A stretch of DNA of 64,000 nucleotides from a virus. A program made the position numbers and the translations under genes. The DNA lies in IMG/VR virus record IMGVR_UViG_3300008262_000226, positions 1-64,000 of that record; one strand, written 5' to 3'. Position 1 is the first letter of the stretch. Each line of letters opens with the position of its first letter. This document shows positions 1 to 64,000 of the stretch, piece after piece. The notes under the pieces were generated by a model. It searched no databases, was not told where the DNA came from, and saw only the letters and a list, made by a program, of their open reading frames with translations.

Positions 1-7
1 TTAGAGA

Positions 8-676
8 ATGATATTAATAGAAAATGATTATCTCGAAAGAGTTTGCCTGATTAATAAAGATGCAAAAATTGAAGAAGTTGTATACGATGGAGTTAAATTT
101 AAGTGTATTAGAAACTTTCTGAAAAACCCAGAAGAATACATCGAGTTAATTCAGCAATTTCCAGCAACTAGAGATCACACATATTCTCCTGGTTTCAGAC
201 AAGACATCCCACCATGGGCGGCTAAATTTATTACTCTCTATATTCAAGAACATGTAGGTCAATGGAAACCTGCTAGAGTTTCATGTAACATTTACAGTGG
301 TAATATGTTGATGAAAGAACATTCAAATTTACCACATTCTGATCCGTTCTATGGTATTTGGAACTTATGGTTAAACAAAAAATGTTTAGGTGGAACTGCT
401 TTTTGGGCACATAAAAATAAGTTGCATGTTAGTGAGTTGTCAGAAGATGAATACAATCATCTTTTTGAAAAACCTCTCATGGGATCTGGATATGAAAAGT
501 GGAAAAACTTCAAAGGAGATGAAGACTGGAAGATGACATGTATTGCTCCTATGGAGTATAACACGCTTCTATTCTATAATGGAGGATTTTTCCATTCTCC
601 ATGGATTCAAGAAAGCTGGTATTTGGATGAGTATAGATACAGTATGGTTGGCATGGGAGATTTTGAAAATGTTTAG
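8..676 (+). CDS. DUF6445-like protein, putative Fe(II)/2OG-type oxygenase fold
   Basis: A 222-residue protein that resembles the DUF6445 family of phage and marine bacterial proteins. A possible metal triad is visible: H110-x-D112 in a PHSDP motif and H196 in FFHSP, the spacing expected for a cupin-type 2-oxoglutarate/Fe(II) oxygenase. Substrate is unknown. The next gene starts inside its last codons (8-nt overlap), so the two are probably translationally coupled. The fold assignment is inference from motif spacing; the family resemblance is from memory. Confidence 0.6.
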   Translation: MILIENDYLERVCLINKDAKIEEVVYDGVKFKCIRNFLKNPEEYIELIQQFPATRDHTYSPGFRQDIPPWAAKFITLYIQEHVGQWKPARVSCNIYSGNMLMKEHSNLPHSDPFYGIWNLWLNKKCLGGTAFWAHKNKLHVSELSEDEYNHLFEKPLMGSGYEKWKNFKGDEDWKMTCIAPMEYNTLLFYNGGFFHSPWIQESWYLDEYRYSMVGMGDFENV

Positions 677-2354
677 TTTACCAATTAATCCAAAGATCGA
701 TGAGAACTTTGCTAATAATATTCTCATTCCTTTTCTAAAAAAATACAAGGAATACATCTTTGACTTATATTTCACTTGTCGTATGCCTCCCTTTATGCAG
801 GATGCCATGGGTGATGTATTTGAAGATGACTTGAGGCAGACAACCTTCAATGCTCTGTATATTTCAAAGCAAACTGGTATTCCTCTGTCTGCTACGTTCA
901 ACAATCCGTATGTAAGACCAACGCAAGAAAATTTGGATTTGTTTATCAACAACTTCAAATACATCTACGAAGCTGGTGTTAGAACAGTAACTCTTCCCCA
1001 TACTTCATGGATGCTTACAGGTCAAATTCAAAAAGAGATGCCAGAACTTTATGTCAAGAATACTATTCTACATGAAGTATCGAAGGCAAATGATATTGTC
1101 TCACTTGCTAAAGCAGGTTTTCATTACATCAATCTCGATAGAGATTTAATGAGAGATCAAGACCAACTCAGGCGTCTCAAGGAAGCAAAAGATTATTGTG
1201 CTTCCATTGGAAAACCAGTCAAGTTCTCCATGCTTGCTAACGAGGGATGTTGGGGTGGATGCCCTATCATGCCTGAGCATTACCATTATAATAACACAAG
1301 AGAAAATCACGAACCACCATACTTCGGTAATATTATCAGTCGTGTATCGTGTTCTAAGTGGGAGCAGCAAGATAGCTCAGCAGTTTTGAAGTCAGCAAAT
1401 TTACCACCTTGGAAAAAGGATTGGGAAGAGATGTTTGATCTTGGTATTGATGTTTTCAAACTACATGGCAGAGAAAGTGTAATGCGTTTGAAGGAGAGTA
1501 TGGATATTATTCATCGCTGGGCGAACGATGAAGAACTTCTATTCCCAGAACTCAATACTTATATCGAAAATAAGAGTTTGAAGGAAAGACCTATCGATAT
1601 CTGGCGCGAGAAGATCAAAACTTGTAAGTTTGATTGTTGGGATTGTAACTACTGCGAGGCAGTAATTGACGCCCATCACAAAAAGCAAGATAGAGTTCTA
1701 CACCCACTCGTTCAACTTACCCTCGATGCTATTGACAAATCAGCAACTGGCGATACAAAATTCAATCCACAAGGATTCAATATCGAAGGATTATCTTCTG
1801 ATAGAGTTCGTCATTTCCTCAACCACCTCTGCTCAGATTCTAAGAATACCTACTTAGAGATTGGTTGCTATACTGGTAGCACATATTTCGCTGCTATCAT
1901 GGGAAATGATATCATGTCGTATGCTGTGGATAATTTTGCTGCCCCCATTGCTCCTGCCAGAGATGATATTGAATGGAAGGGGTGTGAGAATCCAAAAGCA
2001 GAATTGGCAAGAAACAACATCTTGTTTGGCAGTTTAAAATCTGTTATAATAGACACAGATGCTAGGCAACTCAATGCTTCGCATTTTTCCAAAAAACCCA
2101 ACATCATATTCTATGATGGAGAGCACGATGAACAGCAAATAGATTGTTTGAATACTTTATTACCAAATTTACAAAATACTTTTATATTGGTAGTAGATGA
2201 TGCAAACTTTGACGGAGTTGTTCGGGGAACCGAAAAATTTGTAGGTATAAATAATCTACGAATACTATTTGAAAGGCAAATAATTACGCCTCAAATAGAA
2301 GACGCCACAAGTTGGTGGAATGGATTACACATTTTAGTTCTATCAAAACCCTGA
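669..2354 (+). CDS. U32-peptidase-like domain fused to class I SAM methyltransferase-like domain
   Basis: A 561-residue protein. I chose the ATG at 669 because it overlaps the stop of the previous gene and has a GGGAG ribosome site about 9 nt upstream; the open frame extends further 5' only through the previous gene. Residues about 1-340 look like the U32 peptidase/TIM-barrel family, with a Cys-rich NEGCWGGCP stretch and a later cluster of cysteines (CKFDCWDCNYC). Residues about 410-560 look like a Rossmann methyltransferase, with a glycine motif YLEIGCYTGST and an acidic loop FYDGEHDEQQ. Function is unknown; the two-domain architecture suggests modification of a small molecule or RNA base. 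Confidence 0.6.
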   Translation: MFSLPINPKIDENFANNILIPFLKKYKEYIFDLYFTCRMPPFMQDAMGDVFEDDLRQTTFNALYISKQTGIPLSATFNNPYVRPTQENLDLFINNFKYIYEAGVRTVTLPHTSWMLTGQIQKEMPELYVKNTILHEVSKANDIVSLAKAGFHYINLDRDLMRDQDQLRRLKEAKDYCASIGKPVKFSMLANEGCWGGCPIMPEHYHYNNTRENHEPPYFGNIISRVSCSKWEQQDSSAVLKSANLPPWKKDWEEMFDLGIDVFKLHGRESVMRLKESMDIIHRWANDEELLFPELNTYIENKSLKERPIDIWREKIKTCKFDCWDCNYCEAVIDAHHKKQDRVLHPLVQLTLDAIDKSATGDTKFNPQGFNIEGLSSDRVRHFLNHLCSDSKNTYLEIGCYTGSTYFAAIMGNDIMSYAVDNFAAPIAPARDDIEWKGCENPKAELARNNILFGSLKSVIIDTDARQLNASHFSKKPNIIFYDGEHDEQQIDCLNTLLPNLQNTFILVVDDANFDGVVRGTEKFVGINNLRILFERQIITPQIEDATSWWNGLHILVLSKP

Positions 2355-2361
2355 GGATACT

Positions 2362-2556
2362 ATGGATACAACACAACTTAAAGAAAACTTCACCACTCAA
2401 CTTACTACTGTTGATGGTCAAATTGCGAAACTAGAAGAAGAACTAGCAAAAGCAAAAGAATATCGCCTCAAGCTACAAGGTGGATTAGAGACTCTAGACC
2501 TTCTTAATCCCCCCACAGAAGAAGAAACAGCAACGGAAGAAGTAGCAGCAGAATGA
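2362..2556 (+). CDS. Small acidic coiled-coil protein, unknown function
   Basis: A 64-residue protein with a heptad-like helix (residues about 15-40, many E, K, L) followed by an acidic, threonine-rich tail. It starts 8 nt after the preceding stop and is followed after 4 nt by the next gene, so it belongs to the same short operon. I do not recognise a function. Confidence 0.6.
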   Translation: MDTTQLKENFTTQLTTVDGQIAKLEEELAKAKEYRLKLQGGLETLDLLNPPTEEETATEEVAAE

Positions 2557-2560
2557 TTTC

Positions 2561-3055
2561 ATGACTTATGAAATCATTGATGATTATTTGCCACCAGTTG
2601 TTCATCAAAATTTATACAATTTTTTGATGAACAACATGTTTCCGTGGCAATTTGTTAATGCAGTAAATAGCGAAGATGAAGATAAAAATTTTGTAAATAA
2701 TTTTTATTTTATCCATCTTTTCTATGGAATGCACAAACCAACCAGCGAACATTTTGAATTGGTAGTTCCTTTACTAAACAAATTAAATCCAAAAGCTTTA
2801 ATGAGAATAAAGGGTAATCTTTATACTAGAACAGAAAATTTGGTTCATCACTCTCAACATTCCGACTATAAATTTAAACATAAAGCAGCAATATATTATG
2901 TCAATGATAATGATGGTTACACCATTCTTCACGATGGAACCAAAATAGAAAGTGTTGCTAATAGAATGTTATTGTTCGATGCTTCAAGATTACACAATTC
3001 AACAAACTGCACCAACACAAAAGTTCGCTGCAATATAAACTTCAATTATTTTTAA
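2561..3055 (+). CDS. 2OG-Fe(II) oxygenase-like protein
   Basis: A 164-residue protein with the features of a compact 2-oxoglutarate/Fe(II) dioxygenase: H100-S-D102 (HSD), a strand-rich core, H145 in RLHNST and R156 in KVRCNINF, which is where the 2OG-binding arginine usually lies. Oxygenases of this type are frequent in cyanophages; targets (protein proline, nucleic acid or sugar) are not known here. It is the last gene before a terminator and late promoters, so the first four genes form one transcript end. Confidence 0.7.
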   Translation: MTYEIIDDYLPPVVHQNLYNFLMNNMFPWQFVNAVNSEDEDKNFVNNFYFIHLFYGMHKPTSEHFELVVPLLNKLNPKALMRIKGNLYTRTENLVHHSQHSDYKFKHKAAIYYVNDNDGYTILHDGTKIESVANRMLLFDASRLHNSTNCTNTKVRCNINFNYF

Positions 3056-3063
3056 TATAAATA
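3056..3063 (+). promoter_or_regulatory. T4-type late promoter, TATAAATA
   Basis: Exact TATAAATA between the oxygenase stop codon and the gp13 start. The match to the T4 late consensus recognised by gp55 is direct; use in vivo is inferred. Confidence 0.6.
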
Positions 3064-3096
3064 CCCTTCTTATAAATACATAAGAAGGGATTTTTT
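3064..3096 (+). terminator. Intrinsic terminator, with a TATAAATA late promoter in the hairpin
   Basis: Ten-base inverted repeat (3064-3073 with 3080-3089), six-base loop, then a T run. A second TATAAATA lies at 3071-3078, spanning the stem top and loop, so the same DNA can stop upstream transcripts and start late ones for gp13. Confidence 0.75.
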
Positions 3097-3108
3097 ATAG
3101 GGCTTTAC

Positions 3109-3921
3109 ATGTCAGCATCAAAGCCAGCAACCAGAGAGGAGTTAAAGCAATACTGCCTCCGAGAGTTAGGCAAACCAGTTTTAGAAATCAACGTAGCAGA
3201 TCAACAACTAGAAGATCGCATTGATGAAGCTCTGCAGTTTTTCCAGGAGCGTCATTTTGACGGTATGGATAAAATGTATCTAAAACATACGTTAACTCAA
3301 ACCGAAGTAGATAGATTTAAAGGAAATAATATCACACACAACACATCAGAAGGTGACGTGTGGACTGAACGAGGTAACTACTTAGATTTACCAGATCATA
3401 TTATTGGCGTAGAAAAAGTATTTGGTGTAACCTCTAGCAGCATTCGTGGAGATCTCTTTGGTATCGAATATCAAATCTTCCTTAATGACCTATACGCTTT
3501 TGGTTCGATTGATATTCTAAACTACTACATGGTTAAGAGTTATATCGAAACACTCGATATGGTTCTGAATACAGGTGCTCTGATTCGCTTCAGATTTACC
3601 AAGAGAGATGGTCGTCTCTACATTGACTATGATCCTCAGATGCTAACTAAGGATAAGATTCTTATCATCGAGTGCTATAGAGCATTGGATCCCACAGACC
3701 TCACAAAGATTTGGAATGACTTCTGGTTAAAGAGATATACCACTGCACTATTCAAGCGTCAGTGGGGGCAAAATCTTATCAAGTTTAATAATGTTCAACT
3801 ACCTGGCGGTGTCTCACTCAATGGTCGTCAGATTTATGAGGATGCAATCAGAGAGATTGAAGATATCGAATCTAAGATTATTTCTGATTATGAACTACCA
3901 CCACTAGATATGATTGGATAA
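3109..3921 (+). CDS. 13: gp13 neck protein (head completion)
   Basis: A 270-residue protein that matches the T4-like neck protein gp13, which closes the DNA-filled head and, with gp14, forms the collar to which the tail attaches. The N-terminal helical stretch (about residues 5-50) followed by a mixed domain is typical. It lies at the head of the ordered morphogenesis block 13-14-15-16-17-18-19-20 and is preceded by two late promoter sequences. Its stop overlaps the start of gene 14 by one base. Confidence 0.85.
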   Translation: MSASKPATREELKQYCLRELGKPVLEINVADQQLEDRIDEALQFFQERHFDGMDKMYLKHTLTQTEVDRFKGNNITHNTSEGDVWTERGNYLDLPDHIIGVEKVFGVTSSSIRGDLFGIEYQIFLNDLYAFGSIDILNYYMVKSYIETLDMVLNTGALIRFRFTKRDGRLYIDYDPQMLTKDKILIIECYRALDPTDLTKIWNDFWLKRYTTALFKRQWGQNLIKFNNVQLPGGVSLNGRQIYEDAIREIEDIESKIISDYELPPLDMIG

Positions 3922-4820
3922 TGGCAAAGAGTCAATACTTCCCCCAGTATGGTGGGAACACATCAGAACAAACATTAGTGCAAGATCTTGTAGACGAACA
4001 GATCAAACTGTTTGGGCAAGATGTTTACTATGTTCCAAAAACAATGTTGATCGATAAAACCTTGAATGATGTAATTCTTTCAAAGTTTGAAGACAAAGTA
4101 ATGATTGAAATGATGCTCATTAATGTAGAAGGTTTTGGTGGTTCTGGTGCGGTAGCAATGTCTAAGTTCGGTCTCAGATTATCTGACGAGATCACATATG
4201 CTGTATCCAAAAGAAGATGGATCAACTATGTAGAAACAGAGATTGATACAAGAGTTCCTAATAGACCGAATGAAGGAGATCTTCTTTATGTTCCTATGAC
4301 AAACAATCTTTATGAGATTAAGTTTGTTGAAAGAGAAGTTCCTTTCTATCAGTTAGGTAAAAACTATATTTTTGCTTTGACTTGCGAACTCATCGAAAAC
4401 GCAGACAACTATTTCGATACTGGAGATCCTGTCATTGATGATCTCACACAAGAATCTCATGTCTTCCCAGTCTTCATGAAGACTGGTGGAACAGGTGTAT
4501 TTACTCCAGGGGAGATTGTAGAGCAAACATACACAGTTGATGGTGCTCCAGTTACTACAACGGCTACAGTTGCTGACTGGAATCCTACTACACGCAAACT
4601 AAGATTGACATATATAAATGGTGTATTAAAGCCAAACGTTGCTCTAGAAGGGCAAGACAGTGGTGCTACATGGATCGTAGATACATTCTCTACGATTGAT
4701 TTTGATATTGACAACTATGATAATGATCAAAATAAAGTAATGGAAGAGAAAGCAGATGCAATTCTCGACTTCACTGAAGGTAATCCATTTGGTGAATACG
4801 GAAATATGGGAGTATTCTAA
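3921..4820 (+). CDS. 14: gp14 neck protein
   Basis: A 299-residue protein homologous to T4 gp14, partner of gp13 in the neck. The early part (SEQTLVQDLVDEQIKLFGQD) is a characteristic stretch of cyanophage gp14. The start codon shares its first base with the gp13 stop and the stop shares a base with the gp15 start, so 13-14-15 are tightly coupled. Confidence 0.85.
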   Translation: MAKSQYFPQYGGNTSEQTLVQDLVDEQIKLFGQDVYYVPKTMLIDKTLNDVILSKFEDKVMIEMMLINVEGFGGSGAVAMSKFGLRLSDEITYAVSKRRWINYVETEIDTRVPNRPNEGDLLYVPMTNNLYEIKFVEREVPFYQLGKNYIFALTCELIENADNYFDTGDPVIDDLTQESHVFPVFMKTGGTGVFTPGEIVEQTYTVDGAPVTTTATVADWNPTTRKLRLTYINGVLKPNVALEGQDSGATWIVDTFSTIDFDIDNYDNDQNKVMEEKADAILDFTEGNPFGEYGNMGVF

Positions 4821-5617
4821 TGTTAGGAAATCGTTTTTACCACGAAATCATTAAAAAGAATGTAAAGGCATTTGGAACTATTTTCAATAATATTCAAATT
4901 GAAAAAAGAGATCCCGATACTAATGCAGTCATTCGCCAGGAAAAGGTGGCACTTGCATATGGCCCTAAGAGTAAGTTTCTTGCTCGCTTAGATCAAGACC
5001 CAAGCACTGAGCGTAAGGTTAGCATTACGATGCCTCGTATCTCTTTTGAGATGACTGGTATCACCTACGACCCATCTAGAAAAACTTCTCCTATACAAAA
5101 ATATCTGAAAAAACAAGATGCAGATTCTGTAAAAGTTCAGTATATGCCAGTGCCATATAATCTTGAGTTTGAACTTGGTATTCTTTCCAAGAATCAAGAT
5201 GATGCTCTGCAGATTCTAGAGCAGATTCTACCATTTTTTCAACCATCTTTTAATGTAACAATTAATCTCATTCCAGAAATGAATGAGAAAAAAGATCTTC
5301 CAATCATTTTAAATAACATCAGTTACGAGGATGATTATGAAGACGATATGATGCGTAGAAGAGCAATCATCTACACACTTTCATTTACATTAAAGACATA
5401 TATGTATGGTCCTGTTACCGATTCCGAAATTATTCGCAAGGCAACAGTATTTGAAACTCTCGGTGATTATCAAGAGCACAGAAGAGCAGTTCGTTACGAT
5501 GTAACTCCAAGAGCTCTCACAGACCAGGATGGAGATAATGATGTAGATGCAGCGGATGATGCACTACTCATGCCAGATGATGACTTTGGATTTAACGAGG
5601 GGATTACATTACTATGA
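4820..5617 (+). CDS. 15: gp15 tail sheath stabiliser and completion protein
   Basis: A 265-residue protein corresponding to T4 gp15, which forms the hexameric tail terminator that holds the contractile sheath and joins the tail to the neck. Typical opening (MLGNRFYHEIIKKNVKAFG) and position between 14 and 16 support it. The C-terminus is acidic, ending in a D-rich segment from about residue 235. It overlaps gene 16 by 4 nt. Confidence 0.85.
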   Translation: MLGNRFYHEIIKKNVKAFGTIFNNIQIEKRDPDTNAVIRQEKVALAYGPKSKFLARLDQDPSTERKVSITMPRISFEMTGITYDPSRKTSPIQKYLKKQDADSVKVQYMPVPYNLEFELGILSKNQDDALQILEQILPFFQPSFNVTINLIPEMNEKKDLPIILNNISYEDDYEDDMMRRRAIIYTLSFTLKTYMYGPVTDSEIIRKATVFETLGDYQEHRRAVRYDVTPRALTDQDGDNDVDAADDALLMPDDDFGFNEGITLL

Positions 5618-6021
5618 GCACATTTGAAGACAACATGGAAGAGATCTTTGACATAGCACCCATTGAACAAACGACTGAAATGATTACTCAAGCAAATAGT
5701 GAGATTAGCGTTGATGCTAACAAGGATTATGAATATACCAGAGGGCAGTTATACACCCTCATATCACAGGGTCAGGAGGCGGTGCAAGGCGCTTTAGAGG
5801 TTGCTCAGGAGTCAGGGCACCCTAGAGCATATGAGGTTGCTGTGAACGCTATGAAGCAGGTTGCAGACATGTCTGACAAGTTGATTGATCTTCAGCACAA
5901 GATGAAGAATCTAAACAAGGAAGATAAGAAGTTAACACCAACCACAGTCAATAACACAATGTTTATTGGCACAACGGCAGATCTTCAAAAGATGATTAAA
6001 GATGCCGCCAAGAATAAATAG
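5614..6021 (+). CDS. 16: gp16 small terminase subunit
   Basis: A 135-residue, mostly helical acidic protein in the place of T4 gp16, the small terminase subunit that recognises concatemeric DNA and stimulates gp17. Central helices (residues about 45-110) would form the oligomerisation coiled coil. ATGA overlap with gene 15. Two small genes and a zinc-ribbon gene separate it from gp17, as in other cyanophages. Confidence 0.8.
   Translation: MSTFEDNMEEIFDIAPIEQTTEMITQANSEISVDANKDYEYTRGQLYTLISQGQEAVQGALEVAQESGHPRAYEVAVNAMKQVADMSDKLIDLQHKMKNLNKEDKKLTPTTVNNTMFIGTTADLQKMIKDAAKNK
6013..6020 (+). promoter_or_regulatory. Late promoter-like AATAAATA
   Basis: AATAAATA overlaps the last codons of gene 16 and lies 20 nt before the next start; it fits the NATAAATA pattern seen before other late genes here. 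Confidence 0.4.
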
Positions 6022-6040
6022 AAAATAAACGGAAAAGACA

Positions 6041-6310
6041 ATGAGAGTTAAAATCTTAGGAAGTGCTGTAACCCTTACAACTACACCCAATGTAGTTGGT
6101 TCAACTGCTGTTGATATTCTACTTGTTCACGATGCTGGCGGTAATACTGGAAGAACAATCACGCTTTATGAAAATGATGGAACTACTGTAGTTGGTTCTT
6201 TTTTCTCTAATCCTGGCACAGAGATTGTTATTCATAAAAAAGCAGATCAAAAACTCAAAGTTGATACTGGAACAGATGTAAGAGCTACTCCTATTGCTTA
6301 TTTCTCATGA
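6041..6310 (+). CDS. Small beta-rich protein, unknown function
   Basis: An 89-residue protein rich in T, V and G with alternating hydrophobic residues, suggesting an all-beta fold. It is placed inside the late block between the terminase genes behind a late-promoter-like motif, so a minor virion or decoration role is possible. No motif is recognised. Its stop overlaps the next start (ATGA). Confidence 0.6.
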   Translation: MRVKILGSAVTLTTTPNVVGSTAVDILLVHDAGGNTGRTITLYENDGTTVVGSFFSNPGTEIVIHKKADQKLKVDTGTDVRATPIAYFS

Positions 6311-7026
6311 AAAAGAAAGTTCCTACAGAGAAAGAAATCGCCAAGAAGCATAGTGTCTCTGTTGACACTATTATTAGACAAGCAGAGATTGGTTCTACTG
6401 TGGAACGAGAGCATGTCACCACACATGAAGAAGCATATGGTATTGCTCTACAACATTTAGATGAGTTCCCAGATTACTACACACACCTACTTAAGATGGA
6501 AAAAGAACTAAAAGCACAACACAAGAAAAGAACTGTTAAAGAAATGTGGGCAATCTGTGAAAACCATGTAGCAGTTGCCATGGGTAAAGAGATCGATGAC
6601 GAAGGTGGAATGATTATGAGTCAACTTGATACTATTGAGAATGCAGTGACTCGTCTTCGCACAGTTGTAAGTGATCCTAAAATGCAACTACCAGGATGGG
6701 TGCAGTCTAAAGTAACTCTTGCTTGCGACTACATTGATACTGCTGCTGACTACATGACAAGTAAGAATGAATCTGTTGAAGTTTCAGAATCTGCTTGGAC
6801 TCGTAAGGAGGGTCAGAACAAAAATGGCGGGCTCAACGAAAAAGGAAGAAAATCTTACGAAAGAGAAAATCCAGGAAGCGACCTTAAGGCACCTTCAAAA
6901 AAGGTTGGAAATCCCCGTAGGGCGTCATTTTGTGCAAGAATGAAAGGTATGCGTAAGAGACAAAAAGATAAGAATAATACTGGCGAAGATCGTCTATCTA
7001 AATCTCTTCGTGCGTGGAATTGCTGA
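6307..7026 (+). CDS. DUF5661-like and DUF6321-like multidomain protein
   Basis: A 239-residue protein with three parts. Residues 1-80 resemble DUF5661 (helical, starting with a KxHxV recognition-like helix). Residues about 80-155 contain the phage-typical segment ending PGWVQSKVTLACDYIDTAAD. Residues 160-239 match DUF6321, a basic Cys-containing tail (WTRKEGQNKNGGLNEKGRKS, then FCARMKGM and a final WNC). The tail may bind nucleic acid. It has a 4-nt overlap with the gene before it. Family names are from memory; function is unknown. Confidence 0.6.
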   Translation: MKKKVPTEKEIAKKHSVSVDTIIRQAEIGSTVEREHVTTHEEAYGIALQHLDEFPDYYTHLLKMEKELKAQHKKRTVKEMWAICENHVAVAMGKEIDDEGGMIMSQLDTIENAVTRLRTVVSDPKMQLPGWVQSKVTLACDYIDTAADYMTSKNESVEVSESAWTRKEGQNKNGGLNEKGRKSYERENPGSDLKAPSKKVGNPRRASFCARMKGMRKRQKDKNNTGEDRLSKSLRAWNC

Positions 7027-7048
7027 CATAAAAAGTTACTATTGTAAC

Positions 7049-7076
7049 TTGACAAACATTCATTACCCTATATAAT
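7049..7076 (+). promoter_or_regulatory. Sigma70-type promoter (TTGACA, 16 nt, TATAAT)
   Basis: TTGACA at 7049-7054 and TATAAT at 7071-7076, about 27 nt before the start of the zinc-ribbon gene that precedes gp17. This would allow terminase expression before late transcription. Confidence 0.7.
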
Positions 7077-7103
7077 ATCATTACCGTATCAAGGTAAGAC
7101 TCA

Positions 7104-7337
7104 ATGGATACAAAGACCTGCCCTAAATGTGGGGCGTGCTGGATCGGTGGGCAACACTACTGGGTAGGCACAAATAAGAAGGGTAATGAAACGGAACTCG
7201 CTTCATTAGTTTGTGATAGATCAGGTGATGATACCTGCATCAATCCAGCAAGGGGAACCACCAAAGGAGATGGGTGGGAAAAAAGATTAAATAGTATGCA
7301 AGAAATCGAAAAGGATATTAGAAGAGCAAATGAGTGA
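7104..7337 (+). CDS. Small zinc-ribbon protein upstream of terminase
   Basis: A 77-residue protein with CPKCGACW near the N-terminus and a later CDRSGDDTC, giving four cysteines for one zinc site. Possible roles are DNA or RNA binding; none is proven. It follows a strong host-type promoter and overlaps the start of gp17 by 8 nt, so it is co-expressed with the large terminase. Confidence 0.65.
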   Translation: MDTKTCPKCGACWIGGQHYWVGTNKKGNETELASLVCDRSGDDTCINPARGTTKGDGWEKRLNSMQEIEKDIRRANE

Positions 7338-8994
7338 TAATGTATATCTTGGTAATCCTAATCTAAAGAAAGCTAATACCGCTATTAGTTTTACAAAGGA
7401 TCAAGTCGAAGAGTTTATTAAATGCAAAGATGACCCAGTTTACTTTGCAAAGAACTATGTGAAGATCATCTCTCTTGATGAAGGTCTTGTTCCTTTTGAG
7501 ATGTATGATTTCCAAGAGAAACTCATTACTAACTTCCATACACATCGATTCAACATTGCCAAACTTCCGAGACAGACAGGAAAATCAACGACGGTTATTT
7601 CCTATCTGTTGCATTATGCTGTCTTCAACGACAACATTAAGATTGCTATTCTAGCAAACAAAGCAGAAACTTCAAGAGAACTTCTGTCTCGTTTGCAGTT
7701 GGCATATGAGAATCTTCCGAAGTGGATGCAGCAAGGTATTATAGCATGGAACAAAGGATCTATGGAACTGGATAATGGTTCCAAGATTATAGCAGCATCC
7801 ACCTCATCATCCGCTGTTCGAGGAAACTCTTTTAACATCATCTTCCTTGACGAGTTTGCGTTCGTTCCTAACCACATGGCGGAACAGTTCTTCTCGTCTG
7901 TATATCCTACTATCTCGTCTGGTAAGACCACAAAGGTTATTATCATTTCTACCCCACAGGGTATGAATATGTTCTACAAGCTGTGGCACGACGCAGAGCG
8001 TGGCAGGAATGGATATGTGCCACTGGAAGTTCACTGGAGCGCAGTTCCTGGTAGAGATGAGAAGTGGAAAGAAGAGACCATCAGGAACACCTCTGAGAGG
8101 CAGTTCACGCAGGAGTTTGAGTGTGAGTTCCTTGGATCGGTTGATACGCTGATCTCAGCATCTAAGTTACGCTCGATGGTGTTTGAGGATCCCATACAAG
8201 ATAATAGTAAAGGATTGAAGGTATACGAGGAAGCAAAGAAAGATCACGACTACATTATGACAGTCGATGTATCCCGTGGAACCAACAATGATTACTCCGC
8301 TTTTGTCGTATTCGATATTACCACACTGCCTTGGAAGACAGTTGCTAAGTATCGAAACAACGAAATCAAACCAATCCTGTTCCCCAACATTATAGAACAG
8401 GTTGCCAAGAACTACAATAAAGCATACATCCTCGCAGAAGTCAATGATATTGGTGAGCAGGTAACAAACATTCTTCACTACGATTTGGAGTATCCAAACA
8501 TTCTGATGTGTGCCATGCGTGGTAGAGCAGGTCAGATTGTAGGTCAAGGATTCTCTGGCACCAAATCTCAACTTGGTCTGAAGATGTCAAAGGTGACGAA
8601 GAAGGTTGGGTGCTCTAACCTAAAAACATTGATTGAGGATGACAAACTTCTAATCTCAGACTACGAAATCATCAGTGAGCTTACCACATTCATTCAGAAG
8701 AATCAATCGTTTGAAGCTGATGATGGATACAATGATGACCTCGTAATGTGTCTGGTATTATTTGCGTGGTTGGCAGTTCAACCCTACTTTAGGGAGATGA
8801 CCGACAACGATGTTCGCAAGCGTATCTACGAAGAACAGAAGAATCAGATAGAACAAGACATGGCACCGTTTGGATTTATCTCAGATGGTATTAGTGATGT
8901 AGAAGAGAAGTTTATTGATGAAGATGGAAATGTTTGGTATACAGATGGATACGGCAATCCTTTTGTCGATGTAGAATACATGATAGGTTACTAA
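7330..8994 (+). CDS. 17: gp17 large terminase subunit (ATPase/nuclease)
   Basis: A 554-residue terminase that packages DNA through the portal. The ATPase domain shows Walker A RQTGKST (81-87) and Walker B FLDEFAF (172-178); the C-terminal RNase H-like nuclease shows the acidic motif VDVSRGTNND near residue 315 and a later DDGYNDDLVMC. Length is close to other cyanophage gp17 proteins and somewhat shorter than T4 (610). Co-transcribed with the zinc-ribbon gene. Confidence 0.9.
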   Translation: MSDNVYLGNPNLKKANTAISFTKDQVEEFIKCKDDPVYFAKNYVKIISLDEGLVPFEMYDFQEKLITNFHTHRFNIAKLPRQTGKSTTVISYLLHYAVFNDNIKIAILANKAETSRELLSRLQLAYENLPKWMQQGIIAWNKGSMELDNGSKIIAASTSSSAVRGNSFNIIFLDEFAFVPNHMAEQFFSSVYPTISSGKTTKVIIISTPQGMNMFYKLWHDAERGRNGYVPLEVHWSAVPGRDEKWKEETIRNTSERQFTQEFECEFLGSVDTLISASKLRSMVFEDPIQDNSKGLKVYEEAKKDHDYIMTVDVSRGTNNDYSAFVVFDITTLPWKTVAKYRNNEIKPILFPNIIEQVAKNYNKAYILAEVNDIGEQVTNILHYDLEYPNILMCAMRGRAGQIVGQGFSGTKSQLGLKMSKVTKKVGCSNLKTLIEDDKLLISDYEIISELTTFIQKNQSFEADDGYNDDLVMCLVLFAWLAVQPYFREMTDNDVRKRIYEEQKNQIEQDMAPFGFISDGISDVEEKFIDEDGNVWYTDGYGNPFVDVEYMIGY

Positions 8995-9221
8995 TGGATA
9001 TCGAAGATGAGTTTTCTTTAGATCACTTATTATTCAGAGAAAGAAAGTGTAGGGTCTGTGGAGAGACTAAAGACCTGATGACTGATTATTATGTGATACG
9101 AAAAGGAAAGAAATACTTACCATCTTCATATTCTTACGAATGCAAACAATGCACTATAAAAAGAATTATAGGTAACAGAGAAGGGAAACAAACTATTATG
9201 TGGGAATATCCTGATTGGTAA
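8994..9221 (+). CDS. Small zinc-finger protein (two CxxC knuckles)
   Basis: A 75-residue protein. I placed the start at the ATG that overlaps the gp17 stop (TAATG). It carries CRVC and CKQC about 32 residues apart, like the zinc-binding part of endonuclease VII-like proteins but without a nuclease domain. A related zinc knuckle protein lies at 59209. Function unknown. Confidence 0.6.
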   Translation: MDIEDEFSLDHLLFRERKCRVCGETKDLMTDYYVIRKGKKYLPSSYSYECKQCTIKRIIGNREGKQTIMWEYPDW

Positions 9222-9261
9222 ATTGTTCATGCACTGTTTCCCCATTTGAAATACTCTTTTT

Positions 9262-9269
9262 CATAAATA
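9262..9269 (+). promoter_or_regulatory. Late promoter CATAAATA before gp18
   Basis: CATAAATA lies 43 nt before the sheath gene, in the only sizeable gap of this block, and fits the NATAAATA consensus. Confidence 0.65.
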
Positions 9270-9311
9270 TTTGTAGTTAAAAAATGAACTAATTTCATCG
9301 AGGAGACAAAC

Positions 9312-10925
9312 ATGGCAGGTCAAGTATCACCTGGAATTGTTCTAAGAGAGCGTGATTTAACAGCACAAACTGTAGTTAATACTTTAGCAAACACTGCTGC
9401 CTTTGTTGGTAGTTTTGCAAAGGGTCCTGTTGGTGTAGTTACTAATATCGCTACAGAGAAAGAACTCTTAGAGACATTCGGTGCCCCTAACGCAAATAAT
9501 TACGAAGATTGGTTTGTAGCTCAAACCTTCTTATCATACGGTGGTCAACTATTAGTAGTAAGAGTTGAAGATACCTCTCTCAAAAATGCTGTTGATGACA
9601 CAACCGCAACAGCAATTCTTGTTAATGACAAAGCAGATTTTGATGCAAATTTTGCTTCATATGACTGGAAATTTGCTGCTAGAACAGCAGGAACTTGGGC
9701 AAACGGTTTAAAAATTGCTATAGTTGATGGTGGAGTAACCAATTACGCAACTGCTACTCTTTACGGAACTGTTCTCTGGAGTACGGTTGCAAATGATCCA
9801 GGTAGTGCCGATGATCTTCACATCGCAGTGTTGGATGCAAACAATAATGTTCTAGAAACATTTTTATATGTTTCACGTTTGTCTACTGCCAGAGATTCTC
9901 AAGGTGCTTCTAATTACTACAAAGATGTAATTAATAACCGTTCTCAATACATTTATGCAGGACCCGAAAATGCTGCTGCAGGTGAATCAGATGTAACTCT
10001 CGCTGGTGGTGTTGATTCATACACAACTGTAGTTGCTGATATTACAGCGGCATATGACCTATTCGCAGACGCAGAAGAAATTACATTCGATTTTATTCTT
10101 GCTGGAGGTAGTCTAGCAGTTGAAGCTGATCAAGTAACAAAGGCACAAAAAACTATTGATCTAGCATCTACAAGAAAAGACTGCATTGCTTTCGTTTCTC
10201 CTCACAAAGGATTTTTAACATTGGCATCTGCATCAGCAAAGAGAGATGATATCATCACTTTCTTTGATAGTGTAGGAAGCAGCACTTCATATGCAGTATT
10301 TGATAGCGGATATAAGTATATCTACGATCGTTATAACGATACTTACAGATACATTCCTTGCAATGGAGATGTTGCTGGGCTATGTGTTCAGACTTCATTG
10401 AATGCTGAAGATTGGTTCTCCCCCGCTGGAAATGCCAGAGGAAATATTAAAAATGCGGTAAAACTAGCATACACTCCTTCAAAAACAGATAGAGACAAAC
10501 TCTATCTCAAGAGAATCAATCCAATTGCTTCTTTCCCTGGTCAAGGTGTAGTTTTATTTGGTGATAAAACAGCTCTTGCTACTCCAAGTGCTTTTGATAG
10601 AATCAATGTTCGCCGTCTATTCCTCGCGGTAGAAAAGCGTATCAATCAACTTGCTAAGAATGTTCTATTTGAATTAAATGACGAAGCACTAAGAGCATCG
10701 TTCACTAATGCTGCTGTTGGGTATCTAACAGAAGTTCAAGCAAAGCGTGGAGTTATTGATTTCTTAGTTGTATGTGACGACACAAACAACACGGCAGATG
10801 TTATTGATAGAAATGAGTTTGTTGCTGAGATCTACCTCAAGCCAACTCGTTCAATTAACTTCATCACTCTTACCTTTGTTGCTACTCGCACTGGAGTAAG
10901 TTTTGCTGAAGTCGTCGGTAGATGA
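9312..10925 (+). CDS. 18: gp18 tail sheath protein
   Basis: A 537-residue contractile sheath subunit. The N-terminus (SPGIVLRERDLT) and C-terminus (a long segment ending FVATRTGVSFAEVVGR) are the conserved interlocking arms of phage sheath proteins. It is shorter than T4 gp18 (659 residues), mainly by a smaller variable outer domain in the middle. It follows a late promoter and an AGGAG ribosome site, and precedes the tail tube gene. Confidence 0.85.
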   Translation: MAGQVSPGIVLRERDLTAQTVVNTLANTAAFVGSFAKGPVGVVTNIATEKELLETFGAPNANNYEDWFVAQTFLSYGGQLLVVRVEDTSLKNAVDDTTATAILVNDKADFDANFASYDWKFAARTAGTWANGLKIAIVDGGVTNYATATLYGTVLWSTVANDPGSADDLHIAVLDANNNVLETFLYVSRLSTARDSQGASNYYKDVINNRSQYIYAGPENAAAGESDVTLAGGVDSYTTVVADITAAYDLFADAEEITFDFILAGGSLAVEADQVTKAQKTIDLASTRKDCIAFVSPHKGFLTLASASAKRDDIITFFDSVGSSTSYAVFDSGYKYIYDRYNDTYRYIPCNGDVAGLCVQTSLNAEDWFSPAGNARGNIKNAVKLAYTPSKTDRDKLYLKRINPIASFPGQGVVLFGDKTALATPSAFDRINVRRLFLAVEKRINQLAKNVLFELNDEALRASFTNAAVGYLTEVQAKRGVIDFLVVCDDTNNTADVIDRNEFVAEIYLKPTRSINFITLTFVATRTGVSFAEVVGR

Positions 10926-10956
10926 TTTGTATAGGTAAAACAACGAGGTAAAAACA

Positions 10957-11547
10957 ATGGCAAACTCAAACATTCAAAATTTCTTAAACACTATTCAGAA
11001 TGGTGTTAGACCCAATCTATTTGAGGTTCAATTTGCTTTCCCATCAGGATTGACTCTTCCTGCTGGAGTAGATGCAACTTCAACTCTACTTTGCAAATCT
11101 GCTGCTCTTCCAGCATCTAATTTAGGTGTGATTGAAGTTCCTTTCAGAGGAAGAACAGTAAAGATTGCTGGAGATAGAACATTCGATACATGGACTGCAA
11201 CCTTTATCAATGATACTGGTTTTGCAATCCGTGAAGCAATGGAGAAGTGGATGCAAGCAATTAATTATCATGAAAGAAATACTGCTACTCACGTCAGCCC
11301 TGCTGATACTGGCAGCAATAGATATACAACTGATTTAATTGTTAAACAACTCAAGAGAGATTCAAACGCAGGTGGAACTGCAGTAACCTCATACAAACTA
11401 TGGGGATGCTTCCCAACTAACATTTCTCAAATTGATCTTGCTTATGATAGCAACGATCAAGTTGAAGATTTTACGGTTGAATTCCAACTTCAGTATTGGA
11501 CTCGTGGAACTGGAACTGACACAACTAACGTTGTTGCTGGTGCATAA
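10957..11547 (+). CDS. 19: gp19 tail tube protein
   Basis: A 196-residue tail tube subunit, homologous to T4 gp19, which stacks as hexamers inside the sheath. The opening (NIQNFLNTIQNGVRPNLFEV) and the motif CKSAALPASNLG are hallmarks of tube proteins. CGAGG ribosome site upstream; lies directly between sheath and portal, as in T4. Confidence 0.9.
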   Translation: MANSNIQNFLNTIQNGVRPNLFEVQFAFPSGLTLPAGVDATSTLLCKSAALPASNLGVIEVPFRGRTVKIAGDRTFDTWTATFINDTGFAIREAMEKWMQAINYHERNTATHVSPADTGSNRYTTDLIVKQLKRDSNAGGTAVTSYKLWGCFPTNISQIDLAYDSNDQVEDFTVEFQLQYWTRGTGTDTTNVVAGA

Positions 11548-11550
11548 ATA
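11543..11550 (+). promoter_or_regulatory. Late promoter CATAAATA before gp20
   Basis: CATAAATA overlaps the gp19 stop codon and precedes the portal gene by 28 nt. Confidence 0.6.
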
Positions 11551-11578
11551 CAGTATCGGTAAGTGAGACAATTTAAAT

Positions 11579-13207
11579 ATGAGTCAACTTTTTGGATTCT
11601 CAATTAAAAGCAAAGCGGAGGAATTGAAAGGTCAATCTCCAATTCCTCCCAATGCTGATGATGCAGTAACCACCGTAGCTGGTGGTTATTTTGGTTCGTA
11701 CGTAGATATTGATGGAGTAGCGAGAAATGAGTTTGATCTTATCAAACGCTACCGCGATATGTCTATGCACCCAGAGGTTGACTCTGCGATTGATGAAATT
11801 GTAAACGAAGCAATCAACTCTAGTTTAGATGACTCACCAGTTCAAATTGAACTTTCAAATCTTGAAGTAGGCGAACCAATCAAAAGAAAAATTCGTGAAG
11901 AGTTTGATTATCTAAAGCGTCTACTATCCTTTGATACCAGAGCGCATGAAATTTTTAGAACTTGGTATATTGATGGTCGTTTATATTACCATAAAGTTAT
12001 CGATCTGTCTAATCCTAAATCGGGTATTACTGAACTCAGATTCATCGACCCACTGAAGATCAAAAAGGTCAGAGTTCAAAACAAAGATCCTAAGTTCAAC
12101 ACAGTTCTTTCGGCAAATAGAGGTGGTGTTGATACAGCAATGTCATATGACTTTGGTGAATATGTAGAATACTACATGTATAATCCAAAGGGATTTATCA
12201 GTTCAACCTTCGATGTCAACAACGCAACGAGTGGCGTCAAGATTGCAAACGATGCTATCACATATGTAACATCAGGTTTACAAGATCTCAACAAAAAGAT
12301 GGTGTTGAGTTTCTTACACAAGTCAATCAAATCACTTAACCAGTTACGCATGATTGAAGATGCGCTGGTTATCTACAGACTTTCCCGCGCACCAGAACGC
12401 CGTATTTTCTACATCGATGTAGGCAATCTTCCTAAGGTAAAAGCAGAGCAATACCTTCGTGAAGTTATGGCTCGCTATCGTAACAAACTTGTGTATGATG
12501 CACAAACTGGTGAAATCCGCGATGACAAAAAGCATATGAGTATGCTTGAGGATTTCTGGCTCCCTCGTCGTGAAGGTGGTAGAGGAACTGAAATCACCAC
12601 GCTTCCTGGTGGTCAAAACCTCGGTGAACTCAAGGATGTTGAGTATTTTAAAAAGAAACTTTACAACTCACTCAACCTTCCACCATCGCGTTTAGATGAT
12701 GCCAACCAAGGATTTTCACTTGGTCGTTCATCTGAGATTCTACGCGATGAACTTAAGTTTGCAAAGTGGATTGCAAGACTTCGTAAGAAGTTTAGCGCAC
12801 TGTTCCACGACATGCTTAAGACTCAACTCATTCTAAAAGGAGTTATCGCTCCTGAAGATTGGGATGAAATGCAAGAGCATATTCAATATGATTTCCAGTT
12901 TGATAATCATTTTGAAGAACTCAAGCAAGCAGAACTCATGGGCAATCGCCTTCAGGTTGCAACTGCTCTCGATCCTTTCCTCGGAAAGTATTACTCAATC
13001 GAGTATGTAAGAAAGCAAGTTCTTATGCAAACTGATGCTGAGTATGATGAAATCTCCAAGCAAATGGAAGATGAGATTGCGGAAGGTAAGATTCCCGATC
13101 CCATTCATACTAATTTAATGAATGCAGCAACTTTGGAAGTGGGAGCATTGCCTCCGCCACCTCCAGCTCCTGTTGCTCCATCTAAACCCAAAACATCAGA
13201 AAAATAA
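11579..13207 (+). CDS. 20: gp20 portal vertex protein
   Basis: A 542-residue portal protein, the dodecameric ring through which DNA enters and leaves and on which the head assembles. The N-terminal half contains YRDMSMHPEVDSAIDEIVNE, the classic T4-like portal motif; the C-terminus is proline-rich and probably flexible. Length is normal for cyanophages (T4 524). It is followed by scaffold and protease genes. Confidence 0.92.
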   Translation: MSQLFGFSIKSKAEELKGQSPIPPNADDAVTTVAGGYFGSYVDIDGVARNEFDLIKRYRDMSMHPEVDSAIDEIVNEAINSSLDDSPVQIELSNLEVGEPIKRKIREEFDYLKRLLSFDTRAHEIFRTWYIDGRLYYHKVIDLSNPKSGITELRFIDPLKIKKVRVQNKDPKFNTVLSANRGGVDTAMSYDFGEYVEYYMYNPKGFISSTFDVNNATSGVKIANDAITYVTSGLQDLNKKMVLSFLHKSIKSLNQLRMIEDALVIYRLSRAPERRIFYIDVGNLPKVKAEQYLREVMARYRNKLVYDAQTGEIRDDKKHMSMLEDFWLPRREGGRGTEITTLPGGQNLGELKDVEYFKKKLYNSLNLPPSRLDDANQGFSLGRSSEILRDELKFAKWIARLRKKFSALFHDMLKTQLILKGVIAPEDWDEMQEHIQYDFQFDNHFEELKQAELMGNRLQVATALDPFLGKYYSIEYVRKQVLMQTDAEYDEISKQMEDEIAEGKIPDPIHTNLMNAATLEVGALPPPPPAPVAPSKPKTSEK

Positions 13208-13210
13208 ATA
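13203..13210 (+). promoter_or_regulatory. Late promoter AATAAATA
   Basis: AATAAATA overlaps the gp20 stop, followed by a short palindromic AT stretch, 21 nt before the next gene. Confidence 0.5.
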
Positions 13211-13230
13211 ATTTATTATAGGTAAATTAA

Positions 13231-13431
13231 ATGGATACTATTGAAGTTGTAAATGCCATTCGTGATGGTAATCGTGTTCAAGCACTTGACAAAATTGCTG
13301 ACATCCTCTACGGAAAAGCAGCAGAAGCAATGAAAGATTATAAGCAAACAGTTGCTCAAACATTTTTCGATCAACCTGAAGCTCCTGAAGAGGAGGTAGA
13401 AGAAACACCAGCAGAGGAACCACAACAATGA
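13231..13431 (+). CDS. Small prohead core protein candidate (gp67 position)
   Basis: A 66-residue protein with a helical N-terminal half and an acidic, proline-rich tail. In T4 the small prohead core protein gp67 is encoded here, between portal and the gp21 protease, and is likewise small and acidic. Sequence identity to gp67 is not obvious to me, so the name rests on position and character. ATGA overlap with gene 21. Confidence 0.55.
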   Translation: MDTIEVVNAIRDGNRVQALDKIADILYGKAAEAMKDYKQTVAQTFFDQPEAPEEEVEETPAEEPQQ

Positions 13432-14072
13432 AACTAATCACCGAAGCAATTGAGGATATTCAAATCCTCGAAGAAGAAACCAACGGTAAAAAAAATCTTT
13501 ACATTGAAGGTGTATTCCTTCAAGGAGATATTAAAAACCGCAACGGTCGTGTATATCCCTTTGGCGTTCTAGAACGCGAAGTTGGTAGATACACTGAACA
13601 GTATGTAAATGTTGGTCGTGCTCTCGGTGAACTAGGTCATCCTGATGGTCCTACTGTTAACTTGGATCGCGTGTCACATAAAATTGTTTCTCTAAAAGCA
13701 GAAGGTTCTAATTTTATTGGTAAAGCACAGATCCTAAATACTCCCATGGGAAACATTGCTAAGTCACTTTTGGAATCAGGAGTAAAGCTTGGCGTTTCTT
13801 CAAGGGGCATGGGTTCTATCGAAGAGAAGAACGGTGCCAATTATGTTCGTGATGATTTCATGCTTGCAACTGCTGCCGACATCGTAGCAGATCCCTCCGC
13901 ACCTGACGCATTTGTGAACGGAATTATGGAAGGTAAAGAGTGGGTATGGGAAAATGGCATTATTAAGGAAGTTAATATTGCTAAATATCATAAGTATATT
14001 TCTGAATCTACCAGAAAAAATCTTGAGGAGAGGTCACTGAAAGCGTTCAGTCACTTCTTACAAAGTTTGTAA
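13428..14072 (+). CDS. 21: gp21 prohead core protease
   Basis: A 214-residue serine protease (phage prohead protease, herpes assemblin-like fold) that cleaves scaffold and capsid proteins during head maturation. Recognisable parts are GDIKNRNGRVYP near the start, ELGHP (catalytic His at about residue 66), and GVSSRGMGS with the catalytic Ser at about 126. It lies between the core protein and gp22 scaffold, its substrate. Confidence 0.9.
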   Translation: MKLITEAIEDIQILEEETNGKKNLYIEGVFLQGDIKNRNGRVYPFGVLEREVGRYTEQYVNVGRALGELGHPDGPTVNLDRVSHKIVSLKAEGSNFIGKAQILNTPMGNIAKSLLESGVKLGVSSRGMGSIEEKNGANYVRDDFMLATAADIVADPSAPDAFVNGIMEGKEWVWENGIIKEVNIAKYHKYISESTRKNLEERSLKAFSHFLQSL

Positions 14073-14075
14073 TTT

Positions 14076-14083
14076 CATAAATA
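14076..14083 (+). promoter_or_regulatory. Late promoter CATAAATA before gp22
   Basis: CATAAATA 41 nt before the scaffold gene, directly after the protease stop. Confidence 0.65.
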
Positions 14084-14124
14084 ATCATAGAATAAACACA
14101 TATTAGAATTACGAGGAATCTCAA

Positions 14125-15252
14125 ATGTCAGATAACTTAAACGAAAAGTTTGAGGAGCTTGTAACTGAATCAGAAGTTGGCACTAGTGCGCTCTCCCCCG
14201 CTATCGTTCCTGGTCAATCATCTGGTATCGGTCAATACATGCATCCCGTTACTGGTCAAGTAAGCGACGCACAAACACGCGGCGGTCACAAAGACTCAGG
14301 TTTTGAACTATCCACTTCCCTTGCTCCTGGTCAATCAGAGGAAGATAATGGTGGTTCAACTTTCGAAGAACCAGAAGGAAAGGATAATCCTGGAGCAAAA
14401 GCTGCTAAGCATAACAGCAAAGTTAGCGATGAGCAAACCCGTGGTAAGCACCAAGATTCAGGTTTCTCGGTTAAGTCATCTGGTTATGGTGTCGAAAACG
14501 GCCCCAACAATACAAAAGTATTTGGTATGGAAGCAATCAAATATTCCGCTGCGGAAGATGTTGCTGCCCTAACCGAAGGCGAAGAGTTCTCAGAAGAGTT
14601 CAAAGCAAAGGCAACTACAATCTTTGAAGCTGCTGTTAAGTCGCGCATCGAAGAGCAAGTAACTGCTATTGCTTCAACCCTAGAAGAGCAGTTCTCCGCC
14701 AAACTACAAGAGGAAATTGCTACCCTCTCAGAGAAAGTTGATGAAACTCTCCAGTATGCAATCACCACTTGGGTAGAAGAGAACCAAGTTGCACTCGATG
14801 CAGGTCTCAAGCTTGAGATTGCAGAAGAGTTCATGGGTGGTCTCAAAAAAGTTTTTGAAGATAACTACCTCAGCATTCCCGACGAGAAGATTCAAGTCGT
14901 GGAAGAAATGACCGAGGAGCTTTGTGAAATGGAAACACGCCTTAACGAACAGGTTGAGCGTAATATTGAACTTAATAATAAACTCGCTGGATATCAAAAA
15001 ACTGTAATCCTCAATCAAATGAGCGAGGGTCTAGTTGATACCCAAAGAGAAAAACTTGCTTCTCTCGCTGAAGGCGTAGAGTTTGTCTCTGAAGAAGACT
15101 TCAAAGGCAAAGTTTCAACCCTCATCTCTAGTTACTTCCCTAAGCATGTTGTAACTGAGCAAGTAACACCTGAAGTCTCTGGCGATGCATCTGCAGAACA
15201 TTCCCCAGTAATGGCGGCATATCTACAGGCGCTATCACGCTGGAGCAACTGA
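14125..15252 (+). CDS. 22: gp22 prohead core scaffolding protein
   Basis: A 375-residue acidic scaffold protein. The first 130 residues are low-complexity with two similar segments (DAQTRGGHKDSGFE and DEQTRGKHQDSGFS), then a long helical, Glu-rich region (about 140-340) as expected for the core scaffold that gp21 degrades. A GAGGAA ribosome site precedes it. The repeated N-terminal segment is a feature I have not matched to T4. Confidence 0.85.
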   Translation: MSDNLNEKFEELVTESEVGTSALSPAIVPGQSSGIGQYMHPVTGQVSDAQTRGGHKDSGFELSTSLAPGQSEEDNGGSTFEEPEGKDNPGAKAAKHNSKVSDEQTRGKHQDSGFSVKSSGYGVENGPNNTKVFGMEAIKYSAAEDVAALTEGEEFSEEFKAKATTIFEAAVKSRIEEQVTAIASTLEEQFSAKLQEEIATLSEKVDETLQYAITTWVEENQVALDAGLKLEIAEEFMGGLKKVFEDNYLSIPDEKIQVVEEMTEELCEMETRLNEQVERNIELNNKLAGYQKTVILNQMSEGLVDTQREKLASLAEGVEFVSEEDFKGKVSTLISSYFPKHVVTEQVTPEVSGDASAEHSPVMAAYLQALSRWSN

Positions 15253-15297
15253 TCATAACGTAAAAACAATCCACTAAACTCAAAGGAGTAAAGCAAA

Positions 15298-16713
15298 ATG
15301 TCAGATTCAAGACTTTTGCAGGAAAAGTGGGCACCTGTTCTTAATCACGGTGGCCTCCCTGAAATCAAGGATGCATATCGTAAACAGGTTGTCGCCACCC
15401 TGCTAGAAAACCAAGAGCGTGCAGTTCGTGAAGAGTATGGAATGCTCAACGAAGTTGCTGTCAACTCGCTTGGCGCTACTTCCATTTCACCTGCTGGTTC
15501 AGCTCTATCATCTACCAACACTGCTGGTCTCGCTGGTTTCGATCCTATCCTAATCAGCCTAATTCGCCGTTCAATGCCCAACCTTGTCGCTTATGACATC
15601 GCTGGCGTTCAACCAATGAGCGGTCCTACTGGTCTTATCTTCGCAATGCGTGCTCGTTACGAAGCACAAGACGGTGCAGAAGCTCTATACTACGAGCCAG
15701 ACGAAGCATTCTCAACCAACTACGATGCTACTCAGGGCGCTTACAGCGTTCGTAACGCATCTGGTTCAGGTGGAGACGCTGAGGGCAACAACCCTGCTGT
15801 TCTTAACGACGGCACTCCTGGCACCTACGAAGTTGCTCGTGGCATGAGCCGTGAGACTTCTGAAACTCTAGGCGAAGCAAACAAGCTTTTCCGCGAAATG
15901 AGCTTCAGCATCGAGAAGACTTCGGTAACTGCGAAGACTCGTGCTCTCAAGGCAGAATACACCCTAGAACTCGCTCAAGACCTCAAGGCTATTCATGGTC
16001 TTGATGCCGAGCAAGAGCTCGCCAACCTACTCTCAAGCGAGATCCTCGCTGAGATCAACCGTGAGATCATCCGTACCGTCTACACTGTTGCACTTCCTGG
16101 TGCTCAGAACGACGTTGCTACTCAGGGTACTTTCGACCTTGATATCGATTCAAACGGTCGTTGGATGGCAGAGAAGTTCAAGGGTCTCCTATTCCAGATT
16201 CAGCGTGATGCAAACGCTATCGGTCAGTTAACACGTAGAGGTAAGGGCAACTTCATGATCTGCTCAGCAGACGTTGCTTCCGCTATGAGCATGGCTGGTA
16301 TGCTTGACTACGCTCCTGCTCTCAACACTTCACTCAACGTTGATGACACTGGTAACGTATTTGCTGGTGTTCTCCAGGGTGGTATCCGTGTTTACATCGA
16401 TCCATTCGGTGCTCCTATCTATAGTCAGTCACAAGCTGCTAAGCACTACTATGTTATGGGTTACAAGGGCACATCACCTTATGATGCTGGTCTCTTCTAT
16501 TGCCCATACGTTCCTCTCCAAATGGTTCGTTCGATCAATCCTGACACCTTCCAGCCTAAGATTGGCTTCAAGACTCGTTACGGCATGGTCAGCAACCCAT
16601 TCGTCTCGACCACTAACACCAACGGTATCGCTGGTGCTACTCCTGACGGTTCAACTCTCACTGCTAATACCAACCAGTATTACAGAAGAGTTAAGGTTAT
16701 CAACCTCACCTGA
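15298..16713 (+). CDS. 23: gp23 major capsid protein
   Basis: A 471-residue HK97-fold capsid protein. The N-terminal part should be removed by gp21 protease during maturation, probably after the Glu in the stretch near residues 60-65 by analogy with T4. Sequence is rich in GC-favoured, optimal codons compared with its neighbours, consistent with very high expression. AAAGGAG ribosome site 8 nt upstream; no separate late promoter, so it reads through from gp22. Confidence 0.95.
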   Translation: MSDSRLLQEKWAPVLNHGGLPEIKDAYRKQVVATLLENQERAVREEYGMLNEVAVNSLGATSISPAGSALSSTNTAGLAGFDPILISLIRRSMPNLVAYDIAGVQPMSGPTGLIFAMRARYEAQDGAEALYYEPDEAFSTNYDATQGAYSVRNASGSGGDAEGNNPAVLNDGTPGTYEVARGMSRETSETLGEANKLFREMSFSIEKTSVTAKTRALKAEYTLELAQDLKAIHGLDAEQELANLLSSEILAEINREIIRTVYTVALPGAQNDVATQGTFDLDIDSNGRWMAEKFKGLLFQIQRDANAIGQLTRRGKGNFMICSADVASAMSMAGMLDYAPALNTSLNVDDTGNVFAGVLQGGIRVYIDPFGAPIYSQSQAAKHYYVMGYKGTSPYDAGLFYCPYVPLQMVRSINPDTFQPKIGFKTRYGMVSNPFVSTTNTNGIAGATPDGSTLTANTNQYYRRVKVINLT

Positions 16714-16731
16714 TTCTCAGGTAAATACTTT

Positions 16732-16757
16732 GACCCCCGCAAGGGGGTCTTTTTTTA
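16732..16757 (+). terminator. Strong intrinsic terminator after gp23
   Basis: Seven-base GC-rich stem (16732-16738 with 16743-16749), a GCAA tetraloop and a run of eight T. It ends the capsid transcript. Confidence 0.9.
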
Positions 16758-16761
16758 TGCA

Positions 16762-16769
16762 AATAAATA
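16762..16769 (+). promoter_or_regulatory. Late promoter AATAAATA after the capsid terminator
   Basis: AATAAATA directly after the terminator and 20 nt before the next start, so the next tail gene has its own late start. Confidence 0.6.
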
Positions 16770-16788
16770 GAGAAAAAAGGATAAGGTC

Positions 16789-17280
16789 ATGCCTGCAAAA
16801 TGGTTTGAAGAGCAACCAAGTAATAGAAATTTTCTTGCTCCTTCAGGATTTAAAATATCATTAGAATTATTTCCTGGTGTAGATTTTTTCTGCCAACAAG
16901 CAAGCATTCCAGATATTAGTGTGGGTTTCACCGAAGTATCAACTCCATTTAGAGGAGTTCCTATAGTATCATCTGGTGGTATTACATATGGAGATTTACG
17001 ATTAAAATTTATTATAGATGAAGATCTACATAATTATCAAACTATATTTAAATGGATAGAAAAAAATAATCTTGCTAGGGAGTATTCTGAAGACACTATA
17101 GAATATTCAAAGGGAGAATTATTAATTTTAAATAGTAACATGAAAAGAAATAGAGTAGTTTATTTTACAGATTTATTTCCAGTAAGTTTAACTGGAGTAG
17201 ACTTTGATGTTGCTGACACTGATGTGGATTATTTGACAGCAGATGTTACTTTAAAGTTCAGAGAATTTAGATTTAATTAA
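16789..17280 (+). CDS. Tail tube-like/tail completion protein (gp3 position)
   Basis: A 163-residue protein with a tail-tube fold signature: CQQASIPDISVGFTEVSTPF near residue 36 and an alternating beta pattern ending in LKFREFRFN. Cyanophages carry the tail completion and sheath stabiliser gp3 at this place, between gp23 and uvsY, so that is the best name; a baseplate tube initiator (gp54-like) is the alternative. The codon use is AT-rich compared with gp23. Confidence 0.6.
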   Translation: MPAKWFEEQPSNRNFLAPSGFKISLELFPGVDFFCQQASIPDISVGFTEVSTPFRGVPIVSSGGITYGDLRLKFIIDEDLHNYQTIFKWIEKNNLAREYSEDTIEYSKGELLILNSNMKRNRVVYFTDLFPVSLTGVDFDVADTDVDYLTADVTLKFREFRFN

Positions 17281-17291
17281 TGGAGTAATTT

Positions 17292-17768
17292 ATGAAGTTT
17301 GATGATTTGAGAAACCTTTTTAATCATGTTAAATCAGAATGGCAAGAAGATTCACATATCGACTTCCAGTTTAAAAACAAACAATACTCAGCAGACCTAG
17401 CACAAATCTCGCTAGACATCCCTTATCAACACAATAAATATTTAAACTTCTACAACGATTTTTCTACCGAGAAGACAGCACTGGAATTCCAGTATCGTAT
17501 GAAGTTAAAAGAAAAAAGAGAATATTATCAAGGCGAAGCCGATCCTGAAGTTTACAAAGAAAAACCTTTTGGGCAATCCATCAAAACATCCGAGAAGATG
17601 AAAGTATACCTCGAAGCGGATGAGGATTTAATTAATATTGAGATGAAAATAGAGTTTATTAATAAGGCACTTTTCTTTTTGGATAATGTTCTTAAAATGA
17701 TTTCCAATAGAAGTTTCCAAATTAAAAACGCTATCGAGTGGGAGAAATTTATTAACGGTAGCACCTAA
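17292..17768 (+). CDS. uvsY: UvsY recombination mediator
   Basis: A 158-residue protein like T4 UvsY, which loads UvsX recombinase on gp32-coated single-stranded DNA. The shared core is the helix RMKLKEKREYYQGEADPE and the later SEKMKVYLEADEDL, both aligned in order with T4. GGAG ribosome site; the stop overlaps uvsW by one base, and the two genes act in the same recombination pathway. Confidence 0.85.
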   Translation: MKFDDLRNLFNHVKSEWQEDSHIDFQFKNKQYSADLAQISLDIPYQHNKYLNFYNDFSTEKTALEFQYRMKLKEKREYYQGEADPEVYKEKPFGQSIKTSEKMKVYLEADEDLINIEMKIEFINKALFFLDNVLKMISNRSFQIKNAIEWEKFINGST

Positions 17769-19246
17769 TGACGAATCTTGTCGTAGCAAAGAAGAATAAC
17801 ATCTTCTTAACAATTAAAGCGGAACCACACGTTCACTATGAACTTGCAGACTATTTCACATTCGATATCCCCAACGCCAAGTTTATGCCCCAATATAGAA
17901 GTGGCGTCTGGGATGGTAAGATACGACTTTATTCACCAGGAACAGGCGAGCTCTATTGTGGTCTCATCACACACCTCAAAGAGTGGAGCGGTATCAAAGG
18001 TTATTCAATTGAATACCAAGGTAACAAGTTCTATGGAGACGTAGAAGAAAAAAATGATCAGATTACGTTAGAAGGTGTCAGGGGATTTATGGCGGCTGTG
18101 TGTCCGAATCATAACCCAAGAGATTATCAAGTGCAAGCAGTATATGAGGCACTTCTAAATAACCGCAGGTTACTTTTGTCTCCTACTGCATCAGGTAAAT
18201 CCCTGATGATTTACTCTTTGGTTAGGTATTACTATGCCTCAGAATACAAAAAGACGGGCAAGAAGACGCTCATTATTGTTCCTACCACTTCGTTGGTTGA
18301 GCAAATGTATAATGATTTTGCCGACTATGGCTGGGATGTTGATAGCTATTGTCATAGAATATATGGTGGAAAAGATAAGAACGTAGAGAAAGCAGTTATC
18401 ATTTCTACTTGGCAATCTATCTACAAGTTTCCTAAGCGTTGGTTTGATGACTTCTCCTGTGTCATCGGTGACGAGGCACACCTATTCAAATCTAAATCTC
18501 TTACTGGCATCATGACTAAGTTGCATGAAGCTAAGTATCGTTTTGGTTTCACTGGCACACTTGATGGATCTGCTACTCATAAGTGGGTGCTGGAAGGATT
18601 GTTTGGTGAATGTAAGCATGTTACCAAGACAGAAAAACTTATCAAAGAAGGTCACCTATCTGATTTCAGAATCAAAGTTCTTTTGCTGAAGCATGAGAGA
18701 ATGGAGTTCTTTGATTATCAAGGAGAGATTGATGCGATTGTAGATAATCCAAAACGCAATAGGTTGATTAAAAATCTTGTGCGTGACTTAGAAGGAAACT
18801 CTCTGGTTCTCTTCAACTATGTTGAGCGTCACGGGATGCCACTTTACGAGGCGATAAATAGTGTTGTTGAAGAAGGTCGTAAAGTTTTTCTTGTCTATGG
18901 TGGTGTAGACACTGAAGAACGCGAAGAGATTAGACGCATCACTGAAACTGAAAACAACGCAGTGATTGTTGCTTCATACGGAACATTCAGCACTGGCATC
19001 AACATTCGTAATCTACACAATGTTGTATTTGCTTCACCTTCAAAATCAAGAGTAAGAAACTTACAGTCTATCGGTCGTGTGTTGCGTAAGGGCAACAACA
19101 AAACTTATGCAACTCTTTATGATATTGCAGATGAGTATTGCAGAACACCACAGAAAAATTACACGCTGAAACATTTAGATGAGCGTTTGAAAATTTATGA
19201 AGAAGAAAAGTTTAATGTAGAAATCATCAAACTCGATTTAAAATGA
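17768..19246 (+). CDS. uvsW: UvsW RNA-DNA and DNA helicase
   Basis: A 492-residue superfamily 2 helicase like T4 UvsW, which unwinds R-loops and branches and shifts replication from origin to recombination mode. Motif I is SPTASGKS near residue 139, motif II is DEAH near residue 236, motif III includes FTGTLDG, and motif VI lies in QSIGRVLRKG. The N-terminal 110 residues form the usual small DNA-binding domain. Confidence 0.92.
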   Translation: MTNLVVAKKNNIFLTIKAEPHVHYELADYFTFDIPNAKFMPQYRSGVWDGKIRLYSPGTGELYCGLITHLKEWSGIKGYSIEYQGNKFYGDVEEKNDQITLEGVRGFMAAVCPNHNPRDYQVQAVYEALLNNRRLLLSPTASGKSLMIYSLVRYYYASEYKKTGKKTLIIVPTTSLVEQMYNDFADYGWDVDSYCHRIYGGKDKNVEKAVIISTWQSIYKFPKRWFDDFSCVIGDEAHLFKSKSLTGIMTKLHEAKYRFGFTGTLDGSATHKWVLEGLFGECKHVTKTEKLIKEGHLSDFRIKVLLLKHERMEFFDYQGEIDAIVDNPKRNRLIKNLVRDLEGNSLVLFNYVERHGMPLYEAINSVVEEGRKVFLVYGGVDTEEREEIRRITETENNAVIVASYGTFSTGINIRNLHNVVFASPSKSRVRNLQSIGRVLRKGNNKTYATLYDIADEYCRTPQKNYTLKHLDERLKIYEEEKFNVEIIKLDLK

Positions 19247-19247
19247 T

Positions 19248-19667
19248 ATGGAAGAAGAATTTTATGCAACTATTAAATTAACTTCAGGTGAAGAGATTGT
19301 AGCTAAAGTTAGTTACGATCCAGATGATGATGTAGTAGTGGTTTTAGAACCAAGATTAATTGAAAAAGTAGAACAAAAAAAAGGCAATGCAATTATAGAA
19401 GGTATTGTTTTTGATGATTGGATTAATGCAACTTATGAAAATATGTTTGTTATTCCCCGTAATCAAATTATTACAATGATTGAACTTGACGAACGCATAG
19501 TTTCTTTCTATGAAGATCATCTAGAAGATAAAACAAAATATAAAAAAAGAAGATTCGAAGAAAAAAAATCTGATACAAAAAGACAAAACCCTAGAAACCA
19601 TGAAGGTTATCTAGGATCTATTAAAGAAGCTAAGAAGTTATTAGAAGAGATATATAATAAATCTTGA
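19248..19667 (+). CDS. Small protein with Sm-like N-terminal barrel
   Basis: A 139-residue protein. Residues 1-75 have the strand pattern of an Sm/LSm-like barrel (YATIKLTSGEEIVAKVSYD, then a VIPRNQI strand), followed by a charged Lys/Glu helix. It starts one base after the uvsW stop. Two further proteins of similar plan lie at 31630 and 31934. A role in RNA binding is only a suggestion from fold. Confidence 0.55.
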   Translation: MEEEFYATIKLTSGEEIVAKVSYDPDDDVVVVLEPRLIEKVEQKKGNAIIEGIVFDDWINATYENMFVIPRNQIITMIELDERIVSFYEDHLEDKTKYKKRRFEEKKSDTKRQNPRNHEGYLGSIKEAKKLLEEIYNKS

Positions 19668-19716
19668 AAGCGCCACATTGCTATTATATACTCTTTTGAA
19701 GGTTGTGTCAAGCCCC

Positions 19717-19745
19717 TTTACAAAATCTGTTGAGTGTGTTACAAT
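19717..19745 (+). promoter_or_regulatory. Sigma70-type promoter (TTTACA, 17 nt, TACAAT) before gp55
   Basis: TTTACA at 19717 and TACAAT at 19740 with exact 17-nt spacing. The -10 box sits in a small inverted repeat (GTGTGT ... ACACAC), a possible operator. This lets the late sigma factor be made early. Confidence 0.65.
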
Positions 19746-19768
19746 ACACACACCAATGATTATAAACC

Positions 19769-20284
19769 ATGTTAACTGTCGAAAAACCGATGGGTAGAAG
19801 AACCACAAAAGAAAACTACGTGAACAACCGCGAGTTTCTCGATGCCCTGATGGTGTATCGACAGCAGGTTGCTGCTGCAAAAGAATCAGGTTCACCCAAA
19901 CCTAAAGTTCCCAATTATATTGGGGAGTGCTTTCTTAAGATTGCTACACACTTATCATACAAACCTAACTTCGTCAACTATATGTTTAGGGATGATATGA
20001 TTTGTGATGGTATTGAAAATTGTCTGCAGTATATCGACAACTTCAATCCAGAAAAGTCTACTAATCCATTTGCTTATTTTACTCAGATTATCTACTACGC
20101 TTTTCTTCGTAGGATTCAACGAGAAAAGAAGCAACTCGAAATCAAATCCAAGATTCTTGAAAGGTCAGGATATGATGAAGTTTTGCATACAGACAGTTAC
20201 AGTGGTGATATGATTGGGTATAATAGCAGCAGTGCTGATATGAATAGCATCAAAGAAAACCTTGAGATCCGATCCAAACGATGA
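19769..20284 (+). CDS. 55: gp55 late-transcription sigma factor
   Basis: A 171-residue T4-like late sigma factor. Core region: NYIGECFLKIATHLSYKPNF and DGIENCLQYIDNFNPEKSTN, with the FAYFTQIIYYAFLRRIQREK stretch corresponding to sigma region 2.2-2.4. It would direct host RNA polymerase to the NATAAATA promoters seen in this window. The ATG seven codons later (19790) is an alternative start. ATGA overlap with gene 47. Confidence 0.9.
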   Translation: MLTVEKPMGRRTTKENYVNNREFLDALMVYRQQVAAAKESGSPKPKVPNYIGECFLKIATHLSYKPNFVNYMFRDDMICDGIENCLQYIDNFNPEKSTNPFAYFTQIIYYAFLRRIQREKKQLEIKSKILERSGYDEVLHTDSYSGDMIGYNSSSADMNSIKENLEIRSKR

Positions 20285-21330
20285 CCGTAGCTCTTATTAC
20301 TGACCAACATCTAGACGGGAGAAAAGGTAGTGTTGCGTTTTGGGAATACTTCAAAAAATTCTACGACGACATCTTCTTCCCAACACTGGAGAGACATGGA
20401 ATCAAGACTGTTATTGACCTCGGTGATACATTTGATAATCGTAAGGGGATTGATTTCAATGTTTGGAATCGTGTGCGTAGATATTATTTTCAACGTCTTG
20501 AAGATATGGGTATCTTCGTTCATATGATTCTTGGCAATCACTGCACCTATTACAAGAATACGAACGAGATTAACTCACCAGAACTTCTACTGAAAGATTT
20601 TAGCAACATCGAAATCTATTCTCGCCCAGAGACAGTAATGATTGATGGTGCTAAGATTCTGATGTTGCCATGGATTAACTCTTCTAACTACGAAGAGACA
20701 ATGCGTTGGATTAATGATACCAGTGCTGAGATTGCTATGGGTCACCTTGAACTATCTGGTTTTGAAGTGACTCCTGGCAATAAACAAGAGCACGGTATGG
20801 ATCCCTCTATCTTCAAAAAGTTCAAGCAAGTATTTTCAGGTCATTACCACCACAAATCATCCAGAGGAAACATCACCTATCTGGGCAATCCTTACCAGAT
20901 GTTCTGGAATGATTATAAAGACGAGCGAGGATTCCACCTTTATGAACCGACAACAAATAAACTCAAGCGGGTCAAGAACCCTTATGAGATTTTCCAGAAA
21001 ATCTATTACAATGATTCTACTGGTTCTCATCTCAGCTTCAATACCTCTGAGTGTGCAAATTCTTTTGTCAAGATTATCGTAGAAGATAAGAAAGACTATA
21101 CCGAGTTTGAAAAATTTGTAGACTCTGTGTTTGCAACTCAACCACATGATGTAAAGATTATTGAAACTCTTGTCAACGATGCGTTTGTTGAAGATGATGA
21201 GAATGTAGAAATTAAAGATACTCTTACACTTCTTAACGAATATATTGACGAGGTAGAGATTGCCGTAGACAAAGCAAAGTTAAAGAGTATAATGAAATCA
21301 CTATATATTGAGAGTTGTGAGGTAGTATAA
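20281..21330 (+). CDS. 47: gp47 recombination nuclease subunit (Mre11/SbcD-like)
   Basis: A 349-residue calcineurin-type phosphoesterase. Metal ligands are visible in order: TDQH (8-10), GDTFDNR, GNHC, GHLELSG and GHYHH. With gp46 it forms the nuclease that resects DNA ends for recombination-dependent replication and host DNA breakdown. Its stop shares a base with the next start, and gp46 follows after one small gene. Confidence 0.92.
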   Translation: MTVALITDQHLDGRKGSVAFWEYFKKFYDDIFFPTLERHGIKTVIDLGDTFDNRKGIDFNVWNRVRRYYFQRLEDMGIFVHMILGNHCTYYKNTNEINSPELLLKDFSNIEIYSRPETVMIDGAKILMLPWINSSNYEETMRWINDTSAEIAMGHLELSGFEVTPGNKQEHGMDPSIFKKFKQVFSGHYHHKSSRGNITYLGNPYQMFWNDYKDERGFHLYEPTTNKLKRVKNPYEIFQKIYYNDSTGSHLSFNTSECANSFVKIIVEDKKDYTEFEKFVDSVFATQPHDVKIIETLVNDAFVEDDENVEIKDTLTLLNEYIDEVEIAVDKAKLKSIMKSLYIESCEVV

Positions 21331-21617
21331 TGTATCTTATCACCCTTGCCGAACATACTGATGGTGTTTATTCGGTTGTTGACGAGGAGGGTGATCATGT
21401 GATATACTTTTTCCGAGATGAAGATGATGCTGAAAGATATCTTGGTTTACTTGAAGCAAACGATGATGATGATGCACTTCCCCCCTTAACAACTCACGAA
21501 ATTGATATCAAAGCAGGTATTGGTATGTGTGAATTGCGAGGTATGAAATACCTCATCGTTGAACCTGACGACATTATTGTTCCCCCTAGAACTTATGATA
21601 ATTTTCAAGACGATTAA
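21330..21617 (+). CDS. DUF3110-like protein between gp47 and gp46
   Basis: A 95-residue acidic protein resembling DUF3110, a family found in cyanobacteria and chloroplasts: a strand with GVYSVVDEEG, then FFRDEDDAERYLGLLEAND. Cyanophages keep a gene of this kind between genes 47 and 46. Function unknown. Its end overlaps the chosen gp46 start by 23 nt. Confidence 0.65.
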   Translation: MYLITLAEHTDGVYSVVDEEGDHVIYFFRDEDDAERYLGLLEANDDDDALPPLTTHEIDIKAGIGMCELRGMKYLIVEPDDIIVPPRTYDNFQDD

Positions 21618-23319
21618 ATGGAAAAACTTTCTTTCTACTGGTGCTCAGTTTACCGAGATTTCACTGACTGATAGAAAGAGTAGTTTGATTGTGGGAACTA
21701 ATGGTGCTGGAAAATCAACCATTCTGGATGCTCTCACCTTCTCTTTATTTGGTAAACCATTTCGTAAGATTAATAAGCCACAACTTCTTAATTCTATCAA
21801 TCAGTCTGATTGTGTTGTAGAAGTTAATTTTGATATTGGTAATAATAAATACAAAGTGATTCGTGGCATTAAACCAAACAAGTTTGAAATCTATCAGAAT
21901 GGTGCGCTACTTAACCAAGATTCATCCGCTGTAGATCAGCAGAAACATTTTGAGCAAACGATTCTGAAGATGAATTATAAATCGTTTACTCAAATTGTTG
22001 TGCTTGGGTCATCGACCTTTGTGCCATTTATGCGTCTTCCATTGGCAGCTCGTAGAGAAATCATCGAAGACATTCTTGACATTCAGATCTTCTCAACTAT
22101 GAATGTCAATTTGAAAGAAAAAATTAAGGTAATTAATGAAGAACTGAAAGACCACGAATATAAACTGTCTCTCGTTAAAGAGAAGATTGACATGCAGAAG
22201 CAGTTTATGCTTGATATTGAAAAAAAGAATAAAGAAGATATCCAAGAAAAAGAGAATAAGAAAGAATCTTTGTTAACAGAATCTCTAAATTATGAGACAG
22301 AAATCCTCCATAACGACAAGGAAATCGACACTAAGACCGCTGCCGTTTCAGACACGCAGACTCTTAAAGCAACGATCACTAAGGTTAATACGCTCAGCAA
22401 CAAAATATCATCCAAACAAAAAACATATAATAAAGAAAAAATATTCTTTGAGCAGAATGATACATGCCCGACCTGTGGGCAGAACATTGAGGAGCATTTT
22501 AAACAAGAGAAGATCCAAGTTCTCTCGGATAAACTTGTTGAGGTGGAGAAAGCTATGTCTGATTTGGGACAACAACTTTCCGATCTCCAAAGTAAAGAGA
22601 ATACCTTTATTCTTTTGATTGATGAAATTAACGAACTCAATCTAAAGAATCGACAACTCAATAATGAAATTAAGTCACTTCATAGAAGAATTGAAGAGCT
22701 GGACGACGACATCAGAAAACTGCGGAATTCAGATGTCAATCAACGGGAACAGTTTTCAATACTTAAATCCCTCAGCGAAGACGGGAAGCGAATCCAAACA
22801 ACGATTTCTGAAACAAAAGAAGAAAAAGACTGCTTACTCACAGCGGCGCAACTTCTTAAAGACTCGGGCATCAAAACGAGGATCATCAAAAAATACCTCC
22901 CGACGATGAACAAACTTATCAATGACTATCTTGATAAGATGGAATTTCCAGCATCGTTTATGCTCAACGAAAGTTTTGAAGAAGTAATTAAATCACGTTA
23001 TAGGGATGAATTTAGTTATGAATCTTTTTCTGAAGGCGAAAAGGCTAGAATCGATATTGCTTTGCTGCTTACTTGGCGTAGCATTGCTAAACTTAAGAAT
23101 AGCGTGGATACTAATCTTTTGATTCTTGATGAGATCTTTGACGGGTCACTTGATCAATCTGGTAACAGCGACCTCGGATGGATTCTAAAAACCTTTGATG
23201 ACAAAACGAATGTGTTTGTTATCTCCCACCGTGATAATATGGCAGACAAGTTTGACCGCTGCCTACGATTTGAGAAACATAAGAACTTCTCATACGTCAC
23301 AGACGAAACATCAGAATAA
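21595..23319 (+). CDS. 46: gp46 recombination nuclease subunit (Rad50/SbcC-like)
   Basis: A 574-residue SMC-type ATPase. Walker A is GTNGAGKST near residue 36, a coiled coil runs either side of a zinc-hook CPTC near residue 297, and the C-terminal half has the signature SEGEKAR and Walker B LLILDEIFDG. I chose the ATG at 21595 (MIIFKTIKWKNF); the frame could be opened 36 nt earlier only from a TTG. It pairs with gp47. Confidence 0.92.
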   Translation: MIIFKTIKWKNFLSTGAQFTEISLTDRKSSLIVGTNGAGKSTILDALTFSLFGKPFRKINKPQLLNSINQSDCVVEVNFDIGNNKYKVIRGIKPNKFEIYQNGALLNQDSSAVDQQKHFEQTILKMNYKSFTQIVVLGSSTFVPFMRLPLAARREIIEDILDIQIFSTMNVNLKEKIKVINEELKDHEYKLSLVKEKIDMQKQFMLDIEKKNKEDIQEKENKKESLLTESLNYETEILHNDKEIDTKTAAVSDTQTLKATITKVNTLSNKISSKQKTYNKEKIFFEQNDTCPTCGQNIEEHFKQEKIQVLSDKLVEVEKAMSDLGQQLSDLQSKENTFILLIDEINELNLKNRQLNNEIKSLHRRIEELDDDIRKLRNSDVNQREQFSILKSLSEDGKRIQTTISETKEEKDCLLTAAQLLKDSGIKTRIIKKYLPTMNKLINDYLDKMEFPASFMLNESFEEVIKSRYRDEFSYESFSEGEKARIDIALLLTWRSIAKLKNSVDTNLLILDEIFDGSLDQSGNSDLGWILKTFDDKTNVFVISHRDNMADKFDRCLRFEKHKNFSYVTDETSE

Positions 23320-23330
23320 CTTAACAGGGG

Positions 23331-23359
23331 TTGCTGCGGCACCCCTTTCGTCGTATAGT
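23331..23359 (+). promoter_or_regulatory. Sigma70-type promoter (TTGCTG, 17 nt, TATAGT)
   Basis: TTGCTG at 23331 and TATAGT at 23354, 24 nt before the start of the zincin-VWA gene. Confidence 0.5.
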
Positions 23360-23382
23360 AGGTTCATCAACGAAAGAGACCG

Positions 23383-25527
23383 ATGTTCAACGCCGAAGTC
23401 AAGGGCAATCTCGCTCGCCTGCTCGCTACTGAGAATCTGATTGTTGAGCATCGCCCTGTAGAGACGGCGATGTTCAACGTGAAAGACCGTATTCTTACCT
23501 TGCCGATGTGGGAGAAAGCATCCGCTAACGTATACGATATGCTCGTGGGGCATGAAGTCGGTCACGCTCTATATACCCCTGACAAGTGGGGTGATGACTA
23601 TGGCATTCCTCAGTCGTATCTGAATGTCTGTGAGGATGCTCGTATTGAGAAACTGATGAAGCGTAAGTTTCCTGGTCTCGCTCGTAACTTCTACAGCGGA
23701 TATCGTGAGTTGCATGATGAAGATTTCTTCTGCATCGGTGATCGTAGCCTTGATTCGTATGCTTTGATTGACCGTGTGAATCTTTTCTTCAAAGTTGGTA
23801 TTCATGCTGGAGAAATCTTTGAGTGGAATATCGAAGAGAAAACAATCATCGATGAACTTGCTGATGCTGAAACCTTTGAGCAAGTTGTAGATGTTGCCCG
23901 CAAGATTCTTGCATACACTGAGCAACAGGAGCAACAGCAGGTTGTTGAAGCGCAAGGCGACCTTCAGCAATCTACTCAAGGTGGGGGTGATTCCACTCAA
24001 GGTGGGGGTGAACCTACCGATGGTGATGGTAATCAACCTCAGCAAACTTCTGGTGACGGCAACCAAACTAAGGGTGCTGATTCCAATCAACCCAATGAGC
24101 AAGGTGAAGGTGCTACCAATGGTGGTGGTCAAACGAATACGCTTGAGTCTGAAACTGACAAGGCATTCACTGAGAATCAGAAACAACTGATTAGCGATTA
24201 TCCTCGTGCTAATCATCTGAACTATATTGAGTTGCCTGACATTAAAGTAGAAAACTTTGTTATTACGAACAAAGAAGTGATGGAAGATTGTAACACCTGT
24301 TTCGGTGAGCAGTCTCAAAAACTTTTTGCTGAAGTTGACAAACAGTATCTGACTTTCCGTGCGGAAGCTCAACGTGAGGTTAACTACCTTGTGAAAGAGT
24401 TTGAGATGCGTAAGTCAGCCGATCAGTATGCTCGTGCTAGCACTGCTAAAACTGGCGTTCTTGACACAGCACTTCTTCACACCTACAAGTGGAATGAAGA
24501 TGTATTCAAGAAAATCAATGTGGTGCCTGACGGTAAGAATCACGGTCTGATTTTCATTCTCGATTGGTCTGGATCTATGGGTGGTATCTTACAAGATACT
24601 GCTAAGCAACTGCTGAACCTCGCATGGTTCTGTAAAAAAGTGCAGATTCCTTTTGACATCTATGCTTTCACCAACGACTATTGGTATCACAAATCCTACG
24701 ATTATTCTTCTGGCACTCGCACTAAACCACAGAAGATTCAAACTCCCAAAGCAGGTCAAGTGCAAATGTGTGAGCACTTCCGTCTGCTAAATCTTGTCAG
24801 CAGCAATGGTCGTAACGGCAAAGATCTTGAAGCACAACTGAAAAACTTCTGGCGTCTTGTTACTGGTGAGAGTGGTTACTCTGGATACTCTATGCCCGCT
24901 GGGTATGGTCTGTCTGGCACTCCTCTTCATGAAGCTGCTATTTCTCTGACTGCACTTATTCCCGACTTCCAGAAGCGCAACAAAGTTCAAAAGACTAATG
25001 TTATTATTCTGACTGACGGTGAATCTGCCAGCATCAACTATTACACTGATCAAAAGTATGGTAGTCGTATGGGAACACAATATGTAACCAATGATTGTGT
25101 TCTGCGTGATCGCAAGACTGGTCGTGTGTATCCTCGTTTTGACAATGGTGGATACTATGGCAACTCAGATCTTATCACTAAAGTGTTTCTTCAAAATGTT
25201 CGTGATCGCTTCCCTGATGTAAACCTGATTGGTATTCGTCTGGTGAATGGTCGTGGTCTTAACACCACTTACAATGCTGAAGATTGTAAAACGGATTGGA
25301 ATGAAGTTCAGAAGCAGTGGAAAAAATCTAAGTCTGCTGAACTGGTTGAGCATCTTGGTTATCAGGCATTGTATCTGATGGGAACTGATTCCCTCGCTGT
25401 CAATAGTGAGTTTGATGTTGAAGAAGATGCTACTGAGAAAGAAATCGGCAAAGCATTTACTAAAGCACTCGCCAAGAAAGGTGTCAACAAAAAAATGCTT
25501 ACATCTTTTGCCACGTTGATTTCATGA
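23383..25527 (+). CDS. Zincin-like metallopeptidase plus VWA domain protein (CobT-like)
   Basis: A 714-residue protein. Residues 1-180 contain HEVGH (57-61), a HExxH zinc site, followed by VCEDARIE which can provide the third ligand. A low-complexity Gln/Gly/Asn linker spans about 183-265. The C-terminal half is a von Willebrand A domain with a MIDAS motif DWSGS (394-398) and a later TDGES. Cyanophages often annotate it as CobT or peptidase. The AAA ATPase at 26229 is the natural partner; the pair resembles MoxR/VWA remodelling systems more than cobalt chelatase. Confidence 0.75.
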   Translation: MFNAEVKGNLARLLATENLIVEHRPVETAMFNVKDRILTLPMWEKASANVYDMLVGHEVGHALYTPDKWGDDYGIPQSYLNVCEDARIEKLMKRKFPGLARNFYSGYRELHDEDFFCIGDRSLDSYALIDRVNLFFKVGIHAGEIFEWNIEEKTIIDELADAETFEQVVDVARKILAYTEQQEQQQVVEAQGDLQQSTQGGGDSTQGGGEPTDGDGNQPQQTSGDGNQTKGADSNQPNEQGEGATNGGGQTNTLESETDKAFTENQKQLISDYPRANHLNYIELPDIKVENFVITNKEVMEDCNTCFGEQSQKLFAEVDKQYLTFRAEAQREVNYLVKEFEMRKSADQYARASTAKTGVLDTALLHTYKWNEDVFKKINVVPDGKNHGLIFILDWSGSMGGILQDTAKQLLNLAWFCKKVQIPFDIYAFTNDYWYHKSYDYSSGTRTKPQKIQTPKAGQVQMCEHFRLLNLVSSNGRNGKDLEAQLKNFWRLVTGESGYSGYSMPAGYGLSGTPLHEAAISLTALIPDFQKRNKVQKTNVIILTDGESASINYYTDQKYGSRMGTQYVTNDCVLRDRKTGRVYPRFDNGGYYGNSDLITKVFLQNVRDRFPDVNLIGIRLVNGRGLNTTYNAEDCKTDWNEVQKQWKKSKSAELVEHLGYQALYLMGTDSLAVNSEFDVEEDATEKEIGKAFTKALAKKGVNKKMLTSFATLIS

Positions 25528-26177
25528 ATAGTAATTTTGAAAAAAACGGCTTTCTTGTAGTTCGTAATTATCTAGATCAAATTGGTTTAGATATTAACGT
25601 TCTACAAGAATATTTTTATTTGAAAGGATTAACAACGAAAGTCAAAGATGATCCTCAAACACCAGGATCTGTAAACTATTATTCTGATTTATTAACAGAA
25701 ACTATTCTGAAAATATCTAAATCAAAATTTGAAAAATTCACGGGATATAATTTATTGCCAACTTATAGTTTTTCTAGACTTTATTTGAAGGGAAATAAAT
25801 TAACAAAACATACAGATAGAATGTCGGCTGAAATATCTGGAACTCTATGCATTGATTATTCTGGCGAACATCATTCTGAAATTTATATGTCTCCAACAGA
25901 TAAAGAAAGTGATGCAACTAAAGTAATATTAAATCCAGGAGATCTTTGTGTTTATAATGGAATTAAAATGTGGCATTGGAGAGACCGAGTAAAAAATGAT
26001 TGGTTGCTGCATACTTTCCTTCATTATGTCAATGCAGATGGAGATAAAAAACATTTAGTTTACGATCAAAGATCATACTTAGGAATGCCATCTATTAATG
26101 ATAAACAATTTAATCAGGGGCACGTATCAAATTATTTTAAGTCATACATAAGCAACGCTTATCGACAACTCCCTTGA
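25524..26177 (+). CDS. 2OG-Fe(II) oxygenase
   Basis: A 217-residue protein with H96-T-D98 and H151 in MWHWRDR, where R153 could bind 2-oxoglutarate; the segment NPGDLCVYNG is the usual turn before the third ligand. It overlaps the zincin-VWA gene by 4 nt and sits between it and its ATPase partner, breaking up the expected pair. Its codon use is clearly more AT-rich than both neighbours, suggesting separate acquisition. Confidence 0.75.
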   Translation: MNSNFEKNGFLVVRNYLDQIGLDINVLQEYFYLKGLTTKVKDDPQTPGSVNYYSDLLTETILKISKSKFEKFTGYNLLPTYSFSRLYLKGNKLTKHTDRMSAEISGTLCIDYSGEHHSEIYMSPTDKESDATKVILNPGDLCVYNGIKMWHWRDRVKNDWLLHTFLHYVNADGDKKHLVYDQRSYLGMPSINDKQFNQGHVSNYFKSYISNAYRQLP

Positions 26178-26202
26178 CCTCTCACCTCTCTTGCCCTATA
26201 AT
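26174..26202 (+). promoter_or_regulatory. Sigma70-type promoter (TTGACC, 17 nt, TATAAT)
   Basis: TTGACC at 26174 and TATAAT at 26197, 26 nt before the ATPase gene; it begins on the stop codon of the oxygenase gene. Confidence 0.75.
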
Positions 26203-26228
26203 ATCTACATACCAAACAACCCCACACC

Positions 26229-27323
26229 ATGAAAAACTTTGAAGTCGCCCCCATGATTGACCGCTTCGGCGCTGTGGTGACCGCTGCTGATGTTCGTGCC
26301 TATGCCGATGAGGTTGGTATTTCTTATCAGACTCTCACTAAGAAACTGGAGCAGTTTAAGGTGCAGCGTGGCATGTGGCATCTGACTGCTGCTGAGCAAC
26401 TGGAGCAAACTTATAATCAACCCGCTGTGGAACCTGTGGCAGAAAACCCTGAAAACTTTATTCCTGCGAAAGATGCTTCCTTCGTCAGCTTTGGTAACTT
26501 TAGTGATATTAAGAAGATTGTTTCTTCTCGCCAGTATTATCCTATCTTCATCACTGGTCTCTCTGGCAACGGTAAAACTTTCAGTGTTGAGCAAGCTTGT
26601 GCTCAACTGAAGCGTGAACTGATTCGTGTCAACATCACCATTGAAACCGACGAGGATGACCTGATTGGTGGTTTCCGTCTCGTCAACGGTGAGACGGTGT
26701 GGCATGACGGTCCTGTAGTGCAGGCACTGAATCGCGGTGCTATTCTGCTGCTTGACGAGATTGACCTTGCCTCTAACAAAATCCTCTGCCTGCAATCGGT
26801 GCTTGAGGGTAAGGGCGTCTTCCTTAAGAAGATCGGCAAGTATGTCAAACCCGCTGCTGGTTTCAACGTTGTTGCTACTGCCAACACTAAAGGTAAGGGT
26901 AGCGATGACGGTCGCTTCATCGGCACCAACGTGCTCAACGAAGCATTCCTTGAGCGTTTCCCTGTGACCTTTGAGCAGGCATATCCTACTCCTAAGGTTG
27001 AAACTGCTATTCTCAAGAAAGCTTCTGAGTCTCTCAACTGCTACGATGAAGAGTTTGTGGGTCGTCTGGTTGCATGGGCAGAAATCATTCGTAAGACTTT
27101 CTACGATGGTGGTGTTGATGAAATCATTTCTACTCGTCGCCTAGTGCATGTTATTCGTGCCTTCAGCATCTTCGGCAAGCGTAAGAAAGCAATCGAAGTG
27201 TGTATTGCTCGTTTCGATGATGAGACTAAGCAATCCTTCATGGAACTCTATACTAAGATTGATGCTTCCATTGATGCTCAAACTGAAACTACTCAGCCTG
27301 AACTGACTGTTGAAACTCTCTGA
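26229..27323 (+). CDS. cobS: MoxR/CobS-like AAA+ ATPase
   Basis: A 364-residue AAA+ ATPase called CobS in cyanophages. An N-terminal helical recognition domain (residues 1-60) precedes Walker A GLSGNGKT near residue 115, Walker B LLLDEID near residue 175, and sensor motif ATANTKGKG. It has its own host-type promoter. Together with the VWA protein upstream it most likely forms a remodelling complex; direct cobalamin synthesis is unlikely because no other pathway gene is present. Confidence 0.85.
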   Translation: MKNFEVAPMIDRFGAVVTAADVRAYADEVGISYQTLTKKLEQFKVQRGMWHLTAAEQLEQTYNQPAVEPVAENPENFIPAKDASFVSFGNFSDIKKIVSSRQYYPIFITGLSGNGKTFSVEQACAQLKRELIRVNITIETDEDDLIGGFRLVNGETVWHDGPVVQALNRGAILLLDEIDLASNKILCLQSVLEGKGVFLKKIGKYVKPAAGFNVVATANTKGKGSDDGRFIGTNVLNEAFLERFPVTFEQAYPTPKVETAILKKASESLNCYDEEFVGRLVAWAEIIRKTFYDGGVDEIISTRRLVHVIRAFSIFGKRKKAIEVCIARFDDETKQSFMELYTKIDASIDAQTETTQPELTVETL

Positions 27324-27529
27324 TGTTTGATAATCTCTCTCGCCACACCCTCATCCAACTTAAAGATGGGGGTGTTTTTTCAATTAAATGTAAAGTCATG
27401 GAATATCACAGTGGTAAAGATATTCCATGTTACTTGGGAATAAAATATCCGACTGGCATCGTGGGTGTTGACTCTTTTACTTCAAGATGCTATACTAACC
27501 AAATAGATTCTATTATCAAGGAAATCTAA
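27323..27529 (+). CDS. Small protein, unknown function
   Basis: A 68-residue protein sharing one base between the cobS stop and its start. I see no known motif. A terminator-like hairpin lies inside its first 20 codons, so most cobS transcripts may stop before it is made; expression may be low or regulated. Confidence 0.45.
   Translation: MFDNLSRHTLIQLKDGGVFSIKCKVMEYHSGKDIPCYLGIKYPTGIVGVDSFTSRCYTNQIDSIIKEI
27346..27380 (+). terminator. Intrinsic terminator inside the start of the following ORF
   Basis: Ten-base stem (27346-27355 with 27365-27374, one G-T pair), nine-base loop and six T. It would end the cobS transcript. Confidence 0.7.
27468..27496 (+). promoter_or_regulatory. Sigma70-type promoter (TTGACT, 17 nt, TATACT)
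   Basis: TTGACT at 27468 and TATACT at 27491, inside the end of the small ORF and 36 nt before the next gene. It would start the clamp and clamp-loader transcript. Confidence 0.6.
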
Positions 27530-27531
27530 CT

Positions 27532-27840
27532 ATGCAATGGAAATACAATGAAGACAAAATCCTTAAAGACGTTGAGGATTATGTAGTGAGCACATACCAC
27601 GGTCATTACTGTGGGGATGAAGAAGGATACGATGATATCCAAACAATTGATCTGATGGCGGCGAAGAAACTTGCTGCTCCTTTCTGTCAAGCAAATATTC
27701 TTAAGTATGGCAGTCGCTATGGTGATAAGGATGGTCGTAATAAGCGTGACCTTTTGAAAGTGATTCACTACGCAATGCTTCTGCTTAACTTTGATGGTCA
27801 CTACACTCGCACACAGAACGGTCTACAGGAGTTTAAATGA
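27532..27840 (+). CDS. DUF3310-like small protein
   Basis: A 102-residue protein. The second half (ILKYGSRYGDKDGRNKRDLL then KVIHYAMLLLNFD) resembles the DUF3310 family of phage proteins, sometimes called nucleotide kinase-like, though no P-loop is visible. ATGA overlap with gp45, so it is co-translated with the sliding clamp. Confidence 0.55.
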   Translation: MQWKYNEDKILKDVEDYVVSTYHGHYCGDEEGYDDIQTIDLMAAKKLAAPFCQANILKYGSRYGDKDGRNKRDLLKVIHYAMLLLNFDGHYTRTQNGLQEFK

Positions 27841-28499
27841 GCACAGTCGCACTTTCCCAAACTACTCTGAATATTCTTAAGAACTTTGCCACTATCAACA
27901 ATGGCATCATTATTAAAAAAGGAAACACGCTACGAACTATCTCAAATGCTGAGAACATTCTCGCAGCGGCGAACGTTGAAGAATCCTTTCCTCAAACTTT
28001 TGCGATTTATGATCTTAACCAGTTTCTGGCTGGTTTATCATTGTTCGATAATCCTTCTTTGGTGTTTGATAATGCCGATTATGTTACTATCAAAGATGGG
28101 CGTAGTCGTGTCAAATATTACTTTAGTGACCCTGAGATTACACTTAAAACTGCTCCAGATAAATCCGTAAAATATCCTGGATCTGACATTCAGTTTACAT
28201 TGTCTGCTGCTAATATTGCTGCTATTCAAAAGGCAACTGGTATTTACAAACTGCCTGATTTGAATATCAGCTCAGATGAAGAGATCGTTCTCTCAGTGCG
28301 CGACAATGAAGTGTCAACTTCCAACACGTATGATATCATTGTTCCTGGCACCTTTGAAGGAACTCATTCTCTTGACCTCAAGGTTGAGAATATTCGTCTT
28401 CTTCAAGGTGACTATCAAGTTGGAGTTTCCAAGCATTACATTTCTGAGTGGAAGCATCTTAACTTTGATCTTACTTATTATATTGCACTTGAACCTTGA
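27837..28499 (+). CDS. 45: gp45 sliding clamp
   Basis: A 220-residue trimeric DNA clamp that tethers gp43 polymerase and is also needed for late transcription with gp55. The start MSTVALSQTTLNILKNFATIN is a typical cyanophage clamp N-terminus. It overlaps gp44 by one base, in the conserved 45-44-62-regA order. Confidence 0.9.
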   Translation: MSTVALSQTTLNILKNFATINNGIIIKKGNTLRTISNAENILAAANVEESFPQTFAIYDLNQFLAGLSLFDNPSLVFDNADYVTIKDGRSRVKYYFSDPEITLKTAPDKSVKYPGSDIQFTLSAANIAAIQKATGIYKLPDLNISSDEEIVLSVRDNEVSTSNTYDIIVPGTFEGTHSLDLKVENIRLLQGDYQVGVSKHYISEWKHLNFDLTYYIALEP

Positions 28500-29335
28500 T
28501 GAAAAACTTTTTGTGGGTGGAGGAGTATCGTCCTCGTAAAATCGAAGATTGTATCCTCCCTGATTCGTTAAAGAAAGTATTTACTGGATTTGTAGAGCAG
28601 GGGGAGATTGCTAATCTCCTTCTGTCTGGTCCTCCTGGAGTTGGAAAGACTACAGTTGCCAAAGCCCTGTGTGAAGAGATTGGTGCTTCATATATTGTTA
28701 TCAACGGTTCGGATGAAGGTCGCTTCCTTGATACTATCCGAACCCGTGTCAAACAGTTCGCCAGTTCTGTCAGTTTAACTGGCGCTGGCAAACACAAAGT
28801 CGTCATCATTGACGAGGCAGATAATACCACTCATGACGTTCAGCTATCTCTTCGCGCCTTCGTTGAAGAGTTCCATAGCAACTGTCGTTTCATTTTTACC
28901 TGCAACTTCATTAATAAAATCGTTGACCCCCTGCACTCCCGCTGCACGGTCGTTGATTTCCGCATCAAACCCGAGGAGCAGAAGAAGTTACAGGCGGCGT
29001 TCTTTGGGCGCTTACAGACGATCCTAGATGGATCGTTGGATGCTGCAGTGCTCTGTGATATTGCTGATGTAAACCTAGACCAACTCATGCGAGCAATGAA
29101 AGCAAAGGAATACAAGGTCGTTCGTCAATGGGTTGTAGATAATATGGATAGTGACCCTAATACTATCATTCGTAAAATTTATAATTCTCTGAGTGAATGT
29201 CTTGAAGGTTCTTCTATTCCTCCTGCTGTGTTGGTGTTGGCTAAGTATCAGTATCAAATTGCGTTCGTAGCTGATCAAGAGATTAATATGCTTGCTTGTT
29301 TGACTGAAATTATGGTGGAGTGTAAGTTTAAATGA
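28499..29335 (+). CDS. 44: gp44 clamp-loader ATPase, apparently with an internal deletion
   Basis: A 278-residue AAA+ clamp loader. ATG at 28499 shares a base with the gp45 stop (an in-frame TTG lies just before). Walker A is GPPGVGKTT (44-52), Walker B IIDEADN (103-109), and the SRC arginine finger is at 147-149. Compared with T4 gp44 (319 residues) about 40 residues are missing after RLQTIL (about residue 176): the lid helices that in T4 include FPDFRKTIGEL. The frame resumes at LDAAVLCDIADVN. This is either a real shortened protein or an assembly loss. Confidence 0.85.
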   Translation: MKNFLWVEEYRPRKIEDCILPDSLKKVFTGFVEQGEIANLLLSGPPGVGKTTVAKALCEEIGASYIVINGSDEGRFLDTIRTRVKQFASSVSLTGAGKHKVVIIDEADNTTHDVQLSLRAFVEEFHSNCRFIFTCNFINKIVDPLHSRCTVVDFRIKPEEQKKLQAAFFGRLQTILDGSLDAAVLCDIADVNLDQLMRAMKAKEYKVVRQWVVDNMDSDPNTIIRKIYNSLSECLEGSSIPPAVLVLAKYQYQIAFVADQEINMLACLTEIMVECKFK

Positions 29336-30222
29336 AATCATTAAAGACCCCTCTTCGTTATCCTGGCGGCAAATCTCGTGCCGTCAAGTATCTTATTCCT
29401 AAGATGCCTAAAGACATTACCGAATACCGTGAACCTTTTCTGGGTGGTGGTAGTGTAGCAATTGCGTTTACAAAAGAATACCCAGATATTCCTGTATGGG
29501 TGAATGATTTGTATGAACCATTGGTGAATTTCTGGCAGATGCTACAGAAGTCACCTGATGGTTTGTTCTGTTTACTGGAAGCATACAAGAATACATATGA
29601 CACGCCAGGCAAAGCACGGGCATTGTTTGACGAAATGAAGATTCAACTGAATAGTGCTGACACACCTAACCTCCAGAAAGCTGCTGCTTTTTATGTGGTC
29701 AACAAGTGTAGTTTCTCTGGTCTAACTGAATCATCTTCCTTCTCACCTCAAGCAAGTGATCATAACTTCACTATGCGTGGTATTACAAATCTTTCTAAGT
29801 ATTCAGAACTGATTGAGAATTGGAAGATTACTTGTGGTTCATATTGGGATATGATGATGACATCTGCTCCTGTAGGAACGTTCTGGTTCTTTGACCCTCC
29901 TTATGATATCAAAGATAATCTTTATGGTAAGAAAGGAGAACTACATAAAGGATTCAATCACGAAGAGTTTCATGCTTGGATCACTCAGGGTAATGTAAAA
30001 GATCGCTGGATGATTACTTACAATACCAATCCAACTCTTATGGAGTGGTATGATGGTTATTATCAAACCAAATGGGATTTGACTTATACTATGCGTTCAG
30101 TAGGCGACTACATGAATGAGCAAAAAGACCGTGCTGAACTTTTGATTACTAATTATGACGAAACCATCTCTAACGGAATATTTGAACTCAATAAATCAAA
30201 CCAAGAAGTCGGTAGTTATTGA
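29332..30222 (+). CDS. Dam-family N6-adenine DNA methyltransferase
   Basis: A 296-residue D12-class methyltransferase. The N-terminal TPLRYPGGKSRAV binds SAM, motif I is FLGGGSVAIAF, and catalytic motif IV is DPPYD near residue 188. It may protect phage DNA from restriction or mark it. It sits between gp44 and gp62, which are usually adjacent, starts by ATGA overlap with gp44, and runs 68 nt into gp62. This looks like an insertion into the clamp-loader operon. Confidence 0.88.
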   Translation: MKSLKTPLRYPGGKSRAVKYLIPKMPKDITEYREPFLGGGSVAIAFTKEYPDIPVWVNDLYEPLVNFWQMLQKSPDGLFCLLEAYKNTYDTPGKARALFDEMKIQLNSADTPNLQKAAAFYVVNKCSFSGLTESSSFSPQASDHNFTMRGITNLSKYSELIENWKITCGSYWDMMMTSAPVGTFWFFDPPYDIKDNLYGKKGELHKGFNHEEFHAWITQGNVKDRWMITYNTNPTLMEWYDGYYQTKWDLTYTMRSVGDYMNEQKDRAELLITNYDETISNGIFELNKSNQEVGSY

Positions 30223-30541
30223 CGAGGAATCTGAAAAAGCATATCCACCTTTTATTGTCAACAAGTGTCTTGCTGCTTTTCATGATACTATTTTATTTTC
30301 AAACGAAATGAATATGTATCCTCATCTCGATAAGAAGATGCAATATGACTTTTTTATAAATAGTATCAGCCCGCGTAAGAGATTTTCTCCTTGGGCAAAA
30401 AAATCTCAAGTAGAATACCTTGATGCGATTAAGGAGTATTATGGTTATAACGACGATAAAGCTCTACAAGCATTGAGAATCTTATCTAAAAATCAACTTG
30501 AACACATTAAAAAACTTGTAGACAAAGGTGGAAAAAGATGA
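30155..30541 (+). CDS. 62: gp62 clamp-loader small subunit
   Basis: A 128-residue protein matching cyanophage gp62: the opening SLTEYLNSINQTKK, the middle YPPFIVNKCLAAFHDTILF, and YDFFINSISPRKRFSPWAKK. It completes the gp44/gp62 clamp loader. Its first 22 codons overlap the 3' end of the methyltransferase in another frame, so the methyltransferase tail has been fitted onto this gene. Confidence 0.85.
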   Translation: MTKPSLTEYLNSINQTKKSVVIDEESEKAYPPFIVNKCLAAFHDTILFSNEMNMYPHLDKKMQYDFFINSISPRKRFSPWAKKSQVEYLDAIKEYYGYNDDKALQALRILSKNQLEHIKKLVDKGGKR

Positions 30542-30966
30542 CTCCTGATATCGAAGTAGAATGGAAGCAAGCTGATATGGTTGAGGTGACTCTCAATGAA
30601 CCTGATGATTTCCTCAAAGTTCGTGAGACCCTAACTCGTATCGGTGTCGCATCCCGTAAAGAAAAAAAGATTTACCAATCTTGTCATATCTTACACAAGC
30701 AAGGTAAGTATTATATTGTTCACTTCAAGGAGCTGTTTGCCCTTGATGGAAAGAATACCAATCTTTCTGTGAATGATGTTCAACGTAGAAACAGAATTAT
30801 TCAACTGTTATCCGATTGGGGATTGATTTCTGTTGTTAAAGCAGAAGCGATTGCTGATGTTGCTCCGTTGAATCAAATCAAAGTTCTTGCTTTCAAAGAG
30901 AAAGACGAATGGACGCTTGAAAGTAAATACAACATTGGTCGTAAGAAGACCGAGATAACCGAATAA
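30538..30966 (+). CDS. regA: RegA translational repressor
   Basis: A 142-residue protein matching T4-like RegA, which binds ribosome sites of early mRNAs and represses their translation. Typical parts: IEVEWKQADMVEVTLNEPDD and FLKVRETLTRIGVASRKEKK. It ends the 45-44-62-regA operon and is followed by a strong terminator. Confidence 0.88.
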   Translation: MTPDIEVEWKQADMVEVTLNEPDDFLKVRETLTRIGVASRKEKKIYQSCHILHKQGKYYIVHFKELFALDGKNTNLSVNDVQRRNRIIQLLSDWGLISVVKAEAIADVAPLNQIKVLAFKEKDEWTLESKYNIGRKKTEITE

Positions 30967-30973
30967 TATTTGT

Positions 30974-30997
30974 AGGGAGTTCCACACTCCCTTTTTT
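30974..30997 (+). terminator. Intrinsic terminator after regA
   Basis: GGGAGT/ACTCCC stem (30975-30980 with 30986-30991), five-base loop and six T. Confidence 0.85.
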
Positions 30998-31073
30998 AAT
31001 GCTTTCTGATATATAATAATGAAGACGCCTTCGGGGTCTTAATCAAACTCTCGCTTATTCAAGGAGAATTAAA

Positions 31074-31517
31074 ATGACAAATACTTATACTTGGGATGTT
31101 TATACTCCCTTCAACGTAGGATTGGAAAGCATTTTTAATAGACTAGATGCGATGTCTGGTCACAATACAAACTATCCTCCCTACAACATCATCAAACACG
31201 ATGGCGCTAACTACGAAATTGAAATCGCTCTGGCTGGATTTAAGTCAGACGAGATTGAAGTCTCTACAGAACAGAACATTCTCAGAGTTACCTCGAAAGT
31301 TGAGAAACGAGATACTGAAAGAGTGTATGTTCATAAAGGTCTATCAAGACGTTCCTTCACAAATTCGTGGCAACTCGCAGATGATGTCAGAGTATCCTCT
31401 GTAGATTTTTCTGATGGTCTATTAACCATTTCTTTGGAGAAGATCATTCCAGAACACCAGAAAAAAACAACTTATACTATTGGTGCTGGTAAACAGGAAC
31501 TTCTAACTGAAGGATAA
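31074..31517 (+). CDS. hsp20: Hsp20 small heat-shock protein
   Basis: A 147-residue alpha-crystallin-domain chaperone. Residues about 45-135 form the domain (YEIEIALAGFKSDEIEVSTE; SRRSFTNSWQLADDV; VDFSDGLLTISL), ending the region with an IxI-like tail motif. Common in cyanophages and thought to assist head or tail assembly or host protein stability. AAGGAG ribosome site; a small hairpin with a C(TTCG)G loop lies in the leader at 31022-31040. Confidence 0.9.
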   Translation: MTNTYTWDVYTPFNVGLESIFNRLDAMSGHNTNYPPYNIIKHDGANYEIEIALAGFKSDEIEVSTEQNILRVTSKVEKRDTERVYVHKGLSRRSFTNSWQLADDVRVSSVDFSDGLLTISLEKIIPEHQKKTTYTIGAGKQELLTEG

Positions 31518-31520
31518 ATA
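31513..31520 (+). promoter_or_regulatory. Late promoter-like GATAAATA
   Basis: GATAAATA overlaps the hsp20 stop. A terminator follows within 40 nt, so any transcript would be short unless it reads through. Confidence 0.35.
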
Positions 31521-31551
31521 TTCATGGGGTAACCCAAATATCGTCGGCGCA

Positions 31552-31597
31552 GGGGCGGTGCTGGTCAGAATCAGCACTTGCCCCATTTTATTTTTTG
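31552..31597 (+). terminator. Intrinsic terminator after hsp20
   Basis: Long GC-rich hairpin (GGGGC...GTGCTG paired with CAGCAC..GCCCC, small internal bulge) followed by a T-rich run. Confidence 0.8.
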
Positions 31598-31606
31598 TGG
31601 TATACT
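31578..31606 (+). promoter_or_regulatory. Sigma70-type promoter (TTGCCC, 17 nt, TATACT)
   Basis: The -35 box lies in the 3' arm of the hsp20 terminator and the -10 just after its T run, with exact 17-nt spacing, before the gene at 31630. Confidence 0.5.
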
Positions 31607-31629
31607 ATAAAAACTCTAAGGAGCAAATT

Positions 31630-32010
31630 ATGATTCCGAAAATTTTGTTAATGAACAGCGGAGAAAGAATTATCGCTGGTCTAGCAGAACTTACCGATCC
31701 AGAAGGTAAAGCAATCTGTTTAGTTGCAAGATGCCCTTATCTTCTTGCTATGATGCCAACAGGTGATGTATCTCCAGATGGCAATCCCGCACAATTTAAT
31801 GTTAACTTTACCAAATGGATTCCTTATTCGTCAGATGATCAGTTTAAAATTCCATATAGTTCAGTTACTGCCATTGGCGAAGTAGATCCTGGAATTTTAG
31901 AAGTATATCTTGAAAAGTTTGGAGATAAATTAAATGACACAGACACCGTACAACCCAGTGATTCAAGTGATATTACTGAAGAATCAGGAGTATCTGATAG
32001 CGCAGATTGA
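31630..32010 (+). CDS. Sm-like small protein
   Basis: A 126-residue protein. Start chosen at the ATG with AAGGAG upstream; the frame is open 72 nt further but lies in the terminator. Residues 1-100 have the strand pattern of an Sm-like barrel (ILLMNSGERIIAGLAEL; VTAIGEVDPGILEVY), then an acidic Ser/Asp tail. The next gene starts inside the tail. Function unknown; may be a paralogue of the 19248 and 31934 products. Confidence 0.6.
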   Translation: MIPKILLMNSGERIIAGLAELTDPEGKAICLVARCPYLLAMMPTGDVSPDGNPAQFNVNFTKWIPYSSDDQFKIPYSSVTAIGEVDPGILEVYLEKFGDKLNDTDTVQPSDSSDITEESGVSDSAD

Positions 32011-32323
32011 GGAGAGAGAGGAGAGCCCTGAATGCCTCTTAACTAATCCTTATAGAATAACTGATTTAACTTACTGGGATCATTCTAACGTTGATTACAA
32101 AAACGTTCGCAATCCTGATGCTCTTTTCATTGAGGAAAGCGAAGAAAAAGAAATCGACAAAGATGGTAATGAAGTGACAGTTATTCAATCAGATTATATT
32201 CTGTTGCAAAAGTTTCCCAAGTATACTAACCAAACTCAAATCTACATGCGAGCAGATGACATCCTGACCATTTGCGATCCGTCGTATTCTGTGCTAGAAT
32301 ACTACCAGAAGACCCTGGGTTGA
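31934..32323 (+). CDS. Second Sm-like small protein
   Basis: A 129-residue protein of the same plan: VILLKNQEYLIAQIEE at the start and QIYMRADDILTICDP near the end. It overlaps the previous gene by 77 nt in another frame; the GGAG before 31934 and the need for the first strand argue that this start is real. It lies directly before the DNA polymerase gene, so it is co-transcribed with gp43. Confidence 0.6.
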   Translation: MTQTPYNPVIQVILLKNQEYLIAQIEEREESPECLLTNPYRITDLTYWDHSNVDYKNVRNPDALFIEESEEKEIDKDGNEVTVIQSDYILLQKFPKYTNQTQIYMRADDILTICDPSYSVLEYYQKTLG

Positions 32324-32326
32324 CGC

Positions 32327-34693
32327 ATGAAGTTTTATACGAACATTGAACAGGCGGGGAATCGCATCCTCGTTCGTGGTTATGAGAAAGGTGAGCGAGT
32401 TCAGTATCGTGTAGATTATCAACCTAAACTGTACATCCCTTGCAATAAGCAAACGGATCATAAGAGCCTTGATGGGCGGTATCTTAAAGAGATCCGCCCT
32501 GGTTCTATTAATGATTGTCGCCAATATATCAATCAGTATGATGGTGTGGAGGGATTTGAAATTCATGGAAATACTAGATACTTGTATCAGTATATCAACG
32601 AAGCATATCCCGATGACGAAATTCGCTTCGACTCTTCTCTCATTCGCACATTTACTCTGGATATTGAAACTGGAGCAGAGAATGGTTTCCCTGATATTGA
32701 ATCAGCAGACCAAGAGATTCTGCTTATTTCTCTCCGTGATTCTTTTACAAACAGGATCACTGTCTGGGGATCAAAGAGTTTCAAGAATGAAGACCGACAG
32801 GTTGATTACATCCATTGTAACGATGAGACGAAACTCCTTTCGTGCTTCCTCAAATGGTGGCAGGAGAATACCCCCGACGTAATTACTGGTTGGAACGTTC
32901 AGCTATTCGATATGCCATACATCTGCCGACGTATGGATCGAGTGCTTGGGGAAGATCATACTAAACTTTTGTCGCCTTGGAAACTAATCTCATCGCGTGA
33001 GATTTTCATTAAAGGTCGCAAACAGATTGCATATGATATTCCTGGCATTGCCACGTTGGATTACCTTGAACTCTACAAGAAGTTTACATACACCAATCAA
33101 GAATCTTATCGTCTTGATCATATTGCTTTTGTAGAACTGGAAGAAAAGAAGCTCGACCACTCTGAGTTTGATACCTTCAAGGAGTTCTATACTAAAGACT
33201 GGAACAAGTTTGTGTTGTATAACATCCACGACGTTCGACTTGTTGATCGACTAGATGACAAGATGAAGTTGCTGGAACTTGCGTTCACTATGGCATATGA
33301 CGCCAAAGTAAACTACGAAGATGTTTACTCTCAGGTTCGCATGTGGGATAACATCATCTTCATCTATCTGGCAAAGATGGGTGTTGTCATTCCTCCTAAG
33401 AAAGATAGCGTGAAGGATGCTAAGTATGCTGGTGCATATGTTAAAGAACCTGTGCCTGGCATGTATGATTGGATTGTGAACTTTGACCTTAACTCACTGT
33501 ATCCACACCTCATCATGCAGTATAACCTGTCACCTGAGACCCTCCTGCCACGCCGTAGCAGCGTCAACGTAGACATGCTTCTGGAGAAGCAGTTCGATAC
33601 CAGCGACCTCGTAGGGGAGACCCTGTGCGCCAATGGCACCCATTACACAACCAAGTTTCAGGGGTTCCTCCCCAAGCTGATGGAGAAGATTTATGAAGAC
33701 CGCACCATTTACAAAAAGAAGATGATTGCTGCCAAGCAGCAATATGAAAAGACTCCAACGATTGAGTTGAAGAAAGAGATTGCCCGCTGTAATAACATTC
33801 AGATGGCGCGTAAGATTCAACTCAACTCTGCCTATGGTGCTATCGGTAACGAGCACTTCCGTTATTATAAACTTGAAATCGCTGAGGCAATTACTCTTTC
33901 TGGTCAGCTATCTATTCGCTGGATTGAGAAGAAGATGAATGCCTATCTTAATAAAGTTCTAAAGACACAGGATGTTGATTATGTTATTGCTTCAGATACT
34001 GATTCTATGTATCTTAATCTGGGTCCTCTGGTTGAGACTGTATACAAGGGAAGAGAGAAAACTGCTGAGAGCATTGTTACGTTCCTTGATAAGGTCGCTT
34101 CGCTGGAACTTGAGAAGTTTATTGAAAGTTCTTATCAAGAACTGGCCGACTACCTCAAAGCATACGACCAGAAAATGAAGATGAAGCGTGAGAACATTGC
34201 TGAGCGTGGTTTTTGGACTGCAAAGAAACGCTATGTTCTTAACGTTTGGGATAGCGAAGGTGTGCGTTATGCTAAACCGAAGATGAAAATCTGTGGTATG
34301 GAAACTGCACGTTCTTCCACTCCTGCTTACTACCGCGATAAACTAGAGCAGGCATATCGTATCATCGTAACCAAAACGAATGAAGATGTTCTTGACTTCA
34401 TTAATGAAATCAAGGAAGACACTAAGAAGCAAAATTATCTCAACATTGCATTCCCTCGCGGGTGTAATGGTCTGAAGAAGTATCGTAGTGCTGCTGACAT
34501 TTATCAGAAGGGCACACCAATTCAAGTGCGTGGTGCGTTGCTCTATAACTATTACATTCGTAAAAACAATTTGGAGCACAAGTATCCAATCATTCAGGAA
34601 GGTGAGAAGATTAAGTTCATCTATCTGAAGACACCAAATCCTATCCGCGAGAATGTTATTTCGTTCTTTCAACAACTGCCGAAGTTTTGTTGA
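32327..34693 (+). CDS. 43: gp43 DNA polymerase, C-terminus apparently truncated
   Basis: A 788-residue family B polymerase in one piece. Exonuclease motif I is LDIETG (about residue 110); polymerase motif A is DLNSLYPHL, motif [14 protein letters not shown] and motif C ASDTDSMY. Aligned from memory with T4 gp43, the sequence stays collinear to [10 protein letters not shown]...LPK and then stops after two residues, where T4 has about 45 more ending in the clamp-binding tail. The last 41 nt overlap uvsX. So the normal C-terminus, including the gp45 contact, is absent. Confidence 0.92.
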
Positions 34694-35624
34694 TACAGGG
34701 AGCTATATTCTCAATGCTCTCATTAGCGGGAGCATCTATGGGGGGTTACCCTCCAACAAAATCACCGCGCTTGCTGGAGAATCCTCTACTGGTAAAACAT
34801 TCTTTGCCCTCTCTATCGTCAAACATTTCTTAAATAGTAATCCTGAAGCACAGGTAATTTATTTTGAAACGGAATCTGCTGTCTCTAAAGACATGATGGT
34901 TTCGCGTGGGATCGATGTTAAACGTGTAGGTTTGGTTCCTGTTACTACTGTTCAAGAGTTTCGCACTCAGTCTATCAAAGTTGTAGATGAGTATATGAAA
35001 CTTAAGAAAGAGGATAGACCTCCGCTGCTTTTTGTGCTAGACTCTTTGGGGATGCTCTCCACCACGAAGGAGATTGACGATGCCACTGCTGGCAAGGAGA
35101 CACGCGATATGACTCGCGCCCAGGTTATTAAATCGATCTTTAGGATTTTGTCACTGAAACTTGGGCAAGCTAGTATTCCTCTAATCGTTACCAACCATAC
35201 ATATGAAGTGGTTGGTGCCTATGTGCCAACTAAAGAGATGGGTGGTGGCACTGGTCTGAAGTATGCAGCGTCAACTATTCTCTTCCTGTCTAAGAAGAAA
35301 GAGAAAGATGGCACTGAAGTTGTAGGTAACATTATTAAAGTGAAGGCACAGAAGTCTCGCTTTACCAAAGAAAACTCAGATATCGAGACGAGGTTATTCT
35401 ATGACGCACGGGGATTGGATAAGTATTATGGATTACTGGAGTTGGGTGAGAAATACGGAGTATTCCAACGTAAGGGGAATCGCGTGGTTGTTGGGGAATC
35501 TTCCGTTTATCCTTCTGTTATCCTTGCCGATCCTGAGAAGTATTTCACGCCAGAGATAATGCAAGCTTTAGATGAATGTGCCTGTAAAGAGTTTCTATAT
35601 GGAGTAGTGGATGGAGAGAATTGA
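34653..35624 (+). CDS. uvsX: UvsX RecA-like recombinase, N-terminus apparently truncated
   Basis: A 323-residue RecA-family strand-exchange protein. Walker A is GESSTGKT (42-49), Walker B FVLDSLGM near residue 130, and L1/L2 regions follow. The recognisable homology begins at [14 protein letters not shown] (residue 13); the dozen residues before it come from gp43 DNA read in another frame, and the usual 30 or so N-terminal residues for filament contact are missing. No clear ribosome site precedes the ATG. It overlaps gp41 by 14 nt. Confidence 0.88.
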
Positions 35625-36993
35625 AACGACTATTTTACGCAACCTCCTGTGCAACGAACAGTTCTACAGGAAGGTTGTTCCTTTTGTAAAACCAGATTAC
35701 TTCAATGAGATTCATGAACGTGTAATCTATGAAGAGGTCTGGAACTTCGCAAGCACCTATGAGCTGGTGCCTACGAAAGAAGTATTAACTATCAACCTTG
35801 AAGCAAGAAAAGATTTAAATGAGGAAGTATATCAAAACGCAGTTAAAACAATTGCTGAGTTGTCTACCGATCCAATTGAATATAACTGGTTGCTCGACAC
35901 CACAGAGAAGTGGTGTAAAGACAGAGCAATCTACCTCGCCTTGCTTGAGTCAATCAAGGTCGCGGATGGAGGTAATCCAAAAATATCAAAGGATGCGATT
36001 CCAGCAATCCTTCAAGAGGCCCTGGCAGTATCGTTCGATGAACACGTAGGTCACGATTATCTAGAGAATAGTGTAGAACGATATGAGTTCTATCATCGTG
36101 AAGAAGATAAGATTCCATTTCACCTTGAATACTTCAATAAGATTACCAAAGGTGGTCTGCCAAACAAGACTCTTAACGTAGCTCTTGCTGGCACTGGTGT
36201 AGGTAAGTCACTCTTCATGTGTGACCTTGCCGCTCATTGTTTATCTATGGGTCGCAATGTTCTCTACATAACTATGGAGATGGCAGAAGAAAAGATTGCT
36301 GAACGTATTGATGCTAACCTGTTTAACGTCAATATCAAAGACCTTGTGGATTTGCCTGAGACAATCTTCCAAAGTCGCATCAATGAACTGAAGCGTAAAA
36401 CTCAGGGTCGTCTTATCATCAAAGAATATCCTACAGCATCAGCACATGTCGGTCACTTCAAATCTCTTCTTAACGAACTTCAACTCAAGAAGACGTTTAA
36501 ACCAGATATCGTCTTTATCGACTATCTTAACATCTGTGCTAGTGCGAGGTATAAAGGCGCTATCGTCAATTCCTATACTTATGTTAAAGCGATTGCTGAA
36601 GAACTACGCGGTCTTGCTGTGGAACACAATGTTCCTGTTGTCTCAGCGACGCAAACAACCCGTAGTGGTTTTGGCAATAGTGACGTGGATCTTACTGATA
36701 CTTCGGAATCCTTTGGTCTACCTGCTACTGCTGACTTCATGTTTGCTCTTATATCGACGGAAGATTTGGAGAAGGATGGTAAAATTATGGTCAAGCAATT
36801 GAAGAACAGATACAATGACCCTACTGCATATAAGAGATTTTTGGTTGGGGTTGACAGAGCAAGAATGAAGCTCTATAATGTTGATAACGCTGTTGACCTA
36901 TCCTCTGATAAAGAAGAGGAGTATGATTTCGAAGAGATGGCAGCACAACAAAGCAAAGATACTAAAAGCAAATTTACCAGTTTTATTTTATGA
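35611..36993 (+). CDS. 41: gp41 replicative DNA helicase (DnaB-like)
   Basis: A 460-residue hexameric helicase that works with gp61 primase at the fork. Walker A is GTGVGKS near residue 195, Walker B IVFIDYLN near residue 295, and the N-terminal helical domain (about 1-150) is the hexamerisation part. GGAG ribosome site overlapping the end of uvsX; ATGA overlap with the MazG gene. Confidence 0.9.
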
Positions 36994-37394
36994 CAATTGA
37001 TTTTAATAAGTATGTTGAATTCGTTGGTTCTGTCACCAGCCCAGCGTCACGAGATACTGGAGAATTTATTCTTCGTATTAGTGATCTCAAATCTCAAGGT
37101 GTAGATATTCAACGTCTGATGACTGCTGCTTGTGGTATCACTGCCGAAGGCGGTGAGTTTACTGAGATTGTGAAAAAGATTGCTTTCCAAGGTAAACCTT
37201 ATAACGAAGATAATGTCTTCCATATGAAGCGTGAACTTGGAGATATTCTTTGGTATATTGCTCAAGCATGTATCGCACTTGATATTTCGTTTGAAGAAAT
37301 TGCTCAGATGAACTTTGAGAAACTGACTGCTCGATATCCAGAAGGAACTTTCAGTATTGAGCGAAGCGAAAAACGAGTTGCCAACGACGTATAA
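36990..37394 (+). CDS. mazG: MazG-like nucleotide pyrophosphohydrolase
   Basis: A 134-residue all-alpha NTP pyrophosphatase. The metal-binding pattern is clear: AEGGEFTEIVKK (about 51-62) and KRELGDILWYIA (about 79-90), with N and K in the following MNFEKLTARYPEG. In cyanophages MazG has been proposed to alter ppGpp or nucleotide pools during infection. It ends the 41-mazG transcript at a good terminator. Confidence 0.85.
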   Translation: MTIDFNKYVEFVGSVTSPASRDTGEFILRISDLKSQGVDIQRLMTAACGITAEGGEFTEIVKKIAFQGKPYNEDNVFHMKRELGDILWYIAQACIALDISFEEIAQMNFEKLTARYPEGTFSIERSEKRVANDV

Positions 37395-37402
37395 ACTAAT
37401 CG

Positions 37403-37434
37403 CCTCTTCTAAATAATAGAAGGGGTATTTTTTT
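37403..37434 (+). terminator. Intrinsic terminator after mazG
   Basis: Nine-base stem (37403-37411 with 37417-37425, one G-T), five-base loop and a T-rich tail ending just before the next start. Confidence 0.8.
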
Positions 37435-37438
37435 AACT

Positions 37439-38695
37439 ATGGCTGGATTAACTTGGGGTCAGTTTAATAGAAGAGATAGATACAAAAGCAACTGGCGTGT
37501 AGTGTATGAACGCATGAAAAATAATTTACCATTCACTCTAGTTCAAAAAAGCACGACAGATTCTGAAGATGGTATACATGTATATTTTTCTAAAGTTGCT
37601 ATAAGTATCCCTGCTAAAGTTAATGGTAGATATAAGAAAGATAATATTTTTCTGGATTTAGAACCAAAAAGATTTTCTACCTTTGAAAATTTTTACCGAG
37701 AAGTTAAAAAAATTATTCCTGATAGTATGGTATCTGAAGGTGCGGGAGTTCCAATAACTTTAATATTTTTGCCATCAAGAAATTCCCCAATAAGAAATGG
37801 AACAAACACAAATCAGATATTGAAAGATTTGGATTTTGGTGGTAGACCTTTGAACGGTCAAGTTAGAAATATATTTTGGGGCAATCTAAAATATTATGTT
37901 GATAATGTAGATTCCACTTATAAGTTAAACTATCCAACCGCTACTGAAGCGGGGGAAGCAGATTTTATTAATACTTTCAATCAGGAACTGGATGCCATAC
38001 TTAAAAAAACAGGATTGTCGTCTATAGATTTAATGGTTGGTAATACAACTTTTGAAAATATTGTTGGTGTTAATAAAGTAGAAGGAACAGTTAAAGCAGA
38101 CCTAGCATTGGTTGCTTTAGAAAAAGGAAAGTTGAATGACGTTGGGTGGTTCTCACACAAGCAAGGTAATGTAGCATCTGATTTTCAACAATGGGGTGGT
38201 GTTACTCACTATGCTTCTGACAAACTTGGCGCTGATGAAACATTAGATAAGTTTCCTGAGATTAGAGCATTTGCAAAATATATGGCTTTTTGGTGTGGAA
38301 ATGGAATGCAGTATGATTTAAAAAGTTCTAATGGAGTTGGGTTTACTGCAGTGGCAGAGATAGAAGATAACGATTTAAAAATGGAATCTGTTTACGGCAA
38401 AAATTTTGGATCTTCTAAGTATGGAGTATCAAATTGTAATGGAGTATTACAGGGTTCTCCATCTATTAAAAAAGTGGGGAACAAATATAAATTAGAAATG
38501 TCGTCACATATTGTAATGAATCCAACCGCCATGACTGGCGGGTATGAACCTGTGTTGATGCTCATAAACAAGGGAGACAGGTCGCAGTATGGGATCCCAG
38601 GTGCTAGAATAGCGGTGCAGCCACGGGCGAGCAGGAAAGCAAAGTTCATCGTGTCTAAAGATCGCAACGGAAACTATCAGATGAATCCAGCATGA
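37439..38695 (+). CDS. Unknown 418-residue protein, possible PD-(D/E)XK-related fold
   Basis: A 418-residue protein with AT-rich codons. I do not recognise the family with certainty. The middle has KADLALVALEKGKLNDVGWF followed by SHKQG and DFQQWGGVTHYAS, which recalls the acidic strand plus xHK signature of some divergent restriction-endonuclease-like folds; this is inference. It overlaps the next gene by 4 nt, so the two may act together. A terminator ends just before its start. Confidence 0.5.
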   Translation: MAGLTWGQFNRRDRYKSNWRVVYERMKNNLPFTLVQKSTTDSEDGIHVYFSKVAISIPAKVNGRYKKDNIFLDLEPKRFSTFENFYREVKKIIPDSMVSEGAGVPITLIFLPSRNSPIRNGTNTNQILKDLDFGGRPLNGQVRNIFWGNLKYYVDNVDSTYKLNYPTATEAGEADFINTFNQELDAILKKTGLSSIDLMVGNTTFENIVGVNKVEGTVKADLALVALEKGKLNDVGWFSHKQGNVASDFQQWGGVTHYASDKLGADETLDKFPEIRAFAKYMAFWCGNGMQYDLKSSNGVGFTAVAEIEDNDLKMESVYGKNFGSSKYGVSNCNGVLQGSPSIKKVGNKYKLEMSSHIVMNPTAMTGGYEPVLMLINKGDRSQYGIPGARIAVQPRASRKAKFIVSKDRNGNYQMNPA

Positions 38696-39765
38696 GCAAG
38701 AACACTCACCTCGAACACTTAGAAGACAGCATCTTGTTTGATGGCAAAGAAGGCGCTAATGATGCGTTTGCTTTTCTTGATGCTCTTACTAAAACTTTTA
38801 GCGGAACTCAAACCAGCAACTTTAAAATCACTACCAACTCTTCTGGTCTGGTAGAGAAACTTAAAGTAGCACTGGAACATTTTCCTAAGCTGGGAATCAA
38901 AGGAATCATTCAGGGAGACTTGTTGTTTACCGATGATGCTAAAGAAGAGAAGATTGATGGTGTAGATTATCTCACGTTTACTCCTAACACTATCACCTAT
39001 GCTATTCCGAAAGGAACTGACGCATACAAAAAAGCAAAGCGAGCCAAGATTGGTGTAGTGTTTCACACTCGCTACGTTGGTTCTAGCATTGCAACTTCTA
39101 ACGCTACGTTCGGTGTTGACATCAGTAAGTTTAATAATACTAATGATGTCTTTGTAATCAGTGCTGAGGTAGATACTCTTGGTAGTAATATGATTCTTAA
39201 TGCAACCGAGAAGAGAAATCTTAATAACATGAAGAGAACTGCTCCCGCTGCTCTTCGTAATGCTGGTGCGTTCTTGGATGAGATTTCGCAACAGATTAAC
39301 TCCAAAGATAATTTTAGTGTTGGAACTCGTCTTAAAACTTACTTCAACACTTATGTAAGAGAAGGTAAGCGTATCAGTAATGTTAATCGTTTTATCGATG
39401 ACTTCAAGAATGCTTATCATGAAACCATGATGAAGGAAGTTAACAAAGTGAAGCAGGAGAAGACCAAGGCTGCTAAACTGAAGAAACTCTATGATGGTAT
39501 CGAGTTTGTGGATTCCAACATCGCTGGATTCAAAGCAACGATTACTCTCTATGTTATTCTTCAGAATGCTAAAAATATGTTTGTGAAGAAACTGGAATCT
39601 GCTGATAGCACTCGCACGTTTCTTCGCACTGATGATGGATTCCGTGTTACTGCCCCTGAAGGATTTGTTGCTATTAAAGATGGAAATGCTACCAAGCTTG
39701 TTGATCGTCTTGAGTTTAGTTTGGCAAACTTTACTCTCGCAAAGAACTGGGTAAAGGGAAACTAA
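38692..39765 (+). CDS. DUF6267-like protein lacking its KWDG-containing block
   Basis: A 357-residue protein. The N-terminus THLEHLEDSILFDGKEGA and the segments GLVEKLKVAL...LGIKGIIQGDLLF and PNTITYAIP identify the DUF6267 family of T4-like phages. As I recall it, members have a KWDGAPA motif (like the KxDG of nucleotidyltransferases/ligases) right after ITT; here ITT (residue 48) is followed at once by NSSGLVEK, so some 40-50 residues are missing in frame. Whether this is a true variant or an assembly loss is open. Function of the family is unknown. Confidence 0.65.
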   Translation: MSKNTHLEHLEDSILFDGKEGANDAFAFLDALTKTFSGTQTSNFKITTNSSGLVEKLKVALEHFPKLGIKGIIQGDLLFTDDAKEEKIDGVDYLTFTPNTITYAIPKGTDAYKKAKRAKIGVVFHTRYVGSSIATSNATFGVDISKFNNTNDVFVISAEVDTLGSNMILNATEKRNLNNMKRTAPAALRNAGAFLDEISQQINSKDNFSVGTRLKTYFNTYVREGKRISNVNRFIDDFKNAYHETMMKEVNKVKQEKTKAAKLKKLYDGIEFVDSNIAGFKATITLYVILQNAKNMFVKKLESADSTRTFLRTDDGFRVTAPEGFVAIKDGNATKLVDRLEFSLANFTLAKNWVKGN

Positions 39766-39777
39766 ATACTAATAAAA

Positions 39778-40332
39778 ATGTTTAAGAGAGTAGTCATTAC
39801 TTTCGGTCGCTTCAATCCTCCTACCATTGGTCATGAAAAACTCATTGATGCTGTAGCAAGAATTGCTGGAACCGATGACTATAAAATCTATACCAGTCAT
39901 ACCAAAGACAAGAAGAAGAATCCTCTATCTTCCGAACAGAAAGTAGGATACATGAAAAAGATGTTTCCGAAACATAAAAATAATATTATGCTTGATACTG
40001 ATCTGAAGACAATCATTAAAGTTCTTCAGAGTTTGCAGGGTGAATATTCGGATCTTACTCTTGTAGTTGGCAGTGATCGTGTGCAGGAAATGGATACTTT
40101 GATCCAACGTTATAATGGAACAGAGTATACATTTAGAACTCTTGAAACAAAATCTGCTGGCGAAAGAGATCCTGATGCTGACGGAGCAACTGGAATGTCT
40201 GCTAGTAAAATGAGAGAAGCAGCAACTAATGCAAACGTTGCTGAGTTTCGTAAAGGTATACCATCTACTTTAGACGATAAAGAAATGATGAAATTAATGA
40301 CAGACGTTAGAGAAGGGTTGGGTATTAAATGA
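39778..40332 (+). CDS. Cytidylyltransferase-like (HxGH family) nucleotidyltransferase
   Basis: A 184-residue Rossmann-type nucleotidyltransferase. The motif GRFNPPTIGHEKLI carries the TxGH version of the HxGH site, and TGMSASKMREAA is the usual ISSTxxR-like ATP loop. Related phage proteins are called cytidylyltransferase; NMN adenylyltransferase activity is the main alternative. It overlaps the next gene by 4 nt. Confidence 0.8.
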   Translation: MFKRVVITFGRFNPPTIGHEKLIDAVARIAGTDDYKIYTSHTKDKKKNPLSSEQKVGYMKKMFPKHKNNIMLDTDLKTIIKVLQSLQGEYSDLTLVVGSDRVQEMDTLIQRYNGTEYTFRTLETKSAGERDPDADGATGMSASKMREAATNANVAEFRKGIPSTLDDKEMMKLMTDVREGLGIK

Positions 40333-40616
40333 AATCACTTAAAGAACTGTTAGCACAATCAAAACAAAAATCTTATATGCTTGGCAATGTATTTGCTGAG
40401 GGTGATTGGATTCAAAATTCTAATGGTGAAGCGGGAAGAATTCATCGCCGTGGAGTCAATTATGTTATTGCTGTAACAGAAGAAGGTAAAATGTTTCGTG
40501 CTTGGGTGAAAGATATTAAAGAACATTGTGGGTGTGAAGATAAAAATATGACAGATAAGGAGAAAGTCAAGTCATTTATAAATAAAAATAAACGACAAAA
40601 GAACAATGACAATTGA
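40329..40616 (+). CDS. Small conserved phage protein with beta-barrel stretch
   Basis: A 95-residue protein. Residues 22-65 (GDWIQNSNGEAGRIHRRG, then VIAVTEEGKMFRAWVKDI) look like a KOW/SH3-type barrel; the C-terminus is Lys-rich. It is coupled to the nucleotidyltransferase gene and overlaps the next gene by 11 nt. Function unknown. Confidence 0.55.
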   Translation: MKSLKELLAQSKQKSYMLGNVFAEGDWIQNSNGEAGRIHRRGVNYVIAVTEEGKMFRAWVKDIKEHCGCEDKNMTDKEKVKSFINKNKRQKNNDN

Positions 40617-41331
40617 CGAGTTTTCAAAAAGTCTAATTCAAGCGGCAGTTGCTGAGTTAGATGAAGCATGGGAAAAGCCTGAGAAAGAAGAGAAGGGAGA
40701 GAAAAAGCATACTGAAGGCAAGGATGAAGAGAAAAAAGAATTAAAAAAAGAAGCAAGAGACATGCCTGGCAATCAAGAGAAGATTGATGCCAATAAGAAT
40801 GGTAAAGTAGATGCTCATGATTTTGCACTTCTTCGTGCTAGAAAGGGCAAGAAGTCAGTTAAGGAAATGTGGGAGAAGGCAGCAGAGGTTCAGGAAGGTT
40901 GGGCTAAAAAAAAAGCCGTAGATGAGGGCAAGAAAGTAGAAATCGAAATCATGCCTCAGGTTGATACTCCTAACGATCCAGAACCACCTACAGGAAAGAA
41001 AGCAAAGAAAGAAGTTAAGAAAGAAGAGTTTGCTGCTGAAGGTAAGAACAAGGAAGGTAAGGAGCAAGGTGCTGACGGCAAAGCTTGCTGGAAAGGATAT
41101 AAGTATGCTGGCACAGAGAATGGTAAAGACAAGTGTGTGAAGGCAGGATATGAAATGGAAGGTGGCGAAGAACTTCAAGAGAAGCGTCTTTCTGCTAAAG
41201 AAAAAGCAAAGAAAGAAAAGTTTGTTAAGGGCATGAAGAAGAAGTTCAGTTCTTTCAAGTCTAAGTATGGTGCTAAAGCAAAAGATGTGATGTATGGAAC
41301 TGCCACCTCGATGGCAAAGAAAGCAGCCTAA
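40606..41331 (+). CDS. Lys/Glu-rich late protein with EF-hand-like loop
   Basis: A 241-residue highly charged protein. DANKNGKVDAHDFALLRARK (about 62-81) matches a calcium-binding EF-hand/dockerin loop, and a Cys pair occurs in ACWKGYKYAG...KCVKAG. The rest is Lys- and Glu-rich and probably extended or helical. It may be a minor head protein. No enzymatic motif. Confidence 0.55.
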   Translation: MTIDEFSKSLIQAAVAELDEAWEKPEKEEKGEKKHTEGKDEEKKELKKEARDMPGNQEKIDANKNGKVDAHDFALLRARKGKKSVKEMWEKAAEVQEGWAKKKAVDEGKKVEIEIMPQVDTPNDPEPPTGKKAKKEVKKEEFAAEGKNKEGKEQGADGKACWKGYKYAGTENGKDKCVKAGYEMEGGEELQEKRLSAKEKAKKEKFVKGMKKKFSSFKSKYGAKAKDVMYGTATSMAKKAA

Positions 41332-41361
41332 ATAAGCCGTCATCCATTCTCGGAGGTCATC

Positions 41362-41535
41362 ATGGGCGCAGTAGTAGCAGTAGTCAAACCACTACTTATT
41401 TCGATTGCGACTCACCCAGCGGTCAAGAATCTTGTTATTGAACTTCTAACAAAGTATGTGAAGTCAACAGATAATAGCATTGATGATGTCGTTCTTGAGT
41501 TGGTTAAAGATAAACTCTTTACACCACAAGCATGA
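41362..41535 (+). CDS. Small 57-residue protein
   Basis: A 57-residue protein with a CGGAGG ribosome site 4 nt before the ATG. It is hydrophobic at the start (VVAVVKPLLISIATHP) and amphipathic later, so it may bind a membrane. ATGA overlap with the next small gene supports translation. Confidence 0.6.
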   Translation: MGAVVAVVKPLLISIATHPAVKNLVIELLTKYVKSTDNSIDDVVLELVKDKLFTPQA

Positions 41536-41696
41536 TTACTTGTTTTCTGACGAACTGGGGTGTCACAATAGTTCTTGGTTTTCTTTTATCATTATCTGAA
41601 TGGTTATCAAAAACAAAAAGAACTGAAGCAAATGGTATCTTAGATTTCATTCAATTGTTTCTAAGAACCGTATTACGCAAGGGAGACCAGAAGTAA
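41532..41696 (+). CDS. Small 54-residue single-pass membrane protein
   Basis: A 54-residue protein with one predicted membrane segment (WGVTIVLGFLLSL, about residues 9-21) and a basic C-terminus. It is coupled to the preceding gene by ATGA overlap and followed by a terminator. Function unknown; a lysis or envelope role is possible. Confidence 0.55.
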   Translation: MITCFLTNWGVTIVLGFLLSLSEWLSKTKRTEANGILDFIQLFLRTVLRKGDQK

Positions 41697-41710
41697 GGTC
41701 TCCTTTTTTT
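41681..41710 (+). terminator. Intrinsic terminator
   Basis: GGAGACC/GGTCTCC stem (41682-41688 with 41697-41703), eight-base loop that contains the stop codon, and seven T. Confidence 0.85.
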
Positions 41711-41717
41711 ATAAATA
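41710..41717 (+). promoter_or_regulatory. Late promoter TATAAATA
   Basis: TATAAATA starts on the last T of the terminator run and precedes the structural gene at 41753 by 35 nt. Confidence 0.75.
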
Positions 41718-41752
41718 CTTTTTAGAATACGAATATTTTATAGAGGAAACCG

Positions 41753-42622
41753 ATGGCAATTTTCGGAACAATCGACGCTAAAGCGTTGGCAACAAATGTA
41801 AGTGTTACCAACGGTAGCACAACTGTTACTACAACTGGTGACTTCACCAACAGAGCAACTGCTGACTTTGTTCAGAACGGTGATGTTCTTTCATTAGGTG
41901 GTGTTCAGTATACTGTTGAGTCGGTAGTTTCAGCAACATCACTCAAACTCAGAACAGCATATGCAGGTTCAACAGGAACTGTTCTTGCTGCTAATGCTAT
42001 TCGCAGAACTGCACCAAAAGAAGTTGCAACTCTTCTCCTTGATGAGAATGGTCAACTAGCACACTTCCCAACGGGAACAAGTCTCATCTTCATCGATGAC
42101 ACTGAAGCTGCTCTAGATGAGAACAAGGTTCGTGGTCTCAAGTGGCCAGGTTGGTGGGCATATAGAACCTATACTGATGGTGATGGCAATACTCGCCATA
42201 AGGCAGAGTGCCTAGCATTCGCTAATCAGACTGCCGCTAACGCTGGTGACTATGGCACCGCTCAGGGTGGAACAGAAGATAATCCTGCTGCTGATGTAGT
42301 ATCTGCAGTTACTATCACTGGTCAACCTGCTGCTGTAACTGGTGCTGCTACTCCTTACACTGGAACATTCACAGTTACAACTTCGACAACTGGCACACCT
42401 GGAACTCTTCTATATCAGTGGCAGTATCAAACTGCTACGCAGACAACCAAGTGGACTAATGTTACCAACACTGGTGTATACACTGGTGCTACAACTGATA
42501 CTCTCACACTTACTGCTGCTGCTAAGGCAACCTATGATGGTTATAAGTATCGCGTGAAGATTACATCTGCTGGTGGAACTGAGGAAGTCATTTCCAACTC
42601 TGCTTCTATTACCTATGCATGA
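41753..42622 (+). CDS. Structural protein with C-terminal Ig-like domain
   Basis: A 289-residue late protein. The N-terminal half is a beta-rich virion-type domain; residues about 190-289 form an Ig-like domain (VTITGQPAAVTG; LYQWQYQ; YDGYKYRVKITSAGGTEEV) of the kind displayed on phage surfaces and able to bind sugars or cells. Preceded by an exact late promoter and GAGG ribosome site. Probable head or tail decoration protein. Confidence 0.65.
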   Translation: MAIFGTIDAKALATNVSVTNGSTTVTTTGDFTNRATADFVQNGDVLSLGGVQYTVESVVSATSLKLRTAYAGSTGTVLAANAIRRTAPKEVATLLLDENGQLAHFPTGTSLIFIDDTEAALDENKVRGLKWPGWWAYRTYTDGDGNTRHKAECLAFANQTAANAGDYGTAQGGTEDNPAADVVSAVTITGQPAAVTGAATPYTGTFTVTTSTTGTPGTLLYQWQYQTATQTTKWTNVTNTGVYTGATTDTLTLTAAAKATYDGYKYRVKITSAGGTEEVISNSASITYA

Positions 42623-42628
42623 TGATGT

Positions 42629-42988
42629 ATGATTTTTAATGAGTTGACACCAGACAACTGGTTGTTGTTTGCAATCAAAAACTACAACAACCCGTTGTCT
42701 GTTACATATGATGACTTTGAAGAAGACCTTCAAAAGTTCAAATATATTAAAAGATTATTGAGACGCTATGATACTACTGGTGAGTTGAAACATCATTTGA
42801 TTCTCAATCATATCATAACACTATATAATGTATTCAATGACGCAGCAACGCTGCTTCTATTCTATAAAATAGAATCGCAATACTGGTCAATCTTAAAAGC
42901 ATACATGTTGTTTTTAGATAGATTGCCAGAGAATGTAGATACAACAGATGTAGACGAACAATGTCTGAAACTTCTAAAACTACTGTGA
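42629..42988 (+). CDS. Conserved T4-like phage protein, unknown
   Basis: A 119-residue helical protein (ELTPDNWLLFAIKNYNNP; FKYIKRLLRRYDTTGELKHH; LILNHIITLYNVF). I recognise this as a common cyanophage/T4-like protein next to structural genes but cannot give a function. It starts 6 nt after the Ig-like gene and overlaps the next by 28 nt. Confidence 0.6.
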   Translation: MIFNELTPDNWLLFAIKNYNNPLSVTYDDFEEDLQKFKYIKRLLRRYDTTGELKHHLILNHIITLYNVFNDAATLLLFYKIESQYWSILKAYMLFLDRLPENVDTTDVDEQCLKLLKLL

Positions 42989-43707
42989 ATGAAATGATGG
43001 CAGGTGATGGATCGTCACTAGCACTTCCTCCTGCCTTTGTCTTTGTTAACACAGCAAAGAAAAAGAAAAACTTGAAAAAGACCAAAGATGAAAAGATTGA
43101 TGGTCGCAAGAAGAGTGCTAAAAAACTAATCCAACGTGTAATGTCTAGGAGGAAAACTAAAATGTCTGAAGAGAATATGGAAAATATTTCGGAGGCAACA
43201 TCCGAAACTGAAAAGGCGCAGAAGCAAATTAAAGCTTCTAAGCAGATGAGAGCGAAGAGAGAACTTCAATCAAAGCGCACTGCTGCTAAGCAACAAGCAC
43301 AAGATAAGTCGGATGAAATGAATACTTTGCTTCGTGCTCGCATGGCAGATTTTAAAAAGAAGTCAGCACAGAAGCAACAGAAAGCTTCAAAACAAATTAT
43401 GAAAAAAGAGGAAGTGGAAATGATTTCTCAACCAAGAACTGGTTCAGCAGGTGGTGTAGATGTATTTACCACTGCTCTTAAAGTTGCTGAAGAAGGAACT
43501 GGATGGGGTAGAGATCCTGAAACATCATTTGCAAATCTTGTATTCAATGATGGCACTTCTGGTAGAATCGGTGTCTTTGATGCAAAGAGAATCCTTGCTG
43601 CATACGAAAGTCTATCACCAGAGAACAGAGATAAGTTCCGTGTCATGCTAAACATGAGTGCTTCATCTTATCAGAAAGCACTTGACTTTGCTGTAAGAAA
43701 CGTCTGA
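42961..43707 (+). CDS. Basic, helical late protein
   Basis: A 248-residue protein. Residues 30-155 are rich in K, Q and A and form long charged helices; the C-terminal 90 residues look globular (GRIGVFDAKRILAAYESLSP). A minor virion or baseplate-associated role is plausible from its neighbours. No known motif. Confidence 0.55.
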   Translation: MSETSKTTVNEMMAGDGSSLALPPAFVFVNTAKKKKNLKKTKDEKIDGRKKSAKKLIQRVMSRRKTKMSEENMENISEATSETEKAQKQIKASKQMRAKRELQSKRTAAKQQAQDKSDEMNTLLRARMADFKKKSAQKQQKASKQIMKKEEVEMISQPRTGSAGGVDVFTTALKVAEEGTGWGRDPETSFANLVFNDGTSGRIGVFDAKRILAAYESLSPENRDKFRVMLNMSASSYQKALDFAVRNV

Positions 43708-43718
43708 TAAGGAGTGTC

Positions 43719-44111
43719 ATGCCGTTTGGGAAAGACCTTTCAGTATTAGAAGCGAAGTTTCAAATATATGAAGATCTCTCCAAAGAGATGCTTGACAAGC
43801 TTGAAAGAGCGGTTGATAAGATAAGTGAGAGCAATCAAAATGTTGCTCTCATTTTAGAACGACATGAAAATAGATTAGATCAAGTAGATAGATCAGAAGC
43901 AGCAATCTTGGAACTTATTAAAGGTATCAATGCTAAGCTAGAAAAACTTGAAAGAAAAGTAGAAGACCTTTCTAAGTTTCGTTGGATTACTATGGGAGTT
44001 GCTACTGCTGCTACTGTGGTAATTGGATCAGCGGCATTCTTCGGTAACCTCTTGACACTAGGAAAAACGGATGCTACTATGGGAGGAGCGACCACACAAC
44101 TTACAAAATGA
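43719..44111 (+). CDS. Coiled-coil protein with C-terminal membrane segment
   Basis: A 130-residue protein: a coiled coil (about 10-85) followed by a hydrophobic segment (ITMGVATAATVVIGSAAFFG, about 90-109). The topology resembles phage membrane-anchored proteins placed near baseplate genes. Function unknown. ATGA overlap with gp61. Confidence 0.6.
   Translation: MPFGKDLSVLEAKFQIYEDLSKEMLDKLERAVDKISESNQNVALILERHENRLDQVDRSEAAILELIKGINAKLEKLERKVEDLSKFRWITMGVATAATVVIGSAAFFGNLLTLGKTDATMGGATTQLTK
44052..44080 (+). promoter_or_regulatory. Sigma70-type promoter (TTGACA, 17 nt, TACTAT)
   Basis: TTGACA at 44052 and TACTAT at 44075, inside the end of the coiled-coil gene and 28 nt before gp61. It would start the primase-nrdA-nrdB transcript early. 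Confidence 0.55.
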
Positions 44112-45094
44112 ATTATATTGACACCAAGTATATTGGTTTGGTCTCTTCACAACTCCTTAAGTTTACTGAGAAAAAGAAAGGCACCTACAACTTTCGTTGC
44201 CCATATTGTGGCGACTCAGAGAAGAAGCAGAATAAAGCACGGGGGTATCTCTTTTCTATGAGAGATAGTTTTGTTTTCAAGTGTCATAACTGCGGCGTTA
44301 CTCGTAACTTTTCTCAGTTTCTCAAAGATCAAAGTGTAAATCTTCATGATGAGTATGTCATGGAGCGTTATAAAGAAGGTATGACGGGTAAGAACTATCA
44401 GGTGAAGACACCTGACTTCAAACCATTTGTCACTAAACCAGTGTTCAAGAAGAATATTTTTAGTGAACTGTTAAATATCGATTCCCTAAATACTACACAC
44501 CCAGCAAAGCAATATCTGCTCGACCGAAAGATACCAGAGAAATACTTCTCAAACTTCTATTACGCAGAAGACTTCAACGCTTGGGAAAAGAACGATAATA
44601 AAATTAAAGAACCTAGAATTATACTCCCACTAATCTCGGAAGATGGAAATGTATTCGGATATCAAGCAAGGTCTCTTAACAAGAATGCAAGCCTTCGCTA
44701 TATCACTACCATCTTGGATAAGCAATATCCTAAACTATTTGGACTTGATCGTATAGACAAAAATGAAAATATCTACATTACGGAAGGACCGTTTGACTCC
44801 CTCTTCATATCTAACTCGCTTGCTATGTGTGGAGCTGATGTTAATCTTGGTGACTGGGGGATTAACGATCCTACTTGGATATACGATAACGAACCAAGAA
44901 ACAAACAAATCGTCGAGCGTATTAACAAAACCATACAGCACGGAAATAAGATAGTTATCTGGCCAGATAGTGTCAAAGAAAAAGATATCAATGATATGTT
45001 TCTGGCTGGTCATAACGTGCAATCTATGGTAGAATGTAATACCTATTCTGGTTTAGAAGCACAAGTAAAATTTAATCTCTGGAAGAAAATATGA
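44108..45094 (+). CDS. 61: gp61 DNA primase
   Basis: A 328-residue primase that makes RNA primers with gp41 helicase. N-terminal zinc site FRCPYCGDSEK and CHNCGVT; TOPRIM core ITEGPFDSLF near residue 220 and an acidic pair in KEKDINDMF. ATGA overlap on both sides (coiled-coil gene and nrdA). Confidence 0.9.
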   Translation: MNYIDTKYIGLVSSQLLKFTEKKKGTYNFRCPYCGDSEKKQNKARGYLFSMRDSFVFKCHNCGVTRNFSQFLKDQSVNLHDEYVMERYKEGMTGKNYQVKTPDFKPFVTKPVFKKNIFSELLNIDSLNTTHPAKQYLLDRKIPEKYFSNFYYAEDFNAWEKNDNKIKEPRIILPLISEDGNVFGYQARSLNKNASLRYITTILDKQYPKLFGLDRIDKNENIYITEGPFDSLFISNSLAMCGADVNLGDWGINDPTWIYDNEPRNKQIVERINKTIQHGNKIVIWPDSVKEKDINDMFLAGHNVQSMVECNTYSGLEAQVKFNLWKKI

Positions 45095-47403
45095 GCAACG
45101 GTATCAAAGTTAAAAAGCGTGACGGATCTACAGAATCTCTTAACCTTGATAAGATTCACACGATGGTAGAATGTGCCTGTGGTAGTCTTGCAGGAGTATC
45201 GCCATCTCAAGTAGAAATTCAATCTGGTATTCAATTCTATGATGGCATTACCACAAACGAAATTCAAGAAATTCTTATCAGGTCGGCTAGTGACCTCATC
45301 GATCTTGACGCTCCAAATTATCAGTATGTTGCTGCTCGTCTCCTTTTGTTCGGTTTATATAAGCAAGTCTTTGGAGCTGATTGGAAGCACGGGTTCCCAT
45401 CTGTAGGAGAGCATTTGACCAAAGGCATTCTTAAAGGTATTTACGATAAGGAGCTTGCTGGTAAATATACTGACGAAGAGTGGGATAAGATTAATAGTTT
45501 TATTGACCACGATCGTGACTATCTTTTCACCTATGCTGGTCTTCGCCAGGTGGTAGATAAATATCTGGTGCAGGATAGAAGCAGTGGAAGTGTTTTTGAG
45601 ACTCCCCAGTATGCTTATATGTTGGTTGCTGCCACTATCTTTGCAGAGTATCCCCAAGTAAATCGTCTATCTTATGTCAAGCGATACTACGACGCAATCA
45701 GCAAGCACAAAATCAACGTTCCCACACCTATCTTGGCAGGGGTTAGAACTCCACTTCGACAATTTGCGAGCTGTGTTCTTGTTGATAGTGATGACACCCT
45801 CGATAGCATCTTTAGCAGTGACATGGCTATTGGTCGTTATGTTGCTCAACGCGCAGGAATCGGCATCAACGCAGGTCGCATCCGTGCTCTCAACAGTAAG
45901 ATCAGAGGGGGAGAAGTATCGCATACTGGGGTTATACCGTTTCTCAAAAAGTTTGAAGCGACTGTCAGATGTTGTACGCAGAATGGCATACGAGGTGGAT
46001 CCGCGACAGTACACTTCCCAATCTGGCACAAAGAAATAGAAGATATCATTGTATTGAAAAATAATAAAGGAACCGAAGATAACCGTGTTCGTAAGTTAGA
46101 CTACAGCATTCAAATCAGCAAACTGTTCTATGAGCGATTCATCCGTAACGAAGACATCTCTCTCTTCTCACCACATGACGTGCCTGGTCTTTCAGATGCT
46201 TTTGGGCTTCCTGGTTTTGACGAGTTGTATGGCGTTTACGAACGAGATGCTTCTATTCCAAGAAAAACTATTGGCGCTCAAGAACTATTTCTTTCACTCC
46301 TAAAAGAGAGAGCAGAGACTGGTCGTATCTATATTATGAATATCGACCACTGCAATGAGCACTCTTCTTTCAAAGATAAGGTTTGGATGAGTAACCTCTG
46401 CCAAGAGATTACCCTACCAACCAATCCTCTACAGCACATTGATGATATCAATGGTGAGATTGCTCTGTGTATTCTCTCTGCTGTCAACGTAGGTAAGATT
46501 AAGCATCTCGATGACTTAGAAGAACTCTGTGACCTATCTGTAAGGGCGCTGGATGAGTTGATTGATTACCAAGAGTATCCCGTGGTTGCTGCTGAAGCAT
46601 CCACCCGTAATCGCCGTTCACTGGGTATTGGTTACATCGGTCTTGCTCACTGGTTAGCTCGTCATCAAGTTAAGTATTCTGATGATTCTGCTGCTCATCT
46701 GGTGCATAATCTTACTGAAGCATTTCAGTACTATTTACTGAAGGCTTCTAATCAACTTGCTATTGAGAAAGGTAAATGTGGTTACTTTAGTCGCACTAAG
46801 TATGCAGATGGAATTCTTCCAATCGATACATATAAAAAAGATGTAGACGAAATCGTTCCACATAATCTCCACTATGATTGGGAAAATCTTAGACAATCCA
46901 TCTTGGCACACGGTCTCAGGAACTCAACACTGTCCGCACAAATGCCTTCAGAGAGCAGTTCCGTTGTGTCAAACGAGACAAATGGAATCGAACCTCCCCG
47001 TGCCTTCCTGTCCGTTAAGAAGTCGAAGAAAGGTGTTCTTAAGCAGATTGTTCCCCAGTATCAATCTCTTAAAAACTACTATACACTTCTTTGGGATATG
47101 CCTGGGAATACTGGTTATATTAATATTGTTGCAGTTATGCAGAAGTTCTTCGATCAAGCGATTTCTGGAAACTGGTCGTATAATCCAGAGCATTACGAAG
47201 ATGCTGAAGTTCCTGTTAGTGTGATGGCACAAGATCTTCTCAACACATATAAGTATGGTTGGAAGACATCTTACTATCAGAATACATATGATATCAAGAA
47301 GGAGGAAGACGACGAAGAGAAAAAGAAATCAGTGGAAAGTTTACTTAATTCAATTCTAGAAGGAGCACAAGAGGAGGAAGACTGTGACAGTTGCAAAATT
47401 TAA
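45091..47403 (+). CDS. nrdA: Ribonucleotide reductase class I alpha subunit
   Basis: A 770-residue large subunit that makes dNTPs from NDPs. An N-terminal ATP-cone (KVKKRDGSTESLNLDKIHTM), active-site stretch with SCVLVDSDDTLDSI, and the C-terminal redox pair CDSC just before the stop are present. It lies between primase and nrdB and overlaps nrdB by 20 nt. Confidence 0.95.
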   Translation: MSNGIKVKKRDGSTESLNLDKIHTMVECACGSLAGVSPSQVEIQSGIQFYDGITTNEIQEILIRSASDLIDLDAPNYQYVAARLLLFGLYKQVFGADWKHGFPSVGEHLTKGILKGIYDKELAGKYTDEEWDKINSFIDHDRDYLFTYAGLRQVVDKYLVQDRSSGSVFETPQYAYMLVAATIFAEYPQVNRLSYVKRYYDAISKHKINVPTPILAGVRTPLRQFASCVLVDSDDTLDSIFSSDMAIGRYVAQRAGIGINAGRIRALNSKIRGGEVSHTGVIPFLKKFEATVRCCTQNGIRGGSATVHFPIWHKEIEDIIVLKNNKGTEDNRVRKLDYSIQISKLFYERFIRNEDISLFSPHDVPGLSDAFGLPGFDELYGVYERDASIPRKTIGAQELFLSLLKERAETGRIYIMNIDHCNEHSSFKDKVWMSNLCQEITLPTNPLQHIDDINGEIALCILSAVNVGKIKHLDDLEELCDLSVRALDELIDYQEYPVVAAEASTRNRRSLGIGYIGLAHWLARHQVKYSDDSAAHLVHNLTEAFQYYLLKASNQLAIEKGKCGYFSRTKYADGILPIDTYKKDVDEIVPHNLHYDWENLRQSILAHGLRNSTLSAQMPSESSSVVSNETNGIEPPRAFLSVKKSKKGVLKQIVPQYQSLKNYYTLLWDMPGNTGYINIVAVMQKFFDQAISGNWSYNPEHYEDAEVPVSVMAQDLLNTYKYGWKTSYYQNTYDIKKEEDDEEKKKSVESLLNSILEGAQEEEDCDSCKI

Positions 47404-48565
47404 ACTAACCGAGACCACCCCATCAGTTGAAGGGATGACTGTTTTTAATACAAAACATGTAGATGTAAAGAAGCAACCGATGTTTTTCGGTGCTCCTCTT
47501 GGAATTCAAAGGTATGATACCTACAAGTATCCTATCTTTGATAAGCTAACTCAACAGCAACTTGGATACTTTTGGAGACCTGAAGAGGTTTCTCTTCAGA
47601 AGGATCGTGCTGACTATGCTACTCTTCGCCCAGAACAAAAGCATATCTATACTTCCAATCTAAAGTATCAGATTATGCTTGACTCTGTTCAGGGTCGCGG
47701 ACCTGGCATGGCATTTATTCCCTACTGCTCTCTCCCAGAACTAGAGTCAGCAATGACTATCTGGGAAACAATGGAGATGATTCATTCTCGTTCGTATACA
47801 TATATTATAAAGAATATCTATTCTGATCCATCTGAAGTATTTGATACTATTCTTGATGATCAGAATATCCTTGAAAGGGCGAAGAGTGTAACTGAAGCAT
47901 ATGATGACTTCATTCGTGCGGCACAAGATTACTCATCTGGTAATCAGTGGCAACATCAACTAGAAGGTGTGCCAGCTGCCAAAGAAACTCTCTATGATTT
48001 AAAGCGTAAACTCTATCGCGCTGTAGTTAACGTAAACATTTTAGAGGGAATTAGGTTCTATGTTTCGTTTGCATGTTCGTTCGCTTTTGGCGAACTTAAA
48101 CTTATGGAGGGATCCGCTAAAATTATCTCTCTCATCGCAAGAGACGAAAGCCAGCATCTTGTTCTTACACAGAACATTATCAAGAACTGGCTTAATGGGG
48201 ATGACCCAGACATGCTTCAGATTGCTAAAGAAGAAGAAGCATGGACAGTAGAACAGTTTAAAAAGACTGTTGATGAAGAGAAAGCATGGGCGCAGTATCT
48301 ATTCAAGGATGGCAGCATCATTGGATTGAATGATAAGTTGCTCAACTCTTACGTTGAGTATATTGCCAACCGTCGTATGCGAGCAATTGGTTTGAAGCCT
48401 GTGTTTGATACTCCTATGTCAAACAATCCACTGCCATGGACTCAGCACTGGTTATCATCTAAGGGTCTACAAGTTGCCCCACAAGAAACAGAGGTTGAGA
48501 GTTATGTCATTGGCGGTATTAAACAGGATGTTAAGAAAGATACTTTCGCTGGTTTTAAACTGTGA
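47384..48565 (+). CDS. nrdB: Ribonucleotide reductase class I beta subunit
   Basis: A 393-residue radical-bearing subunit. Metal ligands are seen in EMIHSRSYTYI and in RDESQHLVL. I chose GTG at 47384 because AGGAGG lies a few bases upstream inside nrdA; the ATG 17 codons later (MTVFNTKHVDVKKQ) resembles the usual cyanophage start and is the alternative. Co-transcribed with nrdA. Confidence 0.9.
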   Translation: MTVAKFKLTETTPSVEGMTVFNTKHVDVKKQPMFFGAPLGIQRYDTYKYPIFDKLTQQQLGYFWRPEEVSLQKDRADYATLRPEQKHIYTSNLKYQIMLDSVQGRGPGMAFIPYCSLPELESAMTIWETMEMIHSRSYTYIIKNIYSDPSEVFDTILDDQNILERAKSVTEAYDDFIRAAQDYSSGNQWQHQLEGVPAAKETLYDLKRKLYRAVVNVNILEGIRFYVSFACSFAFGELKLMEGSAKIISLIARDESQHLVLTQNIIKNWLNGDDPDMLQIAKEEEAWTVEQFKKTVDEEKAWAQYLFKDGSIIGLNDKLLNSYVEYIANRRMRAIGLKPVFDTPMSNNPLPWTQHWLSSKGLQVAPQETEVESYVIGGIKQDVKKDTFAGFKL

Positions 48566-48684
48566 GAAAAAGAGAGATAGAAAAACTAGAGAAACTTCTA
48601 AAGGAAGGTCCGAAGAGTCTATCACAAGCGTGGATACTCGCAGCACTCAAAAGAAAATTCCAGACCCCTGGTTTAACTGAATAG
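48562..48684 (+). CDS. Possible 40-residue protein after nrdB
   Basis: A short frame that starts with GTG overlapping the nrdB stop and codes for a basic helical peptide ending QTPGLTE. No ribosome site is obvious. Evidence is limited to the tight coupling and sensible composition. Confidence 0.35.
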   Translation: MRKREIEKLEKLLKEGPKSLSQAWILAALKRKFQTPGLTE

Positions 48685-48712
48685 ATAAATACCTCCATCA
48701 TGGAGGTTTTTT
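48684..48712 (+). promoter_or_regulatory. Late promoter GATAAATA overlapping a terminator hairpin
   Basis: GATAAATA at 48684-48691, then a hairpin (48691-48696 with 48702-48707) and six T. A late transcript from this promoter would begin within or after the hairpin, so termination affects only upstream transcripts. Confidence 0.6.
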
Positions 48713-48715
48713 ATT

Positions 48716-49069
48716 ATGAATCCAAGTTCAGCAAAAGCGAAAGGTCGCCGTCTGCAACAATGGGTAAGAGATAAACTTATTGAGATGCTTGAGGTTCACC
48801 CAGAAGATATAGAATCTCGTAGCATGGGTGCTGGCGGCGAAGACCTTATCATGGCTCGTGCTGCTAGGTTAAAGTTTCCTCATAGCATCGAGTGCAAAAA
48901 CGTGGAGAAGCTAAATATATGGGATGCCTATGAGCAGGCATCTGTCAACTCTGGTGACTATGAACCTCTCGTTGTAATTAAAAAGAATGGAAAGAAACCA
49001 CTAGCAGTGGTAGACGCAGAGTATTTCATTAGTTTATTCGGAGAGAAAAATGACTCTAGATCTTCATAA
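48716..49069 (+). CDS. PD-(D/E)XK nuclease/resolvase-like protein
   Basis: A 117-residue protein with the nuclease core: GAGGEDLIM (acidic strand), then SIECKN (the E-x-K), followed by a helix with EQASVNSGDYEPLVV. Size and motifs match Holliday junction resolvase-like or Vsr-like small nucleases. It is late by its promoter and could resolve DNA branches before packaging. Overlaps the next gene by 20 nt. Confidence 0.75.
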   Translation: MNPSSAKAKGRRLQQWVRDKLIEMLEVHPEDIESRSMGAGGEDLIMARAARLKFPHSIECKNVEKLNIWDAYEQASVNSGDYEPLVVIKKNGKKPLAVVDAEYFISLFGEKNDSRSS

Positions 49070-49721
49070 CTTTTTTAAATTTTATGATGATGGTAATGCG
49101 AATCACGTTGCAGCAGTTCAATGGTTAGAAGATAACCTACCTGCTCAATTTTTAGACGATTCGGAGACTGACTGGATTGGTATCTTTAGAACTAAACCAC
49201 CAACTCCAGCAGTGCTCGATGTTCCATACTTTAATCAAGTAGATAACTACAGAGATGCACATAGAACCTGTAACAGTTCATCGTGCGCTATGTGCCTTGC
49301 TTTCCTCAAGCCAGGAAGCATCAAAGGCGATGATGAATACGTTAAGAAAGTATTTGCGATTGGTGACACGACTGACCATGCGGTTCAGACAAAGGTTCTC
49401 GCAGGTTATGGTGTTAAGTCACACTTTAGCTATAATCTTTCTTTTGCTGACATTGATAAAAGCCTTGATAGAGGTAAACCAGTTGTTATTGGTATTCTCC
49501 ACAGGGGTTCTTTATCTGCTCCTACTGGCGGGCACATGTGTGTAGTTATTGGTAAGACACCAGACGGCAAAGGATATTATGTTAATGATCCATATGGTTC
49601 ACTCAACGATAACTATACTGGTCCTGTAACGAATGGTAAGAAGACCATTTACACCAAAGCAGTTCTTAAGCATCGTTGGTGCCCAGGTGGCAACGATGGT
49701 TGGGGTCGTATTTTTGACTGA
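49050..49721 (+). CDS. C39-like papain-fold peptidase with shared N-terminal module
   Basis: A 223-residue protein. Residues 1-50 (LDLHNFFKFYDDGN, AVQWLEDNLP, DWIGIFR) form a module also present at the start of the next gene. The rest resembles peptidase family C39_2: Cys in SSSCAMC (about 77), His in GGHMCVVIG (about 165) and Asn/Asp in NDPYG. Likely a cell-wall or virion-associated peptidase. GGAG ribosome site. Confidence 0.7.
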   Translation: MTLDLHNFFKFYDDGNANHVAAVQWLEDNLPAQFLDDSETDWIGIFRTKPPTPAVLDVPYFNQVDNYRDAHRTCNSSSCAMCLAFLKPGSIKGDDEYVKKVFAIGDTTDHAVQTKVLAGYGVKSHFSYNLSFADIDKSLDRGKPVVIGILHRGSLSAPTGGHMCVVIGKTPDGKGYYVNDPYGSLNDNYTGPVTNGKKTIYTKAVLKHRWCPGGNDGWGRIFD

Positions 49722-49738
49722 TAATAAGGAGAACAATA

Positions 49739-50410
49739 ATGGCTAGAATCGATTTACACAACTTCTTCAAGTTTTACGACGAGAAGAACCCTAACCATGT
49801 AAAAGCAGTTCAATGGTTAGAAGACAATTTACCAGTTAAATATCTAGAAGATAACATTGATTGGGCGGAGATTTACAGAGGAAAAAAGGGTAATGCTGCA
49901 CCAGCTACCGCTGCTGCAGCTTCTGCTCCTGTAGTAGGTGGTGATGATGTTCCACAAATGGGCATCAAATTAGTAAAAGAGTTTGAAGGATGTAGATTAA
50001 ATGCTTACCCTGATCCTCTTTCTGGTGGTCTACCAATCACTATTGGTTGGGGTTCCACTAGAGATAAGAATGGCAAACCATTTCAGATGGGCGATAGTAT
50101 CACTCAAGCAGAAGCAGATGAGCTACTGATTGAAGAAGCAAAACATCACTTCCTTCCTGCACTTCGTAAGATTCCACACTGGAATGAAATGTCAGATGGC
50201 AAAAGAGGTGCTCTACTTTCTTTCGCCTATAATCTTGGCGCTGGTTTTTATGGTGGTGATAATTTTAATACTATTACTCGTGTTCTAAAAAATAAAGAAT
50301 GGGATAAGGTGCCCGATGCGCTTTACCTCTACAGAAATCCTGGTTCAAATGTAGAAGCAGGATTAGCACGTAGAAGAAAAGCAGAAGGTGAGGCTTGGAA
50401 AAAAGGTTAA
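49739..50410 (+). CDS. GH24-type lysozyme with shared N-terminal module
   Basis: A 223-residue protein. Residues 1-50 copy the module of the preceding gene (IDLHNFFKFYDEKNPNHV; AVQWLEDNLP). After an Ala-rich linker, residues 78-223 are a T4-lysozyme-like muramidase: catalytic E in VKEFEGCRLNAYPDP, with the usual GWGSTRD following, and the C-terminal GLARRRKAE. Likely endolysin or virion lysozyme. GGAG ribosome site. Confidence 0.85.
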   Translation: MARIDLHNFFKFYDEKNPNHVKAVQWLEDNLPVKYLEDNIDWAEIYRGKKGNAAPATAAAASAPVVGGDDVPQMGIKLVKEFEGCRLNAYPDPLSGGLPITIGWGSTRDKNGKPFQMGDSITQAEADELLIEEAKHHFLPALRKIPHWNEMSDGKRGALLSFAYNLGAGFYGGDNFNTITRVLKNKEWDKVPDALYLYRNPGSNVEAGLARRRKAEGEAWKKG

Positions 50411-50428
50411 TCACATTCAACAGGAACA

Positions 50429-50794
50429 ATGGCAGAACCACAGAAAAAGGAAAAATGTATGAGCACTATTGTTAGAATTACTGTATTGAGTTGGAGTGCT
50501 GCTCTACTTACGGCATCATATGCTGGTCTACTCGCTAAGATGGATCCAACATTTATTGCTACAGTATTTACAGCTGCTGCTGCAACCTTTGGGGTAGACA
50601 CTCTAAAGAAAGGAGATGACAAAGATGGAGATCAACCTCGTAGAGCCCCTGAGATCACCTCAGTTGAACCAACTCCAGAACCAGAACCTCCAGCAGAACT
50701 CGTTGCCGACTCTTCAGCGACCGCAGGTTGCCCAAACTGTGATTCAGGGGATACCCCAGACTACAGTAGAGCAGCTGCCCGCCCCGAAGTTTGA
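50429..50794 (+). CDS. Holin-like small membrane protein
   Basis: A 121-residue protein with two hydrophobic segments (about 13-36 and 39-58) separated by a short turn, then a charged Pro/Glu tail. Size, topology and place directly after the lysozyme make a holin likely, without sequence proof. An ATG at 50459 (MSTIVRITV) is an alternative start. The last 179 nt overlap the next gene in another frame. Confidence 0.5.
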   Translation: MAEPQKKEKCMSTIVRITVLSWSAALLTASYAGLLAKMDPTFIATVFTAAAATFGVDTLKKGDDKDGDQPRRAPEITSVEPTPEPEPPAELVADSSATAGCPNCDSGDTPDYSRAAARPEV

Positions 50795-51515
50795 GGCTCC
50801 TCCTATAACACAAGGTCTGGCACTTCCTGTTTTCAGGATGCCAGACCCTTCAATAAAATATCCTGTGATCAATGTTCCGACGCAGGAAGAGTTTGATGCG
50901 GCTGTAAAAGCAGAAAGAGAAAAAAATCAACCACAAGAACAAGAAAAGAGTAGAGGATTACCTGACGCTAAACCAGTTGAGATGCCACCAGCGATTCAAC
51001 AGGTAACACCTATAGAAACAAAAGCAGAGATACCAGCAGACAAACCTAGCGTTACTATTGCTGGATTGAATATAGACTTACCAGACCCCTCTCTCGTCGC
51101 CACGGCTGGTGCTGTGGCAGTTGTGACGACTGCTGCTACCATGGCATCTACGGCAGTTCTCAACGTGCTTAAGAATGCTGCTGAACCTATGATACGAGAG
51201 GCAACAAAGAATAAGTTTAAAATTAAAATTAAACAAGTCAAACCAGTTCTACATTATGTCATGTCAGAAGGAGGGCATGTTGATATATTTGAATACTCAT
51301 CAGAAGGAACTCGTTTGGTAGCACAGACAGATAACGTAGAGCAGTATATTCGTGATCAAATAGATACGAATACCCTTTACGAAATAGAGAACAAAGTTAT
51401 TATTGATGATGTGATGAGTGATAAGTTCACAAAAGAAGGCAGGGAAAGATTCAAAGGTCTCTTTGCCCCACCTAAAAAGATTGCTAAAAAATTATCTGCT
51501 CGCCTTTCTTTTTGA
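50616..51515 (+). CDS. Pro-rich protein with central membrane segment
   Basis: A 299-residue protein: a Pro/Gln-rich N-terminal 145 residues, a hydrophobic stretch about 158-185 (VATAGAVAVVTTAATMASTA) and a basic C-terminal domain. The long overlap with the holin-like gene recalls spanin-type nested genes, but topology differs. The ATG at 50625 is another possible start. Converges on the SNase gene with a 24-nt overlap. Confidence 0.5.
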   Translation: MTKMEINLVEPLRSPQLNQLQNQNLQQNSLPTLQRPQVAQTVIQGIPQTTVEQLPAPKFEAPPITQGLALPVFRMPDPSIKYPVINVPTQEEFDAAVKAEREKNQPQEQEKSRGLPDAKPVEMPPAIQQVTPIETKAEIPADKPSVTIAGLNIDLPDPSLVATAGAVAVVTTAATMASTAVLNVLKNAAEPMIREATKNKFKIKIKQVKPVLHYVMSEGGHVDIFEYSSEGTRLVAQTDNVEQYIRDQIDTNTLYEIENKVIIDDVMSDKFTKEGRERFKGLFAPPKKIAKKLSARLSF

Positions 51516-51911
51516 TTCTAGTAAAGCAAAATCTTTTTGTTTTGTGCCACCATCATATTCCCAAGCATATCCTTCAGCAATCATTTGATTATTGATAGAT
51601 GTTGCTTCTCCATTGATATACAGATGACCGATGATACGACCATACTTTTCGGTGCTATCAGGTAGTTCTGTTTTGATAATGATATCTTTGGCAAACTCTA
51701 ATCTATCTTTGAGCCATGCTTTAACTTCAAGACCAAGTTTCTTTTCATACGCATCAGTTGTTCTGCTCTCTGGGGTATCGATACCAGCAAGACGAATTCG
51801 CTTAGTAAGGGAGATATCAAAACCGAGATCAATATCAGCGTCAATAGTGTCGCCATCTACTACCTTGTGAACTGAACGTATTCTATAAATGTAAGGATCT
51901 TTGTCTGCCAT
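51492..51911 (-). CDS. Thermonuclease-like (SNase domain) protein
   Basis: A 139-residue Staphylococcal-nuclease-fold protein on the minus strand. The catalytic set is visible: R in IRLAGIDTPESR with E of PES, and R in EKYGRIIGHL. No signal peptide is seen, so it probably acts inside the cell, on host or phage DNA/RNA. It ends a minus-strand run of genes. Confidence 0.85.
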   Translation of the reverse strand: MADKDPYIYRIRSVHKVVDGDTIDADIDLGFDISLTKRIRLAGIDTPESRTTDAYEKKLGLEVKAWLKDRLEFAKDIIIKTELPDSTEKYGRIIGHLYINGEATSINNQMIAEGYAWEYDGGTKQKDFALLESKRKASR

Positions 51912-52123
51912 TAGAAAGGAAACTTAATACTTCCTGTATTTAGTTTAGGAATAGGTAGTTTCTCAAATGCCTTGTTGACCTGCTTCTCTACGACAGCACC
52001 AACAAATTTTTCAGGATTATCGAGAATCTTTTGTGCTTTTTGATAAGTAATGAAAGCACCGACTCCAATAGCAACACTGAATCCTAGACTTGTGATTGAT
52101 AATGCTAGTGATAAGTATTTCAT
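51911..52123 (-). CDS. Small single-pass membrane protein
   Basis: A 70-residue protein with an N-terminal hydrophobic segment (about 3-27) and a basic, helical remainder ending KLNTGSIKFPF. One-base overlap with the SNase gene and 4-nt overlap with the gene before it show a tight operon. Function unknown. Confidence 0.55.
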   Translation of the reverse strand: MKYLSLALSITSLGFSVAIGVGAFITYQKAQKILDNPEKFVGAVVEKQVNKAFEKLPIPKLNTGSIKFPF

Positions 52124-52314
52124 TCTGATACCTCTATTGCTGTAATGGCATCTACATACACGCCAGTTCTATCTGACTTTGTTACTGCTTCGTCTGCAGT
52201 TTCAAATCTCATTGCTTTTGAAATGTCTCCTGTCCACTTAGGAGAGTCATTTTCATTGTCTTGGAAGTAAAGACAATCTCCACCAAAGACTTCTCTTGCT
52301 GCTATGTATTTCAT
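52120..52314 (-). CDS. Small protein, unknown
   Basis: A 64-residue protein. I chose the internal ATG at 52314 (MKYIAAREVFGGDCLYF) because it makes the canonical ATGA overlap with the gene before it and has GGTGGA at good spacing; the frame opens four codons earlier. No motif recognised. Confidence 0.55.
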   Translation of the reverse strand: MKYIAAREVFGGDCLYFQDNENDSPKWTGDISKAMRFETADEAVTKSDRTGVYVDAITAIEVSE

Positions 52315-52511
52315 TCGTTCCACCATCCTTCTTCTTTATGTATAAAAACTTTCAAATCTTTTACATACTTTCTTAATATTTGTGCTTGTTCTTCATGCCA
52401 CATATCACCTGTCTCCATACGAAGACGAGTGTGGTTGTCTATGGCTTTGAGTATTTGGTGGATTGGAGCATTCCAGCATTCCCTCTTAGGGGTGTTCCAT
52501 TCTCTTGGCAT
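52311..52511 (-). CDS. Small protein, unknown
   Basis: A 66-residue protein with many Trp, His and Glu residues. It overlaps the 59-residue frame at 52439-52618 by 73 nt and hands over to the next gene by an ATGA overlap. Function unknown. Confidence 0.5.
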   Translation of the reverse strand: MPREWNTPKRECWNAPIHQILKAIDNHTRLRMETGDMWHEEQAQILRKYVKDLKVFIHKEEGWWNE

Positions 52512-52618
52512 GGGATAACAAGTGAGTTTATATCATTATAACGAAGATATTCAAGTTGACATTGCCCAGGGCTAATCTCAACATAACCAACAATCATAAA
52601 AGCAATAAATTCCATCAT
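52439..52618 (-). CDS. Small 59-residue protein, minus strand
   Basis: A short frame beginning MMEFIAFMIVGYVEISPGQC, with a hydrophobic start and two later Cys/Pro-rich parts. Its ATG overlaps the stop of the 33-residue gene upstream (ATGA), which supports translation. It overlaps the 52311-52511 gene, so the C-terminal part could be non-essential. Confidence 0.5.
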   Translation of the reverse strand: MMEFIAFMIVGYVEISPGQCQLEYLRYNDINSLVIPCQENGTPLRGNAGMLQSTKYSKP

Positions 52619-52716
52619 TTCTTTTTGCCACCGTTCTTTGCTTTCTTCGCTGTAGCATTACCAGAGTTCTGCTTGGCATTAGCAGACTTGCCTTTTTTAT
52701 TTTTTGGCTTGCCCAT
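52615..52716 (-). CDS. Very basic 33-residue peptide
   Basis: A 33-residue Lys/Asn-rich peptide (MGKPKNKKGKSANAK and so on). Preceded on the minus strand by a late promoter sequence and followed by an ATGA-coupled gene. Could be a DNA-binding or virion peptide; evidence is limited. Confidence 0.45.
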   Translation of the reverse strand: MGKPKNKKGKSANAKQNSGNATAKKAKNGGKKK

Positions 52717-53290
52717 TGTTCTGAGGAGCAGGTAACATATTATTTATCTGTGGATACTTCACAACTACATCTGAACATATCTTAGCGTAAGGGCTTTGTG
52801 GGTGAAAGCTGACACCAGATTTTATTGCTTCTCCACACTTCAATAATCTTACTAATTCAAAATCTAAACGTGCTTTATCTGCCTCGGCACTTTGTCTTTC
52901 TATTTCCGTTCGTGCTCTCTCCTTACAAAGTTCCGTTAAACTTCCATCCAGAGGAAAATTAAATCCCATACTGACACCAGCATTGCCGCTATAGGATTTG
53001 AAAGTTTCTGGATCATCACTACCGTTTCCTGTTGTTAAAACAAAAGGAGCAAAACTCATAGTGGGCCCTTGACAACTAACCCCCGCTCCGTATGTATTAA
53101 CAGCATACGGCCCTTGGAGAACTTGAACCGCTTGGTTTGTAACGTTTCCAGTAGCACTAGCACTAGGACCAGCAATGTTAGTATTACTAGGAGCTGTTTG
53201 AGCCAGCACAGGCGATACATACAAACCTACTGTGTAAATACAGATACCGAGTTTGTGGTGGATTGTGTTTCTGTTGTTCTGTCTATCCAT
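52697..53290 (-). CDS. Secreted protein with helical C-terminus, unknown
   Basis: A 197-residue protein. A signal-peptide-like stretch ends near residue 31 (GLYVSPVLAQ). The middle has paired Ser/Gly-rich beta segments; residues about 125-150 (ELCKERARTEIERQSAEADK) form a charged helix, and four cysteines may pair in an oxidising compartment. It is third in a minus-strand row of exported proteins and overlaps the second by 64 nt. Confidence 0.6.
   Translation of the reverse strand: MDRQNNRNTIHHKLGICIYTVGLYVSPVLAQTAPSNTNIAGPSASATGNVTNQAVQVLQGPYAVNTYGAGVSCQGPTMSFAPFVLTTGNGSDDPETFKSYSGNAGVSMGFNFPLDGSLTELCKERARTEIERQSAEADKARLDFELVRLLKCGEAIKSGVSFHPQSPYAKICSDVVVKYPQINNMLPAPQNNGQAKK
52741..52748 (-). 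promoter_or_regulatory. Late promoter GATAAATA on the minus strand
   Basis: Minus-strand GATAAATA 25 nt before the 33-residue gene, inside the 3' end of the secreted protein gene. Confidence 0.5.
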
Positions 53291-53586
53291 GTTTCTTTTG
53301 CCACTCCAGGACCGAGATAAGTTTCTGAGAACTGGAATGGAGCACCTTGAGTCATGATACTATAGTTTGCTCCCTGTTGAGGAGTGCCAGGAATGTTTAT
53401 ATTAGTTCCAGTCACAGTATATGATGTGCCAGTTGTATATTCAACTTGACGAATTGTTTCTATAACTTTTGTAGTTGATTCTGTGGTTGCAGTAATAGTT
53501 CCCCTTGTGAAATTAGGAACAACCTGTTCAGCTAGGGCAGGACAAGATGACCCTAGCAGGAGCAACCCTGCTAGGATACGTCTCAT
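53227..53586 (-). CDS. Secreted beta-rich protein, paralogue of the upstream gene
   Basis: A 119-residue protein with a clear signal peptide (MRRILAGLLLLGSSCPALA, cleavage near residue 19). The mature part contains TGTSYTVTGTNINIPG, GANYSI and PFQFSET, a pattern shared with the 53583 gene product (SASGTNIQA, GTYNIN, FSFSES). This suggests duplication. Function unknown; Thr-rich beta proteins could be envelope or virion surface factors. Confidence 0.65.
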   Translation of the reverse strand: MRRILAGLLLLGSSCPALAEQVVPNFTRGTITATTESTTKVIETIRQVEYTTGTSYTVTGTNINIPGTPQQGANYSIMTQGAPFQFSETYLGPGVAKETWIDRTTETQSTTNSVSVFTQ

Positions 53587-54044
53587 TTGAATACGCTCAA
53601 CTCAATGCTACGTTGTGCAGTTGCTGTAGTTCCAGCACCACCAGCAGTTACGGTAGGAACACCAGTAGGTGACAATGTACCAGCAAGAGAACCTTTGTCT
53701 CCTGCTAACTGAGTAACACTATCCCCATAAAGGTTGGGAGAAGCAATAACTCCAGCACTAACTGACTGAGTGGTGACTGGTGTATCAGCAGCATTGAAAC
53801 TTTCTGAGAAAGAGAATGCTTGACCTGCTGTATTGATGTTATAAGTTCCAGCACCATTTACACCGCCAAATGATGTTGCTTGAATATTTGTTCCTGAGGC
53901 AGAATACGATGCCCCAATTCTTGTTGATTGAACCGCTGCGCCCTGTACACCCAATTGAACGGAATCAGTAATTCTTGATGTAATCTCAGCAGCACTTACA
54001 GGAGTAATAAAGAATAACGAAGAGATTAGAAGTAATCTTTTCAT
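53583..54044 (-). CDS. Secreted beta-rich protein, first of three
   Basis: A 153-residue protein. I chose the ATG at 54044 (MKRLLLISSLFFITPVSAAE, a good signal peptide) because the late promoter just upstream would place the transcript start after the more distal ATG at 54071. The mature part is Ser/Thr/Gly-rich with the paralogue pattern noted for the next gene. 4-nt overlap with that gene. Confidence 0.65.
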   Translation of the reverse strand: MKRLLLISSLFFITPVSAAEITSRITDSVQLGVQGAAVQSTRIGASYSASGTNIQATSFGGVNGAGTYNINTAGQAFSFSESFNAADTPVTTQSVSAGVIASPNLYGDSVTQLAGDKGSLAGTLSPTGVPTVTAGGAGTTATAQRSIELSVFK

Positions 54045-54074
54045 TGTTCTTTTGGTATTTAAAACGACCATTTC

Positions 54075-54082
54075 TATTTATC
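54075..54082 (-). promoter_or_regulatory. Late promoter GATAAATA for the secreted cassette (minus)
   Basis: Minus-strand GATAAATA 30 nt before the chosen start. It shares the intergenic space with the plus-strand promoter at 54087. Confidence 0.6.
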
Positions 54083-54086
54083 AAAC

Positions 54087-54115
54087 TTGACACCCAACTA
54101 AATATGTGATATTAT
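54087..54115 (+). promoter_or_regulatory. Sigma70-type promoter (TTGACA, 17 nt, TATTAT)
   Basis: TTGACA at 54087 and TATTAT at 54110, directed to the exported lysozyme gene; divergent from the late promoter of the minus-strand cassette. Confidence 0.7.
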
Positions 54116-54121
54116 GTTCTG

Positions 54122-54147
54122 ACCCGATACTTAAGTGTCGGGTTTCG
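54122..54147 (+). promoter_or_regulatory. Leader hairpin followed by TTTCG
   Basis: Hairpin of nine pairs (54122-54130 with 54135-54143, TTAA loop) followed by TTTCG. It begins a few bases after the predicted transcript start, so it is a leader structure; a weak attenuator is possible. A hairpin with a similar CTTAAGTG core is at 56067. Confidence 0.5.
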
Positions 54148-54247
54148 CATTATGAGAAAGTGATGTGACAATTAGTGCCGTGGAAAGTGCCCTTTGAGAA
54201 AAGGGTGTACCCCCTTTCTATACGGATGTAGAGTTCTATTAAAATTA

Positions 54248-54877
54248 ATGCAACAATTCTTTACTGTAGCCCTGCCCCTTCTGGCATCGGTTACAACCAA
54301 CGTGGCAACGATGCCGATCTTTCCTCCTTTGACGACGCCTCCAGCGCCGTTTTCTGTTATTAAGGAGTTTGAAACGACAGCGACCAAAGAGGTTGCTCCT
54401 GAAAAGCCAAAAGAGAAAAGGCTAATTTGTAAAGGGTGTTCAGAACATGAACAACTTGCCTTGGATTATTTCCAAGATCAAGGAATTAAAGACAGAAACG
54501 CCCTTGCTACCATCATGGGCAATATTAAGCAAGAATCTATGTTCGTGCCTAATATTTGTGAAGGTGGTGGTAGAGTCAGTTACTCTAGTTGCTATGGTGG
54601 CTATGGTCTGATTCAATGGACATCTGCCAACCGTTATTATGGATTGGGTGATTTCGCTAAGAAGTTTGGTGGTTCTCCATCATCACTTCACACGCAACTT
54701 CGTTATTTAACGAATGAAGTTCAGTGGAAAGAAATTGAACCGCTTATGAAAACCCCTGGTAAGTCGATTTCTCGATACATGAACTATGCGTATAGTTGGA
54801 TTGGTTGGGGCATTCATGGTGCCCGCACTTCGTATGCTCATGAGTATGCTAACCGACTGATTACGGTAGAAGTTTGA
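54248..54877 (+). CDS. Exported phage tail lysozyme-domain protein
   Basis: A 209-residue protein. I chose the ATG at 54248 because it gives a signal peptide (QQFFTVALPLLASVTTNVA); the frame extends 18 codons further. Residues about 70-209 resemble the phage tail lysozyme domain (ALATIMGNIKQESMFVPN, GYGLIQWTSANRYYGLG), with the catalytic Glu in KQES. Its own host-type promoter and export signal suggest early or constitutive action on the host wall rather than a virion part. Confidence 0.65.
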   Translation: MQQFFTVALPLLASVTTNVATMPIFPPLTTPPAPFSVIKEFETTATKEVAPEKPKEKRLICKGCSEHEQLALDYFQDQGIKDRNALATIMGNIKQESMFVPNICEGGGRVSYSSCYGGYGLIQWTSANRYYGLGDFAKKFGGSPSSLHTQLRYLTNEVQWKEIEPLMKTPGKSISRYMNYAYSWIGWGIHGARTSYAHEYANRLITVEV

Positions 54878-54884
54878 ACAACTG

Positions 54885-54892
54885 AATAAATA
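54885..54892 (+). promoter_or_regulatory. Late promoter AATAAATA
   Basis: AATAAATA 28 nt before the next gene; a hairpin (GGGGAG with CTCCCC, 54894-54916) lies between promoter and start. Confidence 0.5.
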
Positions 54893-54919
54893 TGGGGGAG
54901 TGCTGCAGACCTCCCCTAT

Positions 54920-55333
54920 ATGCCTCAGTTTAATTTTCAATTTGGAAAAAAGAAACCAGATAAAAAACAAATTATAATAGTTAGTATTGTATTATCATCT
55001 ATTATTGCAGCACTCTCACAATGCACTGGAGTATCCGAAAATGGATTATGGGATTTACTGGATGAGATTCAAAGAAAATATTTCCCACAAACTATTCTTA
55101 ACGAGATTTTTATACAAGATCCTGACAAAATAGATAGAAGAATAAAACGTGATATAGATAAAGTAGTAGATGATTACTGGAAACAAACAGGATATAGAAA
55201 AGCAGAAGTATATAAACCTCGCTATATAGAAGAGGAAAACGACGAAAAGTTATGCTACAGTGATGAGTGCAAAGCACTCGCCCCTCCAATGAGACTCTGT
55301 GCTCCATGGCTTGACAACTGCCGCAAGCAGTAG
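54920..55333 (+). CDS. Membrane-anchored protein, unknown
   Basis: A 137-residue protein with one hydrophobic segment after a basic start (IIIVSIVLSSIIAALSQCTG, about residues 18-37), then a charged, helical exposed part with four cysteines near the C-terminus (LCYSDEC, LCAPWLDNC). Behind a late promoter. The tRNA promoter lies inside its 3' end. Function unknown. Confidence 0.55.
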   Translation: MPQFNFQFGKKKPDKKQIIIVSIVLSSIIAALSQCTGVSENGLWDLLDEIQRKYFPQTILNEIFIQDPDKIDRRIKRDIDKVVDDYWKQTGYRKAEVYKPRYIEEENDEKLCYSDECKALAPPMRLCAPWLDNCRKQ

Positions 55334-55339
55334 TATAAT
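55311..55339 (+). promoter_or_regulatory. Consensus sigma70 promoter (TTGACA, 17 nt, TATAAT) before tRNA-Arg
   Basis: Perfect boxes at 55311 and 55334, overlapping the end of the preceding gene and 13 nt before tRNA-Arg. Confidence 0.85.
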
Positions 55340-55351
55340 ACTTACATACAT

Positions 55352-55428
<77 letters not shown>

Positions 55429-55500
55429 GGGAGATTAACTCAGCGGTAGAGTGGCTGCCTTACAAGCAGTAAGTCGTTGGTTCGAATCCGACATTTCCCA
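55429..55500 (+). tRNA. tRNA-Val (TAC)
   Basis: Full cloverleaf, anticodon loop CTTACAA. Directly abuts the CCA of tRNA-Arg, so the two come from one precursor. Confidence 0.93.
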
Positions 55501-55509
55501 TATAAGATT

Positions 55510-55740
55510 ATGAATACATACTATATCTCTTTAATAGTGCTCTGTGCGACGATATATATTATCTGGCAGGATCCAAATGTGCCAGAATATATCAACCTCA
55601 GAATAAAACTTCTTCACATCAACTTTATTCGGTGGAGAATGGCAAGAAATATGAAGCGAGAACTTGATAGAGAAGCAAAGAAAATGCAAAAAGAAATGGC
55701 AGCGTGGTTAAAAGAAAAAAATGGCAAAGATCAGATGTAA
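55510..55740 (+). CDS. Small membrane protein with charged helix
   Basis: A 76-residue protein. I chose the ATG at 55510; the longer frame begins inside tRNA-Val. Residues 3-20 are a membrane segment (YYISLIVLCATIYIIW), followed by a long charged helix (REAKKMQKEMAAWLKEK). Function unknown. It overlaps the next gene by 20 nt. Confidence 0.5.
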   Translation: MNTYYISLIVLCATIYIIWQDPNVPEYINLRIKLLHINFIRWRMARNMKRELDREAKKMQKEMAAWLKEKNGKDQM

Positions 55741-55978
55741 TGCTTGTGGAACTGAGTTAGAAGTATACCAAGCAAATAAAAGTAAAGCATGTGGTTGTGA
55801 TAACCAAACCATGCTAAGATTAGATAGAAATGGATTGCCTATTATCACAGGTAATGATCTATCTTTGGTCACTGGTATCGAAGGTGTCAGCAAACCTAAA
55901 GAGAAAAAGCTTGACAACCCCACACCAATGGAGTATACTAAGCGCATTCCAAGAAAGATGGAGTTTGAAGTTCGCTAG
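55721..55978 (+). CDS. Small zinc-ribbon protein
   Basis: An 85-residue protein with CNACG at the N-terminus and CGC some 17 residues later, a short zinc ribbon, followed by a hydrophilic tail. Its stop codon TAG gives the first base of tRNA-Ser. Function unknown. Confidence 0.6.
   Translation: MAKIRCNACGTELEVYQANKSKACGCDNQTMLRLDRNGLPIITGNDLSLVTGIEGVSKPKEKKLDNPTPMEYTKRIPRKMEFEVR
55911..55939 (+). promoter_or_regulatory. Sigma70-type promoter (TTGACA, 17 nt, TATACT)
   Basis: Boxes at 55911 and 55934, inside the zinc-ribbon gene and 39 nt before tRNA-Ser(GCT). Confidence 0.7.
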
Positions 55979-56065
55979 GAAGATTGGCTGAGAGGTCTAA
56001 AGCAGCGGTTTGCTAAACCGCCGAAGGGGTTAACTCTTCCGATGGTTCGAATCCATCATCTTCCG
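55978..56065 (+). tRNA. tRNA-Ser (GCT)
   Basis: Long variable arm typical of Ser, anticodon GCT, seven-pair acceptor. Shares its first base with the stop codon of the preceding CDS. Confidence 0.92.
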
Positions 56066-56066
56066 T

Positions 56067-56087
56067 TGCCCTTAAGTGGGCATTTCG
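56067..56087 (+). promoter_or_regulatory. Hairpin TGCCC-TTAAGT-GGGCA with TTTCG
   Basis: Five-pair stem right after tRNA-Ser and 23 nt before the next gene. The core CTTAAGTG and the trailing TTTCG repeat those of the leader hairpin at 54122. Confidence 0.45.
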
Positions 56088-56109
56088 TAAACAGATTCAT
56101 TAAAAAAGT

Positions 56110-56472
56110 ATGAAACAATTTATTGCTCTTGCCGCTCTCCCTCTGATGGCAGCACCTGCTATGGCAGCTCCTTATGTAGAGTCGAAGACAACTACCGCTC
56201 TGGTTGATGGTGATTATACTGGTGCTCAAACTGAACTTCGTGTTGGTTATCAACAAGAAGTTGGAACTGGTGTAACCGTCTTTGGTGAAATCGGTCCTGG
56301 TTACGAGTGGCGTAATGGCGAAGATGGTCAAGGCGTTGCCGTTGGTGAAGTTGGTATCAACTTCCCTATTGCTAATCAACTCTCTGGTAAATTCAAAGTT
56401 GCTGGTGAGTATGGTTTCGATTCCGAAGTATTCGGTCTAGGTGGTGAACTGAAAGTTCGTTATAGCTTCTGA
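56110..56472 (+). CDS. Small outer-membrane-type secreted protein
   Basis: A 120-residue protein with a signal peptide (MKQFIALAALPLMAAPAMAA). The mature 100 residues alternate polar and hydrophobic residues in about five to six strands, including VYGEYGF-like turns (AGEYGFDSEVFG), and end in VRYSF, the aromatic C-terminal signature of outer-membrane beta barrels. Codon use is highly biased, as in gp23, suggesting strong expression. Role unknown. Confidence 0.65.
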   Translation: MKQFIALAALPLMAAPAMAAPYVESKTTTALVDGDYTGAQTELRVGYQQEVGTGVTVFGEIGPGYEWRNGEDGQGVAVGEVGINFPIANQLSGKFKVAGEYGFDSEVFGLGGELKVRYSF

Positions 56473-56478
56473 TAAGTT

Positions 56479-57519
56479 ATGGATCTATTAATGGGTATCT
56501 GGGAGAAGCTTCTGTTTCTCCCTTACATCATCGGCATCATGATTGTCGGTGGTCTCGTAAAACAATACGGAGTGCTTAACGAAGTATTCGTAGCACTTCG
56601 TAAAATCTTTAAGTCAAACAGACTTGTTGTTGCTGCTACCGCTTTAGCTGGTGGTGTTCTACCCATTGAAGGGCGTGTCGTTATGTCGGCACCCCTTCTG
56701 GATTCCATCGCTTCAGACAAAGCACAATCTCGTTCCAAGTTTGGCATTGTAGATTATCTTTCTACTCACCACTATTACTGGTGGTCGCCACTAGAAAAGA
56801 CTGTGGTTCTTCCGATGGCAGCATTGGGTCTATCCTATACTCAACTGTTGGGATACACTCTCGTTCCTCTACTGATTACTCTTGGTTTTGCTGGAGTATT
56901 CATCTTCAAGTATGTGAAGGAAACTGATGTAGAGATTATCCAAGAGACTCGTTCCTTTAGTTGGAATCGTCTTCTGAAAGGTTGGGCACCTATTGTTGCT
57001 ACGATGTGGTTCCTGGTTTGCTATGGCGACCCTGATATGCCTTACCTGTTCTCTGTTTGGTTTGGTGGTCTTGCTGCTTACTATTCATTCATCTGTAATG
57101 ATTGGAAGTGGGGTCGTTATATCAATTGGAAGTTTGCTGGTCTTGCAGCACTGGTTCTTACCCTTGCTGCTATCATGGGCGAGATTAAAGAACCTGTAAT
57201 GGATTACCTGAAACTGACTGCTGCTCAGGGGTCTGCTGCCCTCGTGACGGTCTCTGTGGTAGGATTCCTGGCATCGTTCGCCATGGGTTCCTCAGGTAAG
57301 TATGCTGGCATCGTCTCGCTGCTTGCCAAGGCATTTGGTCCTGGCTACTTGACATGGTTCCTCTGCGTGGAGTATGCTGGTTACATCATCTCACCGATGC
57401 ACAAGTGTCTGCTGATTGGTCAGCAATACTTTGGCACTCCTATCAAAACTTATTACAAAGTTCTTGGTATGCTAATTGCTGCATTGGTTGGTTATGGAGC
57501 ACTGACTCTAGTGTTCTAG
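56479..57519 (+). CDS. DUF401-like integral membrane permease
   Basis: A 346-residue polytopic membrane protein with about nine to ten hydrophobic segments. The stretch AGGVLPIEGRVVMSAPLLDS resembles the LPMPGG...SAP motif of the DUF401 family, which is related to GntP-type anion/sugar transporters. It starts 6 nt after the beta-barrel gene, so the two may form an uptake pair (outer and inner membrane). An auxiliary metabolic role is likely but the substrate is unknown. Confidence 0.65.
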   Translation: MDLLMGIWEKLLFLPYIIGIMIVGGLVKQYGVLNEVFVALRKIFKSNRLVVAATALAGGVLPIEGRVVMSAPLLDSIASDKAQSRSKFGIVDYLSTHHYYWWSPLEKTVVLPMAALGLSYTQLLGYTLVPLLITLGFAGVFIFKYVKETDVEIIQETRSFSWNRLLKGWAPIVATMWFLVCYGDPDMPYLFSVWFGGLAAYYSFICNDWKWGRYINWKFAGLAALVLTLAAIMGEIKEPVMDYLKLTAAQGSAALVTVSVVGFLASFAMGSSGKYAGIVSLLAKAFGPGYLTWFLCVEYAGYIISPMHKCLLIGQQYFGTPIKTYYKVLGMLIAALVGYGALTLVF

Positions 57520-57522
57520 GGA

Positions 57523-57551
57523 TTGACAGATCTTAGACTCTCATATATAAT
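57523..57551 (+). promoter_or_regulatory. Consensus sigma70 promoter (TTGACA, 17 nt, TATAAT)
   Basis: Perfect boxes 14 nt before tRNA-Ser(TGA); drives the first part of the large tRNA array. Confidence 0.88.
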
Positions 57552-57564
57552 ATGAGGGTCACTT

Positions 57565-57649
57565 GGAAAGGTGGTCGAGTGGTTGAAGGCTCTAGTCTTG
57601 AAAACTAGCGATGTGAAAGCATCCGTGGGTTCGAATCCCACCCTTTCCG
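57565..57649 (+). tRNA. tRNA-Ser (TGA)
   Basis: Long variable arm, anticodon loop CTTGAAA, full acceptor stem. Confidence 0.93.
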
Positions 57650-57650
57650 C

Positions 57651-57774
57651 TTGGTAGTCGTTATGCAGATAGCATAGAAAGACGCCAACTTCTACTACGG
57701 GTATCTTCCGTAGTGTCGTAGATAGAGGGTAAGCCTCTGTTATATCCTTGAGGTATATTACGCTTACTCCATCA
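57651..57774 (+). ncRNA. Structured non-coding stretch between tRNAs
   Basis: No ORF or tRNA. It starts with a long hairpin (57651-57688: TTGG...CCAA closing pairs, inner TATGC/GCATA), followed by ACTACGG/CCGTAGT, AGAGG/CCTCT and a TATCC-TTGA-GG hairpin. Conserved placement directly 3' of a tRNA suggests a stable RNA or processing signals; nothing more can be said. Confidence 0.4.
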
Positions 57775-57848
57775 CGGAATGTAGCTCAGTTTGGTAGAGC
57801 ACTCGCTTTGGGAGCGAGATGTCGCAGGTTCGAATCCTGTCATTCCGA
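57775..57848 (+). tRNA. tRNA-Pro (TGG)
   Basis: Anticodon loop TTTGGGA, full cloverleaf. Confidence 0.93.
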
Positions 57849-57868
57849 TTCTTCTTTTGGAGATATTA

Positions 57869-58141
57869 ATGATTTCACAACTTGTTATTTACACCAGAGA
57901 TCAATGTGAATATTGTCGCAAACTCAAGGTTATCCTTGATAGTTTTAATGTGAAGTATACACAGTATAAACTAGATGTTGACTTTGATCGCAATCAGTTC
58001 TATAATGAGTTTGGAGAAGGTTCGACTTTTCCTCGTGTGACTCTTGATGGTCAACTGCTTGGTGGTTGCACTGAATCAATTGAATATCTAACCAGTATTG
58101 GTTGTCTGCAAGAAGAAAAAGACATGGAGTGTATGGTATGA
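57869..58141 (+). CDS. Glutaredoxin
   Basis: A 90-residue thioredoxin-fold protein with active site CEYC (residues 12-15), the cis-Pro segment STFPRVTLDG and GGCTESIEYL. I chose the ATG at 57869 with TTGGAG upstream; the longer frame starts inside tRNA-Pro. It can reduce the phage ribonucleotide reductase (C-terminal CDSC of NrdA). 4-nt overlap with the next gene. Confidence 0.88.
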   Translation: MISQLVIYTRDQCEYCRKLKVILDSFNVKYTQYKLDVDFDRNQFYNEFGEGSTFPRVTLDGQLLGGCTESIEYLTSIGCLQEEKDMECMV

Positions 58142-58302
58142 AAACTATTACAGAAGAAACTTTTTGCCACGACTTTGATGAAATTATGGATAAGGTAATG
58201 CTTAATAAAGAAAGTTTTATCATTTCTACATCAGATAGTAGTGATGTTCTTCTGATGCCATATGAGAATTATGAACGAATATTTAACGGGGAGTTAGCTT
58301 AG
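58138..58302 (+). CDS. Phd/YefM antitoxin-like small protein
   Basis: A 54-residue protein that follows the Phd/YefM antitoxin plan: a first strand with TITEE, helix FDEIMDKVML, then FIISTSDSSDVLLMPYENYE. ATGA overlap with glutaredoxin. Its last five codons lie inside tRNA-Ala. No toxin gene is adjacent, so it may neutralise a host toxin or act as a repressor. Fold assignment is by eye. Confidence 0.55.
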   Translation: MKTITEETFCHDFDEIMDKVMLNKESFIISTSDSSDVLLMPYENYERIFNGELA

Positions 58303-58360
58303 TTGGTAGAGCGCCTGCTTTGCAAGCAGGAGGTCAGGGGTTCAAATCCCCTACTCTCCA
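58288..58360 (+). tRNA. tRNA-Ala (TGC)
   Basis: Anticodon loop TTTGCAA, full cloverleaf. Overlaps the 3' end of the preceding CDS by 15 nt. Confidence 0.93.
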
Positions 58361-58372
58361 TTTAAAATTTAA

Positions 58373-58444
58373 GGGGGTATAGCTTAATGGTTAGAGCGGC
58401 CTGCTTATAACGGGTTAGTCTGGGTTCAACTCCCAGTATCCCTA
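58373..58444 (+). tRNA. tRNA-Ile (TAT)
   Basis: Anticodon loop CTTATAA; acceptor stem has two G-T pairs. Reads ATA codons, complementing the GAT Ile tRNA further on. Confidence 0.85.
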
Positions 58445-58467
58445 TATAAAATAAACAAGGGGGTTAA

Positions 58468-58683
58468 ATGGCATATCAAAACCAAACAGATTTTGAGTAT
58501 CATCTATTTGACTTCGGAAAAAAAGTAGAGTATATTATTGCTGCTGAGATGGCAGGTAAAGAAGATGCTAATGAAGCATATAAAAAAATCAAACACTTGT
58601 TCGAAGATCTTAAAAAATTTCGTAAGCAAGAGAAGAAACAAGAACATCCATTAGACTACGATCAAATTCCTGAACGTTATTAA
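58468..58683 (+). CDS. Small acidic/basic helical protein, unknown
   Basis: A 71-residue protein with two helices (YHLFDFGKKVEYIIAAEM; NEAYKKIKHLFEDLKKF). It has a GGGGG ribosome site and precedes the next gene by 2 nt. Function unknown. Confidence 0.55.
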   Translation: MAYQNQTDFEYHLFDFGKKVEYIIAAEMAGKEDANEAYKKIKHLFEDLKKFRKQEKKQEHPLDYDQIPERY

Positions 58684-58685
58684 TT

Positions 58686-59258
58686 ATGATTTCACAAGGA
58701 TTAGTTGAAACTGAAGATGAAGATCCTGGATTTGAGATTACTCATCTGTCATTCAGAAGACGAGAATCTTCCCAACTCTATGGTGGCCCTGTGCATTACT
58801 ATGTTGGTAATATTGTATTCCGTTTGACTAACGAGGATGCCAAAGGTCGCATGGAATACATTATGAGAGAGAATGAGAGAGTTCGTGTAGCACCAGACGA
58901 GAAGTTACACAACAAATATTATGATGGTCTTCACTTCAAGTTTGATACAAAAGAAGAAAGGGATGAAGATGGAGAAAAATTTTATCCATTAGATATCATC
59001 AACAAACATGGCATCAAAGATGAAGATGTGTTCATCTGGGGTTACCGTCGTAACATGGATCCTCTTCATGACTTCATTCAATACAATGAGAAGTTCGATT
59101 GTTACCGAATGCACGAATACTTCCAAGACACCCCAGTAGTTCGTGGTATAATACAGTATCTTCAAGACATGAAAGATGGTAAACCTAATCCAAGCCGCAC
59201 GGTCTATCATGAGCAGTTCCTCAACACGCTCACAAACCTCTGCTGGTGGTGGGACTAG
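58686..59258 (+). CDS. Unknown 190-residue protein
   Basis: A 190-residue protein with many aromatic and charged residues (FRRRESSQLYGGPVHYYVGN; HKYYD-like NKYYDGLHFKF; VFIWGYRRN). No signal or membrane part, no known motif. Co-directional with the small genes on both sides; its last 50 nt overlap the zinc-finger gene. Confidence 0.55.
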   Translation: MISQGLVETEDEDPGFEITHLSFRRRESSQLYGGPVHYYVGNIVFRLTNEDAKGRMEYIMRENERVRVAPDEKLHNKYYDGLHFKFDTKEERDEDGEKFYPLDIINKHGIKDEDVFIWGYRRNMDPLHDFIQYNEKFDCYRMHEYFQDTPVVRGIIQYLQDMKDGKPNPSRTVYHEQFLNTLTNLCWWWD

Positions 59259-59391
59259 AACCTGCGCCAAGTGCAAGACCGAGCACCCCCTTGACACAGA
59301 CCACTACCAAGTGGTAAAATACTTTCGTTCTGGTTTCTCCTACTATTGTAATGACTGCAACAAACCAAAGCCGCGTGAAGACAATCCTTGA
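59209..59391 (+). CDS. Small zinc-finger protein
   Basis: A 60-residue protein. CAKC and CNDC, about 34 residues apart, give one zinc site; the spacing and the text between (DHYQVVKYFRSGFSYY) match the knuckle of the 8994 gene product, so the two may be paralogues. The frame opens 11 codons earlier (59176). It overlaps both neighbours. Confidence 0.5.
   Translation: MSSSSTRSQTSAGGGTRTCAKCKTEHPLDTDHYQVVKYFRSGFSYYCNDCNKPKPREDNP
59291..59320 (+). promoter_or_regulatory. Sigma70-type promoter (TTGACA, 18 nt, TAAAAT)
   Basis: Boxes at 59291 and 59315, inside the zinc-finger gene and 30 nt before the next start. Confidence 0.55.
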
Positions 59392-59620
59392 GCGTTTCCC
59401 TTATCGCTACGTTCAAGCAGGCACTCTTGAGATTAATGGTAAACCAGATTACCGTATTCAAAAAATGTGCTCATATACTGGTCGTTACCGTGACATGTAT
59501 CTCTGTGATAATGAAATGCAGTTCATGACAGCGATTGAAGATTTTGAGTATACCAAGTGGCTTGACCCAGACACCGTTCCATGCTATATTAAAGGAGATG
59601 ACAATGAAGAAGATGAATGA
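59351..59620 (+). CDS. Small protein, unknown
   Basis: An 89-residue protein (ERFPYRYVQAGTLEINGKPD; KMCSYTGRYRDMYL) with an acidic C-terminus. No motif recognised. It overlaps the zinc-finger gene by 41 nt and the next by 17 nt. Confidence 0.5.
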   Translation: MTATNQSRVKTILERFPYRYVQAGTLEINGKPDYRIQKMCSYTGRYRDMYLCDNEMQFMTAIEDFEYTKWLDPDTVPCYIKGDDNEEDE

Positions 59621-59825
59621 CCAAGTAAAATATCAATTGCAACGTGCAGAAGATGCACTACGTTCGGCACTTGTATTTTCTGGTGAGGAAAGTGTTTATG
59701 TAATCTCTGCTATTTCTAAGGCATTGATTGAGATTGATAATACTATGTTTGCTGAGCGTATTGAAGATGCTGCTAAGAAAGGAGATCCTGTAGCGCAAAC
59801 TTCTACTATGGTGATACTAAAATAA
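59604..59825 (+). CDS. Small helical protein, unknown
   Basis: A 73-residue protein. Start chosen at 59604 because AAAGGAG lies 6 nt upstream. Helical throughout (QLQRAEDALRSALVFSGEES; ISAISKALIEIDNTMFAERI). Function unknown. Confidence 0.55.
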   Translation: MKKMNDQVKYQLQRAEDALRSALVFSGEESVYVISAISKALIEIDNTMFAERIEDAAKKGDPVAQTSTMVILK

Positions 59826-59861
59826 CTGGAAATGTAGATCTCTAAATAATTCTGTCTCGGG

Positions 59862-60113
59862 ATGACATTAAAAGCGCCCTGGTGGAGTCATCCCCAATAT
59901 GCCCGTGATGGAGACACGTTAACAACCCTGGTCGGGAACCCCCTCGATGAGTTTCCAATTTCTCTAAAGAATTGGTGGTGCGGATGGGACTCTCTCCCGC
60001 CTGGTTTCTTGCCTCCAGTCAAAGGGCAAGTGGCGAGCCTGGAATGGGGGTTGACAACCCCCACCACCCTCATATATAATACAGGGGTAACGCGGGATGG
60101 AACAGTCTGGTAG
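59862..60113 (+). CDS. Possible 83-residue Trp-rich protein
   Basis: An open frame with an unusual Trp/Pro-rich composition (APWWSHPQYARDGD; NWWCGWDSLPPGFLPPVKG). The first 60 codons look protein-like; the last 20 run through a promoter and into tRNA-Met, so the C-terminus is not conserved-looking. No ribosome site is clear. It fills an otherwise gene-less stretch. Confidence 0.35.
   Translation: MTLKAPWWSHPQYARDGDTLTTLVGNPLDEFPISLKNWWCGWDSLPPGFLPPVKGQVASLEWGLTTPTTLIYNTGVTRDGTVW
60051..60080 (+). promoter_or_regulatory. Consensus sigma70 promoter (TTGACA, 18 nt, TATAAT)
   Basis: Boxes at 60051 and 60075, 11 nt before the initiator-like tRNA. Confidence 0.85.
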
Positions 60114-60167
60114 TTCAGCGGTCTCATAAGCCGCAGGTCGCAGGTTCAAATCCTGCTCCCGCCCCCA
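60091..60167 (+). tRNA. tRNA-Met (CAT), initiator-like
   Basis: Cloverleaf with anticodon loop CTCATAA. The first acceptor pair is a C-C mismatch, and the D-arm sequence AGTCTGGTAG matches bacterial initiator tRNAs. The anticodon stem has G-C pairs but a T-G next to the loop, unlike the three G-C pairs of host initiators. CCA encoded. Confidence 0.88.
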
Positions 60168-60168
60168 C

Positions 60169-60249
60169 GTCGCTGTGGCGGAATTGGTAGACGCGCTGGG
60201 TTTAGGTTCCAGTGTTTTTAACGTGGAGGTTCAAGTCCTCTCAGCGATA
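60169..60249 (+). tRNA. tRNA-Leu (TAG)
   Basis: Long variable arm, anticodon loop TTTAGGT; acceptor closes with a G-T pair. Confidence 0.92.
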
Positions 60250-60502
60250 TTGGTAGTAAGAACTGCGATAACATCAAGAGACCCTGCTACCAACTATCTG
60301 GCCAGATAGTATAAAGTTAGCCTAGTCCGAGATTGGCACGGTCGTTATGATATGCTCAAACAGACTGCTTACGTGGTCAAGCCTCTATCAGCAATCAAAA
60401 GCATGAAAAACTGGAGATTGTAACCTCCACATGTTTGTATCATGGGAGAACGCTCAAAACTACATAGTATCGTAGCAGATATATAAGTAGTGGAGAGCAC
60501 CT
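60250..60502 (+). ncRNA. Structured non-coding stretch of about 250 nt
   Basis: No ORF or tRNA in 253 nt. It holds a closing hairpin TTGGTAG/CTACCAA (60250-60293), a perfect 18-base palindrome at 60293-60310, and two mutually exclusive hairpins near 60410-60450 (TGGAG/CTCCA against CTCC..CATG/CATG..GGAG). This resembles a stable or switching RNA. Function unknown. Confidence 0.4.
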
Positions 60503-60574
60503 GCGGAGTTAGTTCAGCGGTAGAACGCTATCCTTCCAAGTTAGATGTCGTCGGTTCGATTCCGATACTCCGCT
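60503..60574 (+). tRNA. tRNA-Gly (TCC)
   Basis: Anticodon loop CTTCCAA, full cloverleaf. Followed by a TTATCC-TTGA-GGATAA hairpin. Confidence 0.93.
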
Positions 60575-60597
60575 CTTTATCCTTGAGGATAAATAAC

Positions 60598-60768
60598 ATG
60601 TCACTTATTTCACAAAGAGACAGAGAAGTTGCCATAGCAGCTCTTGAAAAATATGTTGCCGATGCAGAGAATACTGAGTATTATCTGGGCACACCAAAAC
60701 ATACACCATCTGAAATCTATGCCCTTCTCAACTGGATACGATTGGAATATTTCAAACATGAAAATTAA
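60598..60768 (+). CDS. Small 56-residue protein, unknown
   Basis: A 56-residue helical protein (ISQRDREVAIAALEKYVADA). Start chosen at 60598; the longer frame begins in tRNA-Gly. It overlaps the next small gene by 11 nt. Confidence 0.5.
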   Translation: MSLISQRDREVAIAALEKYVADAENTEYYLGTPKHTPSEIYALLNWIRLEYFKHEN

Positions 60769-60928
60769 TCTGTGGTATTGCACCCACATGAATCAATGGC
60801 GTTGGTCTCTGACTGACGACCACAGACCAATCGTTAGACAAGAAAGTGGTCAACAACCACATCTACGTGATGCAATGAATGACATTGCAAACACAGTAGA
60901 ATATATGATGGATTCTCAGCAATCCTGA
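60758..60928 (+). CDS. Small 56-residue protein, unknown
   Basis: A 56-residue protein (INLWYCTHMNQWRWSLTDDH, then a helix ending VEYMMDSQQS). Start chosen at the ATG overlapping the preceding gene. No motif recognised. Confidence 0.45.
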   Translation: MKINLWYCTHMNQWRWSLTDDHRPIVRQESGQQPHLRDAMNDIANTVEYMMDSQQS

Positions 60929-60934
60929 TTTTAT

Positions 60935-61007
60935 TGGGGTGTAGCTCAGCGGTAGTAGCGGGATGCTGTTAACATCAAGGTCGCAGGTTCGATCCCTGCC
61001 GCCCCAG
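60935..61007 (+). tRNA. tRNA-Asn (GTT)
   Basis: Anticodon loop CTGTTAA. The D stem keeps only three pairs and the first anticodon-stem pair is a mismatch, so it is slightly divergent. Confidence 0.85.
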
Positions 61008-61023
61008 TTTTCAAAAAAACTCT

Positions 61024-61031
61024 TATAAATA
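61024..61031 (+). promoter_or_regulatory. Late promoter TATAAATA
   Basis: Exact TATAAATA 22 nt before a 33-codon frame. Confidence 0.5.
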
Positions 61032-61053
61032 AACACATTAAAGGTCGAACATC

Positions 61054-61155
61054 ATGACTAACTTCAGCAAGCAAATTATTATTTTTATGGAAAGCGATTG
61101 CCGCTATTGGCATATTGCTCAGGCCCCCGTGCTTGCTCATAAGTGGAAACGATGA
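61054..61155 (+). CDS. Possible 33-residue protein
   Basis: A short frame (MTNFSKQIIIFMESDCRYWH...) behind an exact late promoter and before a strong terminator, so it is a complete small transcription unit. No ribosome site better than GTCGAAC is present. Function unknown. Confidence 0.4.
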   Translation: MTNFSKQIIIFMESDCRYWHIAQAPVLAHKWKR

Positions 61156-61185
61156 CCGACATCTGACACATAAGCAAGATTTATC

Positions 61186-61222
61186 AGGGGGGCAGTTGAC
61201 AAAACCGCCCCCCTATTTTATT
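61186..61222 (+). terminator. Strong intrinsic terminator
   Basis: Eight-pair GC stem (61186-61193 with 61207-61214) followed by ATTTTATT. Confidence 0.8.
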
Positions 61223-61224
61223 GT
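61196..61224 (+). promoter_or_regulatory. Possible sigma70 promoter in the terminator loop
   Basis: TTGACA at 61196 and TATTGT at 61219, 17 nt apart, 48 nt before tRNA-Lys. The -35 box is in the terminator loop. This would restart transcription of the tRNA array. Confidence 0.45.
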
Positions 61225-61271
61225 AGATTCATCGGTGGGGGATCCACCAGCACCTTGACAATTTAACCCTT

Positions 61272-61344
61272 GGGTCTGTAACTCAGTTGGTAGAGTAGCG
61301 GGCTTTTAACCTGTAAGTCGTCGGTTCGAGCCCGACCAGACCCA
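61272..61344 (+). tRNA. tRNA-Lys (TTT)
   Basis: Anticodon loop CTTTTAA, full cloverleaf. A small hairpin GACCG/CGGTC follows. Confidence 0.93.
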
Positions 61345-61384
61345 TCGACCGTCATAGTTCGGTCATTAAATATAAACTATTCTT

Positions 61385-61466
61385 GGGAGGATTTCCGAGT
61401 GGCTAAAGGAATCTGACTGTAAATCAGACGGCTCTGCCTTCGCAGGTTCGAATCCTGCTCCTCCCA
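61385..61466 (+). tRNA. tRNA-Tyr (GTA)
   Basis: Anticodon loop CTGTAAA with the long variable arm of bacterial Tyr tRNA. Confidence 0.93.
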
Positions 61467-61470
61467 CCTT

Positions 61471-61543
61471 GACCCTATAGTGAAGTGGTCTATCACGCTA
61501 CCCTGTCACGGTGGTATCACGGGTTCGAATCCCGTTAGGGTCG
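61471..61543 (+). tRNA. tRNA-Asp (GTC)
   Basis: Anticodon loop CTGTCAC, full cloverleaf; four bases after tRNA-Tyr. Confidence 0.92.
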
Positions 61544-61721
61544 TTGGGAGTCAGTATTCTAACTCCCACACATTTCTTAGAGTTTGCCAGTGTGTAGAGA
61601 AATGATGTAGCAACAACTGGAATTGGGGAGGGATTTCTAACCACCATCGGATGATGGCAGGATTCATAAGGCTACGAAGCGTAATCCATAAGTGACTTCG
61701 TGTGGGATACCCCTCCCATCT
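61544..61721 (+). ncRNA. Structured non-coding stretch of about 178 nt
   Basis: No ORF or tRNA. It begins with TGGGAGT/ACTCCCA (61545-61568). A second domain is closed by GGGAGGG (near 61626) with CCCTCCC (near 61711) and holds CCATC/GATGG, GGATT/AATCC and ACGAAG/CTTCGT helices. The multi-helix layout suggests a folded RNA. Confidence 0.45.
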
Positions 61722-61795
61722 GGTCCCATCGTCTAGTCGGCCTAGGACAACACTCTTTCACAGTGTAGACACGGGTTCGAATCCCGTTGGGACTA
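61722..61795 (+). tRNA. tRNA-Glu (TTC)
   Basis: Anticodon loop CTTTCAC, full cloverleaf with a terminal G-T acceptor pair. Confidence 0.9.
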
Positions 61796-61798
61796 TCT

Positions 61799-61874
61799 CG
61801 GGGAATAGCTCAGTTGGTAGAGCACATGTCTGAAGAACATGGTGTCGGTAGTTCAATTCTACCTTCCTCGGCCA
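61799..61874 (+). tRNA. tRNA-Phe (GAA)
   Basis: Anticodon loop CTGAAGA; CCA encoded at 61872-61874 and the next tRNA starts at once. Confidence 0.92.
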
Positions 61875-61946
61875 GGAATCGTAGCTCAGTGGTAGAGCAC
61901 TCGGCTGATAACCGAGCGGTCACAAGTTCAAATCTTGTCGGTTCCA
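61875..61946 (+). tRNA. tRNA-Ile (GAT)
   Basis: Anticodon loop CTGATAA, full cloverleaf. Confidence 0.93.
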
Positions 61947-61950
61947 CTTT

Positions 61951-62022
61951 GGCAGTGTAGTTCAGTGATAGAACAGGAGATTCATACCCTCCATGTCGGT
62001 AGTTTGATTCTACCCACTGCCT
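61951..62022 (+). tRNA. tRNA-Met (CAT), elongator or Ile2
   Basis: Anticodon loop TTCATAC; G-C first acceptor pair, so not an initiator. The anticodon-stem pair next to the loop is A-C. Whether the C34 is lysidine-modified (Ile2) cannot be read from sequence. Confidence 0.85.
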
Positions 62023-62023
62023 T

Positions 62024-62094
62024 GTGATGTTAGCCTAGAGGTAAGGCAGTGGTTTGTGGAACCACCTAGATGGGTTCGATTCCCATACGTCACC
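62024..62094 (+). tRNA. tRNA-His (GTG)
   Basis: Anticodon loop TTGTGGA. The base before the acceptor is T, so the His-specific G-1 is not encoded and would have to be added or is missing. Confidence 0.9.
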
Positions 62095-62096
62095 CC

Positions 62097-62168
62097 GCCC
62101 GATTAGCTCAGTGGTAGAGCAACTCACTAGTAATGAGTAGGTCGTCAGTTCGAGTCTGACATCGGGCT
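62097..62168 (+). tRNA. tRNA-Thr (AGT)
   Basis: Full cloverleaf with anticodon loop CTAGTAA, giving AGT. A34 is unusual in a bacterial Thr tRNA. Confidence 0.9.
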
Positions 62169-62243
62169 TCTGAGGTCGCCAAGCGGTAAGGCAGCGGGTT
62201 TTGGTCCCGCCATTCGTGGGTTCGAATCCTACCCTCAGAACCA
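62169..62243 (+). tRNA. tRNA-Gln (TTG)
   Basis: Anticodon loop TTTTGGT; CCA encoded; directly abuts both neighbours. Confidence 0.93.
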
Positions 62244-62318
62244 GTTGGGTTGGTGTAATTGGTAACATCTTGGTCTCCAAAACCAAAGTTCAGAGTTCAA
62301 GTCTCTGACCCTTCGCCA
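62244..62318 (+). tRNA. tRNA-Trp (CCA), divergent acceptor
   Basis: Anticodon loop CTCCAAA, good T arm and CCA end. The acceptor stem has two adjacent T-T mismatches (62245/62313 and 62246/62312), so it may be poorly functional. Confidence 0.8.
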
Positions 62319-62319
62319 T

Positions 62320-62394
62320 GCTCTCTTAGCTCAGTGGATATAGAGCACTTGACTACGGATCAAGGTGTCGTAGGTTCGAATCCTACAGAGAGCG
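62320..62394 (+). tRNA. tRNA-Arg (ACG)
   Basis: Anticodon loop CTACGGA, full cloverleaf. Last tRNA of the array. Confidence 0.93.
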
Positions 62395-62416
62395 TTTGGT
62401 AGTCTATGCTACCAAA
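62395..62416 (+). promoter_or_regulatory. Hairpin TTTGGTAG/CTACCAAA after the last tRNA
   Basis: Eight-pair perfect stem, six-base loop, followed by an A run rather than T. Likely an RNA 3' end or processing structure for the tRNA transcript, similar to hairpins after three other tRNAs. Confidence 0.55.
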
Positions 62417-62419
62417 AAA

Positions 62420-62427
62420 GATAAATA
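62420..62427 (+). promoter_or_regulatory. Late promoter GATAAATA
   Basis: GATAAATA 12 nt after the hairpin; directs the small genes at 62489-62904. Confidence 0.5.
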
Positions 62428-62488
62428 TATACAATACGTTCATCCCTATGGGACGGAAGTAAGCCGACTCGGAACGGATCGTTCATCT

Positions 62489-62644
62489 ATGGAAGCAATC
62501 CTATTAACTTGCCTTCAAGCTAATTTTATTATCGGAAGAGTAGTTACTCATCCAAAATTAGATGCTCAACAAAAAAATGATATTGTTTGGGAAGTGAAAC
62601 AAGTTACAAAAAAAGGTTGTTTTATAGACGCAAAGGTTGACTGA
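62489..62644 (+). CDS. Small protein, unknown
   Basis: A 51-residue protein from the first ATG (MEAILLTCLQANFIIGRVVT). The same frame is open back to 62396 and the upstream part looks protein-like (YVHPYGTEVSRLGTDRS), but it has no ATG and crosses the hairpin and late promoter, so the start is uncertain. Confidence 0.5.
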   Translation: MEAILLTCLQANFIIGRVVTHPKLDAQQKNDIVWEVKQVTKKGCFIDAKVD

Positions 62645-62683
62645 AGGAACGCTCTTTAACCTAAAAAACTAAGGAGAACCCTA

Positions 62684-62821
62684 ATGTCTAAAGTAGTATA
62701 TCGCGGCGTTGAATACGATACGCAAAAGCGTTTAGAGTATCAACAGCAGATGATGCAACAACCCCAACAATACAACGAAACCTATCGTGGTGTTAAGTTT
62801 GTAAAGGAGGGTCACAAATGA
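62684..62821 (+). CDS. DUF4278-like small protein
   Basis: A 45-residue protein with two copies of the YRG motif (VYRGVEYD and TYRGVKFV), the mark of DUF4278, a family common in cyanobacteria. AAGGAG ribosome site. Overlaps the next gene by 4 nt. Function unknown, but it supports a cyanobacterial host. Confidence 0.65.
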   Translation: MSKVVYRGVEYDTQKRLEYQQQMMQQPQQYNETYRGVKFVKEGHK

Positions 62822-62904
62822 ACTGGCTCAATCTAATCCGCAAGCAAATTGAAAAGCAAAGAAAACTAGAGATTGCTCAATATCATATGGCAACTCTTGG
62901 ATAA
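62818..62904 (+). CDS. Small 28-residue peptide
   Basis: A 28-residue basic helix (MNWLNLIRKQIEKQRKLEIA). A strong AAAGGAGG ribosome site and ATGA coupling to the gene before it make translation likely. Followed by a terminator. Confidence 0.5.
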   Translation: MNWLNLIRKQIEKQRKLEIAQYHMATLG

Positions 62905-62907
62905 AGC

Positions 62908-62932
62908 AAAGGGGCATATGCCCCCTTTTTTA
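62908..62932 (+). terminator. Intrinsic terminator
   Basis: GGGGC-ATAT-GCCCC hairpin (62911-62924) followed by a T run; it separates the plus-strand genes from the converging minus-strand genes. Confidence 0.85.
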
Positions 62933-63115
62933 ATGCCTTCTTAATGTCTGTAAGTAATCAAGCATTGCTGTTCGTATGTGCATTAGTTCATTATAACATT
63001 TCTGGTTGTGAGCACACTGTCGCAGTTCGTTGTCTGGCTTATGCACACTTTCAATGAATAGGTCTAAACCTCTATTCCATTTGTCGTTGTCTTCAATCAC
63101 GTTGCCTCCAGTCAT
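62930..63115 (-). CDS. Small protein, unknown
   Basis: A 61-residue, charged helical protein (WNRGLDLFIESVHKPDNELR; YNELMHIRTAMLDYLQTL). It overlaps the gene before it by 23 nt and ends at the shared terminator. Function unknown. Confidence 0.55.
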   Translation of the reverse strand: MTGGNVIEDNDKWNRGLDLFIESVHKPDNELRQCAHNQKCYNELMHIRTAMLDYLQTLRRH

Positions 63116-63419
63116 CGGGTTTGTCTCTTCCTTCAGAAAAGAAATCTACAATATCATCAACACTATCAAACCTTCTGATACCTTTTGCTTCGTGACCGAT
63201 GCCACCGATATCAAGTTGGTTTAAAAAATCGTCTAGGTCTCCTTCTTGCATGTCTGGGTTAGCAGCAGTTCGTCTTGCCTGTCTGAGCATTGTGCCAGCG
63301 GTTCTGTTTGCTGCTGCTAGTTTCTCTGCCCAAATCATTTCAGATAGTTCTACAGCTTCTCCTTTTACAATCTTGTCACAAATAGCCTGTAATCTCAGGC
63401 GATACTGAGTAGAGAGCAT
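63093..63419 (-). CDS. Conserved cyanophage protein, unknown
   Basis: A 108-residue helical protein (YRLRLQAICDKIVKGEAVEL; IWAEKLAAANRTAGTMLRQA), followed by an acidic linker and a short C-terminal helix. I recognise it as widely shared in T4-like cyanophages, without assigned function. Confidence 0.6.
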   Translation of the reverse strand: MLSTQYRLRLQAICDKIVKGEAVELSEMIWAEKLAAANRTAGTMLRQARRTAANPDMQEGDLDDFLNQLDIGGIGHEAKGIRRFDSVDDIVDFFSEGRDKPDDWRQRD

Positions 63420-63444
63420 ACTATGTATAGCAGTAATACTATAT

Positions 63445-63534
63445 TTAGTGTGGGTATGCGTTGTTCAATCCCCAGTAAATAAAAAGTGCAATAGAACTAA
63501 ACAAACAAAAAGTGCTAAGAATAAGATTATTCAT
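63445..63534 (-). CDS. 29-residue membrane peptide
   Basis: A single hydrophobic helix (LILSTFCLFSSIALFIYW) with a short polar end NNAYPH. ATGA overlap with the gene before it supports translation. Size and shape recall small photosystem or lysis peptides, but no family match is claimed. Confidence 0.5.
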   Translation of the reverse strand: MNNLILSTFCLFSSIALFIYWGLNNAYPH

Positions 63535-63764
63535 AGTTGGTTCTCGACGTATTCGATATACATTTTTTTGATATCTCTATCAACATCAACCAGACTATTC
63601 AAAGGAGGTTGATATCCTTGACTGATGATATAGTCTATAAACTCATAAACATTTGCTTTGATTGGTAGACTTAATCTAACAAAAGATGACAAGAAAAAAT
63701 TTCTTGCTTGCCATCTATCATTCTTTTCCCTCCAATCATATGGGCTAGTGCTTAGGTGGTTCAT
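63531..63764 (-). CDS. Small protein, unknown
   Basis: A 77-residue protein (YDWREKNDRWQARNFFLSSF; VYEFIDYIISQGYQPPLNSL). GAGGAAA ribosome site; 4-nt overlap with the membrane peptide. Function unknown. Confidence 0.55.
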   Translation of the reverse strand: MNHLSTSPYDWREKNDRWQARNFFLSSFVRLSLPIKANVYEFIDYIISQGYQPPLNSLVDVDRDIKKMYIEYVENQL

Positions 63765-63768
63765 CTTT

Positions 63769-63870
63769 CATTTCCTCGTTTGCTAATCTTAGAATGTAAT
63801 AGATGACATATAGAGTAAATAACAATCCACACGATAATAAAATGATTACTCCCCAAGGCAAGTTACTCAT
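63769..63870 (-). CDS. 33-residue membrane peptide
   Basis: One hydrophobic helix (WGVIILLSCGLLFTLYVIYY) with a basic C-terminus. Its start overlaps the end of the acidic peptide gene before it. Function unknown. Confidence 0.45.
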
Positions 63871-63973
63871 TTTCGTCTTCGTAAGTAGATGGTTCTTCGA
63901 AAAGTTCTTCCATTTTTTGTTGAAGAACTCTTTCTTGTAGTTCTTTTAAATCTTCTTCTGTTAAAACTATCAT
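63863..63973 (-). CDS. 36-residue acidic peptide
   Basis: A Glu-rich amphipathic peptide (LTEEDLKELQERVLQQKMEE). Coupled by ATGA overlap to a gene that continues past the window end and by 8 nt to the membrane peptide. Confidence 0.45.
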   Translation of the reverse strand: MIVLTEEDLKELQERVLQQKMEELFEEPSTYEDENE

Positions 63974-64000
63974 TTATCTTTGAGTAGTTCTTCTATTCTT
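63970..64000 (-). CDS. 3' end of a gene cut by the window edge
   Basis: The frame ending RIEELLKDK stops on the TGA that overlaps the next ATG. Only ten codons are inside the window, so nothing can be said on function. Confidence 0.3.
   Translation of the reverse strand, partial: RIEELLKDK

Follow-up and report, generated by a model that had tools for sequence, protein, structure and literature searches.

Modular endolysins with binding domains such as LysM, SH3b, PG_binding_1 or CW_7 are known best from the phages of Gram-positive bacteria. In the pseudomurein endoisopeptidases PeiW and PeiP, a C71 peptidase is combined with a PMBR domain, which consists of four 30-35-residue repeats and binds archaeal pseudomurein (PMC2989375). 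Here we analyzed a small module, M, shared by two adjacent hydrolase genes in a 64,000-nt stretch of DNA from a freshwater virus of cyanobacteria (the window; positions 1 to 64,000 of IMG/VR record IMGVR_UViG_3300008262_000226). The relevant features are as follows.

48716..49069, + strand: RusA-like resolvase family gene (phrog_244), 5′ neighbor, with a 20-nt overlap with the start of P0001
49050-49721, + strand: P0001, 223 aa, module M then C39-like peptidase
49050..49196, + strand: module M copy 1, residues 1-49 of P0001 (matches copy 2, E 2e-19; M profile match)
49215..49718, + strand: C39-like cysteine peptidase domain, residues 56-223 of P0001 (PF13529)
49739-50410, + strand: P0002, 223 aa, module M then GH24 lysozyme
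49739..49885, + strand: module M copy 2, residues 1-49 of P0002 (modelled alone, pLDDT 90.1)
49886..49951, + strand: Ala/Pro-rich linker, residues 50-71 of P0002 (from sequence)
49952..50404, + strand: GH24 phage-lysozyme domain, residues 72-222 of P0002 (PF00959)
50429..50794, + strand: DUF6450 small protein, 3′ neighbor of P0002 (PF20048, E 5e-18)

Two hydrolase genes and their shared module

The initial annotation had described adjacent genes for a C39-like peptidase and a GH24-type lysozyme with a shared start. This was borne out, with both ORFs at the coordinates above and complete Pfam domains. PF13529 (Peptidase_C39_2) covers residues 56-182 of P0001 (model 1-143 of 143; E 1.6e-14 in Pfam), and C74, H162, D180 and Q63 represent the Cys-His-Asp triad and oxyanion Gln, invariant in 29 relatives. 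PDB fold matches to the C39 part of the P0001 model were C39 peptidases, PeiR and papain-like enzymes. PF00959 (Phage_lysozyme) covers residues 80-216 of P0002 (model 1-125 of 125; E 2e-22; 80.3 bits versus a cut-off of 22.3), with E83, D92 and T101 at what we take, judging by eye, to be the positions of the catalytic residues of T4 lysozyme. With a complete domain and its catalytic residues (Glu/Asp/Thr for the lysozyme) in each case, P0001 is predicted to be a Peptidase_C39_2 enzyme and P0002 a GH24 phage lysozyme.

Within the whole virus record (126,473 bases), P0001 matches at only these two places. At this locus, the same gene pair is found in the nearest named relatives, DSL-LC02 and DSL-LC03, two Synechococcus phages of the Kyanoviridae, and M-C39 and M-GH24 keep the same order and strand in all 156 related contigs having both (156/156). 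Immediately 3′ of M-GH24, in 104 of the 147 related contigs with room, lies the gene for the DUF6450 protein. This protein (50429..50794) has a moderately hydrophobic segment, with a maximum 19-residue hydropathy of 1.50 at residue 17, and is possibly a holin, although this is only a guess. Its ORF (50429-50794) overlaps a longer one with a hydrophobic segment (50616-51515) 3′ of the lysozyme gene, which may be another holin candidate. Between M-C39 and M-GH24, DSL-LC02 encodes a small protein (L001, 4644-5027) whose start resembles a signal peptide; it is possibly a spanin or an inserted gene.

BLASTP comparison of P0001 with P0002 gave a single real match (residues 3-49 versus 4-49; 31/47 identical, 66%; 70.5 bits; E 2e-19) and no match within the catalytic parts. 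The match is confined to the N-terminal stretch and the Pfam folds that follow are unrelated, in line with the earlier proposal of a duplicated module followed by different catalytic domains. The start had also been called almost identical over 50 residues. About 48 residues are indeed shared, but the two protein copies are only 61–66% identical. At the nucleotide level, 51 aligned codons show 61% identity, with pS of 0.90 and pN of 0.26. Such saturation of synonymous sites suggests an old duplication or transfer, with protein-level selection preserving the similarity. In virus contigs, 79 distinct pairs of M gave an identity of 0.629 both for copies from the same phage and for copies from different phages, which argues against recent copying or gene conversion (identity in these contigs is 88.5% within M(C39) and 95.7% within M(GH24)). 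Together, the saturated sites and the equal identities rule out a recent duplication or gene conversion.

Comparison of P0002 with 87 relatives gave pN/pS values of 0.029 for M, 0.515 for the linker and 0.178 for the GH24 domain; for P0001, the values were 0.075 for M and 0.059 for C39. M(GH24) is under strong purifying selection, tighter than the lysozyme domain on the same chain. This substitution pattern indicates that the module is functional. In a tree of M (only 47 columns), M(GH24) groups with the C39-linked M of S-SZBM1 (support 98/83), which suggests an M-C39 gene as its probable origin.

Structural modelling predicts that M is an independently folding, uncatalogued domain of about 45–50 residues. 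The M of P0002, modelled alone, gave a mean pLDDT of 90.1 and four short helices, at residues 6-11, 18-30, 33-36 and 41-47. The full P0001 model has the same helices (6-10, 17-29, 32-35 and 42-48), with confidence below that of the C39 core. Pfam domain boundaries of C39_2 and Phage_lysozyme place the shared stretch outside both catalytic folds. As noted earlier, the module has no named family, at least in Pfam or NCBIfam. When 24 M sequences were compared with Pfam at E up to 5, there was no LysM, SH3b, PG_binding_1, CW_7 or PMBR match. Searches of NCBIfam and PDB sequences, which have low power at 50 residues, gave no family, and a PDB fold search, of similarly low power at this length, gave no match (best E 8.7). 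A TPR-like identity, raised by weak PDB sequence matches only, was not backed by the fold search and was set aside. M has a median net charge of –4, and the catalytic domains +3 to +4 in the commonest types. In P0001 and P0002, no signal peptide, transmembrane segment or other hydrophobic stretch is evident (maximum hydropathy 0.80 and 0.76, respectively). In both proteins, then, M lies outside the catalytic fold and matches no known domain, as the idea of a shared module requires, and this separate fold is joined to several hydrolases.

Distribution of M and its partner enzymes

A search for the module in other phages had been suggested, and it was productive. We assembled an M profile from the pair in the window together with annotated phages and contigs, and with it found M widely, joined to five hydrolase families: C39, GH24, GH19, GH73, and GH73 with peptidase M15. 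M is either N-terminal or between domains. ORF counts from all scans, a sample that is biased because the queries were M proteins, were 289 for M-C39, 166 for M-GH24, 49 for M-GH19 and 40 for M-GH73. Chains with two enzymes included M-GH73-C39 (26), M-C39-GH24 (11), M-C39-GH19 (5), GH24-M-C39 (2), GH73-M-C39 (2), M-GH24-C39 (2) and C39-M-GH19 (1); M-M-GH19 was found once.

Among the annotated phages listed, significant M matches were all to cyanophages, of three morphotypes (myo-, podo- and siphoviruses). Carriers are phages of Synechococcus and Prochlorococcus, along with many virus contigs. M occurs with GH19 in P60, S-CBP42, S-B28 and S-CREM2, and with GH73 in S-EIVl, S-CBS1, P-SS2 and S-CRES2. 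The M tree, which rests on few columns (47), implies ∼22 changes of partner. There is a single M per polypeptide in every phage ORF but one. The module is not universal, being absent from 26 C39-GH73 ORFs and from the C39 protein of S-CREM2. Many phages have a lone M hydrolase, with no partner found nearby. At one locus (L367, 1725-3142), adjacent M-C39 and M-GH24 genes carry M from two distant subfamilies. Two scans of genome contigs with exact 8-residue peptides recovered one relative only, VGTM01000161.1 (L321). This 3.1-kb contig has a 93% identical M-C39 gene and is filed under a Euryarchaeota MAG; it is probably a contaminating cyanophage contig.

A candidate –1 frameshift site in related phages

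M is missing from the second hydrolase of S-PM2, S-CAM7, S-SRM01 and many contigs. At 72 of 72 such loci this hydrolase overlaps the end of M-C39 in the –1 frame, and at 39 of the 72 it has no start codon. A slippery X_XXY_YYZ heptamer lies within the last 30 nt of 54 of the 55 distinct M-C39 ORFs, 50 of the heptamers being A_AAA_AAG. By comparison, the heptamer was found in 0/94 M-C39 ORFs that precede a separate M hydrolase and in 0/50 others (0/144 together). Fisher's test of 54/55 versus 0/94 gives 3e-40, although these sequences are related and hence not independent trials. On average, the downstream 60 nt form more stable structures than their shuffles do (mean z –2.37). The upstream GGGG is uninformative by itself, since the control class has it too. 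Sites lie at about 3670-3690 of L004 (S-PM2) and 3660-3710 of L008 (S-CAM7), and also in L005, L230 and L369-L450.

The simplest reading of these sequences is that programmed –1 frameshifting likely yields an M-C39-GH24 or M-C39-GH19 endolysin in addition to M-C39. Re-initiation at ATGA for the M-less GH24, an idea that came from S-SRM01, was rejected because 39/72 loci lack a start codon and the heptamer is kept at nearly all loci. Sequencing error is unlikely to explain the frame offset in S-CAM7, since four S-CAM7 records agree. The deposited lysin annotations of S-PM2 and S-CAM7 start inside the lysozyme domain; if the likely frameshift occurs, several deposited annotations, including these, omit a real two-enzyme lysin. 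Such a frameshift junction is not in the window, whose lineage instead equips the lysozyme with an M of its own. S-CRM01 (L007, 4860-6193) has a GH24 split over two overlapping –1 frames, the second running into a YkuD L,D-transpeptidase domain; this could be either a frameshift or a sequencing error.

In bacteria, dnaX has a –1 programmed frameshift site with A_AAA_AAG. The cyanophage junctions share with dnaX-type sites the heptamer, an upstream G-rich stretch and, on average, downstream folded RNA. Unlike dnaX-type sites, the cyanophage junction, present in relatives only and not in the window, would extend an endolysin by a second wall hydrolase.

Possible roles of M

The module had been proposed to be a common docking tag, to the virion, a holin or the wall, with virion proteomics as one way of checking. 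In the published proteomes, P-SS2 ORF098 (GH73-M-C39) had 0 peptides (PMC2784084), S-SZBM1_31 is not in the virion protein table of S-SZBM1 (PMC9146016), and ORFs 168–170 of S-CREM2 are not among its 52 virion proteins, whereas M-less gp208 and gp209 are (PMC10665884). Gp208 (GH19) and gp209 (GH24) have the same catalytic folds as M partners. Absence from a proteome is no proof, yet the agreement of all three disfavors virion docking. Combined with the lack of any visible signal or transmembrane segment, it suggests that M proteins are most likely free endolysins. That M docks enzymes to the virion for entry is thus very unlikely, even though GH19/GH24 proteins do occur in cyanophage virions and, in S-ShM2, a tail gene lies next to one for a C39+GH24 protein: the S-ShM2 protein has no M, and neither do the giant hydrolases detected in S-CREM2 virions.

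The wall part of the docking proposal fared better. Outside phages, M was found solely on Tolypothrix/Microchaete plasmids. Plasmid unnamed5 of Tolypothrix sp. PCC 7601 (L323, 1919-2626) encodes two PG_binding_1 stretches (E 2.8e-16) followed by two tandem M copies (E 1.4e-6 and 0.017), with no catalytic domain; the origin of this protein is itself uncertain. The hydrolase company of M and this PG_binding_1-M protein make wall targeting the best reading, and we consider it reasonably probable that M is a wall-targeting module of the free endolysins of picocyanobacterial phages. The M pair of L367, from distant subfamilies, fits a shared ligand better than M–M pairing. Several observations count against wall targeting. 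M is acidic, which is unusual for a binder of an anionic wall; there is one M per chain, whereas wall-binding motifs are often repeated; and M is absent from the 26 C39-GH73 ORFs and the S-CREM2 C39 protein. The acidic charge holds our confidence down. In the wall-targeting model, the C39 peptidase and GH24 muramidase would exit the cytoplasm via the holin lesion late in infection, M would anchor both to the host sacculus, and peptide and glycan bonds would be cut side by side. Here we infer the ligand (peptidoglycan or a wall-linked polymer), holin release, and cooperation of the two enzymes.

An alternative with a modest chance of being right is that M is a protein–protein docking or oligomerization domain, which unites the C39 and GH24 enzymes or tethers both to the holin or membrane. 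This would fit with the adjacency of both M enzymes in phages with the window's layout (156/156 contigs, same order and strand), with the placement of both activities on one chain in other phages, by direct fusion or likely frameshift, and with the position of acidic M beside catalytic domains that, in the commonest types, have a net charge of +3 to +4. It is harder to reconcile with the many phages that have a single M hydrolase and no partner found nearby, with the two distant subfamilies in L367, or with the Tolypothrix protein, where M accompanies PG_binding_1 without a hydrolase; nor is a membrane or holin link evident in the sequence. We think it unlikely that M acts within its own chain, as an aid to folding or solubility or as an inhibitory pro-domain that silences the lysin in the cytoplasm. 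M is acidic where the catalytic domains are often basic, and is mostly N-terminal and single, but such a helper would have to serve five unrelated folds, sometimes from between domains (GH24-M-C39, GH73-M-C39, C39-M-GH19). In P0002 a fast-evolving linker separates M from the lysozyme, and the Tolypothrix M copies have no catalytic domain to help. Least credible, to the point of being negligible, is that the shared start is a functionless scar of a recent tandem duplication. The genes are adjacent, and the grouping of M(GH24) with the S-SZBM1 C39 M (98/83) points to an M-C39 gene as the probable source of one copy, but synonymous sites are saturated, M copies are no more alike within a phage than between phages (identity 0.629 in each case), and constraint in P0002 is strongest on M(GH24).

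Returning to wall targeting, a broader proposal is tentative, and we would put it just short of an even call. M may be a new wall-targeting family specific to picocyanobacterial phages, with relatives in cyanobacterial plasmid proteins, and selection may place every lytic hydrolase activity, in many such phages, on M-bearing chains. There would be three routes: direct fusion; a conserved –1 frameshift, giving M-C39-GH24 or M-C39-GH19 besides M-C39; and, as in the window, an additional copy of M on the other enzyme. Beyond the initial annotation, our analysis adds that M is widespread and joined to five catalytic families, and that related phages likely make a frameshifted two-enzyme product. 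If M binds the wall, it would be useful as a compact affinity tag for picocyanobacteria, and its presence would mark true lysis genes in the genomes of cyanophages, many of these genes now being called hypothetical.

PeiW/PeiP, PeiR and P0001 are alike as viral lysins in which a small N-terminal domain is followed by a Cys-His-Asp peptidase, and the C39 model of P0001 matches PeiR (8z4h, E 2.8e-5). PeiW/PeiP differ in their PMBR, with its repeats and its pseudomurein ligand, which M did not match in Pfam. Two existing clusters, phrog_3617 and phrog_10051, contain M joined to C39 (phrog_3617 also to GH24), and the window proteins match both; both group whole proteins without defining M, and the listed function of phrog_3617 is unknown. 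M differs from LysM, SH3b, PG_binding_1 and CW_7 in that its sequence matches none of them in Pfam, is helical and acidic in make-up, and is usually present in one copy, its binding being only predicted. Like them, it is a small domain that evolves apart from the different hydrolases to which it is joined: one uncatalogued module common to five hydrolase families and three morphotypes, in phages of the most abundant photosynthetic organisms.
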